This document shows positions 1-64,000 of a stretch of DNA of 64,000 nt, piece after piece. Each line of letters starts with the position of its first letter. Positions within the stretch are counted from its first letter, which is position 1. A program made the translations under genes and the position numbers. The notes under the pieces were generated by a model. That model did not search any database and had not been told where the DNA came from. It worked only from the letters and a program-made list of their open reading frames with translations. The DNA is from Halobacillus shinanisalinarum (GTDB taxonomy: Bacteria > Bacillota > Bacilli > Bacillales > Halobacillaceae), in contig NZ_CP095074.1 in NCBI RefSeq assembly GCF_022919835.1, forward strand, positions 2,356,001 to 2,420,000, read 5' to 3'.

Positions 1-1490
1 ATCCTTCATTAATTACAGACACGGTTTCATTCCAATGGGCAGGTGAAACATTAGAAGGGTTGTTCCGTTTGGACAAAGATGGCAACCTTTCACCGGGCAT
101 TGCCAAGGACAGTTCTGTAAGTGAAGATGGAATCACTTGGACGTTCAATTTACGCGAGGATGCGGAATGGGCCAATGGTGACCCTGTTACGGCGCACGAC
201 TTTGTTTATTCATGGCAACGTGCTGTAACTCCTGAAACAGGCTCAGAATATGGACCATACTTCCTTGGAGGCGTTGTGAAAAACGCAACAGCTATTAGTA
301 ATGGGGAAATGGATCCTAAGGAGTTAGGTGCTGTTGCCGTAGACGATCATACATTAGAAGTTACCCTAGAGAAGCCGATACCATACTTTAAGGGCATGAC
401 AGTATTCATTACATTCATGCCTCTCAACCAGGATTATGTTGAAGAGCATGGTAAAGACTTCGGTACAGAAGCCAAGTTTACATTGGCAAATGGTCCATTT
501 AAGATGACAGAGTGGAACCACGGTGAAGGTTGGACACTTGAAAAAAATGACTCATACTGGGATGCCGATGCAGTCAAACTACAAAAACTTGAAGGAAAAG
601 TCATTAAAGAAATTTCCACAGGTGTCAATTTATACGAATCCGGCCAAATTGACCAAACAGAATTAAACGCTGAATTTGTTGACCAATACTCTACTACAGA
701 GGATTTCAATGTGGCTGAACAGCCATACCTATATTTCCTTAAATTCAACCAAGCAAACGAGATATTAGCGAACATTGATGCACGTAAAGCGATTTCACTT
801 GCGATTGACCGTCAAGCTTTAGCTGACGTCATTTTAAACGATGGATCTGTTCCGGCTGAGGGGTATGTTCCATCAAATTTTGTAAATAAACCAGGTACGG
901 ACAAAGACTTCCGTGAGGTTCAAGGATCACTCGTCGAGGCTAACGAACAAAAAGCTGCAGAACACTGGCAGAAAGCACTCGATGCACTTGGGAAAGAAGA
1001 GGTTACGCTAGAAGTTTTAGGTGATGACACAGGAACATCACAAAATGTTATGGCCTATTACAAAGACCAACTAGAAACGAAACTAGAAGGACTTACCATC
1101 GATCTTGTTCAAGTACCATTTAAAGAACGTGTACGCCGCGGACAGGATTCAGAGTTTGAAATCCTTGCTGCTACTTGGGGGCCTGATTATGTCGACCCTA
1201 ACACATATTTAAATATGTATTTGACAGACGGACAAAACAATAACATGAACTTCTCTAGTGAAGAGTATGATTCCCTCATCGCCAAAGCAAATGGTGAGTA
1301 TGCACAGGATCCACAAAAACGTTTTGAGACTTTCTTAGAAGCTGAACGATTGCTTCTGGAGGAATACGCTGCTGTAGCACCTATCTATCAGGATGCTAAA
1401 GCACAATTATTCAGGCCGACAATCAAAAACGCATTCCCTACACCTACTGGTCCAGAGTTCGAATTCAAATGGGCATATGTAGAAGAATAA
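1..1490 (+). CDS. Oligopeptide ABC transporter substrate-binding protein, 5' partial
   Basis: Extracytoplasmic solute-binding protein of the OppA/DppE family (SBP_bac_5), which captures peptides outside the membrane for an ABC importer. The frame is open from base 3 and has no true start in the window, so the signal peptide and lipobox lie upstream. The first visible residues (SLITDTVSFQWAGETLEGLF) and the following GLxPGIA, W.FNLRE and FVYSWQRAV-like segments are typical of the family N-terminal lobe; GPF.M.EW and YWDAD occur mid-protein. About 495 residues are present, so only roughly 40-50 are missing. A hairpin terminator follows at once. The exact peptide specificity and the rest of the transporter cannot be seen. 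Confidence 0.9.
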   Translation, partial: PSLITDTVSFQWAGETLEGLFRLDKDGNLSPGIAKDSSVSEDGITWTFNLREDAEWANGDPVTAHDFVYSWQRAVTPETGSEYGPYFLGGVVKNATAISNGEMDPKELGAVAVDDHTLEVTLEKPIPYFKGMTVFITFMPLNQDYVEEHGKDFGTEAKFTLANGPFKMTEWNHGEGWTLEKNDSYWDADAVKLQKLEGKVIKEISTGVNLYESGQIDQTELNAEFVDQYSTTEDFNVAEQPYLYFLKFNQANEILANIDARKAISLAIDRQALADVILNDGSVPAEGYVPSNFVNKPGTDKDFREVQGSLVEANEQKAAEHWQKALDALGKEEVTLEVLGDDTGTSQNVMAYYKDQLETKLEGLTIDLVQVPFKERVRRGQDSEFEILAATWGPDYVDPNTYLNMYLTDGQNNNMNFSSEEYDSLIAKANGEYAQDPQKRFETFLEAERLLLEEYAAVAPIYQDAKAQLFRPTIKNAFPTPTGPEFEFKWAYVEE

Positions 1491-1498
1491 TTATACAA

Positions 1499-1537
1499 AA
1501 TACCTCTGTTGTTAAAAATGCAGCAGAGGTATTTTTA
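1499..1537. terminator. Rho-independent terminator, probably bidirectional
   Basis: Stem TACCTCTGTTG (1501-1511) pairs with CAGCAGAGGTA (1521-1531), with one T-G pair, and is flanked by A and T runs. It sits between the convergent peptide-binding gene and hmp and could stop both. Confidence 0.75.
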
Positions 1538-1545
1538 TATTTTAT

Positions 1546-2766
1546 TTAATCTAAACTTCCCTCTGGACCAAAAAATTCATAATTTCTTCGTTCCACAGGT
1601 ACATCCCACTCTATAAGCGATCTATGAACTGTCTTCATAAACCCTTCTGGACCACAATAATAAAAATCCGCTTCTGGCGGGACTACTCTCCGCAGCCAAG
1701 CAAGATCAATATACCCTTCCTTATCATAATCACAATCTGTCTCCATAGGCGAATCATAAATGATATGGGTTTTAACAAACGGAAATTCCTGACTCATTTG
1801 TTTCATATCTTCCTTAAAAGCATGAACGCTTCCATTACGAGTTGCATGAATGAAATAAATATCACGGCTTTGATCTTTTATCGTTGAGGTTTTCATCATA
1901 CTTATTAAAGGTGTTAAGCCAACACCCCCACTAATAAGAACAACAGGATTCACAGATTCCATATCTAAGTAAAAATCTCCCGCAGGTGCACTGATGGATA
2001 TTGCATCCCCTTCACCTACTTGAGTGTGTAAATAAGTAGATACAACACCTGCTGGTTTCCCCCCATTCTCATCTTCTCTTTTTACACTTATACGATAATA
2101 GTTATTCCCTGGTGAGTCCGACAAACTGTATTGTCTTAAATGTGTGTGGTTCTCCCCAGGGATCTCGGCCTTAATCGTAATATATTGGCCGGGCCTATAA
2201 GCAGCTAACTCCCTACCGTCGGCAGGCTGTAGGTAAAAGGATGTAATGACATCACTCTCCTTAACCTTTTTCCATACACGAAACTCACGGGAATCCTTCC
2301 AACCGCCTTTTTGTGAAGCAGCTGCTTTATACTTCTGCTTTTCAACTTCTATAAATGCATTCGCAATCACTCCGTAAGCCTCGCCCCACGCCTCGATAAT
2401 GTCGTCTGTTGCGGCATCACCAAGAACCTCTTTAATTGCTAAAAGTAAGTACTCACCGACAATAGGATAATGCTCAGGTTTCACGTTCAAACTACGATGT
2501 TTTTCTGATATTTGCATCACCGTCGGCATTATTGCGCTCAAGTCATCAATATGTTGTGCCGCAGCATACACTGCATTTGCCAAAGCTTTTGGCTGTCTTC
2601 CTGCCTTCTGGTTCGTTTGATTAAAAAGGTTCTTCAACTCAGGATAATCAGCAAACATTTGCTGATAAAAGCAAGTTGTAATATCTTCCCCACGCTCAGC
2701 TAGCACAGGTACTGTTGACTTAACGATTCTTACTGTTTCCTCGCTTAATTCAGTTTTTACAGACAC
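1546..2766 (-). CDS. hmp: Flavohemoprotein (nitric oxide dioxygenase)
   Basis: Cytoplasmic enzyme oxidising NO to nitrate with O2 and NAD(P)H. It has a globin domain (about residues 1-140, with the proximal-histidine segment EKHRSLNV near 88-95), an FAD-binding barrel (RQYSLSD at 211-217) and an NAD-binding domain (GGVGLTP near 283). The length of 406 aa is normal for Hmp. The start is GTG, preceded by an AAGGGGTG ribosome-binding site. Upstream lies a perfect 12-bp inverted repeat next to the promoter, and the NO-sensing repressor nsrR is encoded divergently about 380 bp away. Expression is therefore probably induced by NO through NsrR. Confidence 0.96.
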   Translation of the reverse strand: MSVKTELSEETVRIVKSTVPVLAERGEDITTCFYQQMFADYPELKNLFNQTNQKAGRQPKALANAVYAAAQHIDDLSAIMPTVMQISEKHRSLNVKPEHYPIVGEYLLLAIKEVLGDAATDDIIEAWGEAYGVIANAFIEVEKQKYKAAASQKGGWKDSREFRVWKKVKESDVITSFYLQPADGRELAAYRPGQYITIKAEIPGENHTHLRQYSLSDSPGNNYYRISVKREDENGGKPAGVVSTYLHTQVGEGDAISISAPAGDFYLDMESVNPVVLISGGVGLTPLISMMKTSTIKDQSRDIYFIHATRNGSVHAFKEDMKQMSQEFPFVKTHIIYDSPMETDCDYDKEGYIDLAWLRRVVPPEADFYYCGPEGFMKTVHRSLIEWDVPVERRNYEFFGPEGSLD

Positions 2767-2783
2767 CGCAACACCCCTTTATT

Positions 2784-2839
2784 TAAAGATGTATTTCCAA
2801 TACATCTTTATTGTAAAAATAATTCACCTATAAAAGCAA
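2784..2839 (-). promoter_or_regulatory. hmp promoter with NsrR-type operator
   Basis: On the minus strand, TTGCTT (2834-2839) and TACAAT (2810-2815) form a sigma-A-like promoter with 18 bp spacing. Just downstream, TAAAGATGTATT (2784-2795) and AATACATCTTTA (2799-2810) are perfect inverted arms around a 3-bp centre and overlap the -10. This fits the long dyads bound by NsrR. Assignment to NsrR is inference from the neighbouring gene. Confidence 0.7.
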
Positions 2840-2885
2840 TACTTTCAATACACCTTTTGTGACAATATTATTAAAGTATTCTTAT

Positions 2886-3066
2886 AGTGTGTGTTCAAAA
2901 AGTTGACGAATGAGAACATCGACACTAGCACGTCTTGTGCGTTCCAAGAAGTTCGAGGTACGAACGTTTTGAGGACCACAGTGTATATCTTTCATACATG
3001 AGGAACGGAAAAACCGAGCAACGAAGAAATGTGTTGTTTACCTTTCGGGGACTATTTGAACATCCT
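2886..3066. repeat. Dispersed intergenic repeat, copy A (MITE-like)
   Basis: Begins AGTGTGTGTTCAAAAAGT and ends GACTATTTGAACATCCT, so the ends are imperfect inverted repeats. The inner segments GACGAATGAGAAC, CACTAGCACGTC and ACCGAGCAACGAAGA recur in copies at 12751 and 18010. It lies between hmp and nsrR and has no open frame of its own. Confidence 0.8.
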
Positions 3067-3143
3067 CTCATAAGCCAAAAATAAGACAACCCTTTTACAA
3101 ATATGATAAGCTAATAAAAAAAGGGGAATGAGGTTTTTTATAC

Positions 3144-3581
3144 ATGCGTCTAAAAAAATATACCGATTATGCTCTTAGAGTATTAATCTATACAGCCTCT
3201 ATACCCAAGGAAGAATTAGCAAGTAAAAAAGAAATATCCTATATTTTTCATATATCTGAAAACCATTTAGGTAAAATCATACACCAGTTAAACAAATTGG
3301 AATTAATCGAAACCATACGGGGTAGAAACGGTGGCATTAAGTTGGCTAAAGCACCTGAAAGCATCAATATAGGTTATGTTGTTAGAGCAATGGAAGACGA
3401 CTTTCTGTTGCTAGAATGCTTTGACCGCAAGACTAACTACTGTGTAATCACACCCGCTTGTAAATTAAGACATATATTAAATGATGCCTTATACGCTTTT
3501 CTTGAGGTACTCGATCAATATACACTCAAAGATTTATTATCAAATAAAGATGATTTAAGAGAGTTAATGGATATTACCTAG
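3144..3581 (+). CDS. nsrR: Rrf2-family NO-sensing repressor NsrR
   Basis: Rrf2 winged-helix regulator of 145 aa. The N-terminal half is the DNA-binding domain (MRLKKYTDYALRVLIY, then SENHLGKIIHQL and RGRNGGIKLAK). Cysteines at 92, 100 and 106 have the spacing and numbering of the three Fe-S cluster ligands of B. subtilis NsrR. The 4Fe-4S cluster reacts with NO and releases DNA. The gene faces away from hmp, its expected main target, and repeat copy A sits between the two promoters. A GAGG site lies about 10 bp before ATG. A strong terminator follows. Confidence 0.93.
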   Translation: MRLKKYTDYALRVLIYTASIPKEELASKKEISYIFHISENHLGKIIHQLNKLELIETIRGRNGGIKLAKAPESINIGYVVRAMEDDFLLLECFDRKTNYCVITPACKLRHILNDALYAFLEVLDQYTLKDLLSNKDDLRELMDIT

Positions 3582-3629
3582 TTTAGTTGTCTATTGTAAC
3601 GTTATGTAAGATGCTCTCAAACAGCATAC

Positions 3630-3671
3630 AAAAAAGCCGTTCAGTCCTGGTTTAGACTAAACGGCTTTTTT
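3630..3671. terminator. Bidirectional terminator between nsrR and rpsR
   Basis: Arms of 17 bp (3630-3646 and 3655-3671) with one mismatch pair around an 8-base loop. A-run and T-run on either side let it work for nsrR (+) and rpsR (-). Confidence 0.9.
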
Positions 3672-3680
3672 CGTCCGCTA

Positions 3681-3908
3681 TTATTCAGCAGTGTAAGGCA
3701 ATAGTGCCATTTGACGAGAGCGTTTGATCGCCTTTGTCAATTTACGTTGATACTTAGCAGAAGTTCCAGTTACGCGACGAGGAAGAATTTTTCCACGGTC
3801 GGAAATGAAACGTCTTAGCAAGTCTGTATCTTTAAAGTCGATGTGTGTGATTCCGTTTGCTGTGAAGAAACACACCTTTTTGCGTTTACCGCGTCCACGA
3901 CGTGCCAT
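3681..3908 (-). CDS. rpsR: Small ribosomal subunit protein S18
   Basis: 75-residue ribosomal protein that binds with S6 on the 30S platform. It has the usual basic start [15 protein letters not shown] and the core [19 protein letters not shown]. It is the last gene of the rpsF-ssb-rpsR operon, the order found in most Firmicutes, and ends at a strong terminator. Confidence 0.98.
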
Positions 3909-3931
3909 GAGGCGTTCCCCCCTTCTCTATT

Positions 3932-4417
3932 TTAAAATGGTAAATCATCATCTGAGATGTCGATGGGTTCTCCATTATCTGCGAATGGATCATCATCTTT
4001 TTTATTATTATTAGAACCGAAGTTATTTCCTGATGGTTGCTGATTCTGATTTGGCTGGAATCCTGAACCTTGTGGGTTACCTCCACCTTGTGAAGAACCT
4101 TTAGATTCTAGGAACTGTACGCTGTCCGCAACAACTTCTGTTACAAACACACGCTTACCTTCTTGATTATCGAAGCTTCGAGACTGTAAACGCCCGTCCA
4201 CACCAACAAGACTACCTTTGTTCATAAAGTTGGCGAGGTTTTCAGCAGCCCGTCTCCAAACAACGCAATTAATAAAATCTGCATCACGATCACCCTGATT
4301 ATTAGAGAATGGGCGATTCACTGCAACAGTGAAATTGGCAACAGCCACTCCATTTGGCGTATAGCGTAAATCCGGATCCTTCGTTAATCTGCCGACTAAA
4401 ACGACACGATTTAACAT
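3932..4417 (-). CDS. ssb: Single-stranded DNA-binding protein SsbA
   Basis: Essential replication and repair protein that coats single-stranded DNA as a tetramer. The OB fold covers about residues 1-105 ([21 protein letters not shown] at the start). A flexible Gln/Asn/Gly-rich linker follows, then the conserved acidic tail ending DDDLPF, which recruits partner proteins. The ATG at 4417 is chosen because AAGGAG lies 8 bp before it; an upstream GTG at 4426 would overlap that site. It lies between rpsF and rpsR with very short gaps. Confidence 0.97.
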
Positions 4418-4429
4418 CAGAACCACTCC

Positions 4430-4720
4430 TTATTTGTCATCTTCACGTACAGCGATGTGGCGGATAACATCATCCGAGAACTTCGCTTGACGGTCGAATT
4501 CATTGATCGCTTCACGATCACCCTTAAAGTTGATCGTTAGATAGATCCCATCACGATAGTCGTTAATTTCATAAGCAAGACGACGCTTGCCCACTTCCTT
4601 AACATTTTCAATCTCCGCTCCATTGTTTGAAAGAATCCCGCTGAAACGCTCAACTACAGCTGTTTTAGCTTCCTCCTCGATGTCTGGGCGGATGATGTAC
4701 ATGATTTCGTAATTTCTCAT
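4430..4720 (-). CDS. rpsF: Small ribosomal subunit protein S6
   Basis: 96-aa primary partner of S18 on the 30S platform. It has the typical start [13 protein letters not shown] and central [17 protein letters not shown] near-perfect site AAGGAGGTGA precedes ATG. First gene of the rpsF-ssb-rpsR operon. The leader contains a hairpin that could be the S6:S18 autoregulatory element. Confidence 0.97.
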
Positions 4721-4746
4721 CCGTTTTCACCTCCTTATGGACTTAA

Positions 4747-4775
4747 CGGCCCCTTTAAAGTTAAAGGAGCAAGGA
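4747..4775 (-). promoter_or_regulatory. Leader hairpin before rpsF, candidate S6:S18 element
   Basis: In the transcript, GCTCCTTTAA and TTAAAGGGGC can pair around a short loop about 30-50 nt before the rpsF start. Many bacteria autoregulate this operon with an S6:S18-binding leader. I can see the hairpin but cannot confirm the conserved bulge of that motif. Confidence 0.35.
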
Positions 4776-4864
4776 GTAATTTAACTATCATTACTCACAA
4801 TGTTGTATTATATCAAAAGTGCGATAGAATTTCAATACGTTAACGAAGAGACCCGGATTACAGC

Positions 4865-5962
4865 TTATACGTTAAAACGGAAATGGATAACATCTCCATC
4901 TTTCACCAAATATTCTTTACCTTCTAAACGAACACGTCCGCGATCCCGAGCTACCCCCATTGTTCCAGCGTCAACAAGGTCCTCATAGGATACCGTTTCC
5001 GCACGAATAAAACCTCGTTCAAAGTCCGTGTGAATAATTCCTGCAGTTTGAGGAGCTGTCATTCCTTCTTTAAACGTCCAAGCACGAACCTCTTGTTCAC
5101 CAGCTGTAAAATAGGTAGCTAGTCCTAAAAGGTTGTATGTCGCTTTAATCAGCTGATCAAGCCCGGATTCTGCAATTCCAAGGTCCTCAAGAAACTCCAG
5201 TTTCTCTTCTCCCTCAAGCTCAGCAATTTCCGCCTCGATTTTGGCACAAACAACGATCACCTCAGCATTCTCTTGAGCGGCATACTCACGAATCTGCTTC
5301 ACCTTTTCATTGTCGCCTTCTCCAATCTCATCTTCACTGACGTTCGCTACATAAAGAATGGGCTTAGCTGTTAACAAATGTAGTCCCTTAACGATCTTTT
5401 GCTGGTCACTAGAGAACTCAACTGCACGAGCAGGTGTCTCCCCCTCTAATCCATCCTTGAGCTTCTCAAGCACCGTATATTCAGCAACAGCGTCCTTATC
5501 CTTTTGGCGAGCCATTTTAGCTACGCGATCCATCCGTTTAGAAACGGTCTCAAGATCAGCCAAGATTAACTCCAGATTAATCGTTTCAATATCAGAAATT
5601 GGATCTACTTGTCCAGAAACGTGCGTAATATTCTCATCCTCAAAGGCACGAACGACGTGACAAATCGCATCAACCTGGCGAATATGGGATAAGAACTGGT
5701 TACCAAGCCCTTCCCCTTTACTTGCACCTTTTACAATTCCAGCAATATCCGTGAATTCAAAAGCTGTTGGAACAGTTTTCTTTGGTTTAACAAGCTCAGT
5801 GAGCTTGTCCAAACGAGGGTCTGGAACCTCCACGATCCCAATGTTTGGATCAATGGTGGCAAACGGATAGTTCGCAGACAGAGCCCCAGCCTGTGTAATT
5901 GCATTAAATAGCGTAGATTTACCCACGTTAGGCAAACCTACAATACCTGCTGTTAGTGCCAT
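4865..5962 (-). CDS. ychF: Redox-regulated ATPase/GTPase YchF (Obg family)
   Basis: Ribosome-associated P-loop NTPase. It has the G1 motif GLPNVGKST near residues 8-16, the G3 region DIAGIVKGAS, a coiled-coil insertion in the middle, and a C-terminal TGS domain (about 280-365, HTDFERGFIRAE ending DVIHFRFNV). The family prefers ATP because the G4 motif is altered (here YVANVSEDE). 365 aa is the standard length. It lies upstream of rpsF in the same direction, as in B. subtilis (yyaF). Confidence 0.96.
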   Translation of the reverse strand: MALTAGIVGLPNVGKSTLFNAITQAGALSANYPFATIDPNIGIVEVPDPRLDKLTELVKPKKTVPTAFEFTDIAGIVKGASKGEGLGNQFLSHIRQVDAICHVVRAFEDENITHVSGQVDPISDIETINLELILADLETVSKRMDRVAKMARQKDKDAVAEYTVLEKLKDGLEGETPARAVEFSSDQQKIVKGLHLLTAKPILYVANVSEDEIGEGDNEKVKQIREYAAQENAEVIVVCAKIEAEIAELEGEEKLEFLEDLGIAESGLDQLIKATYNLLGLATYFTAGEQEVRAWTFKEGMTAPQTAGIIHTDFERGFIRAETVSYEDLVDAGTMGVARDRGRVRLEGKEYLVKDGDVIHFRFNV

Positions 5963-6058
5963 ATAAGACTTTCACTCCTTAAGGATTTACATACATGTAT
6001 GTTCGGTCATACCAATTATAGATACTGTACTGAAAAATAACAAGCTATGCAAAAATGC

Positions 6059-6087
6059 AAAACAGACCTCGAAACGAGGCCTGTTTT
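6059..6087 (-). terminator. Terminator after the DUF951 gene
   Basis: AAAACAGGCCTCG and CGAGGTCTGTTTT (minus strand) form a tight hairpin with a TTT loop, followed by a T-rich stretch. Confidence 0.75.
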
Positions 6088-6188
6088 GTAACTTCCTCTA
6101 TCTTTTTTTAAAAAGTCGCCATCAGTGCACGATTGGTTTAGGTAATATCAACCCAATTAACCGCTCTCCACTATTTGTATCCCTTCTG

Positions 6189-6383
6189 TTATTCGCTCGT
6201 CTCTAGTACTTTCTTCATCTTTGTTTCAAACTTTTTCCTCGGGATTAGCACACTGTGTCCACAGCCTTCGCATTTAATGCGAATGTCTGCGCCCATACGA
6301 ATAATTTTCCAGCGGTTCTCTCCGCACGGATGAGCTTTCTTCATTTGGACAACATCGTTTAATTGATAGGTTTTATCCGGCAT
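6189..6383 (-). CDS. DUF951 family small protein (YyzM-like)
   Basis: 64-aa protein of unknown function conserved in this position in Bacillaceae. It starts MPDKTYQLNDVVQMKKAHPCG and has two CxxC-like cysteine regions (HPCGENRW and IKCEGCGHSVLIPR), suggesting a small zinc-binding fold; that is inference. It has a strong AGGAGGAGAAGG site, and follows the MscS gene by about 20 bp, so the two are likely co-transcribed. Confidence 0.88.
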   Translation of the reverse strand: MPDKTYQLNDVVQMKKAHPCGENRWKIIRMGADIRIKCEGCGHSVLIPRKKFETKMKKVLETSE

Positions 6384-6404
6384 ACCTTCTCCTCCTGGTT
6401 TTAA

Positions 6405-7289
6405 CTAAGATGTTTCTTGGGTCGATTCTTCTTCATGACGAGAATACATTACAATACGCGGGTAAGGGATTTCAATTCCTTTTTCCTGTAGACGCTGTTT
6501 CACTTCCTTGCGAATCATGCGAGCAACACCCCAGTGCTCCATAGGAACTGTTTCACCAATAATTCTCATAATTAATTCAGATGCATTTAAATTATCTACA
6601 CCAAGCAATTCTGGCATTGCTGTCATTTGTTCATAACGTTCTGGTAGTTCTTCCAGCAGTTCAGAAATTACTTGTTCCGCCTGTTCAACATCATTTTCAT
6701 AAGCTATTCTTACATCAACTACAGCAATACTATTATGAATAGAATAGTTTGTCACTTGTGTAATATTTCCGTTCGGAAGGATATGTACCTCTCCTGTCCA
6801 GCTTTTCACCTTAGATGTACGAAGTCCTATTTCTTCTACAAACCCCTCTACACCAGAAGTTAGAATATAATCACCTACTGAAAACTGATCTTCAAAGATA
6901 ATAAAAAAGCCTGAAATGATATCACGTACAAGGTTTTGGGCCCCAAAGCCGATAGCTAAACCGGCGACCCCTGCACCAGCAAGCAACGGGGCTATTTTAA
7001 TAGTAAACACTTCTAGTATCATAATAAACGCCGTGAAATAAACAATATAGGTCAGTGTATTAATCACAAGCTTCTTAAGGGTAGATTCACGACGAGCTGT
7101 TATTCTAAACGGGCCCCGTCTGCGGTTCTCGAAAAACTGTGAAATAATTTTACTGCCAACTCGAATGATGAGAAACGAAATGAATAGAATCAGCAATATT
7201 TTGAACAAGCCTTCCGCCAAAGCAATCCATAAATCAGGTCCCGTCAGATACTCAACGGCTTTTTCCCATTGTAAAACGAATTCCTCCAT
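6405..7289 (-). CDS. Small-conductance mechanosensitive channel (MscS family)
   Basis: 294-aa membrane channel that opens on membrane tension during hypo-osmotic shock and releases solutes. Hydrophobic segments lie near residues 20-45, 70-95 and 95-130. The glycine/alanine-rich pore helix (LLAGAGVAGLAIGFGAQNLVRDIISG) is followed by the beta domain (VGDYILTSGVEGFVEEIGLRTSKVKSWTGEVHILPNG), which is diagnostic for MscS. Strong AGGAGGGGG ribosome-binding site. In a salt-adapted bacterium it would serve osmotic relief. Confidence 0.94.
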   Translation of the reverse strand: MEEFVLQWEKAVEYLTGPDLWIALAEGLFKILLILFISFLIIRVGSKIISQFFENRRRGPFRITARRESTLKKLVINTLTYIVYFTAFIMILEVFTIKIAPLLAGAGVAGLAIGFGAQNLVRDIISGFFIIFEDQFSVGDYILTSGVEGFVEEIGLRTSKVKSWTGEVHILPNGNITQVTNYSIHNSIAVVDVRIAYENDVEQAEQVISELLEELPERYEQMTAMPELLGVDNLNASELIMRIIGETVPMEHWGVARMIRKEVKQRLQEKGIEIPYPRIVMYSRHEEESTQETS

Positions 7290-7339
7290 TATTCCCCCTC
7301 CTAAGATCCAATGAATATGGAACTTATTTTAACAGGTTT

Positions 7340-8356
7340 TCATCGAATTTTGAATCGGTGCAGGAAGGGAGATAATAGGATTGAGGCCAATACATATAAA
7401 TTCAGGAGGCCATATAATGGATACAAATATTCAATTAGTGTTGAAAAGCCAAAAGATGTAAAAGGAAGCATGATTGCTATAGTTGCCATAGCCAGTACCC
7501 ACAAAGGCTGGCGTAAATAGTCTCTAAAGCGAGTAACCAATCCAAGGATGCCCGAAGCTGCCGTTGTAAAGATCGCTACCCACATGACGATAGACATAAA
7601 GACCATCATTTCAAAGGGATAATGCTTCAATATGGCAAATAATGGTATTTCATATAAAATGATATCTTCTGAAATTTGAATCAAACTATTATTATATAAA
7701 TAGGAAACAACACCAAGTACAAGACCACTCCCCACACTCGCTACCCATATCTCTCTTTTGCTTTCCATTTTATTCCCAATCGCCCCGAGAACAGCAATCA
7801 ATGGAACGATGTTAAGTGCTGTAAAAGGAAAGGCAGCAGTCCAGTTGCTTGTCTCATTGATATGGGCGAACATAGAAAGGTTCTGGTCTGTAATAAAAAG
7901 GATCAAAACAAAAAGCAATCCGCCAATCAATAAAGGTAAAATCAAGCTGTTTACGGCTACAATTCCTTTCACATCCCAGACAAACAGCAAGATTAATGGA
8001 ATGATGAGAGCCAGTACACCTAAACGATAGGAAAAGTGAAAAGCCTGCCATGTTGCACCACTACCTGCAAGCATAATTACCGTCGTCGTAAACAAATATA
8101 AAATAATCATCCCATCGTAGACGCCCGTTAAGTGCCTTCCCACAATTTTTCTAAGTACAGGTAGATAGTGTCCAGCCCTCTGTTCATAACTGATCTTCAT
8201 AATAGTCATGCAACAAATAATGAACATAATAGTAAATAACAAGATAGCCAGACTACTATCTTGTCCAAAAAACTGCCATAGTTCTCTACCTGAAGCGTAT
8301 CCTGCTCCAATCATCGTGCCTATAATCAAACACATCCATTTGAGTCCTGCTTTCAC
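7340..8356 (-). CDS. YkvI-family membrane transporter-like protein
   Basis: Multi-pass inner-membrane protein with about ten hydrophobic helices. The first helix carries IGTMIGAGYASGREL, the glycine-rich unwound-helix signature of the YkvI/APC-like fold, so a substrate carrier is likely but the substrate is unknown. The GTG at 8356 gives a family-like start (VKAGLKWMC) and has GGGAG 9 bp upstream; a longer frame with ATG at 8401 is possible. It is convergent with the MscS gene and divergent from yyaC. Confidence 0.75.
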   Translation of the reverse strand: MKAGLKWMCLIIGTMIGAGYASGRELWQFFGQDSSLAILLFTIMFIICCMTIMKISYEQRAGHYLPVLRKIVGRHLTGVYDGMIILYLFTTTVIMLAGSGATWQAFHFSYRLGVLALIIPLILLFVWDVKGIVAVNSLILPLLIGGLLFVLILFITDQNLSMFAHINETSNWTAAFPFTALNIVPLIAVLGAIGNKMESKREIWVASVGSGLVLGVVSYLYNNSLIQISEDIILYEIPLFAILKHYPFEMMVFMSIVMWVAIFTTAASGILGLVTRFRDYLRQPLWVLAMATIAIMLPFTSFGFSTLIEYLYPLYGLLNLYVLASILLSPFLHRFKIR

Positions 8357-8447
8357 AAGCGACCGCTCCCTACTCAAGTATTTTGCCACGTATAGAAACA
8401 AGAATATCCTTATATACTGTTACTAATATGTGTCTGGAGGAGTTGCT

Positions 8448-9047
8448 ATGAATGTTAGGGACAAGTTTTCAAAAGGGGAGCAGCGCGTGCATGTTGACCA
8501 TCCGCAAATGAGTGAACAATTAAGTGATTATTTGCTTCAATCCCTTCCAAATAATAAACAGGTGATCATTGCATGTATTGGTACCGATCGTTCAACAGGC
8601 GATTCATTAGGGCCTCTGATCGGATCGATGCTTCAAGATAGGCCTTTCAAAACCTTCCATGTATATGGAACATTAGAAGAACCCCTGCATGCATTGAACT
8701 TAAAAGAGACGATAAAGGCCATTCATCGCACTCATCCACAGCCTTTTATTCTTGCCATCGACGCTTGTCTCGGGAAAAATTCTTCCGTTGGGAGTGTTTC
8801 GATAGGACAGGGAACTCTCAACCCTGGAGCAGCTCTGAAAAAGGACCTTCCTCCTGTTGGTGACATGCATATAAGTGGAATGGTTAACGTTGGTGGGTTT
8901 ATGGAGTACGTTGTCTTACAAAACACACGTCTTCATCATGTAATGAATATGGCGGCCAAGATAGCTGCTGGAATCCGTCTTGCCGAAAAGAAACGAAGTT
9001 ATGTGTATCAACCTTACTCAGCAGCAACAAAAAAACAACAACGGTAA
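8448..9047 (+). CDS. yyaC: Spore protease YyaC
   Basis: 199-aa member of the YyaC family, related to the germination protease fold and found only in spore formers. Conserved segments seen are IACIGTDRSTGDSLGPLIG, VYGTLEEPLHALNL, AIDACLGKNSSVGSVSIGQG and GDMHISGMVNVGGFMEY. ATG 8448 has GGAGGAG 6-8 bp upstream; an upstream in-frame GTG at 8430 lacks such a site. It is the only rightward gene of this stretch, as in B. subtilis, where it is expressed during sporulation. Confidence 0.92.
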   Translation: MNVRDKFSKGEQRVHVDHPQMSEQLSDYLLQSLPNNKQVIIACIGTDRSTGDSLGPLIGSMLQDRPFKTFHVYGTLEEPLHALNLKETIKAIHRTHPQPFILAIDACLGKNSSVGSVSIGQGTLNPGAALKKDLPPVGDMHISGMVNVGGFMEYVVLQNTRLHHVMNMAAKIAAGIRLAEKKRSYVYQPYSAATKKQQR

Positions 9048-9061
9048 CATTTCGTTGCTGC

Positions 9062-9766
9062 TTAAAACCACTGCATAATATATAAAATCACCCCAACCAT
9101 AAACAAAGAGGGTAATAAATTTGCGACTCGTATTTTGGTTAACTTTAGTAAATTTAGACCAATGGCTACAATGAGTAATCCTCCGGTTGCGGTCATTTCT
9201 ATAATAAATAAGTCAAGCATTTCCTGTGGAATCCACCGGTTAATTTGTGTTGCAAGTAACGCAATCGAACCCTCATAAAGCACAACTGGAATAACCGAAA
9301 AAATTACACCGATCCCTAATGTAGATGTCAATACTAGGGCAACAAACCCATCTATAATCGCTTTAGTAATCAACACCTCATGATCGTTTCGAAGGCCACT
9401 ATCCAGTGCACCAATAACAGAGAGGGCACCAATGACAAAAATAAGCGAAGCTGTAATAAACCCTTGAGCAATTGTAGACTTCTGATCAGGCTTTGTAAGC
9501 TTTCTCTCAATCCAACGTCCAATATACTCCAAACGCTCTTCCAGATGTAAACCCTCTCCCAAAATGGCACCAGTTAACAAACTAAGCAGCACAACAACAA
9601 TGTTAGACGTTTCAAATCCCATCTGCATTCCAATCAGAATAACAGCTAAACCGACACCACTCATCACCGTTTCCTTAAAACGCTCGGGAATTTTAGTAAA
9701 GAATAAACCTAATAGGGAACCGCCAAAGATACACACTCCATTTATAATTGTGCCCAATAAGACCAT
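9062..9766 (-). CDS. DUF554 family membrane protein
   Basis: Hydrophobic protein with six or seven predicted helices, similar to B. subtilis YdfK and E. coli YqgA, of unknown transport function. Landmarks are GTIINGVCIFGGSLLGL at the start, GAILGEGLHLEERLE and TATGGLLIVAIGLNLLKLTKIRVANLLPSL near the end. ATG 9766 has GGAG upstream at good spacing; the longer frame would begin inside a parS site. It is downstream of spo0J in the same direction but a terminator separates them. Confidence 0.85.
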   Translation of the reverse strand: MVLLGTIINGVCIFGGSLLGLFFTKIPERFKETVMSGVGLAVILIGMQMGFETSNIVVVLLSLLTGAILGEGLHLEERLEYIGRWIERKLTKPDQKSTIAQGFITASLIFVIGALSVIGALDSGLRNDHEVLITKAIIDGFVALVLTSTLGIGVIFSVIPVVLYEGSIALLATQINRWIPQEMLDLFIIEMTATGGLLIVAIGLNLLKLTKIRVANLLPSLFMVGVILYIMQWF

Positions 9767-9785
9767 AATGCTCGCTCCAATGATT

Positions 9786-9801
9786 TGTTTCACGTGAAAC
9801 T
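9786..9801. promoter_or_regulatory. parS site (Spo0J binding), copy 1
   Basis: TGTTTCACGTGAAACT matches the parS consensus TGTTNCACGTGAAACA at 15 of 16 bases. It sits just upstream of the DUF554 gene and after spo0J. Confidence 0.9.
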
Positions 9802-9815
9802 ATTTTATATGTAAG

Positions 9816-9848
9816 AAAAAGGCCTGGAACTTCCATACGACCAGGCTT
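9816..9848 (-). terminator. Terminator of the noc-soj-spo0J block
   Basis: On the minus strand AAGCCTGG pairs with CCAGGCC(T) and is followed by a run of Ts, directly after the spo0J stop. Confidence 0.8.
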
Positions 9849-9855
9849 CAAGCTC

Positions 9856-10698
9856 TTATTCATTTTCAAACCAGTGCAAAATTCTTTCTAAATCCTCATC
9901 ATTAAAAAACTCAATCTCAATTTTCCCTTTACGTTTACCTTTATGAATGGTTACATCTGTTCCAAGGCATTTTTTGAGGCTTTCTTCCCTTTCACGAATA
10001 AAAATATCCTTTTCCGGTTCTTTTTTCACCTGCTCGTTCTTTCGATCATTTAATTCTAGAATGAGCTTTTCTACCTGGCGTACGTTTAACCCTTCCGCTT
10101 CAATCCTTTCCATAACAGGGAGGACCTTTTTCTTATCTTTCAACCCTAGTAAGGCTCTTCCATGCCCCATTGATAAGGACCCGTTGTTAATTCGCTCACT
10201 CACTTCAGTGGGGAGTGTAAGCAATCGTACCAGATTCGCAATATGGGAGCGGCTTTTACCAAGCCGTTTAGAGAGACTATCTTGAGTCACACCTAATTCT
10301 TTGATGAGGTTCTGATAGGCGTGTGCTTCTTCAATAGGTGTTAAATCCTCACGTTGAAGATTTTCTAGCAATGCTAACTCCATCATTTGATCATCGGTTA
10401 ACTCTCGGATCAAAACAGGTACCGATTCAAGCCCCGCTTTTATAGCTGCACGAAAACGACGTTCCCCTACCACAATTTCATAGCCTTTAATACTATTCCT
10501 GACAATTAAAGGTTGAAGGATTCCATGCTCCTCTATCGATTGTTTCAACTCTTCAATGGCTTCCTCAGTGAAGTGTTTACGCGGTTGATATGGATTGGGT
10601 CTACAACTTTTCACTTTTATTTCATGAATCTGCTCATCGCCTTCCGCATTCATGTCGGTAAACAGAGCATTTATTCCTTTACCTAACCCTCTCGCCAT
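9856..10698 (-). CDS. spo0J: Chromosome-partitioning protein ParB/Spo0J
   Basis: 280-aa CTP-dependent DNA clamp that loads at parS, spreads, recruits SMC and organises the origin. N-terminus [13 protein letters not shown] is typical. The CTPase domain carries NPYQPRKHF and GERRFRAA (about 75-85), the helix-turn-helix has [22 protein letters not shown], and the C-terminus dimerises. It overlaps the end of soj by about 20 bp, as expected for this operon. Three parS-like sites lie within 4.5 kb. Confidence 0.97.
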
Positions 10699-11451
10699 TT
10701 GCCATCACTTCCTTCGCTAAGTCTAAATATACTTCAGCCCCACGTGATTTGGCATCATATAAAATAATTGGCTTGCCGTGACTGGGAGCTTCACTTAAAC
10801 GAACATTACGTGGAATAATTGACTGATATACACGATCCTGAAAGTACTTTTTCACTTCCTCAATAACTTGGATACCTAAATTTGTACGAGCATCCAGCAT
10901 TGTTAGTAGGACCCCTTCAATCATAAGATTCTTATTTAAGTGTTTCTGAACAAGTCGAATCGTATTCAATAGTTGGCTCAAACCCTCAAGAGCATAGTAC
11001 TCACATTGAACAGGGATCAATACTGTATCCGAAGCTGTCAAAGAGTTGATTGTCAAAAGACCTAATGACGGCGGGCAATCAATAATGACATAATCATATT
11101 CATCTTTCACTTCATCAATGGCATGCTTGAGCCTCACCTCTCTTGAAATCGTAGGCACAAGTTCAATTTCAGCTCCAGCTAGCTGGATAGTCGCAGGAAT
11201 AGCATCTAAATTTTCTACCATTGTTGAAGTGCGTACCTGGGGGCATCTACTCCATCCACCAGCACATCATAAATGCATTGCTCAACGGCCCCTTTTTCCA
11301 CACCCACTCCACTTGTTGCATTCCCTTGTGGGTCAATATCAACTAAAAGCACCTTATTATTTAAATAAGCTAAGCATGAACTTAAATTAACGGCTGTTGT
11401 TGTTTTTCCAACGCCACCTTTTTGATTGGCAATGGAAATCACTTTACCCAT
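10679..11451 (-). pseudogene. soj: ParA-family ATPase Soj, interrupted by a single-base frameshift
   Basis: ATPase partner of Spo0J that also controls DnaA. The first part (11451 down to about 11240) holds ATG with an AGGTG site, the deviant Walker [15 protein letters not shown] and [14 protein letters not shown]. It then runs into a stop. The rest (from about 11236) continues in another frame with [32 protein letters not shown] and [17 protein letters not shown] to a normal end. Adding one C to the C5 run at 11239-11243 restores one continuous ORF of about 257 codons, the family length. Everything else is intact, so a base-calling error is at least as likely as true loss. A separate in-frame ATG at 11221 could only make a fragment without Walker A. 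Confidence 0.92.
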
Positions 11452-11550
11452 GCTGTCACCTGCCTCTTCCCAATTACTTAACGTACGTATGTTCAAATTT
11501 ATTTGTTCAATTGATTTAAAAATCAAATCGCAGCTTTACATTTATTTTTA

Positions 11551-11580
11551 AAAAACCCATCTTCACAGCTGTTAGATGGG
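11551..11580 (-). terminator. Terminator after noc
   Basis: Minus strand CCCATCT and AGATGGG pair around a 10-11 base loop, followed by TTTTTT. Confidence 0.8.
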
Positions 11581-11595
11581 CGAGGCTTCAATAAG

Positions 11596-12456
11596 CTATG
11601 GTTTTTTCTTAGGGATTTTTATAGTGAATTGATAATAGTCGTCGTGTTCTTCTTCGTTCGTTTCCAGATCAACACCAGTATCCGACACCATATCAAGCGA
11701 TTGACGAATTGTATTCATCGCAATCCTCATGTCTTTATTGACACCTTTTAGCTTCGGTTTTTTCTTCTTGGGTTTCGGATCTTGGAGCTTCGCAATCCGT
11801 TCCTCCGTCTGCTTTACATTAAGCTGTTTCTCAATAATTTCATCAAGAAGTTTTTCTTGATTCTCCTTATCTTTCAAAACAATCAGAGCCCTAGCATGCC
11901 GTTCCGTAATCTCCTTATCCATCACTGCCTGCTGGACAGACTCAGGGAGTTTGAGCAGTCGCATCTTATTGGCAACTGTTGATTGGCTTTTACCAAGACG
12001 TTGAGCAAGCGCCTCTTGAGTCAACTCATGGATTTCAATCAACCGTGCATACGCTGTAGCTTCCTCTATAACTGTTAACTCTTCACGCTGTAAGTTTTCA
12101 ATTAAGGCAACAGAAGCTGTTTGAGCATCATCCATATCTCGAAGAATAGCAGGAATGTTCTCCCATTCAAGTAATTGAACAGCGCGCCACCTGCGCTCTC
12201 CTGCAATTAATTCATACTGCTCCTCATTTAAACGACGAACTACAATCGGCTGAATCATCCCATGCGTATGTATCGTTTGGGCGAGTTCACTAATCTTTTC
12301 ATTGTTAAAAATGGCCCTTGGCTGATAACGGTTCGGCTGAACACGTTCGACAGGAACCTGCATGACTTCATCAGGATTGTATTCTTCTTCGTTATTATTA
12401 CTATCTGAATCTGACTTGTCTCCCAGCCCGAACAGACGACTAAAAGGATGTAACAC
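11596..12456 (-). CDS. noc: Nucleoid occlusion protein Noc
   Basis: ParB paralogue that binds Noc sites, anchors to the membrane and keeps FtsZ rings off the nucleoid. The N-terminus [12 protein letters not shown] matches the amphipathic membrane-targeting helix of Noc. The CTPase motif [19 protein letters not shown] and the HTH region [25 protein letters not shown] are clear, and the tail ends [11 protein letters not shown] at 12456 is chosen: it puts the amphipathic helix first and has AGGTGG upstream. A parS site lies just upstream. Its usual upstream neighbour rsmG is about 12 kb away here. Confidence 0.95.
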
Positions 12457-12498
12457 GATCAGACACCACCTTTTTTCAATCAAGCACACGATCAAATA

Positions 12499-12514
12499 TG
12501 TTTCACGTGGAACA
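12499..12514. promoter_or_regulatory. parS site, copy 2
   Basis: On the minus strand TGTTCCACGTGAAACA, a full match to the parS consensus TGTTNCACGTGAAACA. It lies about 45 bp upstream of the noc start. Confidence 0.93.
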
Positions 12515-12529
12515 TTACTTTATCAATAG

Positions 12530-12575
12530 AAAAAAGCGCCGCAGGCTTATGAGCTGCTGCGCATACGTATGCCTT
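12530..12575 (-). terminator. Hairpin upstream of noc
   Basis: GCGCAGCAG and CCTGCGGCGC (minus strand) pair around a short loop and are followed by TTTTTT. No gene precedes it in the leftward direction, so it may be a leftover from the time when another gene adjoined noc. Confidence 0.6.
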
Positions 12576-12750
12576 TTTTGAATCTATTATTTATTTTATC
12601 ATATTTTGACTAGTAAAAGTATCTAGTAAATCGAATATTTCTATTATCGACTTTTTACTACAAAACATTAGCTAAAAACCAAAATCTTACCCTTATTGTA
12701 CGATGCTTTCTTTAAAATTTCGACCTTCTGCAACAATCGCGAAAACTTCT

Positions 12751-12872
12751 AGTGTATGTTCAAAAAGTTGACGAATGAGGACCACAGCGTATGACTTTCT
12801 TACGTGAGGACCGGAGAATCCGAGCAACGAAGAAATTCACCGTTTATCATTTGGTAACTTTTTTAACATCAT
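12751..12872. repeat. Dispersed intergenic repeat, copy B (internally deleted)
   Basis: Starts AGTGTATGTTCAAAAAGT and ends ACTTTTTTAACATCAT. Relative to copies A and C it lacks about 58 bp after GACGAATGAG and resumes at GACCACAGCG. The AGCAACGAAGAAATTC segment is kept. It lies in the gene-free 12.5-13.05 kb stretch, which otherwise contains only the parS site and hairpins. Confidence 0.8.
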
Positions 12873-12997
12873 CTTCTAACAGATCTTCGTAAAATTTAAG
12901 TTTTTTGCGTACAGTCGAAAAGCCCTAATAGGTTGGATTCCTGCAATTATCTATTTCTTTTGTTTAAAAATTCCACCTCACCAACTTTTATTCCCTT

Positions 12998-13035
12998 AAA
13001 AAGACGCCTCCTTAATTTTAGGAAAGCGTCTATTT
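12998..13035 (-). terminator. Terminator after msrB
   Basis: Minus strand AGACGCTTTCC pairs with GGAGGCGTCT and is followed by a T run; 20 bp after the msrB stop. Confidence 0.8.
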
Positions 13036-13053
13036 GATAAGCCATTTATAGTA

Positions 13054-13635
13054 CTAATTCTCGCTTTCAAACAAGTACATAAACTCTCCATACCCCTTTT
13101 CTTCAAGGTTTTCCTTAGGAACAAAATCCATAGCTGCAGAGTTCATGCAATAACGTAAGCCTGTTGGCTTTGGACCATCGTTAAAAACATGACCAACATG
13201 TGAATCAGCTTCCTTGCTTCTAATCTCTGTTCTAGTACCAAAGATACCAGGATCCTCTTTTTTAACAATATTCCCCTCAACTAACGGTTTAGTAAAACTC
13301 GGCCAGCCTGTACCTGAATAAAATTTATCAGTGGAGCTGAAAAGAGGCTCTCCAGATATAATGTCTACATAAATCCCCTCTTTTTTATTATCCCAATACT
13401 TATTTTCAAAGGCCTTTTCTGTTCCATTCTTTTGAGTGACATTATATTGTATGGGTGTAAGCATTTCTTTTAACTCGGCTTGAGAATATGTGACCTTCTC
13501 TCCGCCATCATTTTTCACTTCAACTGTACGTTCCTTATTGCGTTCTTCACCAAATATCTTATTATAGACTCCTGGACCAATGAAGACAGCCAAACCGACC
13601 AAGGCAACGATTGAAACTAACAAAAATTTATTCAC
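13054..13635 (-). CDS. msrB: Membrane-anchored peptide-methionine (R)-S-oxide reductase
   Basis: Repairs oxidised methionine in proteins. An N-terminal hydrophobic helix (about residues 4-22) would place the enzyme outside the membrane, which is unusual because most Bacillus MsrB proteins are cytosolic or fused to MsrA. The SelR domain begins near residue 50 ([24 protein letters not shown]), contains [10 protein letters not shown], and ends with [11 protein letters not shown] and the catalytic [11 protein letters not shown] cysteine. The zinc CxxC pairs of some family members are absent. GTG start with AAGGAGG upstream. Monocistronic. Confidence 0.93.
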
Positions 13636-13812
13636 TTTTTTTGCCTCCTTTTTCTGTATAAAGGTTCATCATACCCACCAGGGTTAAGAGTTTACAGTTA
13701 TAATGTTAACATTAATAGAAGTATCAGCTAATTTATATGCTTACTCCTTTTATTGTGATAACAGCTTTCCATTCGTTATAATTATATATATATTAATAAA
13801 GGAGCATGATTT

Positions 13813-14109
13813 ATGGATCGTAAAGAAATGGAAGATCAAGTGATACAAAGCTATCAAAAAGACGAGCAGATGATGATCCTTGTGTTTGCTCAGTGGTGCA
13901 TCAATCACGAACTGGATCCTGTTTCGCTATATAAAGAAGCTTATCCTGATCAAATAGACAATGATTCATTAAGACAAGCCTTAGAGTTAACTGTCTCTAA
14001 AAAAGAAGCCGAGGATATCCCGGACCAAACTCTTCTCGGTGTACTATCTTTATTCGGCAACGATGATTTAGCCTTTGTGGTAACTGAATACATGGATAAA
14101 AGGAAATAA
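13813..14109 (+). CDS. Conserved hypothetical protein, 98 aa
   Basis: Acidic, soluble, helix-rich protein (MDRKEMEDQVIQSYQKDEQM). I do not recognise a domain. An AAAGGAG site precedes ATG and a hairpin terminator follows directly, supporting a real single-gene unit between msrB and the MFS gene. Confidence 0.65.
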   Translation: MDRKEMEDQVIQSYQKDEQMMILVFAQWCINHELDPVSLYKEAYPDQIDNDSLRQALELTVSKKEAEDIPDQTLLGVLSLFGNDDLAFVVTEYMDKRK

Positions 14110-14136
14110 AGTGGCTTCTGTAGAATGCCACTTTAC
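14108..14136 (+). terminator. Terminator of the 98-aa gene
   Basis: AAAGTGGC and GCCACTTT pair around an 11-base loop, followed by a T-rich tract. Confidence 0.75.
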
Positions 14137-14204
14137 TTTATCCTAAGTATTATCTAGCTATATTTAAATATCTTATTCCATTCCAAACGCTTCTATGATG
14201 TTGT

Positions 14205-14220
14205 TGTTTCACGTGAAACG
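14205..14220. promoter_or_regulatory. parS site, copy 3
   Basis: TGTTTCACGTGAAACG matches parS at 15 of 16 bases. It lies in the accessory block, between the 98-aa gene and the MFS gene. Confidence 0.88.
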
Positions 14221-14276
14221 TTTTAGAGAAGTTCTTCAGAAAAAATAAATTTATCTTTTATGTGATTCGGTAAAGT

Positions 14277-15503
14277 TCAAGCTGTCTTCAACGAAGGATG
14301 AAGATAGAAGGACGAGGCAATCACAACGATCACTCCTCCCAAAAAAATTGTAGCCTCCGTGCTGGACCATTCAGAGATGACCCCAGCCATGAGAGCCGCT
14401 GCAGGCATCAAAATCCATGTCATGAAACGGCTTGTAGCTTGAACTCTCCCTAACAATTGACTAGGCGTAAGCCTTTGACGAATCGTTACAATGGAAGGAC
14501 TCTTAATTGCTGCACAAAAAGTCCCTACTGCATTCATCACTACCAACCACCAGAAGGATTGGAAATGGCTAAAACCGATGATAGACACCCCTCCAATGAG
14601 AGAAGCAGTGAATAATATCTGCCTATAGGTCCACCATTTTCTTAAAATCGATGTTAAAATAGCCCCTCCTACCGCAGCCGCTCCTCCAAAAGATAACACC
14701 CATCCAATTTCCACAACTGTTAACCTTATCCCATCCCTCATGTAGAAGACCATCATCGTTAAGAACAATGTCGTACCGAAAATAGAAAATAACATAGCTA
14801 AATTGGTGAAAAGAATGGGCTTTGTTTGCAATAAATACGAAAAGCCTTCTCTTATATCCTCCACTACCCCTTTTTGTCGAGAATCTTTTGCAGGTGATTG
14901 GATCTTCAAGGTGGACACAGCACAAAAGGCTAAGAAAAAGCTTAAGCTGTTAGCCATAAGGGCATACCCAGGATGGAAAGCGTTAATTAATATTCCACCC
15001 AATCCAGGTCCTACTAGTACGGCCGTTTGAAACAAACCTGTATTTATGGAATTTGCTTTTGCCAGTTCATTATTCCTAACCAATTGAGGAATTGTAGCAA
15101 ATTGGGCTGTGTGATAGAGCTGACTCAATGTACCAATCAGTAGTGCCGCACTATATAACTGCCACATCGCGAGGGTATCCCTAATAAATAGCACTCCCAC
15201 CGCACCAATGATCATTCCTCTTCCCGCATCACAAAGCAGTAATATCCCTTTGCGGTGAAAGCGATCCGCAATTACACCTGTTAGAGGCTGAAGTAGAACG
15301 GGCAAACGTTCTAGTGCAGCTACGAACCCCATGGCTAGTGGAGACCCAGTCAATGCTAAAACGATTAGCGGTAGTGCTAATAAATAGATTTGATCACCGA
15401 GGAAAGAGATCACATTTCCCCCTATTAAGCGAAAGGCGGGAAAGTTCCGTTTCCACTCTGGGGTTTCATCTGTGGAAGCATGACTGGATAACGGATCCAT
15501 CAT
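14277..15503 (-). CDS. MFS transporter, MFS_3-type efflux protein
   Basis: 408-aa carrier with about 12 hydrophobic helices. The N-terminal region NVISFLGDQIYLLALPLIVLALTGSP, the loop GVIADRFHRKGILLLCD (MFS motif A) and the late segment RQRLTPSQLLGRVQATSRF are typical of the drug or macrolide-efflux-like branch; substrate unknown. Its start overlaps the stop of the upstream regulator gene (ATGATG/TGA), so the two are translationally coupled and the regulator probably controls the pump. Confidence 0.88.
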   Translation of the reverse strand: MMDPLSSHASTDETPEWKRNFPAFRLIGGNVISFLGDQIYLLALPLIVLALTGSPLAMGFVAALERLPVLLQPLTGVIADRFHRKGILLLCDAGRGMIIGAVGVLFIRDTLAMWQLYSAALLIGTLSQLYHTAQFATIPQLVRNNELAKANSINTGLFQTAVLVGPGLGGILINAFHPGYALMANSLSFFLAFCAVSTLKIQSPAKDSRQKGVVEDIREGFSYLLQTKPILFTNLAMLFSIFGTTLFLTMMVFYMRDGIRLTVVEIGWVLSFGGAAAVGGAILTSILRKWWTYRQILFTASLIGGVSIIGFSHFQSFWWLVVMNAVGTFCAAIKSPSIVTIRQRLTPSQLLGRVQATSRFMTWILMPAAALMAGVISEWSSTEATIFLGGVIVVIASSFYLHPSLKTA

Positions 15504-16543
15504 GGCAGACTACCAATGAAATGCTCAAGTTCTGTCGCCATCATATCGACCGAATTTTTCTTCAAACGATAAATGGAACGCTCACCTTCTACGATTCGGG
15601 CAGACTTCAACAGTTTCAAATGGTGGTGGATAGTTGATTTTCCCATGTTAAGGGTATCCGTAAGCTCATGTAAAGTACGTTCCTTTTCAAATAAAAGCTT
15701 AACTATTTTCATCCTCACTTCATCGCCTAATGCTTTATATTTCTGGACAAGAAATTGATCAGGAGCATAAGGGTCATCCTTATAAATGCTGTCATTGGAA
15801 ACAGGATAATAGAAAATTTTTGTTCCCTCAATGTCCGCTTCCACGTTCCATGGCCGATACGTTCGTTGTGGAATTAATAGTACTCGGTACACACTTGGCT
15901 CTGGGAAATATTTGATACCTCCTGTCGCCCATTCTACAAGAGACTCCGCGTCTATATTTTTAGACATATCTTGCTTTGCTTTTTGATCACGCTGTAGTAT
16001 GGCTTGCAATTCCTGTTCCTGAGGTATTATTACAGCTATGTACCAGCCTGTTATAACAGCGATTAAGTGGTTTTTAAGTTGTGTAGGATCTATAGTTGTT
16101 ATAAAGGAAATGTATGTTTTAAAAAAGGGGTGGTTCTCTACTTCTATTTGTAACGACTTAACGGCCTTTTTATCCCCTTTAGATGCTTGGTCACGTAACT
16201 CTTGAAAAGCAAGGCCTAAATATGGCAAGCAAATATATTTGAGTTTGTTCACATCTAGTTGTTGGATAAATTCAATGAAGGCATCTAAGTTTGGAAAGGA
16301 ATCTTGGTGAAGGAGTTGAAGCAATGACTTCCAAGTGTTGTTCTCTTCAACGTATTGAAGTTGGTCATTCATTTCATTCGAAAGTTGTTTCTTTACAGCA
16401 TCCAAATCTGACTTTTCAAGCGTATCTAAAAGTGGAGTGTTCGTAACAGCTGCAATGCCAAGAGCAGCTTCGTAAAGCAATGACTGCTCTACTTTTGTCC
16501 GATAGGTTTCCCTTTTTCTACTTGTTGTTTGAATAACTTCCAT
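15500..16543 (-). CDS. ArsR-type winged-helix regulator with long N-terminal domain
   Basis: 347-aa regulator. The last roughly 90 residues are an ArsR-like winged helix (KYKALGDEVRMKIVKLLFEKERTLHELTDTLNMGKSTIHHHLKLLKSARIVEGERSIYRL). The first 250 residues form an all-alpha domain of the kind seen with MFS-linked Bacillus ArsR proteins; its ligand is unknown. ATG 16543 has GAGGTG about 5 bp upstream and is preferred to ATG 16570. A symmetric ATTCTA...TAGAAT site upstream suggests autoregulation. Confidence 0.85.
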   Translation of the reverse strand: MEVIQTTSRKRETYRTKVEQSLLYEAALGIAAVTNTPLLDTLEKSDLDAVKKQLSNEMNDQLQYVEENNTWKSLLQLLHQDSFPNLDAFIEFIQQLDVNKLKYICLPYLGLAFQELRDQASKGDKKAVKSLQIEVENHPFFKTYISFITTIDPTQLKNHLIAVITGWYIAVIIPQEQELQAILQRDQKAKQDMSKNIDAESLVEWATGGIKYFPEPSVYRVLLIPQRTYRPWNVEADIEGTKIFYYPVSNDSIYKDDPYAPDQFLVQKYKALGDEVRMKIVKLLFEKERTLHELTDTLNMGKSTIHHHLKLLKSARIVEGERSIYRLKKNSVDMMATELEHFIGSLP

Positions 16544-16572
16544 CTCATCACCTCGGATATAATGTTTCATTA

Positions 16573-16590
16573 ATTCTATAATATTAGAAT
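16573..16590. promoter_or_regulatory. Candidate operator of the ArsR/MFS operon
   Basis: ATTCTA and TAGAAT are perfect inverted 6-bp arms around 6 bp, 30 bp before the regulator start. The position fits ArsR autorepression; no binding data. Confidence 0.45.
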
Positions 16591-16653
16591 AATAAATTCA
16601 ATATATTTTTAACATTTTCGCTAGAGCATCCATGCTTTTGAAAGAACCTACTT

Positions 16654-16782
16654 ATGCAAAACTCGAAGCGGGCGTTAGGGATTCTGGCAGGAACATCAAA
16701 AGCTATATTGAACAAATACCTTCCTAAAACACATAGAAAAGCTCAAGTGAGTTGGGCACTAAAAATAACTGGTTTCAGCTAA
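16654..16782 (+). CDS. Possible small protein, 42 aa
   Basis: Short frame from ATG 16654 (MQNSKRALGILAGTSKAILN...) ending in TAA inside the 5' arm of a strong terminator. It is basic with an amphipathic start. The ribosome-binding site is weak (GAAAGAA). The terminator directly after it is the main reason to list it. It could instead be a decayed gene fragment. Confidence 0.3.
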   Translation: MQNSKRALGILAGTSKAILNKYLPKTHRKAQVSWALKITGFS

Positions 16783-16823
16783 AAAGAAGCTGGTCACCTA
16801 AGGTATAGGTGGTCAGCTTCTTA
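16782..16823. terminator. Strong hairpin at 16.8 kb
   Basis: AAGAAGCTGGTCACCTA pairs with TAGGTGGTCAGCTTCTT around a 5-base loop. It may serve the small rightward ORF or the leftward dipeptidase gene about 100 bp away. Confidence 0.75.
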
Positions 16824-16925
16824 TATGTCGATCCTATTAAAATTCATAAACGTTCCTTTTTCGTGGACTTGGAAGTTAGGACTTTTTATGTGAATTACCT
16901 TCAGTGAAAAGCGCTTTAATTACTT

Positions 16926-17987
16926 TTATTTCCAAGTATTCTTCAAAACTCTAAGCCAGTTTTCATGCGTTAATTTACATAAATCTTTTTCACTAAAACC
17001 ACGTGTTTTTAACAATCCAAGTACCTTTGGCACCCCAGTCACATCTCCTAATTCATCTGGAAGCGTTGTGCCATCAAAATCTGAACCTAGGACAACATGT
17101 TCGATGCCTATGCGGTTGGCTATATAATCAATATGCTTAACGATATCTTCTAAGGGAGTAGCTGTATCCAGCTTCCCATCCGGACGAAGCATGTTAACGG
17201 CATATGTTACCCCTACTACACCATTGGACTCGGCAATCGCATCCAGTTGTTTATCGGTCAAATTGCGTGATATTGGACATATCGCATGTGCATTCGAGTG
17301 AGTGGCCACTAAAGGAGCATCGGAAATTTCCGCTACATCCCAAAATCCTTTTTCATTAAGATGAGACAAATCTAGCATAATTCCAAGTTGATTACATTCA
17401 CGAACCAAATTCTTCCCTGGTTCGGTAAGTCCGGGGCCAATATCAGGGGTGGAAGGAAACCGATACGGTACGCCGTGAGCGAAGTCGTTGGGGCGGCTCC
17501 ATACGAGTCCTAATGAACGAAGGCCTGCCTGATAGTATACAATTAATGCGTCAAGGTCCGTGTCAATTGCCTCAGCTCCTTCAAAATGAAGAATGGCGGC
17601 AATGGTTTCTTTATGTACTAAGTTACTTAGTTCATCAATGGTTCGTACGACTTTGAAGCTTCCATTTGAATTTGCCTCCAAGCTAAACAGGTCTGCAACC
17701 ATTGCATTTGTCATTCGATGACAGTATTCATATTCGGCCGGATCAGACAAGGGGAAATCATACCCCTTTTCAGTAGCGAATTTCTCAAAATCCGGAAGTA
17801 ATGCACCTGTCGGATGAGGGCAAAATATCGCAAAAAACCCTCCACTAAGCTGCCCTTTCCTTGCTCGAGGCAAATCTATATGACCAATAGAGCTCTCGCT
17901 GAAAAATGAACGACCTTTCCCTATGTCTTGTTGGTGAAGGTTTAGCAATGTATCATTATGACCATCAATTATCGGGAATTGGTTCAT
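16926..17987 (-). CDS. Membrane dipeptidase-type (renal dipeptidase, M19) hydrolase
   Basis: 353-aa zinc peptidase of the M19 family that cleaves dipeptides. Metal-binding motifs are visible: DGHND at residues 8-12, HFEGAEAI in the middle, THSNAHA and SRNLTD, then VLGSDFDG near the end. ATG 17987 with GAGGAGGAG upstream fixes the start. A longer in-frame extension to 18158 is translation through repeat copy C and is rejected. The repeat ends about 20 bp before this ribosome-binding site, so the native promoter is in or beyond the repeat. Confidence 0.92.
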   Translation of the reverse strand: MNQFPIIDGHNDTLLNLHQQDIGKGRSFFSESSIGHIDLPRARKGQLSGGFFAIFCPHPTGALLPDFEKFATEKGYDFPLSDPAEYEYCHRMTNAMVADLFSLEANSNGSFKVVRTIDELSNLVHKETIAAILHFEGAEAIDTDLDALIVYYQAGLRSLGLVWSRPNDFAHGVPYRFPSTPDIGPGLTEPGKNLVRECNQLGIMLDLSHLNEKGFWDVAEISDAPLVATHSNAHAICPISRNLTDKQLDAIAESNGVVGVTYAVNMLRPDGKLDTATPLEDIVKHIDYIANRIGIEHVVLGSDFDGTTLPDELGDVTGVPKVLGLLKTRGFSEKDLCKLTHENWLRVLKNTWK

Positions 17988-18009
17988 GTCACTCCTCCTC
18001 TTTTCTTTA

Positions 18010-18180
18010 AGTGTGTGTTCAAAAAGGTGACGAATGAGAACGTCGACACTAGCACGTCCTGTGCGTCGCAAGAAGTCCGAGGCGCGACAGTTTTGGGCCA
18101 CAGTGCAATACGTGAGGACCGGACAAACCGAGCAACGAAGAGTTTCGCCGTTAATCATTTGGTGACTTTTTGAACATCCT
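18010..18180. repeat. Dispersed intergenic repeat, copy C
   Basis: Starts AGTGTGTGTTCAAAAAGG and ends GTGACTTTTTGAACATCCT, the best-preserved terminal inverted repeats of the family. It shares GACGAATGAGAAC, CACTAGCACGTCCTGTGC, GTGAGGACCGGA and ACCGAGCAACGAAGA with copy A. Found directly upstream of the dipeptidase gene. Confidence 0.85.
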
Positions 18181-18403
18181 GAAATTCAAACAGTTATTTC
18201 AGTTTACCTAATGCTTATCCTAACACAGTGCAATAAGAATAATCAGACGTTGAACGTTGTAAAAAGGTTTGTAGTTCTGTTAAATCATAATTGATTGAAA
18301 TATACCCTTTTCTTTCTTGCTTCAATGCGCTCCACAAGTGAAGCATCTTTTCGTAAAGAATTTTTTAAAATAGGTGTTGCGGCGATCCATAATCCTTTTC
18401 CTT

Positions 18404-18438
18404 AAAAAAGATCAGCTTATCAACAAAGCTGACCTTTC
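18404..18438 (-). terminator. Terminator of the DUF948/YtxH operon
   Basis: Minus strand GTCAGCTT and AAGCTGAT pair around a short loop, then TTTTTT. Between it and repeat C (about 18180-18400) I see only a possible 40-codon decayed coding scrap on the minus strand. Confidence 0.75.
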
Positions 18439-18459
18439 ATTATATGATTTAACAAACCA

Positions 18460-18984
18460 TTAATTTGGTTTAATTGTTTTCTTAATCTCATGCTCATCAT
18501 CCTCAACTATAGATAGATTTTCATCATTTGCTAAAGCCTGTTGCTTATCCTCTTTTGACTCTGTTAATTCATCTTTAGCTTCACCAACCTTGTCACCCAC
18601 TTCTTTCAACTCATCGCTGGCCTCCTTGGCTGTAGAAACGATCTCTTCTGACTCTTCTTTGACTTCTTGAACCCTATTCGTTATCTCCTTTCCTTCATTA
18701 TCAAGGATGTCTTGAATCTTATTAACTGCCTCTCTAGTAATGGAGGCTGTTTTTTGAATACGATCAACCAACTGGTTTTTCGCTCCTGCAGGGTCAGCTT
18801 TGACATTAGAAATATATTGACTTACTGTATTTTTTGTGGAACCGGATGTTTCTTTTAACCTGGTTCGTGCAGACGGGTTTCTAACTAAAACAAATGCCCC
18901 TCCTACTACAGCCCCTGCAGTCATGGCTAATGTTAATTTACCTTTTGTTGAATTTTTCTGAGTCTGTTTTTCATTATTATTCAT
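18460..18984 (-). CDS. YtxH-like membrane-associated stress protein
   Basis: 174-aa protein with one N-terminal hydrophobic segment (about 17-37, LTLAMTAGAVVGGAFVLV) followed by RNPSARTRLKET, as in YtxH-domain proteins. The remainder is a long charged helix (about 45-150, many E, K and Q) probably coiled-coil, ending in an acidic tail. It is the last gene of a four-gene operon with two DUF948 proteins and a small membrane protein. A sigma-B-like promoter at the operon head points to general stress control. Molecular role unknown. Confidence 0.75.
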   Translation of the reverse strand: MNNNEKQTQKNSTKGKLTLAMTAGAVVGGAFVLVRNPSARTRLKETSGSTKNTVSQYISNVKADPAGAKNQLVDRIQKTASITREAVNKIQDILDNEGKEITNRVQEVKEESEEIVSTAKEASDELKEVGDKVGEAKDELTESKEDKQQALANDENLSIVEDDEHEIKKTIKPN

Positions 18985-19020
18985 GTTATTTGCCCCTTTC
19001 TATTCTTTAACAACATTCTA

Positions 19021-19287
19021 TTAAGAAGGTATATCTTTTTTTGCCTCTGACTCCAAGTAATTTTTTGTTCGTTGAATTGAATCATACTTCACATGGCCAG
19101 TTGTAAATAATTTATCGGTCTTATTTCTGTACTTTTTCTGGATACTATCTATTGTGCTTCTTTTCATTGATCGGTCATCTAGTGATGTTTTTGATTTTAA
19201 TAGAATCCCTCCTATAAAACCCACGAGTAGTCCAACAGTTGTACCGAATTTATTCACCTTCTTACGACCTTTAATGGTTTGACTCAT
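19021..19287 (-). CDS. Small membrane protein in stress operon, 88 aa
   Basis: One transmembrane segment (about residues 12-30, FGTTVGLLVGFIGGILL) and a basic soluble tail. No domain recognised; the layout resembles a short YtxH relative. Its start overlaps the stop of the upstream DUF948 gene by 4 bp, showing tight coupling. Confidence 0.65.
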   Translation of the reverse strand: MSQTIKGRKKVNKFGTTVGLLVGFIGGILLKSKTSLDDRSMKRSTIDSIQKKYRNKTDKLFTTGHVKYDSIQRTKNYLESEAKKDIPS

Positions 19288-19733
19288 GATGACCGACTCG
19301 TGGCTGCTGCTTCTTTTAAAGCTTTCCGTTTTTGAGTCAGGTAATAACCGAGGGCTACAGCTCCATACAAGCCGCCGACATCTTCTTCTTTAACGGTACT
19401 ATTGCCATCCTTCGTACTCTTTTTCATAGATTTAGTCATGTCTGCTAGTGAGGAGGTTAGTTTTCTGGAAGAATCACCAATATCTCCAACAATATAAAAA
19501 AGCGGGCTTAAGGCTCTCACTTTCTCATTCACATCAGCTAACGTATCATTACTATTGTTTAAAATCTCAGTTGTCTGGGACATCACACCATCAAGCTGTT
19601 CCGGAAGCTTATCGACAGTTTTATTTACTCCTTTTAGTACATCAGCTAAATTATTTAATGTTTTTATAAGGAAAATTGATAGGATAGCAAAAGCAATCCC
19701 GATAATTAAAATACCAATTCCTAAATAATCCAT
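19284..19733 (-). CDS. DUF948 family protein (YtxG/YoxC-like), second copy
   Basis: 149 aa with one N-terminal membrane helix (about 3-26) and a long helical region of methyl-accepting-protein-like character (LNNLADVLKGVNKTVDKLPEQLDGVMSQTTEIL), typical of DUF948 proteins, which are general-stress proteins in B. subtilis. A C-terminal extension has GGLYGAVALGYYLTQKRK. Overlaps the next gene. Confidence 0.8.
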   Translation of the reverse strand: MDYLGIGILIIGIAFAILSIFLIKTLNNLADVLKGVNKTVDKLPEQLDGVMSQTTEILNNSNDTLADVNEKVRALSPLFYIVGDIGDSSRKLTSSLADMTKSMKKSTKDGNSTVKEEDVGGLYGAVALGYYLTQKRKALKEAAATSRSS

Positions 19734-19802
19734 GATATGACCTCATTTCTATTGCTAGTTTCTGTTCGTTTACATTAATTTTTGCTTTAGAACCTCAATA
19801 TT

Positions 19803-20210
19803 TTACTTACTTTTCTTCCACTTTATATAAAGATTAATAAATGTATCCCCCCATCTCATGGCTTTAGCTACTTGATCAGTGTTTTGTTTAGAATAACGGG
19901 AGACACTTTCTGATAAACCATTGATCGGCTCATTCACATTTCCTACCGATGCCCCCACTTGTTGTAAAGAGTCAAAGAAACTGTCTACTGACTGACTCTT
20001 ATGTTGGAGATCATCGACGGTCGCATGTGTCTCCTTTAATATATATTTCGTTTCTCTAATGATTTCTGATACTTTATCTTGTACACTTTCAAGGTTTTCA
20101 GATACGTTCTTCATTGTATCGGATGCGGCAATTAGAACCCTTACTACGTAAACCGTAACTACTGCAAATGAGATAGCCATAATTAATAGACTGATAGATG
20201 TTAACGCCAT
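19803..20210 (-). CDS. DUF948 family protein (YtxG/YoxC-like), first copy
   Basis: 135 aa: N-terminal membrane helix (about 5-28) then heptad-like helices (SDTMKNVSENLESVQDKVSEIIRETKYILKETHATVDDL). First gene of the operon and paralogous to the copy at 19284. The sigma-B-type promoter starts about 30 bp upstream. Function unknown; the family is linked to stress in B. subtilis. Confidence 0.8.
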   Translation of the reverse strand: MALTSISLLIMAISFAVVTVYVVRVLIAASDTMKNVSENLESVQDKVSEIIRETKYILKETHATVDDLQHKSQSVDSFFDSLQQVGASVGNVNEPINGLSESVSRYSKQNTDQVAKAMRWGDTFINLYIKWKKSK

Positions 20211-20239
20211 GAAACCACCTCTCTTCCTTTTCCATCAAA

Positions 20240-20264
20240 ATACCCTTAATTTGAGAAACAAAAC
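20240..20264 (-). promoter_or_regulatory. Candidate sigma-B promoter
   Basis: On the minus strand GTTTTG (20259-20264), 13 bp, then GGGTAT (20240-20245). The B. subtilis sigma-B consensus is GTTTAA-N12-15-GGGTAT, so the -10 is perfect and the -35 core GTTT is kept. It lies 30 bp before the DUF948 gene. Confidence 0.65.
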
Positions 20265-20324
20265 ATAATACTCTACATTTTTCGCTATGTTAAGTAATAC
20301 AAGTATTTCTTATTTTTATTGAAC

Positions 20325-21276
20325 TTAGGAGTACCGCTTTTTATTCTTTATATTTCTTCGCTTAACACGGGGTTGGGTAGTAAGCAACACGCCAACGATT
20401 ACGATCCCCGCTCCAACAATGTGCATGGCTGTAATTTATTCCCCTAACCATAAATAAGCACCCATCATTGTAACAACGGGAAGTAAATTTAAAAAATAGA
20501 AGCCTGGGATGCTCCTAGTATAGCAATGGCTTGATTATAAAAAATTAATGCTACCAAAGAGGGAAATATACCTAAGTAAAGCAGTCCGCCTAAGTAATTT
20601 GAGTTTCCCATTTGCGGAATCCCTATTATGCTCCATTCGATTATAATAAAAGGAAGCAAAAAGCTGAGTGAAACTCCCGTCATGACAAGAATAGCAGCAT
20701 ACGATGGCAAATGATGCATGTATTTCTTAACCGTAACAGAGTAAAGAGCCCATGTTATAATAGCTCCAATCACAATCAGGTCGCCTACATTCCATGCTAT
20801 TACAGCCAGGTTCAAGATACATCCATTACCACCCAAATAGCTCCGATAAGGGAAAGTACAACTCCACACCATTGAACCCCTTTTAATTTCTCTTTTAGCA
20901 TAAAAGCACTCAATACTACAGTTATCACTGGAATGATCGATTCAAGAACGGCCACATTTGATGATGTGGTAAACTGCAAGGCTCCATATATAAATGTATT
21001 AAATGAGCGATCCCTGATAAGGCCATCACTAAGACCGGCTTTTTGTATTCAAAGAACTTGTCTCGGTACTTCCAGGCACTTCGATATCCAAGTGGAAAAA
21101 GTACAACGAAGGCCACCATAATCTGAAAAAAGTAATGGTAATAGGTGGTAATTCATTGATCGACTTTCCAATAAGAATGTTTCCAGCATAAATCATAACG
21201 ACTATGATCATAAGGAGATATGGAGAGATAAAGCAACCGCCCCTAACCTCAAATTATCTCTTTTGGTAAAAATCAT
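20325..21276 (-). pseudogene. EamA/DMT-family transporter, broken
   Basis: Fragments of one approximately 300-aa ten-helix DMT carrier in different frames. N-terminal MIFTKRDNLRLG starts at 21276, then VVMIYAGNILIGKSINELPPITITFFR, then VAFVVLFPLGYRSAWKYRDKFF, the second EamA half (VIAWNVGDLIVIGAIITWALYSVTVK ... FYNQAIAILGASQASIF) and a tail LNLLPVVTMMGAYLWLGE. There are several frameshifts, one at the T6 run near 20489, and an in-frame TAA in place of a Gln codon near 20440. With both shifts and a stop it is probably dead. Confidence 0.8.
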
Positions 21277-21323
21277 TTCTTTTACATTGAAAGATATCTC
21301 CCTGTTTTTCTTAAAAACAATCT

Positions 21324-21518
21324 TTATAAACTTTTACGGACAACTTCCCGATATTTTGTAAACTGTTCTTTTTCATAAAAATTCTTTACGCCTTGATTTT
21401 CTAACCAGTAGTCAAGTTCTATTTCCCTTATACCTCGCTCATTGGCGATCTCATAAATTCTCTGCATTAACCGTGTGCCATACCCTTTTTCCTCTCCCTC
21501 ATAAATAATTATGTTCAA
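21324..21518 (-). pseudogene. GNAT acetyltransferase fragment, C-terminal part
   Basis: 64 codons matching only the acetyl-CoA-binding half of a GNAT enzyme (EGEEKGYGTRLMQRIYEIANERGIREIELDYWLENQGVKNFYEKEQF). The N-terminal half is absent, so it is a remnant in a patch of broken genes. Confidence 0.65.
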
Positions 21519-21618
21519 TCAAGTGAACAAAGCCTGTTTCTCCTCTTAATAGTTTGAGTTTTCTGCTCATGTGGAATGAACTAATCGTACATGATCATAA
21601 CTGAAGGAGGTATTCTAC

Positions 21619-22489
21619 ATGGCACGTAGAAATAGACAAACGGATGGACAGCCAGGCCAAGAACAAGCGAAGCAGCCTGGCGTTGAAGAAAAAATGAGTC
21701 CACAGCCGCTTCAATCAGACAATGATTATAAAAGTGGAGGCAAATTAATTGGCAAGGTCGCTCTCATTACAGGCGGTGACAGCGGAATCGGACGTTCTGT
21801 CGCAATCGGTTACGCTAAAGAAGGAGCCGATGTAGCTATCTCTTATTTAGAAGAACATGAAGATGCTGAAATCACCAAAGAAAAAGTTGAGGCTGAAGGA
21901 CAACGTGCCATTTTACTTGCAGGGGATGTGGGAGAAGAAACGGTCTGCCGCGATGCAGTAGAACGAACAACTACAGAACTTGGCCGTCTTGATATATTAG
22001 TAAATAATGCTGGCGAACAGCACCCTACAGATGATATTTTAGATATCTCTTCTTGAGCAATTAGAGAGTACGTTTAGAACGAATATCTACTCAATGTTTT
22101 ATATGACTAAAGCAGCTCTCCCTCACCTAAAAGGGGGAAGCTCTATTATTAATACAGCTTCTGTCAACCCTTATACAGGAAATCCCCAGTTAGTCGATTA
22201 CACGACCACAAAGGGAGCGGTAGTTGCCTTTACAAGATCAATGGCTAAACAGCTCGTTGATAAAGGGATTCGTGTAAACGGAGTGGCTCCCGGCCCAATC
22301 TGGACACCACTCATTCCTTCCACTTTTTCTGAAGATAAGGTGGAACAATTCGGCACAAATACTCCGATGGGGCGCCCTGGGCAGCCTGTAGAACATGTAG
22401 GAAGCTATGTATTACTTGCATCAGATGACTCCACGTATATAACCGGACAATTTATTCACATTAATGGCGGCATGATTATGCATAGCTAG
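21619..22489 (+). pseudogene. SDR-family oxidoreductase (YdaD/YhdF-like) with frameshift
   Basis: NAD(P)-dependent short-chain dehydrogenase of the roughly 290-aa general-stress type, with a polar N-terminal extension, the cofactor motif TGGDSGIGRSVAIGYAKEGADV and NNAG in the first part. The second part has [10 protein letters not shown], the catalytic Tyr/Lys region [28 protein letters not shown] and [11 protein letters not shown]. One extra T near 22050-22053 shifts the frame and produces TGA; removing it joins the halves as a typical EQLE..FRTNI segment. Start ATG with GAAGGAGG. All catalytic parts are kept, so a sequencing error is possible. Confidence 0.85.
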
Positions 22490-22519
22490 AAGGAGCTTGG
22501 GCTACGGCCCAGGTTCTTT

Positions 22520-23008
22520 TCATTTATAAAATATATGTTCTGCACGAATCTCATTTCCTATCGTGACAATACCAAATGAGTAATACGGTAGGCTACGTTT
22601 ATCAGTTGCTGATCCTGGATTAAACAGCATTGTTTTCTTTACAAATCTCAGAATCGGCAAATGGGAATGGCCAAAAAGGAGCAAGTCTAGTTCTTCTCCT
22701 TCAAACTCCTCTACCACCCGTTTTTCCGTTGTCTTATTTCCCCCGTGACCATGGACGATACCTACTTTAAATCCCTTCCATTCTGTAACGATTCTCCGTG
22801 GTACAATTTCTTTTATATCATCCCCGTCTACATTTCCAAAGACGCCAATCACTTGAGCATACTCACTTAATTGTTTATATACATCAACTGTCTGCCAATC
22901 ACCCACATGAACAATCAGATCTGATGCGTATAATTCTTCTATTACTCTATTGGGAAGTTGTTTCGCCTTCTTAGGCATATGTGTATCAGACACAACAATT
23001 ATTTTCAT
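22520..23008 (-). CDS. YfcE/MJ0936-type metallophosphoesterase
   Basis: 162-aa calcineurin-like phosphodiesterase with two-metal motifs SDTHMPKKAKQLP (residues 7-19), HVGDWQT, GNVDGDD, HGHGGNK and GHSHLPI. ATG 23008 with CTGGAGG upstream is chosen over a 7-residue extension. Substrate not predictable. It faces the alpha/beta hydrolase gene. Confidence 0.9.
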   Translation of the reverse strand: MKIIVVSDTHMPKKAKQLPNRVIEELYASDLIVHVGDWQTVDVYKQLSEYAQVIGVFGNVDGDDIKEIVPRRIVTEWKGFKVGIVHGHGGNKTTEKRVVEEFEGEELDLLLFGHSHLPILRFVKKTMLFNPGSATDKRSLPYYSFGIVTIGNEIRAEHIFYK

Positions 23009-23103
23009 CAAATACCTCCAGGAACCCAACTGTAAATGTTTATCTACTAAGTTAGCGGGTATTTTATTTATATATTTAAATATAAGGGGAGTCGTTTAAT
23101 AAT

Positions 23104-23907
23104 ATGGCACATTATATAGAAGTTGATAAAAACGTAGAACTATTTGTTCAAGATATTGGCGAAGGACAACCCATCGTCTTTATTCATGGTTGGCCTGTCA
23201 ATCATGAAATGTTCGAATACCAAATGAATGAACTTCCTCAAAAAGGCTACCGATTCATCGGTATTGATTTAAGAGGTTTCGGAAAATCAGACAAGCCTGC
23301 ATTTGGTTATGATTATGACACACTAGCCCATGATATCAAAATCATTGTTGAGTATTTGCAATTAGAAAATTTCTACCTTGCTGGATTTTCAATGGGTGGT
23401 CCAATAGCGATTCGTTATGCAGCCAAACACGCCAATGATCAATTTGCTCGCCTGATACTGGTTGGGGCTGCCGCTCCTAGCTTTACTCAAAGAGATAACT
23501 ATTCATATGGAATGAAAATAAAAGAAGTGGATGGATTAATTGAGGCGATTAAAGAGGACCGTCCGGCAGCATTAAAGGACTTCGGTGGAAACTTCTTTCA
23601 TTCAGATACTTCCCAAGCGTTGAATCAATGGTTCCTCGATTTAGGCCTTCGAGCTTCTGCCCATGGAACAATTGCTTCTGCTGAGTCACTTCGGGACGAA
23701 GACCTAAGGGGTGAGTTGGAAGAAGTTAAAGTCCCTACCCTTCTTATGCACGGGAAGAAAGATCAAATCTGTGATTACGAATTCTCACTGCAGCTGAAAG
23801 AAGGGATTCGAAATTCAACATTGATCTCTTTTGAGGAAAGCGGTCATGGTTTGATCTATGACGAGAAGGAAAAGTTCAATACAGAATTGTTGAAGCTTAT
23901 TAAATAA
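23104..23907 (+). CDS. Alpha/beta hydrolase (non-haem peroxidase/esterase-like)
   Basis: 267 aa, cytosolic. Oxyanion HGWPVN near 29-34, nucleophile elbow GFSMGG (about 94-99), acid in MHGKKDQICD and catalytic histidine in ESGHGLIYDE: a complete Ser-Asp-His triad of the fold shared by bacterial chloroperoxidases and aryl esterases. No cap-domain clue to substrate. Ribosome-binding site AAGGGGAG. Monocistronic. Confidence 0.88.
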   Translation: MAHYIEVDKNVELFVQDIGEGQPIVFIHGWPVNHEMFEYQMNELPQKGYRFIGIDLRGFGKSDKPAFGYDYDTLAHDIKIIVEYLQLENFYLAGFSMGGPIAIRYAAKHANDQFARLILVGAAAPSFTQRDNYSYGMKIKEVDGLIEAIKEDRPAALKDFGGNFFHSDTSQALNQWFLDLGLRASAHGTIASAESLRDEDLRGELEEVKVPTLLMHGKKDQICDYEFSLQLKEGIRNSTLISFEESGHGLIYDEKEKFNTELLKLIK

Positions 23908-24033
23908 CATAAAGAAGACTATTTGCATCACAGCAGGTAGTCCTCTTCTGGCTTTGTGCTGCCTCACCTAAAGAATATAGGCACTTAAGAAAAAGAAGAA
24001 ACCAATTATCCAGTTTTTTAAGTAAGCGTTTCA
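23904..24033 (-). CDS. Possible small membrane protein
   Basis: A short minus-strand frame starts at ATG 24033 after a good AGGAGGG site: MKRLLKKLDNWFLLFLKCLY, with a hydrophobic amphipathic stretch, and continues for about 43 codons through the 3' end of the hydrolase terminator. The start signal is good but the end overlaps another unit. Low certainty. Confidence 0.25.
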
Positions 24034-24082
24034 TGAAAGCCCTCCTGCTTCTACTAAATCATTTCCCAGGAAATAAATTATA

Positions 24083-24118
24083 AAAAATCCTTCCCACTTA
24101 TTGCATGGAAAGGATTTT
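24083..24118. terminator. Terminator after rsmG
   Basis: AATCCTT(CCC) and (GGA)AAGGATT pair around about 11 bases, with T runs on both sides. Minus strand reads into TTTTTT after the rsmG stop. Confidence 0.8.
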
Positions 24119-24155
24119 CTGGGTTGAGATGCAGACCAAACAACACACACTATAT

Positions 24156-24872
24156 TTACTGAATAGGTGATTTGTTTGGTGTTCCCGCTTTACGCGGGTA
24201 CTTTTTTGGTGTTTTCCTTCGTTTCTCAATAATAGCTATATTCCGTTCACTACCTTCCTCGGGAAGTTCAAATGTGTAGACGTCTTTGACTTCTCCACCA
24301 ACGGTTTGAATGGCAATATTGGCTTCTTCCATTTCGTCTTTTAAGTTCGGGCCTTTCATTGCCATAAAATGCCCACCCTTAATTGCAAGTGGCAAACATA
24401 GCTCACTTAATACGGACATACGGGCAACAGCGCGAGCCATCACTAAGTCGTAGCCTTCGCGGAATTTAGAATTTTTACCGAAGTTCTCTGCACGATCATG
24501 GTAAAAAGCGACATCATTCAACCCAAGTTCATGGGCTAAGTGATTCAAAAAGGTGATTCGCTTCTTCAATGAATCGACAATTGTAACTTTTAGGTGTGGG
24601 AAAATAATTTTTAACGGAATACTTGGAAAACCGGCGCCAGCTCCAACATCACAGATTGTGAGCGGCTTGGAGAAATCATGATAAAAGGCAGCTGTTAACG
24701 AATCATAGAAGTGTTTTAAATAAACGCCTTCCTGATCGGTAATCGCTGTTAAATTCATTTTGTCATTCCATTCCACTAAAATTTCGAAGTACTGCTTGAA
24801 CTGCTGTTGCTGTTTCTCGTCTAACTCAATGCCTTTTTCCCGTAATGCGGTCAGAAAGGTCTGTTTATCCAT
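24156..24872 (-). CDS. rsmG: 16S rRNA (guanine527-N7)-methyltransferase
   Basis: 238-aa SAM-dependent enzyme (GidB) that methylates G527 of 16S rRNA. SAM site [17 protein letters not shown], then [23 protein letters not shown] and [18 protein letters not shown]. Twenty bp after mnmG in the same operon. Its usual downstream neighbour noc has been displaced by the 12.5-24 kb block. Confidence 0.96.
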
Positions 24873-24891
24873 AAGGCCATCCTTTCACTAG

Positions 24892-26781
24892 TCATTCACC
24901 CGAGACACGGGCAATTTTCCCCTGTTCAATATAGACAAGTAGAATCGATACGTCTGCAGGATTCACCCCTGAGATCCGTGAGGCCTGCCCAACGGATAAC
25001 GGGCGTACGGCTTCCAGACGGTCGCGGGCTTCTGAAGCAAGTCCATGAATATCAGTGTAATCGATATTTTCTGGGATCTTTTTCGTTTCCATTTTGCGCA
25101 TGCGCTCAATTTGTTCTAGAGCTTTTTTAATATAACCGGAATACTTCACTTGAATTTCCACTTGTTCTGTTACGTCATCAGGCAACGTCACATCACTTGC
25201 AGATACTTTAGCAATCAAGTCATAATTCATTTCAGGGCGCCGAAGCAAGTCCGTTGCACGTACCGCTTCTTTCAACGGTGAACCACCAGACTCTTCAACA
25301 ATCGCCTGCACATCATCGGTTGTTTTTAAAATAGTATTTTCAAGACGTGCTTTTTCCTCCTCAATGAGTCGTTTCTTCTCGAGGAAGCGTTCATAACGTT
25401 CATCAGAGATCGTACCGATTTGGTGACCAATCTCAGTTAGGCGCAAGTCCGCATTATCATGGCGCAGCATGAGGCGAAATTCAGCGCGTGAGGTTAGCAG
25501 ACGGTATGGTTCACCTGTTCCTTTTGTAACAAGGTCATCGATCATAACACCGATGTAGCCTTGGGAACGGTCTAAAATCAGCGATTCTAAGTTTAGCGCT
25601 TTGGCCGCCGCGTTAATTCCTGCCATCATACCTTGCCCAGCTGCCTCCTCATAACCAGACGTTCCGTTGATCTGTCCGGCTGTAAACAGTCCGCTGATTT
25701 GCTTGGTTTCAAGTGTTGGCCATAGTTGGGTAGGTACCACAGAATCGTACTCGATTGCGTAACCAGCACGCATGATCTCAGCATTTTCTAAGCCTGGTAC
25801 GGTCTTCATCATTTCATTTTGTACATACTCTGGAAGCGATGTGGACAGTCCTTGCACATAAACTTCCTCTGTATCACGGCCTTCTGGTTCTAGGAAAATT
25901 TGGTGACGAGGTTTGTCGTTAAAACGGACCACCTTATCTTCAATCGATGGGCAATAACGTGGACCTGTTCCTTTGATCATCCCCGAATACATCGCAGATA
26001 AGCCCAGATTTTCGTTAATAATCCGATGTGTTTCTTCGTTCGTGTACGTTAACCAGCACGGAATTTGATCGGTAATAAATTCTGTCGTTTCATAGGAAAA
26101 GGAGCGTGGCTCTTCTTCTCCAGGCTGGATTTCTGTCTGTGAATAGTCGATTGTATGACTGTTCACTCTCATTGGTGTACCTGTTTTAAAGCGAACCATC
26201 TCAATGCCAAGCTCTTCAAGATGTTCAGACAAGGATACAGATGTACGCTGGTTATTGGGTCCGCTCTCGTAGGCTAAATCGCCAATAATGACTTTCCCAC
26301 GCATAAATGTCCCTGTGGTAACAATGACTGTCGGAGCATAATAAGCAGCTTTCGTTTCGGTGATGACTCCCTTAATTTGGTCATCTTCAACCATAAGCTT
26401 CTCAACCATACCCTGGCGCATAGTCAGGTTCTCCTGATTTTCTAATATCCGCTTCATTTCTTTAATATATAGAGGCTTATCGGCCTGTGCTCTAAGTGCA
26501 CGAACAGCTGGGCCTTTTCTTGTATTTAACAGACGCATTTGAATATGCGTTTTATCGATCACTTTCCCCATCGCGCCTCCCATGGCGTCGATTTCACGTA
26601 CGACAATTCCTTTAGCCGGTCCGCCAATGGACGGGTTACACGGCATAAACGCAACCATATCTAAGTTAAGTGTAAGCATAAGCGTTTTTGCTCCGCGTTT
26701 CGCGGACGCTATGGCTGCTTCAACTCCAGCATGACCGGCACCAATTATAATTACATCATAATGCCCTGCATCATAAGTCAT
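24892..26781 (-). CDS. mnmG: tRNA uridine 5-carboxymethylaminomethyl modification enzyme MnmG
   Basis: 629-aa FAD enzyme (GidA) that with MnmE makes cmnm5U34 in tRNAs. N-terminal dinucleotide fold [23 protein letters not shown], signature [24 protein letters not shown], then [17 protein letters not shown] and [24 protein letters not shown]; the C-terminal helical domain binds MnmE. Downstream of mnmE by about 27 bp. Confidence 0.98.
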
Positions 26782-26808
26782 TTTGGTTGTCTCTCCTTCT
26801 ATTAATGA

Positions 26809-28185
26809 TTATTTCCCTAAGCAAAATTGTGAAAACAGTTGATCAATTAAACTTTCATGAACAGCATCACCAATGATTTCACCGAGTATTTCCCATGTAC
26901 GTGTCACATCGATTTGTACAACATCAATTGGCACACCCATTTCCATACCATTCTGCGCATCTTCTAATGCTTCCTTCGCTTGCTTGAGAAGCTGCACGTG
27001 ACGAACATTTGAAACATAGGTCATGTCGCCTGCATCCAAATCGCCTTCGAAGAACGTGTTAGCGATGGCGTTTTCGAGTTGATCGATGCCTTCCTCACGA
27101 ATAAGTGCTGTCGTAATCACTGGATGGTCTCCTGACAACCTTTTTACCTCAGAAAGATCAAGGTTAGGTTCGAGATCCATTTTGTTGACGATAACGATAA
27201 TGTTTAAGTCATTTACGGCTTCGAAAAGTTTCTTGTCTTCTTCGGTGAGTTCATCTCCATAGTTTAACACAAGGAGAATGAGGTCTGCTTCCTTTAATAC
27301 TTGTCTTGATCGTTCAACACCAATCCGTTCGACGATGTCTTCCGTTTCACGGATCCCTGCTGTGTCAATAAGTCTCAGTGGGACACCACGAACGTTGACA
27401 TATTCTTCAATCACATCGCGTGTTGTTCCAGGGACTTCGGTGACGATCGCTTTGTTCTCGTGGACAAGTGCATTCATAAGAGATGACTTTCCTACGTTTG
27501 GACGGCCAATGATCGCTGTTCCTAATCCTTCACGCAAGATTTTCCCTTGGCGTGCAGTCTCAAGCAGCTTACTAACCTCTCCATGAACTTCCTTCGTCTT
27601 CTCGCGCATCATTTCGTTCGACATTTCCTCGACATCATCATATTCAGGGTAATCAATGTTCACTTCAACGTGTGCGAGGGTTTCAAGCAGCTTTTGCCTC
27701 AAATCTTGGATAAGGTTGGACAAACGGCCGTCCATTTGCTTCAGTGCTACATTCATTGCTCTGTCTGTTTTGGCACGAATCAGATCCATAACGGCTTCAG
27801 CCTGTGATAAGTCAATACGTCCATTTAAAAAGGCCCGCTTAGTGAATTCACCAGGCTCCGCTAGGCGTGCCCCTTTGGCTAAAACAATCTCAAGCACTCG
27901 ATTGACAGAAACAAGTCCTCCGTGGCAGTTAATTTCTACGATGTCTTCCCGTGTAAATGTTTTCGGTGCGCGCATAGTAGAGACCATCACTTCTTCAGCA
28001 GTTTCTCCTGTTTCAGGATCAATAATCTTGCCATAATGCATAGTGTGTGAATCGACATTATTTAGATCTTTTCCTGCAAATAAGTTAGCGGCAATCGCCA
28101 CTGCTTTGGGACCGCTTAGACGAACGATGGCTATAGCTCCTTCACCCATCGGGGTCGATATCGCCGTTATTGTATCAGTTTCCAT
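26809..28185 (-). CDS. mnmE: tRNA modification GTPase MnmE
   Basis: 458 aa. The N-terminal tetrahydrofolate-binding domain starts [22 protein letters not shown]. The central GTPase domain has G1 [13 protein letters not shown]3 DTAGI and G4 NKMD. The protein ends with the catalytic FCLGK. Works with MnmG on wobble uridines. Upstream gap to jag contains three DnaA boxes. Confidence 0.98.
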
Positions 28186-28225
28186 CTGCGCTCACCTCCT
28201 TCCAATGTTCTAGATTTATATATAG

Positions 28226-28350
28226 TTATCCACACGCATTTATTAATTGAAGTCACTAACTTATTAGATTACCACATGTATGGGTATTTTGAAAAGATAT
28301 CAACAGTTTTTTCTCAACCCCGTAATACGTTGTTATCCACATGTGTATAA
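28226..28350. promoter_or_regulatory. DnaA-box cluster upstream of mnmE
   Basis: TTATCCACA at 28226-28234 and 28333-28341 on the plus strand, and TTATACACA on the minus strand at 28342-28350, the last two abutting as a palindrome. These match the TTATNCACA consensus but lie 2.5 kb away from the rpmH-dnaA origin part. Confidence 0.75.
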
Positions 28351-28375
28351 CTGTTTTCCTGTGAATTCTAAGCAC

Positions 28376-28415
28376 AAAAAATACTTCTGCCATTTCATTC
28401 GACAGAAGTATTTTT
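28376..28415. terminator. Terminator after jag
   Basis: AAAAATACTTCTG and CAGAAGTATTTTT arms around about 13 bases, A and T runs on both sides. Confidence 0.85.
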
Positions 28416-28421
28416 AAAGGT

Positions 28422-29039
28422 CTATAAAGGTCGGATTACAATATGTCGTTTCGGGTCTTTACCAGCCGAATCTGTTTCTACCTTTGGGTTATTTTGTAAG
28501 GATGCATGGATAATCTTTCGTTCATAAGAAGGCATGGGCTCAAGCTTAACTACTTCTTCCTTTCGAAGAGCTTTATCAGCCAAACGGTGAGCCAGCGTTT
28601 CTAACGTTTCCCTGCGTCGTGCTCGATACCCCTCTGCATCTAATATAACGGTATAGAACTGATCGGACTCACGATTGATCGCGAGTTGAATGAGATATTG
28701 CAATGAGTTCAAGGTTTGGCCCCGTTTTCCAATGAGCATGGCGATCTTATCGCCAGTAAGGTCAATATAAATATCGCGGCCATCCACTTCTGTTTTCGCT
28801 TGAACAGGTGAACCCATTTGCTCTGCTACTTCTAAGATAAACGTTTCAGCGTCCCGCACAGGATCCTTAATAATTGAAACTTTAACAATAGCTGGTTTCG
28901 TTCCAAAAACTCCAAAAAACCCTTTTTTACCTTCATCAATGACTTCGATATTTACTTGGTCCCTTGATGTCTGTAATTGCTCTAATGCTGATTGAACCGC
29001 TCCTTCAACTGTTGTGCCAGTAGCAGTCATCTGCTTCAC
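28422..29039 (-). CDS. jag: RNA-binding protein Jag/KhpB
   Basis: 205 aa. N-terminal Jag domain ([18 protein letters not shown]), a KH domain with [20 protein letters not shown], and a C-terminal R3H domain ([15 protein letters not shown]). Partner of KhpA in post-transcriptional control and cell elongation in other Firmicutes. GTG start with AGGAGG upstream; it overlaps the spoIIIJ stop, so the two are coupled. Confidence 0.95.
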
Positions 29040-29797
29040 TTAGCCGTGCCTCCTGTCGTATCCTTCATCATTGGTTTTCGGATAAATAATGTTTGCAAGA
29101 TCATGACTATGTTACCAACAATCCAGTACAGAGCTAGTGCAGACGGGAAGAAGAAGGCAAATGTACCAATCATTAACGGCATAATATAAAGCATCATTTG
29201 CATTTGTGGATTCTGTCCTGCTGCTCCTCCAGCCATCATAAGCTTTTGCTGTAGGAATGTTGTCGCAGCCGTAAGAATAGCTAAAAACGGATCAGATTGT
29301 CCTAATTCCATCCATAAAAAACTATGTGTTTGAATGGTTTCCGTACGCATAATGGCATGATAAAAACCTATTAAAACTGGCATTTGTACAATAATTGGTA
29401 AACAACCAGCTAACGGATTAACTCCATTCTTTTGGAAAAGCTGCATCGTTTCTTGTTGTAACTTTTGTTGGGATTGCGCGTCTTTAGAACTGTACTTTGA
29501 ACGTAGCTCTTGAAGCTGTGGCTGAATGTCCTGCATAGCTTTCGAACTTTTTAACTGTTTAACGTTTAATGGTAGTAGTACGAGACGAATAATTATGGTC
29601 ACAATGATAATTGCTAATCCGTAGCTCCCACCTGTTGAATCGGCGAAAAACTGAAGTGTTTGGGACAGTGGATAAACGATATATTCATTCCAAAAGCCTG
29701 TACTGTCTTCAGTAATTTCCTGATTTACCTGGGTACACCCGGATAAAAACATGAGCAAACCTGCCATTGCAAGTAATGCTATCAATTTGTTACGCAA
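29036..29797 (-). CDS. spoIIIJ: Membrane protein insertase SpoIIIJ (YidC1)
   Basis: 253-aa lipoprotein insertase, also needed for sigma-G activation in the forespore of B. subtilis. Signal peptide with lipobox LSGC at about residues 18-21, then five membrane helices; the conserved hydrophilic-groove arginine lies in [24 protein letters not shown] start with AGGAGG upstream. It is separated from rnpA by 250 bp that hold a repeat element, unlike the compact arrangement in related genomes. Confidence 0.95.
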
Positions 29798-29881
29798 CGT
29801 CGTTCCTCCTTACTCAATCACTTTCACTTTTTATCTATCCAATAGTGTAGCACTATTTCACATGAAAATTCTATATATCTT

Positions 29882-30033
29882 TGTTCAAAAAGTTGCTGAA
29901 TTAGAAGGACGACTAAAAAGGGCCACGTCCTGTGCCACATCCACATTAGCTTATCCTGAGCATTAAGGATCAATATCGGTAGCAAACATTCTACATGGAG
30001 ACCCACAAGAGATGTGCTTGAAACTTTTTAAAC
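29882..30033. repeat. Divergent intergenic repeat, copy D
   Basis: Starts TGTTCAAAAAGTTGCTGAAT and ends near GAAACTTTTTAAAC, so the outer ends resemble copies A-C. Inside, only CACGTCCTGTGCCA-like text recurs; the remainder differs. It may be a second subfamily. It fills the spoIIIJ-rnpA gap. Confidence 0.5.
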
Positions 30034-30050
30034 GGCCTTTATATGAATTG

Positions 30051-30404
30051 TCAGTTTCGCTTTTTCTTATTTAAAAGTTTAGATCGCGATAAGACATGAG
30101 TTAAGCTGCTTTTTATTTCATTAAATTCCATTTGATGTGTCGGCTTTCTGGCAATAATAACAAAATCATAGTGTGAAATTATTTCCCCCTCAAGCTCATG
30201 AAAAGCTTGTCTTAAGTATCGTTTGATCTGATTTCTAACTACAGCTGAACCAATCTTTTTGCTCACAGATAACCCAATACGAAAATGCTGCTGATCCTCT
30301 TTCTTTAAATAATAGAGGACCAACTGTCGATTAGCGAATGACTGACCATGTTGAAATACTTGTTGAAATTCTTCATTTTTTTTAACCCGATAAGTTTTCT
30401 TCAT
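30051..30404 (-). CDS. rnpA: Ribonuclease P protein component
   Basis: 117-aa basic subunit of RNase P that helps mature tRNA 5' ends. Starts [20 protein letters not shown]; the RNR signature region reads [26 protein letters not shown] 30404 is chosen over an upstream extension because all family members begin here, and GGGGG lies upstream. Confidence 0.96.
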
Positions 30405-30533
30405 GGAATGATGACCCCCGCAATGAGAAAAATACAAGCAACTCGTCAAAGAGGAAGAGACAAAGGAATAAACTCTCAGTTTGCCCTGGTGATCCTGCCT
30501 CAGTTAAGACAGGCTTGTCTCATCTTAAACTAG

Positions 30534-30563
30534 AAAAAAAGACCACTGATTTGTTCAGTGGCC
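30534..30563 (-). terminator. Hairpin at the end of rpmH
   Basis: Minus strand GGCCACTGA and TCAGTGGTC pair around about 5 bases, followed by TTTTTTT. It starts at the rpmH stop and would reduce read-through to rnpA. Confidence 0.75.
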
Positions 30564-30697
30564 TATGCTGATAATACTTTTCTTCCTTTACGACGGCGAC
30601 GAGCAAGAACATTACGACCATTCTTAGTACTCATACGATTGCGGAAGCCGTGTACTTTCTTACGCTTACGTTTATTTGGTTGAAATGTGCGTTTCAT
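30563..30697 (-). CDS. rpmH: Large ribosomal subunit protein L34
   Basis: 44-aa, extremely basic ribosomal protein: [20 protein letters not shown] at the start and ending [14 protein letters not shown] 30697 with CAGGAGGTG upstream. It lies between rnpA and the origin, its standard place. Confidence 0.98.
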
Positions 30698-30839
30698 TAT
30701 ATATACACCTCCTGAGGAAAATTCCACTACATACATTTAAAAGGCAGTCCCGACAATTATAAGCAATCATTAAATATGTGTCAATGTCTATTTATTTTCA
30801 TTACGTCATCCGTTCCATCATACAGTTGTATAACAGCCG

Positions 30840-31215
30840 CTGTTACATAACAAGAAAAAATACTTTTTCAGCAAACATCCACAGGGTCTGTGTGTAATTT
30901 TTCGACACACTTGTCCTATCCACAGCAAATATCGACAAGTTTATCACAAAATATAGTGTTGTGGACAGTAACTGTCTACAACTTGTTGAGATTGTGGATA
31001 AGTTCTTATAAACCATTGCAACAATACTGTTTATCTGATATTATATTTGTGTTTAACCGTGAATTATCTCTCCGCAAAATTATGTTATACACAGATTGTG
31101 GATAAGCTGTGGACAGTTATTAACACGGTTGTTTGTAGACTTTTGCACAGGTCTGTGGATAATGAAAATAACAATCTATAAACCTTTGATATCAAGAATT
31201 ATTCATCCACAACTC
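30840..31215. other. oriC, part upstream of dnaA (DnaA-box region)
   Basis: The 640-bp rpmH-dnaA gap has perfect DnaA boxes on the minus strand at 30993-31001, 31097-31105 and 31154-31162 (TGTGGATAA on plus) and on the plus strand TTATACACA at 31085-31093. One-mismatch boxes lie at 30916-30924 (CTATCCACA) and 31203-31211 (TCATCCACA), with weaker ones near 30875, 30960 and 31108. This corresponds to the incA/incB half of the bipartite B. subtilis origin. Confidence 0.92.
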
Positions 31216-31241
31216 ATTAAAAGTCTTACCTTTATACAAGC

Positions 31242-31270
31242 TTGACATGTACGCCTTTTAATCCTTTAAA
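31242..31270 (+). promoter_or_regulatory. dnaA promoter (candidate)
   Basis: TTGACA at 31242-31247 with TTTAAA at 31265-31270 (17 bp) or a slightly later TAAATA. About 70 bp before the dnaA start, next to a DnaA box, fitting autoregulation by DnaA. Confidence 0.6.
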
Positions 31271-31339
31271 TATCGTTCGAAAAAGAGACAAGACGGCTTT
31301 TTTTGTTCCCTATTTATAAAAATAGAAAGGGGTGAAAAT

Positions 31340-32695
31340 TTGGAGAACATTACCGAACTTTGGGACAACACCTTGGAGAAGATGAAAGAAAAAATAAGCA
31401 AGCCCAGTTTTGAAACGTGGCTTAAAGCTACAAAAGCAGATTCTTTAAAAGAAAGTACATTGACGATCGTCGCTCCTAATGAATTTGCTCGTGATTGGCT
31501 TGAGAACCAATATGAAGGGCTTATTACTGAAACACTTCATGAAGTGACTGGTGCTGAATTATCGACAAGATTCATCATTCCGGAAACGAAAGACAATTCA
31601 TTAGAGGATGTGAAACTATCTTCTAAAAAAGTATCAAATGATAAAAATAACGAAACAGAAGAATTTACCCAGAGCATGCTTAACTCGAAGAATACCTTTG
31701 ATACCTTTGTTATAGGATCAGGGAACCGCTTTGCGCATGCAGCCTCCCTCGCTGTAGCTGAAGCACCCGCAAAAGCTTATAACCCGCTATTTATTTATGG
31801 TGGTGTTGGACTCGGTAAAACACACCTTATGCATGCCATTGGCCATTATGTTCTTGATCATAATCCAAATGCTAAAGTAGTTTATTTATCATCAGAAAAA
31901 TTTACCAACGAATTCATTAACTCAATTCGTGATAATAAGGCCGTTAATTTCCGTAATAAATATCGTAGTGTAGACGTGCTTTTAATAGATGATATTCAGT
32001 TTCTAGCTGGAAAAGAATCAACTCAAGAAGAATTTTTCCATACTTTTAATACCCTGCACGAAGAGAGCAAACAAATCGTCATCTCAAGTGATCGGCCTCC
32101 TAAAGAAATCCCGACTCTTGAAGACCGATTACGTTCTCGGTTTGAGTGGGGATTAATTACTGACATCACGCCTCCGGACCTTGAGACAAGGATTGCGATC
32201 TTACGTAAAAAAGCGAAAGCAGAAGGGCTCGATATTCCAAATGAAGTCATGCTTTATATCGCTAACCAAATTGATACAAATATTCGCGAATTAGAGGGCG
32301 CACTTATACGAATTGTTGCTTATTCTTCCTTAATTAATCGTGACATCAATGCCTCATTGGCTGCAGAGGCATTAAAGGATATCGTTCCTAGTTCAAAACC
32401 ACGCGTAATCACAATACAAGCCATTCAAGAAATGATTGGAGGAAAATACAATGTCAGGCTGGAAGACTTTCCAGCGAAGAAACGTACGAAATCAATTGCG
32501 TTTCCTAGACAGATTGCCATGTATTTATCAAGAGAGCTAACTGATTTCTCATTACCTAAAATAGGAGAAGAATTCGGCGGTCGTGACCATACAACAGTTA
32601 TTCATGCCCATGAAAAAATATCAAAAATGATTGCTACAGATCAGCAGCTGCAAAAAGAACTAGATGAAGTTATCGAACAACTTAAAGCTCATTAG
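31340..32695 (+). CDS. dnaA: Chromosomal replication initiator DnaA
   Basis: 451-aa AAA+ initiator that binds DnaA boxes and melts the origin. Domain I covers about 1-85, then a short variable linker, AAA+ domain with Walker [10 protein letters not shown] at 154-162 and Walker B LLIDDIQF, and domain IV with the DNA-binding signature [15 protein letters not shown]. Start is TTG with AAAGGGGTG upstream. First gene of dnaA-dnaN. Confidence 0.98.
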
Positions 32696-32703
32696 CTGAA
32701 TAG

Positions 32704-32840
32704 TGTGTATAACCAGGTCACGTTCATCAACAGTCTATCCACATGTGGATAGACTTTATTCGCTTAAGCTCATTGAGGTTATCCACAAATTCACAGCACC
32801 TAGTACTTCTATTACTATTTTTTTAAATAATAATTAATAT
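32704..32840. other. oriC, part between dnaA and dnaN, with DnaA-trio unwinding element
   Basis: TTATACACA (minus, 32704-32712), the palindromic pair CTATCCACA/TGTGGATAG (32735-32752) and TTATCCACA (32779-32787). Then a second box-like AATTCACAG, GC-rich CACC and the triplet series TAGTACTTCTATTACTA (32801-32817), running into T7 and an AT-rich tract to about 32840. This copies the B. subtilis basal unwinding system: box, GC cluster, DnaA-trios, AT-rich DUE. Confidence 0.9.
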
Positions 32841-32860
32841 ATACAAGAGGAGTGAATCCC

Positions 32861-33994
32861 ATGAAATTTACGATCCAGCGGGAACAATTGATGGAAAGTG
32901 TCCAACATGTCATGAAAGCCATCTCATCCAGAACAACGATTCCAATCTTAACCGGTATGAAATTAGAAGTGAGTGAACAAGGGGTAAAACTTACAGGGAG
33001 CGACTCAGACATTTCTATTGAATCAATTATTCCTCTTGAAGAAGATGGCATCGTGTATGTCGAACATATAGAACCTGGAAGTGTTGTACTCCAGGCAAAA
33101 TATTTCCCAGATATCGTTCGTAAACTTCCACAAAGCACCGTAGAAATTGAAAGTGATGACCGCAGAAACATTACGATTCGTTCCGGAAAAGCTGAATTTC
33201 ATTTGAATGGGCAAGATGCAGAAGAATACCCTCAGCTGCCTCAATTACATACAGAGGATAGCTTTGAGTTACCGACTGACTTATTAAAGAATTTAATTCG
33301 TCAAACAGTATTTGCCGTTTCCTCTTCTGAAACCCGTCCTATTCTTACAGGGGTACATGTTAGAGTTGAAAATGAAGAGCTCCATTTTACTGCGACTGAC
33401 AGCCATCGCCTAGCTTCCCGAAAGATTCCTTTAGAATCAAAAACCGACCTTCCCTCTGTTGTTATTCCAGGGAAAAGCTTAACGGAGCTTAATAAAATTC
33501 TTGATGATTCTGAAGACACGATTGAAATAAGTGTCACAGAAAATCAGGTCTTATTCAGAACAAAATATTTATATTTCCTTTCTCGTCTATTAGAGGGAAA
33601 TTATCCTGAAACATCACGCCTCATTCCTGAACAAAGCAAAACCGTTGTTAAAATAGGTACGAAAGAATTCTTGCAATCTGTTGACCGCGCCTCTTTATTA
33701 GCTAAAGAGAATCGTAATAATGTTGTTCGTCTAATCACAAAGGACGGTAACCAAATTGAAATCAACGGGAACTCTCCTGAGGTGGGTAATGTAGTTGAAG
33801 AGGTGGTTGCTGATTCGATAGAGGGAGAAGATTTGAAAATCTCCTTCAGTGCTAAATATATGATGGATGCCTTAAAAGCTGTTAACTATGATCAGGTAAA
33901 GGTGGAATTCACTGGTGCTATGCGCCCATTCTTGATTCGTCCAGTAGATGATGAGCAAATCCTTCAATTGATTTTGCCTGTACGTACTTACTAG
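32861..33994 (+). CDS. dnaN: DNA polymerase III sliding clamp (beta)
   Basis: 377-aa ring clamp that gives the replicase processivity. Starts MKFTIQREQLMESVQHV and ends LILPVRTY, the canonical termini; three clamp folds with GSDSDISIES, SETRPILTGV and GAMRPFLIRP. ATG 32861 is used; GTG 32852 lies too close to AGAGGAG. Confidence 0.98.
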   Translation: MKFTIQREQLMESVQHVMKAISSRTTIPILTGMKLEVSEQGVKLTGSDSDISIESIIPLEEDGIVYVEHIEPGSVVLQAKYFPDIVRKLPQSTVEIESDDRRNITIRSGKAEFHLNGQDAEEYPQLPQLHTEDSFELPTDLLKNLIRQTVFAVSSSETRPILTGVHVRVENEELHFTATDSHRLASRKIPLESKTDLPSVVIPGKSLTELNKILDDSEDTIEISVTENQVLFRTKYLYFLSRLLEGNYPETSRLIPEQSKTVVKIGTKEFLQSVDRASLLAKENRNNVVRLITKDGNQIEINGNSPEVGNVVEEVVADSIEGEDLKISFSAKYMMDALKAVNYDQVKVEFTGAMRPFLIRPVDDEQILQLILPVRTY

Positions 33995-34052
33995 AAAAAT
34001 TTAGTGATTTAGTAAGGCCGTAACTTTTTCCTGACCTAATTAAGGAATAGGA

Positions 34053-34095
34053 AAAATACCGTTATGACATCAAATCATAACGGTATTTTCTATTT
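34053..34095 (+). terminator. Terminator after dnaN
   Basis: AAAATACCGTTATGA (34053-34067) and TCATAACGGTATTTT (34075-34089), perfect 15-bp arms, then CTATTTT. It separates dnaA-dnaN from the rlbA-recF group. Confidence 0.92.
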
Positions 34096-34215
34096 TATTG
34101 GAGAATGACATACAAATTAGCTATTTTATGTCACATTCTACTGTTTGCTTTTCTTAACGGCATATTTTTAGTAAAATAGAGAGATAAGACAAACCAACAC
34201 AAATAGGGTGAATAT

Positions 34216-34437
34216 ATGAGTGAACGTATTGAAATATCTACAGAATTTATTCCACTTGGACAGTTCTTAAAGCTGAGTAATGTAGTAGAGTCAGGTGGAA
34301 TGGTTAAGGTTTTCCTGGCCGAATTTGAAGTATATGTAAATGGTGAGCCAGAACAACGCCGCGGAAAAAAGCTATACCTGGGAGACGTCGTTGATATACC
34401 TGAATTCGGAGTTTATGAAGTAGTCCGAGAAGAATAG
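34216..34437 (+). CDS. rlbA: S4-domain protein YaaA/RlbA
   Basis: 73-aa RNA-binding S4-like protein found between dnaN and recF in Bacillaceae; linked to ribosome biogenesis. ITTEFIPL-like start (ISTEFIPLGQFLKLSNVVESGG) and GKKLYLGDVVDIP. 15 bp before recF. Confidence 0.93.
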   Translation: MSERIEISTEFIPLGQFLKLSNVVESGGMVKVFLAEFEVYVNGEPEQRRGKKLYLGDVVDIPEFGVYEVVREE

Positions 34438-34452
34438 TCGGAGTATATAACT

Positions 34453-35571
34453 ATGTATATTCATGAAATGTCAATGCGGTCTTTTCGAAATTATAATCAG
34501 ATCTCATTGACTTTTGATCATACAATAAATGTCATTATTGGTGAAAACGCCCAGGGTAAAACCAATTTAATGGAAGCCATTTACGCTTTAGCTTTTACAC
34601 GCTCCCATCGTACTCCCCGTGATAAAGAATTAATACAATGGGACGCGGAGTATGCTAAAATAAATGGGAGTATATTCAAACGGAACCGTCGCTTTCCCCT
34701 CGAGATTGTTTTTTCTAAAAAAGGGAAGAAAGCGAAGTTAAATCATATCGAGCAAAAACGGCTTAGTGACTATATTGGTGCGTTAAACGTGGTTATGTTT
34801 GCACCTGAGGATTTAAACCTGGTAAAAGGAAGTCCTCAGGTGCGTCGTAGGTTTATTGACATGGAAATCGGACAGATCCAACCAAGATATATTTATCATT
34901 TAGGGCAGTATCAAAAAGTTTTGCGTCAGCGAAATCATTTACTAAAGGAACTCCAGCGTAAACCATCAGCCGATCGAACGATGCTAGGTGTACTTACCGA
35001 TCAGTTGATTGAACATGCTGTTACCATAGTTGAGCGTCGGTTTAAGTTTTTGCAATTGCTTCGTTCGTGGGCAGGACCGATTCATGAAGGGATTAGTCGG
35101 AAACTAGAAAACCTTGAAATAAATTATGATGCTAGTGTAAAAGTATCAGAGGAAATGGATTTGGCAACAATAAAGATAAACTATGAAGAAAAATTTAGGG
35201 AGATAGAATCTAAGGAGATCGAGAGGGGCACCACTTTAGCTGGCCCCCACCGTGATGACCTCGTTTTTTATGTGAATGGGAAAGATGTTCAAACGTATGG
35301 CTCCCAAGGACAGCAGCGTACAACGGCTTTATCTTTAAAGCTTGCTGAAATTGAACTGATTCACAGTGAGGTTGGCGAATATCCGATCTTACTCTTAGAT
35401 GACGTGTTAAGCGAACTGGATGATTTCAGGCAATCCCACTTGCTTCATACGATTCAAGGAAAGGTACAGACGTTTGTATCCACAACAAGTATTGATGGAA
35501 TAGAGCACGAAGCACTCAAAGAAGCTGAAATATTTCGGGTCACAGAGGGAACGATTGAGGTTCAGAAATGA
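34453..35571 (+). CDS. recF: DNA replication and repair protein RecF
   Basis: 372-aa SMC-like ATPase for recombinational repair of gaps. Walker [18 protein letters not shown] near 36, signature [16 protein letters not shown], and Walker [13 protein letters not shown]. Normal length. Followed by remB after 9 bp. Confidence 0.97.
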
Positions 35572-35580
35572 GGTGACAAA

Positions 35581-35865
35581 TTGTTTATTCACATCGGTGA
35601 TGATCATGTTATTCAATCTAAAGATGTTATTAGTATCATCGATTACAGTTTAATGGCGTCTTCCTCTATTATTGAGGAAATGATTTTTAATCAAAGAAAG
35701 AATAAACAAGTGGTTGAAACAGAAGAAGATAATGCTAAATCTATTGTAATCACTAAGGAATATATTTACTTTAGCCCTCTTTCTGTTTATACGTTAAAAA
35801 AACGGGCGAATATGATGTCCACTTTAAATAAATTAGAAGACTTCACGGAAGAACAGGAAATGTAG
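35581..35865 (+). CDS. remB: Extracellular matrix regulator RemB (YaaB)
   Basis: 94-aa protein of the RemA/RemB family, here with MFIHIGDDHVIQSKDVISIIDY and VITKEYIYFSPLSVYTLKKRA. In B. subtilis it affects matrix gene expression and sits between recF and gyrB. TTG start with AGGTG 7 bp upstream. Confidence 0.92.
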   Translation: MFIHIGDDHVIQSKDVISIIDYSLMASSSIIEEMIFNQRKNKQVVETEEDNAKSIVITKEYIYFSPLSVYTLKKRANMMSTLNKLEDFTEEQEM

Positions 35866-35906
35866 CATTGTCTTTAAGGCTTTGCTAAACCACTTGAGAA
35901 ATGTAG

Positions 35907-37838
<1,932 letters not shown>

Positions 37839-37946
37839 AGAAAGTGCAAGTGTTCAGAAGCGATTGACACGTCCTTTGTGCCAAGATGCTTGTAATCTAG
37901 ACAAAAGTGAAAAATGGAAATGACCCCCTGTTCATGGGAATACGTT

Positions 37947-37972
37947 AGAACGGCTTCATGCCGTTCTTTTCC
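37947..37972 (+). terminator. Hairpin between gyrB and gyrA
   Basis: AGAACGGC and GCCGTTCT around 5 bases, then TTTTCC. gyrA begins 27 bp later, so it may act as a partial terminator or attenuator. The 37850-37915 stretch contains weak similarity (GACACGTCCTTTGTGCCA) to the inner part of repeat D. Confidence 0.6.
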
Positions 37973-37998
37973 TCGCAGGTCACTAGGAGGTAAAATGA

Positions 37999-40530
37999 AT
38001 GGTTGATCAACCCGAACGCCCACGCGTACAGGAAGTGAATATTAGTCAGGAAATGCGAACGTCCTTTCTTGACTATGCGATGAGTGTTATTGTTGCTCGT
38101 GCTCTTCCTGATGTACGTGATGGATTAAAGCCGGTACACCGACGTATTTTATATGCGATGCATGATTTAGGTATGCATTCAGATAAAGCCTATAAAAAAT
38201 CAGCACGTATCGTAGGAGAAGTTATTGGTAAATACCACCCGCATGGTGACTCTGCTGTTTATGACACGATGGTACGTATGGCTCAGGATTTTGCTTATCG
38301 TAATATGCTTGTAGATGGGCACGGTAACTTTGGTTCTGTGGATGGGGATGCTGCGGCTGCGATGCGTTATACAGAAGCACGTATGTCTAAGATTTCCATG
38401 GAAATTCTGCGTGATATTAACAAAGATACAATAGACTACTCGGATAACTATGATGGCTCAGAAAAAGAACCTGTTGTTTTGCCAGCTAGATTCCCAAACC
38501 TGCTCGTAAATGGTGGATCGGGAATAGCGGTAGGTATGGCAACAAATATTCCGCCCCACCAGCTTGGTGAAGTCATTGACGGTGTACTTGCACTCAGTAA
38601 AGACCCTGAGATTACAATCCAAGAATTGATGGAAGAATATATTTATGGACCTGACTTCCCCACACATGGACAAATTCTCGGTCTAAGCGGGATAAGAAAA
38701 GCCTATGAAACTGGGAAAGGCTCTATTACTATTCGTGCAAAAGTAGACATTGAAGAGCAAGCAAATGGTAAAGCGCGGCTTATAGTAACGGAGCTTCCTT
38801 ATCAAGTAAACAAGGCACGTCTAGTAGAAAAAATAGCTGACTTGGCAAGGGAAAAAAAGATTGATGGCATAACAGACCTGAGGGATGAATCTGACCGTAA
38901 TGGTATGCGTGTTGTGGTAGAATTACGTCGTGATGCCAACCCGAACGTACTGCTTAATAACCTATATAAAATGACAGCACTTCAGACCACATTTGGGATA
39001 AATATGCTGGCTTTAGTCGATGGGCATCCAAAGGTTCTGAACTTAAAACAATGCCTTGAGCATTATTTAGAGCATCAAAAAGTGGTAATCAGACGCAGGA
39101 CAGCTTATGAACTGCGTAAAGCTGAAGCCCGTGCTCACATCTTAGAAGGTTTGCGTGTCGCATTAGATCATCTGGATGAAGTTATCAAACTGATAAGGGA
39201 ATCACAAACAACAGAGATTGCCCGTACAGGTTTAATGGAGCGCTTTGGTCTTTCTGAAAAACAAGCGCAGGCGATTTTAGATATGCGTTTACAACGTTTA
39301 ACGGGGCTTGAAAGAGAAAAAATTGAAGAGGAGTATCAAGAGCTTATTAAACATATCACTGAGCTGCGTGCAATTTTGGCAGATGAAGAAAAAGTTCTTG
39401 AAATTATTCGTGAAGAGCTTCTTGAAGTGAAAGAACGCTATAATGATGAACGTCGTACCGAAATCATTTTAGGGGGAACGGACTTCATTGAAGATGAAGA
39501 TTTAATTCCTGAAGAAACAGTCATTGTGACACTAACCCATCAAGGGTATGTCAAACGTCTACCCGCAAGTACTTATCGTTCACAACGTCGAGGTGGACGT
39601 GGTGTCCAGGGTATGGGCACACATGAAGAGGATTTTGTTGAACACTTATTATCAACTTCAACACACAACACCTTGTTGTTTTTCTCAAATAAGGGGAAAG
39701 TGTATAAGGCAAAAGGGTATGAAGTGCCAGAGTTTAGTCGTACAGCCAAAGGGATTCCAATCATTAATATGCTGGAGATTGAGCGTGATGAATGGATCAA
39801 TGCGGTTATTGCCGTTGAGGATTTTGTTGATGATTGGTATTTCATTTTTACGACCAGAAATGGAATTACGAAACGGACGAGCATTTCTCAATTCGCGAAT
39901 ATTCGCCGCGGAGGTTTAATTGCCCTCGGATTACGTGAAGATGATGAACTTATTTCTGTAAGACTCACTAATGGGGACAAAGATATTATGATAGGTACTC
40001 AAAACGGTTATGTGATTCGTTTTAATGAGGGCCAAATTCGCTCAATGGGGCGAACAGCTGCAGGGGTGAAAGGGATCTCCCTTCGTGAAGATGACAAAGT
40101 TGTATCGATGGAAATTATTGATGACAGTCTGCAGGTCTTGACCGTTACCAATAGAGGGTTTGGTAAACGTACCCCTGCTGACGATTACCGAATTACGAAC
40201 CGTGGTGGTAAAGGTATCATTACCTGTAATTTAACTGAGAAAAACGGTCAAGTTGTAGCATCAAAGGCTGTAACTGGTGAAGAAGATGTGATGATCATAA
40301 CTGCGAGTGGTGTACTGATTCGTATGCCAGTGGAAAGCATTAGCGAGACAGGAAGAAACACTCAAGGAGTCCGATTGATTCGCCTGCAGGAAGAGGAAGA
40401 AGTGGCAACTGTCGCTCGTATCGAGTCTGAAAAAGAAGAAGAGGAAATTATAGAAGAAGCTATAGAAGAGGCGGAAAATAAAAAAGAACAGGCAACAGAA
40501 GTTCAAGAGGACGATTCCTCTGAAGAATAA
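37999..40530 (+). CDS. gyrA: DNA gyrase subunit A
   Basis: 843-aa breakage-reunion subunit. Quinolone-region [19 protein letters not shown] with the wild-type-like Ser, and catalytic Tyr in RYTEARMS context. Six-bladed C-terminal DNA-wrapping domain with the GyrA box [10 protein letters not shown]. It ends in a long Glu-rich tail (about 50 residues), longer than in B. subtilis and in keeping with a salt-adapted proteome. TAGGAGG site 8 bp upstream. Confidence 0.98.
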
Positions 40531-40551
40531 GCTGGTTCGTTGAAATTTGCA

Positions 40552-40594
40552 AAGTCGCCTGTCGTTCATGCGGCAGAGCGGCTTTTTTCTTTAT
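40552..40594 (+). terminator. Terminator after gyrA
   Basis: GTCGCCTGTCG and CGGCAGAGCGGC pair with G-T pairs around a short loop, then TTTTTTCTTT. It lies inside a longer reading frame of the next gene and argues for a start after it. Confidence 0.8.
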
Positions 40595-40617
40595 ATATTA
40601 AGAAAGAGGCGGTGCAT

Positions 40618-41721
40618 ATGCATGTACATCCTTCTCAATTAATACAAGGGTGTATTGTTGTTCAAGATATCATGGGCCAGACAAGACGGCCGATTATTCC
40701 AAAGCATACAGTGATTAATCCTCTACATATTAAAATCCTGCATAAATTTAACGTACAATCCATTGAAGTAGGTTCAAAACTTTCAAATGGCTCACCTTAC
40801 TTTCCTAAACAACAATTCAAGGGGCACCCTAAACCTCATGAAGCCCACAGTAAAGACACAACACAAACAGAGAACGTCAGTTTCCAGGATCATTACTTAG
40901 AGGTAGTGACACAGTATAAACAGTGGTTTTCCCTCTGGCAGAGAGGGTCATCCATCGATATGACAGAAATCCGGAATGTCTTCATTCCCCTTTTGAAAAG
41001 AGCCATGAAAACTAAGCGTGATGTATTTCTTTTACACCATTATTCTACGGCAACAGACTACAGTGAACATCATTGTGTAGCGCTGGGCCTCATTTCAGGA
41101 TTTCTTGCAGCAAAACTTGGTTATACACAAGGTGAATGGATTCAAGTGGGGTTAGCAGGGTTGTTCAGCGACTGTGGAATGACACGGATTGAAGAAACCA
41201 TTCTGAATAAAAATGTCGCATTAAGTCAACAAGAGTATGAAGAAGTGAAAAAACATCCTACTTATTCCTATCGGTTAGTAGAGAATATACCTTCTTTAAA
41301 TAATCAGGCGAAACTCGCCATTCTTCAACACCATGAACGACTGGATGGGAGCGGTTACCCATTGGGCTTGAAGCAGGATAAAATTCATCTTTTCAGCCAA
41401 ATTATCGCTGTTAGTGATATGTATCATGCGATGACATCTGAAAGGGTTTATCGTAAAAAACAATCTCCCTTCAGGGTACTCGAGGCTGTACTCAAAGAGC
41501 AATTTGGGAGATACGATCATCAAGTGATTCAAGCCTTTGTTAAAGAATTGACAAATTATTCGACAGGAACGAGAGTAAGACTAACGAATAACCAGCTTGC
41601 AGAGATTATCTTTGTTGAACCATCGAATCCTACACGACCAATGATCCGCTTCCAAGAAAACGGAGAAATCATCCATCTAAAAGATACTACTGATATTCAT
41701 ATTGAAGAAATCTTTGATTAA
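40618..41721 (+). CDS. HD-GYP domain protein with altered HD motif
   Basis: 367-aa cytosolic protein. The C-terminal half (about 165-340) is an HD-GYP/HDc domain: LLHHYSTATDYSEHHCVALG, then LFSDCGMTRIEETILNK in place of the usual HDIGK motif, HPTYSYRLVEN, HHERLDGSGYPLGL and AVSDMYHAMTSERVYRKK. The first metal-binding His is Ser here, so cyclic-di-GMP phosphodiesterase activity is doubtful. The N-terminal part has no recognised domain. ATG 40618 is chosen: the upstream frame would be translated from the gyrA terminator. In B. subtilis an rRNA operon occupies this place. Confidence 0.85.
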   Translation: MHVHPSQLIQGCIVVQDIMGQTRRPIIPKHTVINPLHIKILHKFNVQSIEVGSKLSNGSPYFPKQQFKGHPKPHEAHSKDTTQTENVSFQDHYLEVVTQYKQWFSLWQRGSSIDMTEIRNVFIPLLKRAMKTKRDVFLLHHYSTATDYSEHHCVALGLISGFLAAKLGYTQGEWIQVGLAGLFSDCGMTRIEETILNKNVALSQQEYEEVKKHPTYSYRLVENIPSLNNQAKLAILQHHERLDGSGYPLGLKQDKIHLFSQIIAVSDMYHAMTSERVYRKKQSPFRVLEAVLKEQFGRYDHQVIQAFVKELTNYSTGTRVRLTNNQLAEIIFVEPSNPTRPMIRFQENGEIIHLKDTTDIHIEEIFD

Positions 41722-41729
41722 ACCCAGGC

Positions 41730-41765
41730 CAGTTTGTCAGGTTTAATGGAGGCTGACAAACTGAT
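41730..41765. terminator. Terminator between HD-GYP gene and yaaC
   Basis: CAGTTTGTCAG and CTGACAAACTG around about 11 bases; convergent genes on both sides. Confidence 0.75.
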
Positions 41766-42456
41766 CTTTCAACCATTCAGCAACTAACGCTGGGATATGT
41801 CCGGGAAGGGATCGCAGGAAATGGACAATAAATACATAATCTTCTCGGTCCCTTAGCTGCTCCATCTCCCCCCACCACTCCCCTTCATATCGAACAAGCA
41901 TACTCAGATTATATAAAATGGCAAAATGGGCGAGTAATTCTGGAAGTTTAGCCGGAAAAGCCTCTTTACCTTTACATGAATAAATAGGTTCCATAAATAG
42001 GAGAGGGCGTAACATATCATCCATTGATAGTTTATTTTGATCAATTGTCTGATTAAATAGATGCTTAGCTGCATACGGGAAAAGCCCGTTTGGTTGAATG
42101 CGTACATCATCCTCTAAAAAACGATAGTGCATCTTTTTCCTTTTCCGTGTGGAAAGTCCGTGAGCCAGTACCTTCGCTGTAGCGGGATACGCTGGGTCTA
42201 CGGTAAGAAGACAGCTTTTTAAATAGTGAGTCAAGCCATAATAGTAGAGCAATGGTTGAACACTTAGAGGGGTGGAAGCAGCGGCGGATAAATATTCTTC
42301 TCCTAGTTTGATCTCATATATAAAACGTTCAGCATTATGGTAAGCATGTTCTTTCGCTTTCTTACTGTCAATTCGGTCATAGCATTTTAATAAAAATGGT
42401 CTTGTATGTGAAGTGACATGTAAATAGGTGAGCCACGTTGATCGGCTATCTGTCAT
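41743..42456 (-). CDS. yaaC: YaaC family protein
   Basis: 237-aa protein of unknown function conserved next to guaB in Bacillaceae. Shares the family core LLYYYGLTHYLKSCLLTVDP...VLAHGLSTRKRKK. ATG 42456 has GGAAGGAG 8 bp upstream; the longer frame to 42519 lacks such a site. Its end overlaps the terminator hairpin. Confidence 0.88.
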   Translation of the reverse strand: MTDSRSTWLTYLHVTSHTRPFLLKCYDRIDSKKAKEHAYHNAERFIYEIKLGEEYLSAAASTPLSVQPLLYYYGLTHYLKSCLLTVDPAYPATAKVLAHGLSTRKRKKMHYRFLEDDVRIQPNGLFPYAAKHLFNQTIDQNKLSMDDMLRPLLFMEPIYSCKGKEAFPAKLPELLAHFAILYNLSMLVRYEGEWWGEMEQLRDREDYVFIVHFLRSLPGHIPALVAEWLKDQFVSLH

Positions 42457-42573
42457 AACTCGACTCCTTCCTTTTATAACAGGGGTAAGTGCCATATTTT
42501 TATCCTTGAAAAAGCTCAATCATTGTCGTATTGTAAATAACAATAAGAAAATCTAAGTTTCGTGGCAGTTTAG

Positions 42574-44115
<1,542 letters not shown>

Positions 44116-44132
44116 CACGTTAAAAAATCTTT

Positions 44133-44163
44133 AGACAGGGACTTTTCCCTGTCTATTTTTTTA
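44133..44163 (+). terminator. Terminator after guaB
   Basis: AGACAGGG and CCCTGTCT around 6 bases, followed by ATTTTTTT. Confidence 0.9.
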
Positions 44164-44220
44164 TATAACCATGTGATAGAATAACAAAGATGCATAAATT
44201 ATTCGTGGAGGTTGAGAGAG

Positions 44221-45558
44221 TTGAAACAAAGATTGCAAGCATCATTGGCCGTGGGAATGGCTCTTGTTTTAAGTGTGTTGATGATTTTTGGAAATCCTGG
44301 GATTACATACGCAGCCACAGTTGAAGTGGAAGCAGAGTCAGCTATTTTAGTAGATGCAGAGACAGGAAAGATTTTATTTGAAAAAGAGGCTGATTTAACT
44401 TTACCTCCAGCTAGTATGACCAAGATGATGACAGAATACCTTGTCCTTGAGGCTATCGAGGAAGGTGAAATTAGCTGGGATACAACAACTCAAATTAGTG
44501 ATTATCCATATAGTATATCCGCAGATCCATCCTTTTCCGGGGTAGGATTGACACAAAATCAGGACTATACGGTCCGTGAACTTTATGAAGCGATGGCGAT
44601 TAACTCAGATAATGCAACAACTATTGCATTAGCAGAACTGATTGCCGGTTCAGAAGGCGCATTTGTAAAGATGATGAATAAAAAAGCGGCTGAACTAGGA
44701 CTTCCTGACTATCAATTTGTAAACTCAACAGGATTATCTAATAGTAATCTCGGTGAAAACTATCCAGAAGGTACTGAACCAAATGCCAACAATTTGTTAT
44801 CAGCCCGTTCAGCTGCCCTACTAGCTTATCATCTCGTGAATGATTATCCTGAAGCACTTGAGATAACCAGTATAACAACTACCGAATTTGACGGACAGCA
44901 AATTAGAAACTGGAACTGGATGCTCCCAAATATGCCGGGGTACCTAGCTGATTATGGATATGAAGGAATGGACGGCCTGAAGACAGGTTGGACTGACCTT
45001 GCGGGTTACTGTTTTACAGGAACAGCGGAGCGCGATGGCCAACGCTTTATTTCTGTAGTTATGAAAACGAATAGTGAGGAAGCAAGGTTCCAGGAGACAC
45101 GAAAGCTGCTTGATTATGGATTTAAGCAGTTTGAACAAAAAGAACTTTTCCCTGCTGGTTATCAAATCGAAGGTGAATCAGAAGTTCCTGTAGCAAAAGG
45201 AAAAGAGGGGACCGTTGAGATTGAAGCGGCTGAGGATCTTACAACGCCGGTCAAAAATGGTCAAGAAGATATGTATGAAGTGAAATATAATATCTCTAAG
45301 GAGCATTTAGATAAAGATGGGAATCTAACTGCCCCTATTAAAAAGGGAGAGAAAATTGGGACGGTTGAACTCGTTTACAACGGCGAAGACAACTATAAAA
45401 ACTTAGTAACTGGGAAAACTCAAAAAACAGCAGTAGATCTTGTTACGACTTCAGCTGTTGAAAAATCAAACTGGTTTATGTTGATGGTAGGCGGTGTTGG
45501 GAATTTCTTCAGCGATATATTCACTAGTGCCATGGATATGGTGAAGGGCTGGTTCTAG
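44221..45558 (+). CDS. dacA: D-alanyl-D-alanine carboxypeptidase (PBP5)
   Basis: 445-aa exported enzyme trimming the fifth D-Ala of peptidoglycan stem peptides. Signal peptide ending near TYAA (about 30-35), active-site SMTK in PPASMTKMM, SDN in AINSDNATT, and KTG in GLKTGWTDLAGY. A beta domain and a C-terminal amphipathic membrane anchor (NFFSDIFTSAMDMVKGWF) follow. TTG 44221 has GGAGGT 8-9 bp upstream; TTG 44212 overlaps that site. Confidence 0.96.
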   Translation: MKQRLQASLAVGMALVLSVLMIFGNPGITYAATVEVEAESAILVDAETGKILFEKEADLTLPPASMTKMMTEYLVLEAIEEGEISWDTTTQISDYPYSISADPSFSGVGLTQNQDYTVRELYEAMAINSDNATTIALAELIAGSEGAFVKMMNKKAAELGLPDYQFVNSTGLSNSNLGENYPEGTEPNANNLLSARSAALLAYHLVNDYPEALEITSITTTEFDGQQIRNWNWMLPNMPGYLADYGYEGMDGLKTGWTDLAGYCFTGTAERDGQRFISVVMKTNSEEARFQETRKLLDYGFKQFEQKELFPAGYQIEGESEVPVAKGKEGTVEIEAAEDLTTPVKNGQEDMYEVKYNISKEHLDKDGNLTAPIKKGEKIGTVELVYNGEDNYKNLVTGKTQKTAVDLVTTSAVEKSNWFMLMVGGVGNFFSDIFTSAMDMVKGWF

Positions 45559-45686
45559 TTCTAATCCTAATCCTAATTTATATAGTAGGATTTATGGCCG
45601 CAATACGTTACAATAGTAGGCAGGAATCGAGATTATAGAAGATTCATGGTCGACAATTTATACAGATCAAACAGGGAGGAATAATC

Positions 45687-46571
45687 ATGTCACAAACAGG
45701 TACTGACCGCGTAAAGCGAGGAATGGCAGAAATGCAAAAAGGCGGCGTCATCATGGACGTTGTAAATGCAGAACAAGCTAAAATTGCAGAAGAAGCAGGA
45801 GCTGTGGCCGTTATGGCTCTAGAACGTGTTCCAGCTGATATTCGTGCTGCAGGCGGTGTTGCACGTATGGCAGATCCAACGATCACTGAAGATGTAATGA
45901 ACGCCGTATCTATTCCAGTTATGGCGAAGGCGCGCATTGGCCACATTACTGAAGCACGTGTTCTTGAAGCAATGGGTGTGGACTACATTGACGAGAGTGA
46001 AGTCTTAACTCCTGCTGATGACATTTACCACATTAAAAAGGATGAGTATACGGTACCGTTTGTTTGTGGCTGCCGTAACCTTGGTGAAGCAACACGCCGT
46101 ATTCGTGAAGGAGCATCTATGCTTCGTACGAAGGGTGAGCCAGGTACAGGAAATATTGTTGAGGCTGTTAGCCATATGCGCCAAGTTCAATCACAAATCC
46201 GCCATCTTCGCGGGATGTCCGATGATGAAGTGATGGTCTATGCCAAAGAGAATGGGGCACCATTTGATCTATTACTAGAAATTCGTGAAGCTGGCCGTTT
46301 ACCTGTCGTAAACTTTGCAGCAGGTGGTATTGCTACTCCAGCCGATGCATCTCTAATGATGCAATTAGGTGCCGACGGAGTGTTTGTAGGATCTGGAGTC
46401 TTTAAGTCCAATAACCCGGAAAAATTTGCTCGTGCCATTGTTGAAGCTACAACTCATTATGATGATTACAAATTAATCGGTGAATTGTCTAAAGGACTTG
46501 GTACAGCAATGAAAGGAATGGAAATGTCCACCCTTACTCCAGAACAGCGTATGGCAGATCGCAGCCAATAA
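45687..46571 (+). CDS. pdxS: Pyridoxal 5'-phosphate synthase subunit PdxS
   Basis: 294-aa TIM-barrel synthase making PLP from ribose 5-phosphate, glyceraldehyde 3-phosphate and ammonia. Near-invariant family sequence ([43 protein letters not shown]; catalytic lysines in VMAKARIGH and [12 protein letters not shown]). 18 bp before pdxT, its glutaminase partner. Confidence 0.98.
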
Positions 46572-46589
46572 GAAAAGGAGATCGACATC

Positions 46590-47180
46590 ATGACTACAAT
46601 TGGCGTATTAGGTCTTCAAGGTGCCTTTCGGGAACATGTCCGCTCTGTTGAAGCTTCTGGTGCAACAGCCGTTGTCGTGAAGAAGAAGGGGCAGCTTGAA
46701 GAAATTGATGGGTTAATCATCCCTGGCGGTGAAAGTACAACGATAAGGCGCTTGATTGATAAATATGATTTTCTTGAACCGATCAGGCAATTCGGAAAAC
46801 AAGGGAAGCCGATTTTCGGCACATGTGCAGGATTGATTCTGCTTGCGAGCGAAATTGATGGTTCCTATGATGTTCATCTAGGATTAATGGATATTCGTGT
46901 ACGCCGCAATGCCTTTGGGCGCCAACGGGAAAGCTTTGAAGCGGATCTAATGATCGAGGGTGTTGCTGAAGGGTATAATGCTGTCTTTATCCGTGCACCC
47001 TATATTGAAGGTGTCGGAGAAGACACTACAGTGCTATCTACCTATGACGGACACATTGTGGCTGCCCAACAAGATCACTATTTAGCCTGTTCTTTCCATC
47101 CTGAACTGACTGATGACCATCGTATTACAGCATATTTTGTAAAAATGGTGGAAGAATCTAAAAAATCACTTGCATCTTAA
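46590..47180 (+). CDS. pdxT: Pyridoxal 5'-phosphate synthase glutaminase PdxT
   Basis: 196-aa class I glutaminase giving ammonia to Pdx[14 protein letters not shown] start, PGGESTT, nucleophile Cys in [11 protein letters not shown], and His/Glu in FHPELTDD. Operon with pdxS. Confidence 0.97.
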
Positions 47181-47229
47181 AGTACAATCCGCTATTCTTA
47201 TTTGAAAGGTAGCAGCCTTTCACCAAACA

Positions 47230-48791
<1,562 letters not shown>

Positions 48792-48797
48792 ATGGAA

Positions 48798-48826
48798 AGG
48801 AAGCTGTGTTTTTTACAGCTTCTTCT
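48798..48826 (+). terminator. Terminator after serS
   Basis: GAAGCTGT and ACAGCTTC around a T-rich loop, then TTCTCTT. Confidence 0.8.
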
Positions 48827-48854
48827 CTTAACCATAAAAAATTATTTGATTTTA

Positions 48855-48883
48855 TTGACGTGTGAGGACAAGCGTGATATAGT
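48855..48883 (+). promoter_or_regulatory. Promoter of tRNA-Ser
   Basis: TTGACG (48855-48860), 17 bp, TATAGT (48878-48883), 18 bp before the tRNA. Confidence 0.85.
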
Positions 48884-48901
48884 ATTTATTGTCGGTCACA
48901 C

Positions 48902-48994
48902 GGAGGAGTACCCAAGTCCGGCTGAAGGGATCGGTCTTGAAAACCGACAGGGGCTTCACGGCCCGCGGGGGTTCGAATCCCTCCTCCTCCGCCA
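48902..48994 (+). tRNA. tRNA-Ser (TGA)
   Basis: 93-nt class II tRNA: GGAGGAG acceptor arm pairing with CTCCTCC, long variable arm, anticodon TGA in loop CTTGAAA, TTCGAAT T-loop and encoded GCCA end. It follows serS as in B. subtilis (trnSL-Ser1). Confidence 0.97.
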
Positions 48995-49035
48995 TTTATA
49001 TCAACAATAGCGCATAATATTGGAGATTAATAAAC

Positions 49036-49066
49036 AAAAATCGTTACCTTGTGTAACGATTTTTTA
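49036..49066 (+). terminator. Terminator after tRNA-Ser
   Basis: AAAAATCGTTAC and GTAACGATTTTT around a 5-base loop, then T run. Confidence 0.88.
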
Positions 49067-49116
49067 TTGTTTTAAAACATTAGGAGACGGCTTTCCTAGT
49101 GTTTTTTTTGTCTCAT

Positions 49117-49152
49117 AAAAATCCCAGAGAACTATGCAGCCCTCTGGGATTT
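49117..49152 (-). terminator. Terminator after dck
   Basis: Minus strand AAATCCCAGAG and CTCTGGGATTTTT around 12 bases. Confidence 0.85.
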
Positions 49153-49161
49153 CCCTTTATC

Positions 49162-49845
49162 TTATGTGAGTAGATGACTTGAACGCCATTTACGTGATTG
49201 ATGAATAAAGTGGCCGATTTTTTCTAGGACTGGTTCGACACTTGAAAGATCGTTAAGAAGGTCGTAATCAGCGATATTTAAACGTAAGACAGGGCAGGAG
49301 TTGAAATTATCGATCCAATTTTCATACCGCTTAAACATTTCTTCCCAATACTCGATAGGTGTCTGCTGTTCCATTGGACGTCCGCGATCTTTAATACGGG
49401 TGATAATATCATCGAAGGATCCCTCAAGATAAATAAGCAAATCAGGGTGTGGGAAGTATGGCGTCATCACCATCGCATCAAACAGGTTCGTGTAGGTTTC
49501 ATAATCCGTTTCTGACATCGTCCCTTTTTCGTAATGCATTCGAGCAAAGATTCCCGTATCCTCATAAATCGAACGATCTTGAACGAAGCCACCGCCATAT
49601 TCAAAAATCTTCTTTTGTTCTTTAAATCGTTCAGCAAGAAAGTAAATTTGTAAATGGAAGCTCCATCGTTCAAAGTCATGATAAAATTTGTCGAGATATG
49701 GGTTTTTATCTACTTTTTCAAAAGAGGTACGGAAGTTAAGCGATTCGGCTAAAGCTTTGGTCATTGTAGACTTCCCGACGCCGACTGTTCCGGCAATCGT
49801 TATTACGCTGTCGTGTGGAATTCCATAGCGTTCGCGTGCGTTCAT
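49162..49845 (-). CDS. dck: Deoxyadenosine/deoxycytidine kinase
   Basis: 227-aa nucleoside kinase for dNTP salvage. P-loop AGTVGVGKSTMTKALAE near 18-34, DRSIYEDTGIFA and the LID arginines in RIKDRGRPMEQQ. Closely follows B. subtilis Dck in sequence. Its ATG overlaps the dgk stop (ATGA), so the two are coupled. Confidence 0.95.
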   Translation of the reverse strand: MNARERYGIPHDSVITIAGTVGVGKSTMTKALAESLNFRTSFEKVDKNPYLDKFYHDFERWSFHLQIYFLAERFKEQKKIFEYGGGFVQDRSIYEDTGIFARMHYEKGTMSETDYETYTNLFDAMVMTPYFPHPDLLIYLEGSFDDIITRIKDRGRPMEQQTPIEYWEEMFKRYENWIDNFNSCPVLRLNIADYDLLNDLSSVEPVLEKIGHFIHQSRKWRSSHLLT

Positions 49846-50483
49846 TTGACTACTTCTCCTTTATTCATATGATGCTGAACCTGTTTAACAATATGTCGTA
49901 AATGTTCTTGATGTTTCACAAAATCAAGTTGGTCCCCATTCAGCCGAATGACAGGGATGTCTGGTTGTGATGCTTCAAAATGGTTCATAAAATCCTCATA
50001 ATCCTGTGATAATTGCTGTAGATACGAAGCTTGAATATTTGCCTCTACGTCACGATTACGCATGCGGATTCGTTCAAGCAATGTATCCAGGCTAGCATGT
50101 AAGTAGACGACCATATTAGGTTTTGGCATATCCTTCGTTAATATATTAAAAATTTGTGAGTACTTATTAAAGTGATCTTCTTTTAATGTGCGACGAGCAA
50201 AGATCATATTTTTAGCAATATGATAATCAGCTATAACAGGCTTTTCAAGCTGTAAATAATCTCTCTCGATGTCTTCAAGCTGCTTGAAACGATTGCATAG
50301 GAAGAACATCTCCGTTTGGAAGCTCCATTCTTCTATATTATCGTAAAACTTGCCTAAAAACGGGTTTTCCTCAACGATTTCCTCCAATAAATGAAAATCA
50401 AACTGGGAAGCAAGTTTTTTAGACAGAGACGTTTTACCGACCCCAATGGGCCCTTCGACAGCAATGAAAGGTAATTGCCCCAT
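49842..50483 (-). CDS. dgk: Deoxyguanosine kinase
   Basis: 213-aa salvage kinase. P-loop EGPIGVGKTSLSKKLA at about 9-24, FFLCNRFKQLEDIE and the YHIAKNMIFA segment in place of the Dck DRS motif. ATG 50483 with AAGGAGG 7 bp upstream is used; a 10-residue extension lacks a site. Confidence 0.95.
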   Translation of the reverse strand: MGQLPFIAVEGPIGVGKTSLSKKLASQFDFHLLEEIVEENPFLGKFYDNIEEWSFQTEMFFLCNRFKQLEDIERDYLQLEKPVIADYHIAKNMIFARRTLKEDHFNKYSQIFNILTKDMPKPNMVVYLHASLDTLLERIRMRNRDVEANIQASYLQQLSQDYEDFMNHFEASQPDIPVIRLNGDQLDFVKHQEHLRHIVKQVQHHMNKGEVVK

Positions 50484-50625
50484 CTCTTTTCCTCCTTCAA
50501 TCAGGTCAAACAAAATTCGATAGGTTTAGACAGACAAATTATATTTTACCATATCAAGTGAACGGAAGTAATAAGTTTTAAGTAATTTTACAGAGAAATC
50601 ACTTTTCATTTTGGGAGAATTTTTG

Positions 50626-50631
50626 TATAAT
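50626..50631 (+). promoter_or_regulatory. -10 box of tRNA-Arg promoter
   Basis: TATAAT at 50626-50631 with a weak -35 TTTTCA at 50603-50608 (17 bp), about 20 bp before the tRNA. Confidence 0.6.
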
Positions 50632-50651
50632 ATAAGGCACGTGATTTATTA

Positions 50652-50722
50652 GCCCCGTAGCTCAGGGATAGAGCATCGGTTTCCTAAACCGTGTGTCGCA
50701 GGTTCGAATCCTGCCGGGGGCG
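50652..50722 (+). tRNA. tRNA-Arg (CCT)
   Basis: Anticodon CCT in loop TTCCTAA flanked by CGGT/ACCG, and T-arm GCAGGTTCGAATCCTGC. The 3' acceptor strand is CGGGGGC but the 5' strand reads GCCCCG, one C short, and the D-loop has GGG where relatives usually have GGGG. Either two homopolymer undercalls or real changes. The 3' half is repeated at 59.16-59.2 kb, marking this gene as an integration site. Confidence 0.9.
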
Positions 50723-50847
50723 TTACTTAAAAACACTGGGGTACAAGGGATATAGCTTATACACCCCAATGATAAAATGGCGCGTTTTTAAATCTTTGGC
50801 TAAATTTTGGCTAATTCAATTTTAAAACGTGCCATTTTCCGTTTCTA

Positions 50848-51060
50848 GTGGTGAGTGACATGAAAGATGTTTCATTCAATGATCTTTCGCAATCCGGTCA
50901 TTTCTGGAATAAGAACGCAGAAAAAAGTATTTCAGAGTGGCTACATCCTATATATCTGACTTTCATTGAATCTCTTGTGAAGAAGGAGTTGAAATTCAAA
51001 ACCCCAAAAGAAAACCTCCCCCTCTATAGGTGGGAAAGTATTCTTCGACCTGAAGGATAA
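50848..51060 (+). CDS. Hypothetical protein, 70 aa
   Basis: Unrecognised small polar protein (MKDVSFNDLSQSGHFWNKNAEKS from ATG 50860). Weak ribosome-binding site. The 100 bp before it includes the odd text GGCTAAATTTTGGCTAA next to the tRNA, perhaps part of the attachment region. Could be spurious. Confidence 0.35.
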   Translation: MVSDMKDVSFNDLSQSGHFWNKNAEKSISEWLHPIYLTFIESLVKKELKFKTPKENLPLYRWESILRPEG

Positions 51061-51161
51061 AAAACGAGAAGCGATATAATTGTTTTGAAGTTTATCTTGA
51101 TACTGAGTCTTCCATATAAGGGCCATTTAACAGCATAAAAGAAGAAGATAGTGTTTTAAAT

Positions 51162-51981
51162 ATGAAGCGGAAATTAATGATTTTTATAAGTTTGTTTTTT
51201 GTTTTTTTACTTACGGGATGTATAGGTGAAGATTATGATTTCAACCCTCCTAACGCCTTCATTGAGAGTCATCTTGATTTTGTTAAAGGAGAATTGAAGA
51301 CAGCGAATATCAATTGGGATTCTGACAAGAAGTATACGAAAAAAATAGATGACATTGATTCCCTTGCAAAAGAACAAGAGCCATTACATTATTATTCTGG
51401 ACAAAAGATGGATATAAGATTTGATAAGGGATATAAGGATTGATAACATAAATATTTATGTAAAACAAGACGGTGAAAAAACGGAACTTCAAGTTGATGA
51501 TCAAGTTTTTGAGATGCCGAAAGAAGAAGGCAATTATCTTATTGTTGTAAAGCTTGAAGCTGATAGTGGAAACACGGAATATGTAGGAAATCTTGATGTT
51601 CGGGAAAGAGATGATAACCCTTATCCTCCTAGGGTTTCACTTGATAATAATTCAGATGAGGCAGATAAAGAAGAATTAGAATCATATAAAGCAGACTGGC
51701 GAGAATACACAGAAGAAACAGATGATATGTCATTATTTAGAAACGGACTAGAGTCATTAAACCATGATTCTGGCGAGCAGATGGAGATATCATTTGATCA
51801 TCATAACTTTGAAATCGAGGATCTGCGTGTTTATGCGCACCATAACGACGAAAAAACGAATTTACCAGTTAAAGATAAATTCTTTGATTTGCCAGAAGAA
51901 GAAAGGGATTACATTATTGTTGTGAAGCTTCTTACGGATAAAGGTAGCGCCGAATATGCAGGGAATATTATTATCGAATAA
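51162..51981 (+). pseudogene. Lipoprotein with two repeated domains, frameshifted
   Basis: N-terminus MKRKLMIFISLFFVFLLTGC is a lipoprotein signal with lipobox LTGC. The following region splits over two frames: the first ends KGYKD-stop at 51443, the second continues NINIYVKQDGEKTELQ. Removing one G near 51437-51440 joins them into about 272 codons. The two halves are repeats: SGQKMDIRF...DGEKTEL...NYLIVVKLEADSGNTEYVGN and SGEQMEISF...NDEKTNL...DYIIVVKLLTDKGSAEYAGN. No known function; lies in the tRNA-Arg island. Confidence 0.7.
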
Positions 51982-52037
51982 TACTTCCACAAACGGGCGA
52001 TCGGCTAAACGAGGGGTTAATAGAATGGGGCGTCAGA

Positions 52038-52298
52038 ATGGTCAGGAGAAAAAGATTTAAAGTATTATCCTTAGTTTGTTTATTTATTTGTGTACTTGTT
52101 TGGGTTCCTAACATAGTTTTTCAAGTCCCAAGTCCGTTATGGATGATAATTTTTATTATTGCTCCAATCGGGATTGTGTTCGCAGCATTGATAAAAAAAT
52201 ATTGGCTAATTGTTGCTAATACTTTTATGCTCTTCAGCTTTTTTATATTTATGTTTGTGGGGTATTTTGTTAATTACATAACTGATGGAAAGCCTTAA
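52038..52298 (+). CDS. Small membrane protein, 86 aa
   Basis: Three hydrophobic helices (about 8-30, 33-52, 56-80) with a basic N-terminus. No domain recognised. Follows the lipoprotein by about 55 bp, so possibly in one transcript. Ribosome-binding site weak. Confidence 0.55.
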   Translation: MVRRKRFKVLSLVCLFICVLVWVPNIVFQVPSPLWMIIFIIAPIGIVFAALIKKYWLIVANTFMLFSFFIFMFVGYFVNYITDGKP

Positions 52299-52324
52299 AC
52301 TCAATTTATGAGTATTGTGCAACG

Positions 52325-52359
52325 AAGGGCGCAATTCTGGAGCAAAGGATTGCGCTTTT
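52325..52359 (+). terminator. Terminator-like hairpin, part of a short repeat
   Basis: GGGCGCAAT and ATTGCGCTTTT pair around 13 bases. The block to GGGCCATTTTCAGG (about 52327-52385) is similar to 54493-54555. Confidence 0.7.
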
Positions 52360-52478
52360 ATTAATGTATCGGGCCATTTTCAGGAATAACAGATCATGGT
52401 AATCAATACTTATGTTATTTTAATTTTTGGAAACTCAGTATTCAATTTAATAGCGCAAAATCCAGAATATAACGTTTT

Positions 52479-53999
52479 TTAGGATTTCTTTTTACGAGCA
52501 GTAATTCTACCTACACCTAATTCTTTCCCCTCTTTATAGATAGCTTTAATGAAACTGATAGTCATCAGCAGCATGATAATAGAGAATGGCAAAGCGGCAA
52601 TAATCATTGTGTTTTGTAAAGCTTGCAGGCCACCTGTATATAGAAGAGCAAGTGCTGTAGCTGAGAGCAATCCACCCCAGGTTAGTTTAATGATATGACC
52701 GGGATTTTCCGATCCACCAGTAGTCATCATTCCTAGTACAAATGTTCCTGAGTCGGCAGATGTAATAAAGAATGTGCCAATAAGCGAAATAGCTACAATC
52801 GAAGCAACCATGCCTAATGGGTAATTAGAGAAAACACCGAATAATGATTCTTCTGTTGCAAGTGATGAAATCGTATCGATACCACTGTGTTCAAGTGAAA
52901 TAGCTGCTCCTCCAAAAGTTGCAAACCATAAGAATCCAATGACGGACGGAACAAGTAAAACAGTAAATACAAATTCTCTTATGCTGCGTCCCTTGGAAAC
53001 ACGAGCAATAAATATACCCACAAATGGCGACCATGCGATCCACCATGCCCAATAGAATACCGTCCATGTATTAATCCATTCCCTTGTCTCTTCGTTAAGG
53101 GGCGCTATACGAAAACTCATAGCTGGAAGATTCTGAACGTATGTCCCAACTGAATTTGTAAATAAATTTAATATAAATAATGTTGGTCCCATAATAAAAA
53201 TTAAACTAAACAATAAGACCGCCAAAATCATATTGGCATTACTTAAAATTTTAATTCCTTTACCTAACCCAGTCCAAGCTGAAAACATAAAGAGAACGGT
53301 AACGACAACTACAATGATTAGTTGCATGATAAAGTTAATAGGTATGTCAAACAAATAGGACAATCCGCCATTTATCTGGGAAGCGCCAAAGCCAAGTGTT
53401 GTGGCTACCCCTATAACTGTCGCGATGACAGCAAGAATATCAATAACTTTCCCTAAAATTCCGTCCGCACTCTTACCAATAATGGGGTGTAAGGTGGCGC
53501 TGATTAGTCCGGCCTTGCCGTGTCTGAAATGAAAATAAGCTAATACTAGTGCCACAATCCCGTATATCGCCCATGCATGAATTCCCCAATGAAAGTAAGT
53601 AAATCTCATGGCATCCTTTATTGCCTGATCAGTACCTGTTTCCCCTGTCGGAGAGCTGATCGCATAATGACTGATAGGTTCAGCGGTTCCCCAAAACACA
53701 AGCCCTATCCCCATTCCGGCACTGAACAACATGGCAATCCAGGTTGGTCTGGAGAATTCAGGTTTTTCCCCTGGCTTACCAAGTTTGATTTTTCCAAGTG
53801 GACTAATTAAAAATACCAAACATACCAAGACGAATAGTGTCGCCACGATTAAGTAATACCATCCAAATTTGTTTGATATAATTGCTTGAACATCAGTTGT
53901 AGCCGTTTCCAAACCCTCCGGCCATAAGATACCTATAATAACTAGCACCAACATAATTCCTGCCGATATTTTGAATACAGGTGTAAATTTTTTTAGCAT
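52479..53999 (-). CDS. BCCT family betaine/choline/carnitine transporter (OpuD-like)
   Basis: 506-aa secondary carrier with 12 helices, importing glycine betaine or a related solute with sodium for osmotic adaptation. Family landmarks are MGIGLVFWGTAEPISHY, the helix-4 region WGIHAWAIYGIVALVLAYFHFRHG and signature WTVFYWAWWIAWSPFVGIFIARVSKGR. The C-terminal tail is short and basic (KEGKELGVGRITARKKKS). AAGGAG upstream. Osmoprotectant uptake fits a salt habitat. Confidence 0.95.
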   Translation of the reverse strand: MLKKFTPVFKISAGIMLVLVIIGILWPEGLETATTDVQAIISNKFGWYYLIVATLFVLVCLVFLISPLGKIKLGKPGEKPEFSRPTWIAMLFSAGMGIGLVFWGTAEPISHYAISSPTGETGTDQAIKDAMRFTYFHWGIHAWAIYGIVALVLAYFHFRHGKAGLISATLHPIIGKSADGILGKVIDILAVIATVIGVATTLGFGASQINGGLSYLFDIPINFIMQLIIVVVVTVLFMFSAWTGLGKGIKILSNANMILAVLLFSLIFIMGPTLFILNLFTNSVGTYVQNLPAMSFRIAPLNEETREWINTWTVFYWAWWIAWSPFVGIFIARVSKGRSIREFVFTVLLVPSVIGFLWFATFGGAAISLEHSGIDTISSLATEESLFGVFSNYPLGMVASIVAISLIGTFFITSADSGTFVLGMMTTGGSENPGHIIKLTWGGLLSATALALLYTGGLQALQNTMIIAALPFSIIMLLMTISFIKAIYKEGKELGVGRITARKKKS

Positions 54000-54700
54000 A
54001 GATGAAGGACTCCTTATCTGGAAGTTAATGCACTCGTCCTCTTCAGCAATACGAAAGGGGATCAGGAGTTTTAAAAAATATTCTAAGTCTTATTATCTTT
54101 AGGACACTTAATTTTATTCATTATTGGAGTAGGTATCAGAATTTTATAGAGAATGATTGAAGATACATAATTTGCAATGTGTAGTGTATATGGCGAAGAT
54201 AAAGACAACTTTCATAATCAACTAGTGAAATTATCACAAACTTTATTGCAGTAATATTTGCTAAAGGGATAACTGAAGAAACTATACTGACAAAATTTAT
54301 TTAGCACCCGAGTTTTTATAAAAGCGGCTATATGGGCTGTCTGAATTTTAGTCGGATTGATAATCTACACAAAATTCATCCCTAAATTTTTCCTTGCATA
54401 GAATTTGGCCAAAGCCTAGCTAGACAAATATTCCTATGCCAATACTCTTTTGGGTATAGTCTAAAACCGTTTCAGAAGTGTCTTCCATTATCCGGCGCGC
54501 GATTCTGTAAAAAGGATCAGCGCTTATTTTTCAATTAAAGGGCCATTATCTGGAAGACTTGAATTCGAGATAAATGTGAAATTTATTACAGATACGAAGG
54601 GCCATATAATGGAGTACGAAAGAAAAGGGGAGTAGGTCGAGTCAAAATTACTGGAGCATATCTAAAGTATCATTTTGTGTTAGAGTAAGGGTGACAAAAT
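54000..54700. other. Gene-poor stretch with decayed coding scraps
   Basis: No intact gene. Plus-strand scraps look like former coding sequence: VYGEDKDNFHNQLVKLSQ at about 54187-54255, a hydrophobic stretch near 54315-54400, and GPLSGRLEFEINVKF... at about 54540-54635 ending in TAG without a start. A hairpin repeat lies at 54493-54555. Codes for nothing complete. Confidence 0.45.
54493..54555 (+). repeat. Short hairpin repeat, second copy
   Basis: GCGCGCGATTCTG...AAAGGATCAGCGCTT then ATTAAAGGGCCATTATCTGG. It parallels 52327-52385 (GGGCGCAATTCTGG...AAAGGATTGCGCTT...GGGCCATTTTCAGG): same order, hairpin plus GGGCCATT box. Confidence 0.55.
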
Positions 54701-54706
54701 TTAGGG

Positions 54707-55375
54707 GTGATTAGGTTATTGTTTTGGGAGAAGTGGTGGAATATGAGCCTTTTAGCTAAATGGGGTATTGGCATTGCAGGAGTTATTGGATTTGTAATTG
54801 TGTTTTTGGTAATTGCTTTTATTATTGAAGTAAGTCCTAATCAGGGTAAGGAAAATAAAGTCAAAGAACAAGCAAAAACTTATATAGCAAAAACTTATAC
54901 AGATGAAATGAATGTTTATGATACATTATACGATAATATGGGAAACCATCCTGAATTTGAGTATGCAGCAAAAGTCAGGAATGAAAAAACAGGTATTACG
55001 TTTCTAGTCTATCAGGATGAAAGAACATCAAATATGGAAGATACTTATACTTCTGAATTGATGGAATCTAAGCTTTCTGACAGATTAGAACCGCATATTG
55101 AAAAAATGTTTGAGCAGGTCGATAAGGTACGTGTAATTTATGAACAGACAAGTGCAAGCAAAGAGTTTAATAGTAAAGAAGATAGACCAAATATACAGGA
55201 GTCAGAAGCAACGCCAACAATTAATGTTGTACTGAACCGTGAGAGCAAAGAAACTGACGAAAAAACACTAAATTCTTTAGTGAAAATTATAAAAAATGAT
55301 ATAGGTCTTAAACACGCTTTTGTGTCGATTGAGTACTCAGATTATCCAGCGAAAGTCTTGAAAAAAGAGTATTAA
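54707..55375 (+). CDS. Hypothetical membrane-anchored protein
   Basis: Up to 222 aa. One membrane helix near residues 18-42 (WGIGIAGVIGFVIVFLVIAFII) and an extracellular, charged, mixed alpha/beta domain rich in D, E and K. No family recognised. Starts are uncertain: GTG 54707, TTG 54719 or ATG 54743 (with a close GGTGG). Ends before a long non-coding stretch. Confidence 0.6.
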   Translation: MIRLLFWEKWWNMSLLAKWGIGIAGVIGFVIVFLVIAFIIEVSPNQGKENKVKEQAKTYIAKTYTDEMNVYDTLYDNMGNHPEFEYAAKVRNEKTGITFLVYQDERTSNMEDTYTSELMESKLSDRLEPHIEKMFEQVDKVRVIYEQTSASKEFNSKEDRPNIQESEATPTINVVLNRESKETDEKTLNSLVKIIKNDIGLKHAFVSIEYSDYPAKVLKKEY

Positions 55376-55614
55376 ATAAGGAGTTAATTCTACAGCTCTG
55401 AAGTTAAACCGCCTCCCTTTATCCATCTAATTGGAGCTTTTTAACTTGCTTCAGAATACCCAGCTAATAGAAGTTTGGTAATAGCTTTGAGCAATATTAT
55501 CATGAATCCTAGTCTTCATGATAAGGGGCGCACTTATTGAATAAAAAAAATAACTTTATTGTTGTCAATATTCTTGATTGCGATATTTGGGTTAAGCAAA
55601 CAATTTTTTTTAGC

Positions 55615-55642
55615 TGCCGCATTTTTCAAAGGAAAAATGCGG
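55615..55642. terminator. Hairpin at the end of the integrase relic
   Basis: GCCGCATTTTTC and GAAAAATGCGGC around AAAG; perfect 12-bp arms. Confidence 0.7.
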
Positions 55643-56105
55643 CTTCCTTCTGAATGTTCGACATGACATGAGAATATAAATCAAGGAGTGACCGTGATCG
55701 ACGAGTGCCCGAACCTCTCCTGAGCTACTTTCGGAGTGCCTTCATGTTTACAAAGTCGTATGAGTATGTCTCATATCATGAAAGCGAATAGGCTTAACAG
55801 CAGATTCTTTTAAGACTGAGCTCAGTATCAACGGTTTAAGAGGTGTAAAAGGTCCCGTTTCTCGTAGTAAAAACAAGACCTTGTTCTTCATGCTTTGTCT
55901 GTTTTCCATCTTCTAAGCCATTTGATTTTTCTTATGTTGTTTTAGCGCTTCATTGACGTGATCAAACAAGGATATGGTCCGTTCAGCATAATTCGTTTTG
56001 AGGTCCCCAATTTCATACCCCACGTTTTTTCTTACGGACGGCCTGAGTGACAACTAGTACACAGGAAAGGTCTTCAAAAAGAGCTCTTGGTGGAGATTAG
56101 TCTGC
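55625..56105 (-). pseudogene. Tyrosine recombinase (phage-type integrase) relic
   Basis: Reading the minus strand over several frames gives a degraded integrase catalytic domain in correct order: LVVTQAVRKK (about 56050), YEIGDLKTNYAERTISLFD (about 55970-56020), EEQGLVFTTRNGTFYT, KPIRFHDMRHTHTTL with the HxxR motif (about 55750-55795), GTPKVAQERFGHSSITVT (about 55690-55740) and LDLYSHVMSNIQKEA with the nucleophile Tyr (about 55640-55684). Stops and frameshifts between these parts mean it is dead. It lies inside the tRNA-Arg island and explains its origin. The gap from 56105 to 56349 shows nothing else. Confidence 0.8.
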
Positions 56106-56348
56106 TGTTCCACCATCCATTTAATAAGGTTATCAGTCAACTTTCTATCTAACTCTGTTCAAAATCTTGTACAAGAGATTATGTGCTATTCATTAAAGGT
56201 CACTATGTCTACTCTTTTCTGAATGCCAACTATAACATTGAATATCTCCTGTTATGTAGTAGTTATGTTTTTTAAATCTGGTTACATACTTGAGTTTAGT
56301 TGGGACAAACTACAAATTAGAAAACTGTTAATAATTGGAGTGAACTAA

Positions 56349-57362
56349 ATGGGGCAAGAGGAAAAACAGATTAAATTAACCTCAGCAGAAATAACTCAAC
56401 TTTGGGTAGGTTATATGAATGACAGTGCATTGAGCTGTAAGCTAGAATTTTTTTTAGCCAAAGTAAAGGATAAAGAAATTAGACCACTCATCCAGCAAGC
56501 ATTAGACTTAGCTCAAGGAAATATGAAAAGTCTAACTGAGATTTTTAATAAAGAAAATTATCCAATTCCATATGGGTTCAAAATGGAGGAGGATGTAGAT
56601 ATTTCTGCTCCCATTTTGTTTTCTGACACCTATATTTTACATTACCTTCATCATGGGGCACAAATTGCCCTACAAGGATACAGTATCAGCTTGACTTTAG
56701 CTGTTAGAGCAGATGTATATAGTTATTTTAGTGAATGTATTTCACAATTGGATGAATTTCTAAGAGAAACAAAGGAATTATTGTTATCTAAGGGGCTATA
56801 TATAAGGTCACCATACCTTCCAGAACCAGATAATATCGACTTTGTAAAAAGTCAGAGTTTCCTTACAGGTTATTTAGGTGAAAGAAGACCTTTGGCTGGT
56901 ATAGAAATAACAAATCTTTTTTCTAATTTTCAAAGAAATGCTATAGGAATAGCCACTATGATGGGGTTTAGTCAGGTTGCAAAATCTAAAGAGGTTAGAA
57001 AGTTTCTTGCTAGAGGAAAAGAAATATCTTCTAAACATTGTGAGGTATTCGGGTCAATTATGAAAGAGGATGACCTACCTATCCCCATGACATTGGATAC
57101 AGAAGTTACAGACTCAACTACCTACACCTTTTCTGATAAGCTAATGATGTTCTACAGCACATCTTTAATTGCCTTAAGTGTTGGTTTTTATGGTTCAAGT
57201 ATGGCAATGAGTCCTAGAAGGGATTTAGGTGTAAAATATAGCAGGTTAATAGCTGAAATACTTAAGTATGCTGAGGATGGGGCTAACATCATGATTAAAA
57301 ATGGATGGATGGAGGAACCACCTAGAGCGTTGGATAGAGATGAGTTAGCAAAGAAAAAATAA
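56349..57362 (+). CDS. DUF3231 family protein
   Basis: 337 aa, made of two similar helical halves (about 10-165 and 180-335): LTSAEITQLWVGYMNDSALSCKLEFFL pairs with LAGIEITNLFSNFQRNAIGIATMMGF, and DVDISAPILFSDTYILHYLHH with DSTTYTFSDKLMMFYSTSL. This ferritin-like duplicated layout is typical of DUF3231 in Bacillus, where function is unknown. GGAG site before ATG. AT-rich, inside the island. Confidence 0.85.
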   Translation: MGQEEKQIKLTSAEITQLWVGYMNDSALSCKLEFFLAKVKDKEIRPLIQQALDLAQGNMKSLTEIFNKENYPIPYGFKMEEDVDISAPILFSDTYILHYLHHGAQIALQGYSISLTLAVRADVYSYFSECISQLDEFLRETKELLLSKGLYIRSPYLPEPDNIDFVKSQSFLTGYLGERRPLAGIEITNLFSNFQRNAIGIATMMGFSQVAKSKEVRKFLARGKEISSKHCEVFGSIMKEDDLPIPMTLDTEVTDSTTYTFSDKLMMFYSTSLIALSVGFYGSSMAMSPRRDLGVKYSRLIAEILKYAEDGANIMIKNGWMEEPPRALDRDELAKKK

Positions 57363-57450
57363 ATTCACCTGCTACTAAATTGCCCTTAGATGTTGTTTCC
57401 TATGATTTAACTTTATCTGAACATGACTATTCTTGTCTAAACCATTTATG

Positions 57451-57970
57451 TTATTTTGTTACTAAGATGTTAATTACTTCTTCGGTTGTTTTTGCAATAA
57501 GCTCGTCATCAGATTCGGCGTCTTTTAGGTCATGGCTAGAAAGAACAGCGAAAAAAATAGGCTCCCCATTCGGTGGCCAGATAATTGCAATATCATTACG
57601 CGTACCATAGGATGCTGATCCTGATTTACCTCCAACTTCCCATCACTCCGGAACACCTGCTCGAATCAAGGTACCTCCAGTCGTGTTGCGCTTCAGCCAA
57701 TCTATCAGCAAATCTTGTTTTTCTGGGGGAAGGGCATCCCCTGGTTCTACCTCATTTAGCGCGGGTTCAATTCTTTCCGGTTCCGTGACGTCCTCCCTGA
57801 TTTGACGGAAGTGCTTCCTTGAATTCCTTCAGGTCCACCTATCTGCTCTAGTATGAGATTGGCAGCAGTGTTATCGCTATATCGAGTGGCAGCATCACTT
57901 AGTTAGTTCCCTCAATGTCATCCCTATATCCACATGCTTTTCTGTAATAATCGGGTTATAATTCACAACT
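57451..57970 (-). pseudogene. Class A beta-lactamase (penicillinase), broken
   Basis: The minus strand encodes pieces of a B. licheniformis-type penicillinase: [17 protein letters not shown] near 57940, then [20 protein letters not shown] (SDN motif), ALPPEKQDLLIDWLKRNTTGGTLIRAGVPE, WEVGGKSGSASYGTRNDIAIIWPPNGEPIFFAVLSS (KSG motif) and a normal stop. A TGA interrupts GVPE/WEVG at about 57643, frameshifts separate the parts, and the first third with the signal peptide and the SxxK serine is missing. It cannot give resistance as it stands. Confidence 0.85.
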
Positions 57971-57977
57971 CATTCAT

Positions 57978-58328
57978 TTACAGATGACTAAGAATATTGA
58001 TAAGCCTCCCGAATGGATCCCTTACATAAAACCGCTGAACTCCCCATGGCTCCTTAGCTGGTCCATACTCAATTGGAATCCCTGCTTCTTTTATGCGAGT
58101 TAACGCGTCATCGAGATTATCGACTTCAATTGACAGGTCAGGCACAGGTGTTCCGGAACCTCCTTGTGAGAGAAAACTGATTTGAGTGTCCATTTTCTCA
58201 TGCGATCCGTAAGTTGCAATAAATCCTATATCCATCAATTGATCAAGTCCGAGCACATCCTCGTAAAAGGACTTTGCTTTGATAATGTTCTGTGTCTCAA
58301 CATTGGCAACAATTCGTTTGACCTTCAT
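57978..58328 (-). CDS. VOC (glyoxalase/bleomycin-resistance fold) protein
   Basis: 116-aa single VOC module pair: AKSFYEDVLGLDQLMDIGFIATYG and IEVDNLDDALTRIKEAGIPIEYGPAKEPWGVQRFYVRDPFGRLINIL. It may bind a small molecule or metal; substrate unknown. Site GAGTGAGG before ATG. The truncated beta-lactamase starts right after its stop. Confidence 0.88.
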   Translation of the reverse strand: MKVKRIVANVETQNIIKAKSFYEDVLGLDQLMDIGFIATYGSHEKMDTQISFLSQGGSGTPVPDLSIEVDNLDDALTRIKEAGIPIEYGPAKEPWGVQRFYVRDPFGRLINILSHL

Positions 58329-58606
58329 TTATACCTCACTCCTTAGCTCTTTTACGTTGCTATTAACTTCTACAATCACTTAAAATAATCCTTGTTTAGC
58401 TAAACTGATCCTTAGCATAGGTGCGATCCTTCCCGAAATTCACACCAATCTCAACATAGATATCCAATTTCGTTTGAAGATCTAATTCATACGAGTAGGT
58501 AAAGATTTCCGCTTCCTCGGGGATGTTTCTATCTATTTAAAAGTAGTTTAACTTAACTTACCTATAAATTATTTAAGGATGGGAAACAAGGAAAAAGTCC
58601 GTTTGA

Positions 58607-59014
58607 TTAATTTTTACTTTCTAGTATGTCCTTAATAATGGCAATATGAAAGGAAGCCCATGCCTTCTCGCGAAAGTGGAGAATGACACTCATCGTTAGT
58701 ATTACTATGTAAGATAAAACAAACACTACACCCCATGGTAATATCCCATTGCTAAATATAAATTTTTGTAATTGTTCTGAAAATAGAAATAACAGCCATG
58801 GCCCTGTAGAAACAAAAATAGGGATAATCCCTGATCCGTTCTTTTCTTTTATCATGCGATAAAGGATTTTTTCTAATGTATCTGAATCAATGGTTAAATA
58901 GAAATGTTGGATCTCAGTAACTTCTCTAATTGCTTCGATCTTATTAAAGGAGTGGCTTCTTTCGTATGTTTTTTTAAGTTTAATATAAAATTTATGTGCA
59001 TCACCACGAAACAT
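58607..59014 (-). CDS. Hypothetical membrane protein, 135 aa
   Basis: Soluble basic N-terminal part (MFRGDAHKFYIKLKKTYERSH) and two hydrophobic helices (about 66-85 and 93-115). No domain recognised. ATG 59014 with GGAGG about 10 bp upstream is preferred; a longer frame begins at TTG 59083. The 58330-58600 stretch before it in sequence holds no clear gene. Confidence 0.55.
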   Translation of the reverse strand: MFRGDAHKFYIKLKKTYERSHSFNKIEAIREVTEIQHFYLTIDSDTLEKILYRMIKEKNGSGIIPIFVSTGPWLLFLFSEQLQKFIFSNGILPWGVVFVLSYIVILTMSVILHFREKAWASFHIAIIKDILESKN

Positions 59015-59146
59015 AACCGTAATCCCTCCGTCGAGTTTCTGCGTATTATAAGAATTAACATATAAAAATTTTTTATGCACCAACCTTCGCCTTTTCAGCA
59101 GAATGTATTAACATCAGTGGGATTTAAAGTAAAAAACTTGAAAAAC

Positions 59147-59198
59147 GCCCCTCAATGATTCCAAATCGTGTGTCGCAGGTTCGAATCCTGGCGGGGCA
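59147..59198 (+). repeat. tRNA-Arg 3'-end copy (candidate attR)
   Basis: CGTGTGTCGCAGGTTCGAAT followed by CCTGGCGGGGC matches the 3' part of tRNA-Arg at 50689-50718 with one mismatch (C to G); TTCCAAAT before it is a shortened form of TTCCTAAAC. A preceding GCCCC at 59147 can pair with GGGGC, so a deleted tRNA copy is an alternative. Cloverleaf otherwise absent. Confidence 0.75.
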
Positions 59199-59252
59199 CT
59201 TTTAAAACTATTGATCCACGGTGATTACCATGGAATTTTTATTGAGAAATAT

Positions 59253-59795
59253 TTAGGTATAATCACCATAATCCTCATTAACTTTACTAATTCCACTCAT
59301 TTCTCGGATTAATTTCTGATCAAATATTGAACCAATGTATTGGTTTTCTAAATGTTCTAATCTTCGGGAAGCAAACTGTGGTGTGACCCCAAAAGTTGAT
59401 GCTACTTCATAGATAGCTTGAGGTTTTCTAAAAGGAAGATCCATTTGAAGCAGCATGAAGGTCGGTACACAAACATGCAAGGCAAAGTTGTCAGCTTTCC
59501 ATTCTTGGTACGCAAGAAATGATGCTGGCATATTGAATTGGCTGCCATGATGCATCATGATATGGCATAGTTCATGACCAAAGATTTGCCAACGTTCCTC
59601 ATTAGACAGCTGTTTATTAATGAACATCCGTTTCTTTCCCTTATAAATCATCGCTTCACTTTTATCGTTCCAATAATGGACGTGAATGTTCAGTCTTTCC
59701 ATAATATGATCGATAGTAAGTTGATTTGGTGTTTGTATAGATAGAAATAAAAGAAATTCCCTCATGTAACTTTCAAGTGGTGTGTAATGATACAT
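59253..59795 (-). CDS. ImmA/IrrE-family metallopeptidase
   Basis: 180-aa zinc peptidase of the type that cleaves XRE repressors of mobile elements. HExxH active site in IFGHELCHIMMHHGSQF, followed by EWKADNFALHVCVPTFML with the third-ligand Glu region, and a helical C-terminus. ATG 59795 has AAGGAGGGAGG upstream; the longer frame from 59855 would start upstream of a LexA box and is rejected. It follows the XRE gene in the same direction. Confidence 0.9.
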   Translation of the reverse strand: MYHYTPLESYMREFLLFLSIQTPNQLTIDHIMERLNIHVHYWNDKSEAMIYKGKKRMFINKQLSNEERWQIFGHELCHIMMHHGSQFNMPASFLAYQEWKADNFALHVCVPTFMLLQMDLPFRKPQAIYEVASTFGVTPQFASRRLEHLENQYIGSIFDQKLIREMSGISKVNEDYGDYT

Positions 59796-59813
59796 AGAAC
59801 CTCCCTCCTTAAC

Positions 59814-59827
59814 GGAACATATGTTCG
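59814..59827 (-). promoter_or_regulatory. LexA (SOS) box before the ImmA-type gene
   Basis: Minus strand CGAACATATGTTCC fits the B. subtilis consensus CGAACRNRYGTTYC at every position. It lies just upstream of the ribosome-binding site of the peptidase gene and downstream of two hairpins, where it would block a transcript start. Confidence 0.75.
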
Positions 59828-59843
59828 ATTTAAATGTAAAAAG

Positions 59844-59925
59844 AAAAGCCCTCATGACCAGGCTTTAATCTTATATCAATCATAAAATAGATCCTACATT
59901 CGTTCTATTCTACTTTTGTAGGATT
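59844..59925 (-). terminator. Two hairpins between the XRE and ImmA genes
   Basis: Minus strand: ATCCTACA/TGTAGGAT then CTATTTT (59890-59925), and AAAGCC/GGGCTTT then TCTTTTT (59844-59866). They would separate the peptidase transcript from the repressor transcript. Confidence 0.7.
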
Positions 59926-60273
59926 TTATTCACTCTTTATAATTTCCCACATCTTCCTTAACTTTTTTAAATCCTCTTCACTTGATTTAGGGAGATCAGC
60001 ATACCAACGCTGTAAATCAGGATCACTGATAAACGCCTCGAACTCTCTCTCTGATTCTCCTCTTTCTGACTCTTCTGTCATACCCATCAGCCAGTCAATA
60101 GATACACCATAAAGCTTTGCCAGCGTTGATAGCATTTTTTTGTCTGGCTCTCTGTAATTTCTCTCATAACCAGATAGTCTTGAATTTGAGATCCCTAATT
60201 TTTCGCAAACAAGAGTCTGCGACCATCCCTTGTTTTCACGAGCTTGTCTTAACCTTCCACCTAATGAACCCAT
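59926..60273 (-). CDS. XRE-family transcriptional repressor
   Basis: 115-aa phage-type regulator. HTH at about 3-60 (GGRLRQARENKGWSQTLVCEKLGISNSRLSGYERNYREPDKKMLSTLAKLYGVSIDWLMG), then an acidic linker (EESERGESEREFE) and a short C-terminal helical part. ATG 60273 has GAGG 9 bp upstream and fits family starts; ATG 60288 is possible. Its own promoter overlaps a TTTCGCGAAA palindrome, consistent with autorepression. Likely target of the neighbouring peptidase. Confidence 0.9.
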   Translation of the reverse strand: MGSLGGRLRQARENKGWSQTLVCEKLGISNSRLSGYERNYREPDKKMLSTLAKLYGVSIDWLMGMTEESERGESEREFEAFISDPDLQRWYADLPKSSEEDLKKLRKMWEIIKSE

Positions 60274-60313
60274 ACCATTCATCCTCATATCATCTTTAGT
60301 TATTTCTATTAAA

Positions 60314-60430
60314 ATTATACTACTTATTCCACGTTTCGCGAAATATATTGTGCGAAATGTTTAAAAATGGTTGACTTACACGATGCGCGTAATTATAATA
60401 ACAATCAAGCGTTACGCGTTACGCGCAAAA
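60314..60430. promoter_or_regulatory. Divergent XRE/amidase promoters with GCG operators
   Basis: Leftward promoter: TATAAT on minus at 60314-60319, -35 region inside TTTCGCGAAA (60334-60343). Rightward promoter: TTGACT (60371-60376), 17 bp, TATAAT (60394-60399), with GATGCGCGTAAT in the spacer. A related GTGCGAAAT lies at 60350-60358 and GCGTTACGCGTTACGCGC at 60409-60426. The shared GCGAAA/GCGTAA half-sites suggest one regulator acts on both promoters. Confidence 0.7.
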
Positions 60431-60513
60431 CCATGGTTGTATGAACGTGATTGTTCATACGGTAGTCCGTTCCTAAAGTTTTTGGAAGATATTTAAAAGG
60501 AGAGGTTCTTAAT

Positions 60514-61326
60514 ATGGCTTATTTAATTGCACTTGATGATGGACATGGTCTGGAAACACCAGGGAAGCGCACTCCTTATATTGATAGCCTAGGGCGTTCA
60601 ATTAAAGAGAATGAATTTAATCGTGCTGTTGTATCATTCTTAGAAGAGGAGTTACAGAGAAGTGGCTTTGATACGCTGTTAGTGGCCCCTACCGATGATG
60701 ATACGTCGCTTTCTGCTAGGACAACCCGTGCCAATGATGCGGGGGCAGATGCTTATATTTCTGTTCATTATAATGCGTTTGATGGCAGCTTTGACGGCTC
60801 CAATCCAAGTGGAATTGAACTTTACGTGTACCCTGGTCATTTAAATCGTGAGGCAGGACTGTTAGCGAATAGTATGGCCAAGCATTTGAGAGAAGGCACT
60901 CCACAGGACTTTCGCGGAGTAAAAGAGGCGAACTTTCACGTATTGCGTGAAACAGCTATGATTGCTGTACTAACTGAAAATGGTTTCATGGATCATCCTG
61001 ATGAAGCCTTGTTAATGATTGATCCAGAATTCCAAAGGGAGGTTGCAATCGAACATGCTAAGGGGATTTGCGATTACTTTGGGATCAACTATGTTCCAGG
61101 ATACATTGGTCGAAGAGTGGAATCGATCTATCAAGGGGATTTGCGTTTTTATAATCAACCATCTTGGTCAGATTCAGCCGTTGCTGGTTATTTGCAATAT
61201 GGTTATGGCTTTCCAAACATTCTTGACCGGGTACTCGTAGACGGTTCCCCTCAGTATAAAGTAGAAAATTCGGAAGGGGCTGTTTATTATGTAACAGCTA
61301 ATGAAACGTATGTCCGCGTAGTGTAA
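60514..61326 (+). CDS. N-acetylmuramoyl-L-alanine amidase (Amidase_3)
   Basis: 270-aa cell-wall hydrolase. Zinc-dependent catalytic domain about 1-185: IALDDGHGLETPGKRTP (first His), ENEFNRAVVSFLEEEL (Glu), YISVHYNAF (second His), VLTENGFMDHPDE (catalytic Glu). The C-terminal 80 residues (RRVESIYQGDLRFYNQPSW...YYVTANETYVRVV) look like an SH3-type wall-binding domain. No signal peptide, as in phage endolysins, and no holin seen nearby. AGGAGAGG upstream; the promoter overlaps the repressor operator region. Confidence 0.93.
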   Translation: MAYLIALDDGHGLETPGKRTPYIDSLGRSIKENEFNRAVVSFLEEELQRSGFDTLLVAPTDDDTSLSARTTRANDAGADAYISVHYNAFDGSFDGSNPSGIELYVYPGHLNREAGLLANSMAKHLREGTPQDFRGVKEANFHVLRETAMIAVLTENGFMDHPDEALLMIDPEFQREVAIEHAKGICDYFGINYVPGYIGRRVESIYQGDLRFYNQPSWSDSAVAGYLQYGYGFPNILDRVLVDGSPQYKVENSEGAVYYVTANETYVRVV

Positions 61327-61333
61327 ATAAGGT

Positions 61334-61361
61334 AGAACCCGGAGTTTGCTCCGGGTTCGTT
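61334..61361 (+). terminator. Terminator after the amidase gene
   Basis: GAACCCGGAG and CTCCGGGTTC around TTTG, then GTTTATCTTT. Confidence 0.85.
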
Positions 61362-61384
61362 TATCTTTCACTTTCAAAATTTAC

Positions 61385-61579
61385 TCATATTAGAAAGTCG
61401 TTAACGGCAATGCCTTGCTCTGAATTGTTCCTAATTATAGACTGATTACTTTGCTCTTCGTAAAACATGTCAGCAATAAACAAGTAGGTGATAATTAATC
61501 CTGTTACAATCATCACTGAGAGGAAAGCGATTAGGAGTACGCGTAAACCATACTTTACATACTTAGGGTTCTTTTTCAT
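61385..61579 (-). CDS. Small single-pass membrane protein, 64 aa
   Basis: Basic start (MKKNPKYVKYGLR) then one membrane helix (about 14-37) and an Asn-rich outer tail. Unknown. A GGGAGG site precedes ATG. Near the amidase it might be considered a holin-like partner, but it is transcribed the opposite way. Confidence 0.6.
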   Translation of the reverse strand: MKKNPKYVKYGLRVLLIAFLSVMIVTGLIITYLFIADMFYEEQSNQSIIRNNSEQGIAVNDFLI

Positions 61580-61708
61580 GGTTTCAAAAACCTCCCTACA
61601 ACCAGTGCGAATATGGTAGGAAATAAGAAAAGGGTTTCATATAATATATTTTACCTAATAATTCCATATTCTTCAACTAACCACCCAATTGGTAGGCAGG
61701 AACAACTC

Positions 61709-62338
61709 CTATTCATTTATGTGCATAGAGAGGTGACCATCCTTTATAGGGAGGATTCGATCAGCTAACTTTCTTGCCTCTTCCTTATCATGTGTGACTA
61801 GGATAATCGGAATCTGCCATAATTCACGAAGGCGCAAGAGCTCTTGGTGGCACTGTTCTTTGGTCTCCTGATCAAGTGATGAGAATGGTTCATCAAGAAG
61901 GAGGAGATCGGGATGGGTAGCCAATGCACGGGCTAATGCTGTCCGTTGCTTTTCGCCTCCGGATATTTGTCGTGGGTATTTATTAAGTAAGTGTTTTATT
62001 CCAACAACATCTACAAGTTTATCAACAAGCTCTAGGTCAGTTGCACCATATGTAATATTTTTATAAACCGTCATATGCGGAAAAAGGGCATAATCCTGGA
62101 ACAAGTAGCCAATTTTACGCTTTTGCACGGGAATAGGTTTACTTTTCGTATGAAAAAGTGTCTGATCATTAAGCTTTATTTTCCCTTCATCGGGGTGAGT
62201 TAGTCCAGCGATACAGTTGAGGATAGTGGTTTTGCCGGAGCCAGATGGGCCAAACAAAACGACGGTCTCATTTCCGACCTGTAAGGATATATCCAGAGTG
62301 AAGTTAGACAGTTTCTTCTTGATCATTACCGATAGCAT
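61709..62338 (-). CDS. modC: Molybdate ABC transporter ATP-binding protein
   Basis: 209-aa ATPase. Walker A FGPSGSGKTTIL near 29-40, Q-loop FQDYALFP, signature ISGGEKQRTALARAL, Walker B LLLLDEPFSSLD, H-loop VTHDKEEA. It lacks the C-terminal MOP/TOBE domain of Proteobacterial ModC, so it is a short form. ATG 62338 has GGAGG 8 bp upstream. Last of modA-modB-modC. Confidence 0.88.
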   Translation of the reverse strand: MLSVMIKKKLSNFTLDISLQVGNETVVLFGPSGSGKTTILNCIAGLTHPDEGKIKLNDQTLFHTKSKPIPVQKRKIGYLFQDYALFPHMTVYKNITYGATDLELVDKLVDVVGIKHLLNKYPRQISGGEKQRTALARALATHPDLLLLDEPFSSLDQETKEQCHQELLRLRELWQIPIILVTHDKEEARKLADRILPIKDGHLSMHINE

Positions 62339-62353
62339 AAATGATGCCTCCAT

Positions 62354-63025
62354 CTATTGGTTAAACTTTAAAATGTTTCGCTTGCTCCACCGATTCAGCC
62401 AGAGTATTGAACTGAACCCAAGAGCAACAATGATCAGTACCCAAAAGCGTGCTTGCTCCATTCGGCCCGCTTCCACGGCAAAATAGATAGCTAGAGGAAT
62501 CGTGTTGGTTTCTCCAGGGATGTAGCCGGCAATCATAAGTGTGGCTCCAAATTCACCGAGGGCACGTGCAAAAGTAAGGACTAATCCTGCCAGGAGCCCG
62601 GGCCAGGCTAATGGGAAGGAAATCGTGAAAAAGACCTTCCACTTTGATGCACCCATTGTTAACGCGGCATTTTCAATATTTTGATCATAGTTTTGGAAAG
62701 CTGCAGATGCGCTTTGATACATTAATGGGAATGATACAACGATTGCTGCAATAACGGCACCGATCCAAGAAAAAACGACCTGGATGTTAAAGGATTGAAG
62801 TAAAAATTCGCCTAATGGTCCATTTTTTCCGAATAGGTAAAGAAGGCCAAACCCGACAACGGTAGGCGGAAGGACAAGCGGAAGCAAAATCACGGACTCA
62901 ACAATACTTTTCCCGGGAAATTTTTTTCTTGTAATCAGACGGGCGAAAACAATGCCTAGTATAAAAACAACCAATGTTGCGATTGTAGCAATCTTTAATG
63001 ATAAAAAGAGGGGGGAGTTATTCAT
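62354..63025 (-). CDS. modB: Molybdate ABC transporter permease
   Basis: 223-aa permease with five or six helices. PLVLPPTVVGFGLLYLFG, the EAA-like loop ENAALTMGASKWKVFFTISFPLAWPGLLAGLVLTFARALGEFGATLMIAG and PLAIYFAVEAG are typical of ModB. ATG 63025 with GAAGGG upstream. Confidence 0.93.
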   Translation of the reverse strand: MNNSPLFLSLKIATIATLVVFILGIVFARLITRKKFPGKSIVESVILLPLVLPPTVVGFGLLYLFGKNGPLGEFLLQSFNIQVVFSWIGAVIAAIVVSFPLMYQSASAAFQNYDQNIENAALTMGASKWKVFFTISFPLAWPGLLAGLVLTFARALGEFGATLMIAGYIPGETNTIPLAIYFAVEAGRMEQARFWVLIIVALGFSSILWLNRWSKRNILKFNQ

Positions 63026-63045
63026 GATGCACCCTTCCATTCTCG

Positions 63046-63822
63046 TTATTTCTCAAAGCCATATGATTGTAAAATGTTTTGAGCCTCTTCTGTTTTTAAA
63101 TAATCTAGAAACTTTTGAGCTTCTTCCTTAGCCGAGCTATCTGCTGTGATGGCTGCTGGGTAAATGATAGGTCGATGCATGCTTGGTTCAGCTTTTGCTA
63201 ATACTTTTATCTGATCAGATAGGAGGGCATCACTTGCATAAACCATACCTAGTGCTGCATTACCTGACTCTACATATGTAAGTACTTGGCGTACATTTCG
63301 CGCGTATACCATCTGATCTTTTAGAGCGTCCCATTTATTCACAGATTGTAAAATTTCTTTCGTATACATGCCGGCAGGAACACTTGCTGGATCACCTAAG
63401 GCCAGTTGTTCCTGACCTGAAAGCTTGATATCCGCGAAAGAATTAAAATTAAAATCGCGGTCTTGGTTTGCAATTAAGACAATTGAATTCCCTGTGAAGT
63501 TCATTCTTGTTTCTTCTTGAATGAGTTGTTCCTGTTCGAGTGTGTCCATCCATTGTTGATTGGCCGATAAGAAAACATCAACGGGAGCCCCTTGTTGAAT
63601 CTGCTGAGCTAATTTACCAGAGCCGGCAAAATTAAATGTAAGGGAGACATCGCTATGATCACTTTCGTAGGATCTTTTTATTTCTTTCATAGCGTCAGTT
63701 AAGCTGGATGCTGCAGAAATGGTTAGTTTTTTGGTTGAGCTTTCTTCATTCGATGGGTCACTACAGCCCACTAGGAATAATAGAACAAGCCCAGTAATTA
63801 AGATCATCACCTTTTTGTGCAT
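63046..63822 (-). CDS. modA: Molybdate ABC transporter substrate-binding lipoprotein
   Basis: 258-aa oxyanion-binding lipoprotein with lipobox LVGC at about residues 17-20. ModA family motifs: ISAASSLTDAMKEI (Ser ligands), FAGSGKLAQQIQQGAPVDVFLSANQ, VPAGMYTKE and AALGMVYASDA. First gene of modABC. Supplies molybdate for Moco enzymes. Confidence 0.93.
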   Translation of the reverse strand: MHKKVMILITGLVLLFLVGCSDPSNEESSTKKLTISAASSLTDAMKEIKRSYESDHSDVSLTFNFAGSGKLAQQIQQGAPVDVFLSANQQWMDTLEQEQLIQEETRMNFTGNSIVLIANQDRDFNFNSFADIKLSGQEQLALGDPASVPAGMYTKEILQSVNKWDALKDQMVYARNVRQVLTYVESGNAALGMVYASDALLSDQIKVLAKAEPSMHRPIIYPAAITADSSAKEEAQKFLDYLKTEEAQNILQSYGFEK

Positions 63823-63934
63823 ATAGCTGCGCTCCTATGTGTCGTTATTACTTTTGATTATACGGATTGAATAATTTTAAGTAAAATAAAAGTAAAGTTG
63901 TGCACGGAACTATGGTTTAAAGAGAGGGGCCGTT

Positions 63935-64000
63935 ATGAAAGTTCAAATTGCTACTAGTCTCATTTTGGCTTTATTGTTGACCCAAGCACCGATTATCGGG
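63935..64000 (+). CDS. Start of a protein with N-terminal hydrophobic segment, 3' partial
   Basis: ATG 63935 with AGAGAGGGG upstream begins MKVQIATSLILALLLTQAPI, which looks like a signal peptide or membrane helix. Only 22 codons are in the window, so no function can be given. Confidence 0.5.
   Translation, partial: MKVQIATSLILALLLTQAPIIG

Follow-up and report, generated by a model that had tools for sequence, protein, structure and literature searches.

Within the 64,000-nucleotide stretch of Halobacillus shinanisalinarum DNA analysed here (the window), an ImmA-type peptidase gene and the gene of an ImmR-like XRE repressor face the gene of an Amidase_3 lysin with an SH3b-like tail, and the family matches uphold this three-gene arrangement as an earlier sequence-only reading had described it. 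The lysin gene (60514..61326, plus strand), 3′ of which a bidirectional terminator-like hairpin is read in the sequence (61335..61358), matches PF01520 (1e-34), and phage-endolysin families of the PHROG library span both halves of its product. H11, E32, H85 and E155, which we take to be active-site residues, are invariant in 34 relatives. In the AF2 model (pLDDT 93) the C-terminal tail would have an SH3b-like fold, the best Foldseek matches being weak ones (E 0.04 or weaker) to the tails of lysins, ALE-1 and lysostaphin. The lysin had also been called cytosolic, and in agreement with this no signal peptide is evident from a hydropathy scan alone, in which the first 50 residues reach a maximum of -0.09. 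An amidase domain with its putative active-site residues, a wall-binding-type tail and no evident signal peptide are the marks of an Amidase_3 phage endolysin.

The repressor gene (59926..60288, minus strand; 120 aa) matches HTH_3 (6e-18). The peptidase gene (59253..59795, minus strand; 180 aa) matches PF06114 (E 5.1e-18) and the metallo-protease family phrog_87 (5.6e-27), both searches being run on a longer frame. Its start is corrected here to the ATG at 59795 from 59855, because a LexA box (59815-59826) falls inside the longer frame and because the short start is common to the window and three peptidase-bearing relatives. H74, E75, H78 and E98 are invariant in six aligned sequences, and the HEXXH motif together with the adjacent XRE gene marks the product as a putative anti-repressor protease of the ImmA/M78 kind; a sequence search of the PDB with this peptidase gave zero matches.

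The lysin promoter (60371..60399, plus strand), TTGACT-17-TATAAT, agrees with the consensus in 11/12 bases and is the best of eight promoter-like sites in 58500-61800. Since the scan of this region is not enriched (8 sites against 11.8 expected in shuffles), the weight of the promoter comes from its conservation: TTGACT is found in 9/9 loci, with TATAAT or a near-match as the -10 hexamer. The -10 hexamer of the repressor promoter, TATAAT, is read directly at 60314..60319 (minus strand). The claim that operators cover both divergent promoters is borne out. A pair of them, TTTCGCGAAA and TTGTGCGAAATG, lies over the repressor promoter (60334..60359; read directly, with shuffle enrichment), and a further operator, GTTACGCGTTACGCGCAA, is placed just 3′ of the lysin -10 (60411..60428). 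TTACGCG/CGCGTAA occurs 22 times in the nine XRE-lysin intergenic regions, which are related sequences, against 0.88 per set expected from shuffling (0/1000 sets reach 22), and two looser operator patterns gave the same enrichment verdict. The operator at 60411..60428 reads GTTACGCGT(T/A)ACGCG in 7/9 loci, with a variant in genomes G003 and G010; the repressor-promoter side is less conserved in relatives than the lysin side. This operator has a single exact match in the whole 4.9-Mb genome, resident prophage included, so that cross-control of that prophage by the module XRE was rejected; at three mismatches it is found at five places elsewhere, against four for the reversed control pattern. Apart from XRE itself, the lysin is the sole target found for XRE.

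The LexA box that had been noticed at the peptidase gene is indeed present (GAACATATGTTC, 59815..59826, minus strand, directly 5′ of the start), at the same position in all four peptidase-bearing module loci and with three different inner tetramers. A consensus box at the promoter region, conserved in relatives, is what a member of the LexA regulon should have, and the same box precedes parE, dinB, a second polymerase-IV-type gene and a second immA in the window's genome. The peptidase gene seems to have its own promoter, as a terminator-like hairpin (59845..59866, minus strand; similar in the four-locus alignment) separates it from the XRE gene; the exact promoter is uncertain, zero sites with 9/12 consensus bases being found. 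The putative box points to LexA acting on the peptidase gene itself. The proposed link of the module to the SOS response is thus retained for the four peptidase-bearing species and not for the family as a whole, since the peptidase is absent from 5/9 species, and G001 and G002 among them have no ImmA-type gene genome-wide at E 1e-10. In the lysin leader, the inverted repeat TATGAAC-N6-GTTCATA was considered as a LexA box and rejected, as its spacing is wrong and the segment is absent in 5/9 loci.

A full prophage around the module was looked for and none was found: the module consists of three genes only, and the integrase, bounding attachment sites and structural genes that make up a complete prophage do not come together at the window locus. 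Among 10 neighbouring window proteins zero PHROG matches are annotated as virion structure or integration and no phage-tail structural gene was recognised, the sole match of the nucleic-acid category being an ATPase-type one of the modC protein; neither virion nor replication genes, nor an intact gene for integration, were recognised at the window locus. These family-library searches cover the window locus, and in eight relatives most flanking ORFs were placed by mapping. The statement that no other phage genes are nearby therefore holds with respect to a full prophage and fails in detail, because an integrase remnant (55638-56032) and a 3′ copy of the tRNA-Arg gene (59171..59198, plus strand; none in 100 shuffles) lie in the window and a holin gene adjoins the repressor gene in five related loci. 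The copy, with the intact tRNA-Arg called in the window at 50650-50723, bounds an 8.5-kb neighbouring island, to which the integrase remnant is assigned, and is interpreted as a scar left by the distal attachment site of this different, decayed element. The module lies just outside it and is present in the island-free genome G006, which rules out that it belongs to the island ending at 59171. A 64-aa membrane protein (61385-61579) was tried as a holin candidate and rejected (weak PHROG match, 1e-3); it is assigned to the modC side, since a relative (45% over 40 residues) stands beside modC in the lysin-free genome G004, and in G014 the place beside modC is taken by a 103-aa protein whose hydrophobic stretch looks similar.

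The search for the same layout in other genomes, which had been proposed as a check, found the XRE-lysin pair with its promoter and operators at a single site, flanked by tRNA-Arg(CCT) and modABC, in 9/11 Halobacillus genomes, and with the peptidase and the LexA box in 4/9 of these. The grouping of XRE, lysin and peptidase is no chance cluster, and synteny contradicts a late import of the module. As XRE and lysin persist in five peptidase-free species, the pair constitutes the stable core. Both genes are under purifying selection (dN/dS 0.03-0.12; 6/10 pairs measurable for each gene), and residues 33-49 of XRE, presumably holding the recognition helix, are identical in 9/9 module repressors. 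Outside the module the lysin partner is absent at 23/23 other XRE loci (flanks mostly 1.5 kb), and of 54 lysin loci from genomes other than the window's, 48 have no copy of this XRE within 6 kb. A domesticated element of the PBSX/monocin type is expected to be inherited vertically at a single locus, under selection, throughout a genus; the module shows this pattern, and the gene trees fit it in part. The XRE tree unites the module repressors in a supported group (100/96), which includes two outside proteins as well; as these long-branch proteins are nested among the module repressors, supported branches contradict a strict single clade. The nine module lysins do not form one clade, and two lysins from prophages group with clade A; a single module-lysin clade, recovered in 4% of 200 bootstrap replicates, is not rejected (p-AU 0.131).

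The five peptidase-free loci carry a Hol118-type holin gene beside the repressor gene, the four peptidase carriers have it next to ilvE instead, and all nine holins match PF06946. The endolysin-release device that had been suggested stays hypothetical; at the window locus the holin is missing, being kept elsewhere in the genome. The ilvE-side holin compares with the module-locus holins at ~60%, and prophage holins are at least as close. The holin genes show no sign of being regulated together with the lysin, since they have neither a LexA box nor a conserved XRE operator; a lone TTACGCG lies ~215 nt upstream of the holin in G000 only, and a shared-motif search of the holin upstream regions gave only a loosely shared TACTATA element in some. 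In the holin-bearing loci XRE lies between holin and lysin, an order not expected if a prophage had simply lost an internal segment, which argues against such an origin. A prophage of a sister genus occupies the identical site, one of its ends carrying int-ImmA-SNase protein-XRE and the opposite end holin-endolysin. Because the holin of this prophage (in G030) is of the SPP1 type and its endolysin differs in the tail (PG_binding and SLH), it is regarded as a counterpart rather than the ancestor. The closest other endolysins are in prophage-like regions of G000 and G007, and in G007, G009 and G030 the tRNA-Arg site may have served other elements, to judge from 3′ copies of the tRNA.

A domesticated or reduced lysis switch, as the sequence-only reading put it, agrees with the fixed place across the genus, the purifying selection, the conserved operators and a sister-genus prophage with the same gene kinds at the same site, no full prophage being found around the module. 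The module is probably a domesticated temperate-phage remnant at tRNA-Arg(CCT) that has kept its switch and lysis genes, with SOS-triggered lysis in the window's clade; gene families, synteny, selection, operators, the LexA box and the prophage counterpart, all of them observed, speak for it. A temperate phage would have integrated at tRNA-Arg(CCT) and then been reduced to its genes for switch and lysis, although the exact line of descent from a prophage is inferred here; what was kept would be the XRE repressor, in some species with the ImmA-type peptidase, directly before the endolysin, plus one Hol118-type holin. XRE would bind GTTACGCG-type operators over both divergent promoters, thereby repressing the strong sigma-A-type lysin promoter and controlling its own gene, and in the window's clade LexA would hold the peptidase gene off. 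Upon DNA damage LexA would be removed, the peptidase made and XRE inactivated, presumably by cleavage, so that the lysin is induced and accumulates in the cytoplasm, until the holin as a putative partner, or any membrane lesion, gives it access to the wall and the damaged cell lyses.

An unlikely alternative is that the repressor has been kept as an immunity relic, to block incoming phages sharing its operators, with the lysin as a passenger whose promoter stayed attached. The invariance of the XRE segment 33-49 in nine loci and the signs of other elements at the tRNA-Arg site in G007, G009 and G030 would suit it; however, the lysin retains its four putative active-site residues, and its dN/dS of 0.034-0.118 (6/10 pairs measurable) is comparable with that of neighbouring genes (modB 0.023-0.039, a kinase-like gene 0.035-0.076, modC 0.049-0.182, modA 0.081-0.198). 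Nor does the operator have a further exact match in the genome, in which a resident prophage is included. It is quite improbable that the lysin is a housekeeping wall enzyme, serving mother-cell lysis in sporulation or wall turnover, with its level set by a phage-type switch. Mother-cell lysis needs no signal peptide, CwlC being an enzyme of this kind, and Rossellomorea genomes contain solitary relatives of the lysin, many of them at a common position, with this XRE absent within 6 kb. Yet the Halobacillus lysin has a near-consensus sigma-A-type promoter under repressor operators, and its tail appears SH3b-like, not SPOR. A stress-regulatory or toxin-antitoxin-like pair of XRE and M78 peptidase, which arrived later and captured the lysin promoter by chance, is very improbable: an XRE/metalloproteinase pair has been studied as a toxin-antitoxin system (PMC10538038) and only 4/9 loci have the peptidase, but XRE and lysin persist where it is missing.

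The domesticated-remnant reading makes the Halobacillus module a variant of the kind known from PBSX and the Listeria monocin, with no virion gene recognised at the locus. PBSX of Bacillus subtilis (Xre, XkdA, XhlAB-XlyA) is likewise phage-derived, a particle-making element in which XkdA is the M78 protein and Xre the repressor. In Bacillus pumilus xkdA is placed under LexA/SOS (PMC3896406), and the PBSX holin-endolysin genes belong to a late operon, respond to mitomycin C and bring about the release of vesicles (PMC5589764), whereas for the module no target other than the lysin and XRE itself was found. The monocin, according to PMC6872733, is a phage-derived chromosomal locus, vertical through most of its genus, in which a CI-like repressor is paired with the M78/DUF955 anti-repressor protease MpaR, required for SOS lysis. 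It resembles the module in all these respects of origin, inheritance and pairing; however, the monocin locus comprises 17 genes, among them those for tail structures and for a lysis module (PMC6872733), whereas no structural gene was recognised at the Halobacillus locus, where the lysin is set directly on the divergent promoter of the repressor and the holin gene is either on the far side of the repressor gene or elsewhere in the genome. The analogy with ICEBs1 that had been drawn is valid for the side-by-side XRE and M78 genes and not for the trigger: there ImmA cleaves ImmR, and its activation is ascribed to RapI or to the RecA-dependent response to damage (PMC11841131). In the module, by contrast, the box suggests that LexA acts on the peptidase gene; this gene is separated from the repressor gene by a terminator-like hairpin, and no conjugation genes were seen at the locus. 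Tum of coliphage 186 is also a LexA-controlled inhibitor of a prophage repressor, but it belongs to a whole prophage and is not described as a protease in the part of PMC12637031 that deals with it. No account of the module was found in searches of the open-licence PMC literature, which omits much older PBSX/LexA work.

Domesticated phage lysis is usually explained by the product released, such as tail bacteriocins or gene transfer agents. At this locus no releasable product is recognised, yet lysin and repressor are under selection across the genus, and the fitness value of lysis itself thus becomes testable in a three- or four-gene system. It is possible, albeit doubtful, that the genus carries a cargo-free programmed lysis derived from a dead prophage, with the endolysin directly under the repressor, in one clade a protease driven by LexA as the trigger, and the holin as a cellular gene (linked or unlinked), and that LexA control of ImmA-type protease genes serves generally as an SOS relay in the order's mobile elements. 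If so, lysis of damaged cells might set free DNA, vesicles or common goods, or might act as an abortive defence against phages. The conserved LexA box makes the route from SOS to an ImmA-type protease a testable transcriptional relay: such a box lies within 150 nt before 28/75 ImmA-type genes of the order, or 21/68 when seven loci with an already known box are left out, against 1/1500 in shuffles and 4/1490 in other windows of the same ImmA loci. Among the best 12 matches of each protein, phage records reach 67.5% over 71% for the lysin and 63% over 54% for XRE, with no phage record common to both.

The window belongs to one contig of 4.89 Mb, in which the module lies between a tRNA-Arg(CCT) gene on one side and modABC on the other (modA and modB score above the NCBIfam cut-offs; modC is a best match under its cut-off). 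The peptidase and XRE repressor genes occupy the minus strand, and the lysin gene is divergent from both. Family searches agreed with the sequence-only reading of this trio, assigning M78/ImmA, HTH_3 and Amidase_3, respectively, and matched the lysin also to phage endolysin families; in NCBIfam none of the three gave a match above cut-off. The individual parts of the module are already known; a genus-wide module cut down to repressor and lysin, in some species joined by a protease under LexA control and with the holin sometimes encoded elsewhere, did not appear among the open-access papers listed by the literature searches. Amidase relatives were present at E 1e-3 in all 61 genomes, and full-length close orthologues of the lysin at the module place in only nine of the 11 Halobacillus genomes, the window's genome counted. 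This XRE gene stood near six of 54 lysin loci, all six in Halobacillus, and the lysin was not found nearby at any of 23 further XRE loci, drawn from one viral contig and a search of 397 genomes in the order, so that no XRE-lysin pair was seen outside the genus among the 23 XRE and 54 lysin loci examined.

The relatives sharing the locus include H. hunanensis, H. andaensis, H. campisalis and strains A5, Marseille-P3879 and A1. The XRE-lysin pair adjoins the mod genes in all eight relatives, and in six of them a pair of kinase-like genes and tRNA-Arg are found within the same 20 kb. In the other two, G007 and G009, another element seems to lie in between, judging from a tRNA 3′ copy. The three-gene layout, which had been proposed for a search in other genomes, was recovered as peptidase-XRE-lysin in G006, G007 and G008, but G001, G002, G003, G009 and G010 lack the peptidase. 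The peptidase-bearing form (the window, G006, G007 and G008; clade A) has no holin at the locus. The other five genomes (clade B) carry instead a Hol118-type holin (PF06946, 5/5), oriented as the lysin and located beyond XRE, which thus lies between the two. G001 and G002 contain no ImmA-type gene at E 1e-10, and G003, G009 and G010 only distant ones. A gene for an ion-channel protein (Ion_trans_2) is divergent from the clade B holin in G001 and G003 (L034 11281-12069 and L035 8072-8848), with a relative in G010 and a shorter one in G009.

Each clade A genome also has a Hol118 holin (PF06946, 4/4), at one shared position ahead of ilvE, with ilvB and ilvC next (gene names as checked in the window's genome): L265 6408-6773, L266 6594-6884, L267 6868-7161 and L268 7045-7386. 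No phage gene was recognised beside these holins in the four species. Given the two positions, a holin is kept outside the prophage-like region of the window's genome in 9/9 module genomes, linked to the module in clade B and unlinked in clade A; one further Hol118-type holin of the window's genome is inside that region. In G004 and G005 the holin is present at the tRNA-Arg/kinase locus, but these genomes contain neither this XRE nor a close lysin. The stop flagged in the aligned holin stretch of G000 (the window's genome), G006 and G004 falls at the C-terminal end, and these reading frames are open (96-121 aa).

Divergence was measured in up to ten pairs per gene, with dS saturated in several pairs. 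The dN/dS values were 0.034-0.118 for the lysin and 0.040-0.122 for XRE (6/10 pairs measurable in each case), 0.183 and 0.115 for the peptidase (2/4 pairs) and 0.048-0.124 for the holin in measurable pairs; among the neighbours they were 0.023-0.039 for modB, 0.035-0.076 for a kinase-like gene, 0.049-0.182 for modC and 0.081-0.198 for modA. The XRE-lysin spacer keeps TTGACT in 9/9 loci, together with a TATAAT-like -10 and CGCG-centred operators, of the form GTTACGCGT(T/A)ACGCG in seven loci and variant in G003 and G010. TTACGCG/CGCGTAA occurs 22 times in these spacers against 0.88 expected, and the exact lysin-side operator once in the whole window genome.

The LexA box claimed for the peptidase gene held up: it lies at 59815-59826, and its position is shared by the four module loci that have the peptidase. 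It was also found before ImmA in the G030 prophage (sister genus) and in an element of G061, which is taken for an ICE; in the latter (L132, L135) XRE and ImmA come with an integrase-like gene, large proteins resembling conjugation genes follow, and the box precedes immA. By itself the pattern shows no enrichment across the genome, since CGAACNNNNGTTC gave 22 matches at 20 places in the window's genome vs 41 for the reversed control; even so, some of its matches precede parE (cut by the locus end), dinB, a second polymerase-IV-type gene and a second immA. At this second ImmA-type gene (L232, G000:C1:651500-653900) the box stands just upstream and is followed by TATAAT. A search of 249 genomes in the order listed 83 ImmA-type matches; among 70 of these, together with five loci with a known box (L161-L190, L213-L252; L031-L033, L131, L132), a box was present within 150 nt upstream in 28/75, in 26 of these at 27-54 nt. 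Leaving aside seven already-known loci (those five, the window and L232), the count was 21/68, 19 of them at 27-54 nt; the two controls, shuffles and other windows of the same loci, gave 1/1500 and 4/1490. The matches are spread over 11 of the numbered families, and they are not independent events because the ImmA-type genes are related. TATAAT directly after the box in five loci (L232, L239, L245, L250 and L252) is arranged as for a promoter that LexA would block, and the boxes may reflect an SOS relay that is general among the order's mobile elements. Such control is not wholly new, as xkdA of PBSX is listed under LexA/SOS (PMC3896406).

The AlphaFold2 model of the lysin reached pLDDT 93, and its catalytic half resembles CwlV and other Amidase_3 structures in structure and sequence searches. 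The C-terminal 77 residues, modelled alone, form a beta domain whose top matches were the domains with which lysins, ALE-1 and lysostaphin bind the wall (best E 0.037, none at E 0.001). A hydropathy scan revealed no hydrophobic N-terminus. In clade A, DNA damage would remove LexA, the peptidase would be made and would inactivate XRE, and the lysin, once made, could exit via a holin or a damaged membrane to cause lysis; we infer this whole chain. The M78 protease MpaR of Listeria is required for SOS lysis, its cleavage of both repressors having been assayed (PMC6872733), and a B. subtilis prophage holin-endolysin set produces vesicles after damage, with released lysin able to hit neighbours (PMC5589764). 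These cases demonstrate the feasibility of such a chain, not its operation in Halobacillus. Solitary lysin relatives occur in Rossellomorea and related Bacillus (L054, L055, L059-L067, L070-L075; about 49-55% over nearly full length), many at a common chromosomal place, with this XRE absent within 6 kb and a signal peptide absent in five starts inspected.

At the module locus G030, which belongs to another genus in the same family, carries a prophage of ~48 kb, read from its two fetched ends. It is bounded by tRNA-Arg and, next to modB, by a tRNA 3′ copy. Starting at tRNA-Arg it encodes an integrase, an M78 peptidase and, after an SNase-domain protein, XRE (peptidase 49% and XRE 48% identical), then divergent genes; the opposite end has a holin of SPP1 type and an Amidase_3 endolysin whose tail differs but whose catalytic domain matches at 60%; it matches the module in site, gene kinds and orientations. 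Endolysins of prophage-like regions in G000 and G007, whose genes stand behind holin genes, are closer to the module lysin (77% across the catalytic domain; 75% for either of two pieces). In the XRE tree the module proteins, the label also taking in P0007 (identical to G002), P0008 (H. seohaensis) and P0009 (strain B23F22_1), fall in one supported group (100/96); the outside proteins P0012 and P0025 are nested there on a long branch, so that supported branches force two changes of module label. The best lysin tree splits the module lysins into two groups, one also holding two prophage lysins, and a single clade appeared in 4% of bootstrap trees and was not rejected (p-AU 0.131). We conclude from these comparisons that the module probably descends from a prophage at the tRNA-Arg site; lysin domains may have been exchanged with prophages.

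In the window, an 8.5-kb island at 50650-59198 runs from the tRNA-Arg gene to its 3′ copy and encodes a BCCT transporter, as well as a fragment of a decayed integrase (55638-56032; 59% to the G030 prophage integrase); in G006 it was not found in the corresponding interval from tRNA-Arg to the module. A small single-membrane-span protein is encoded at 61385-61579, convergent with the lysin; on the gene map its relatives adjoin modC in seven of the eight module relatives, G007 being the exception, and in the lysin-free G004.
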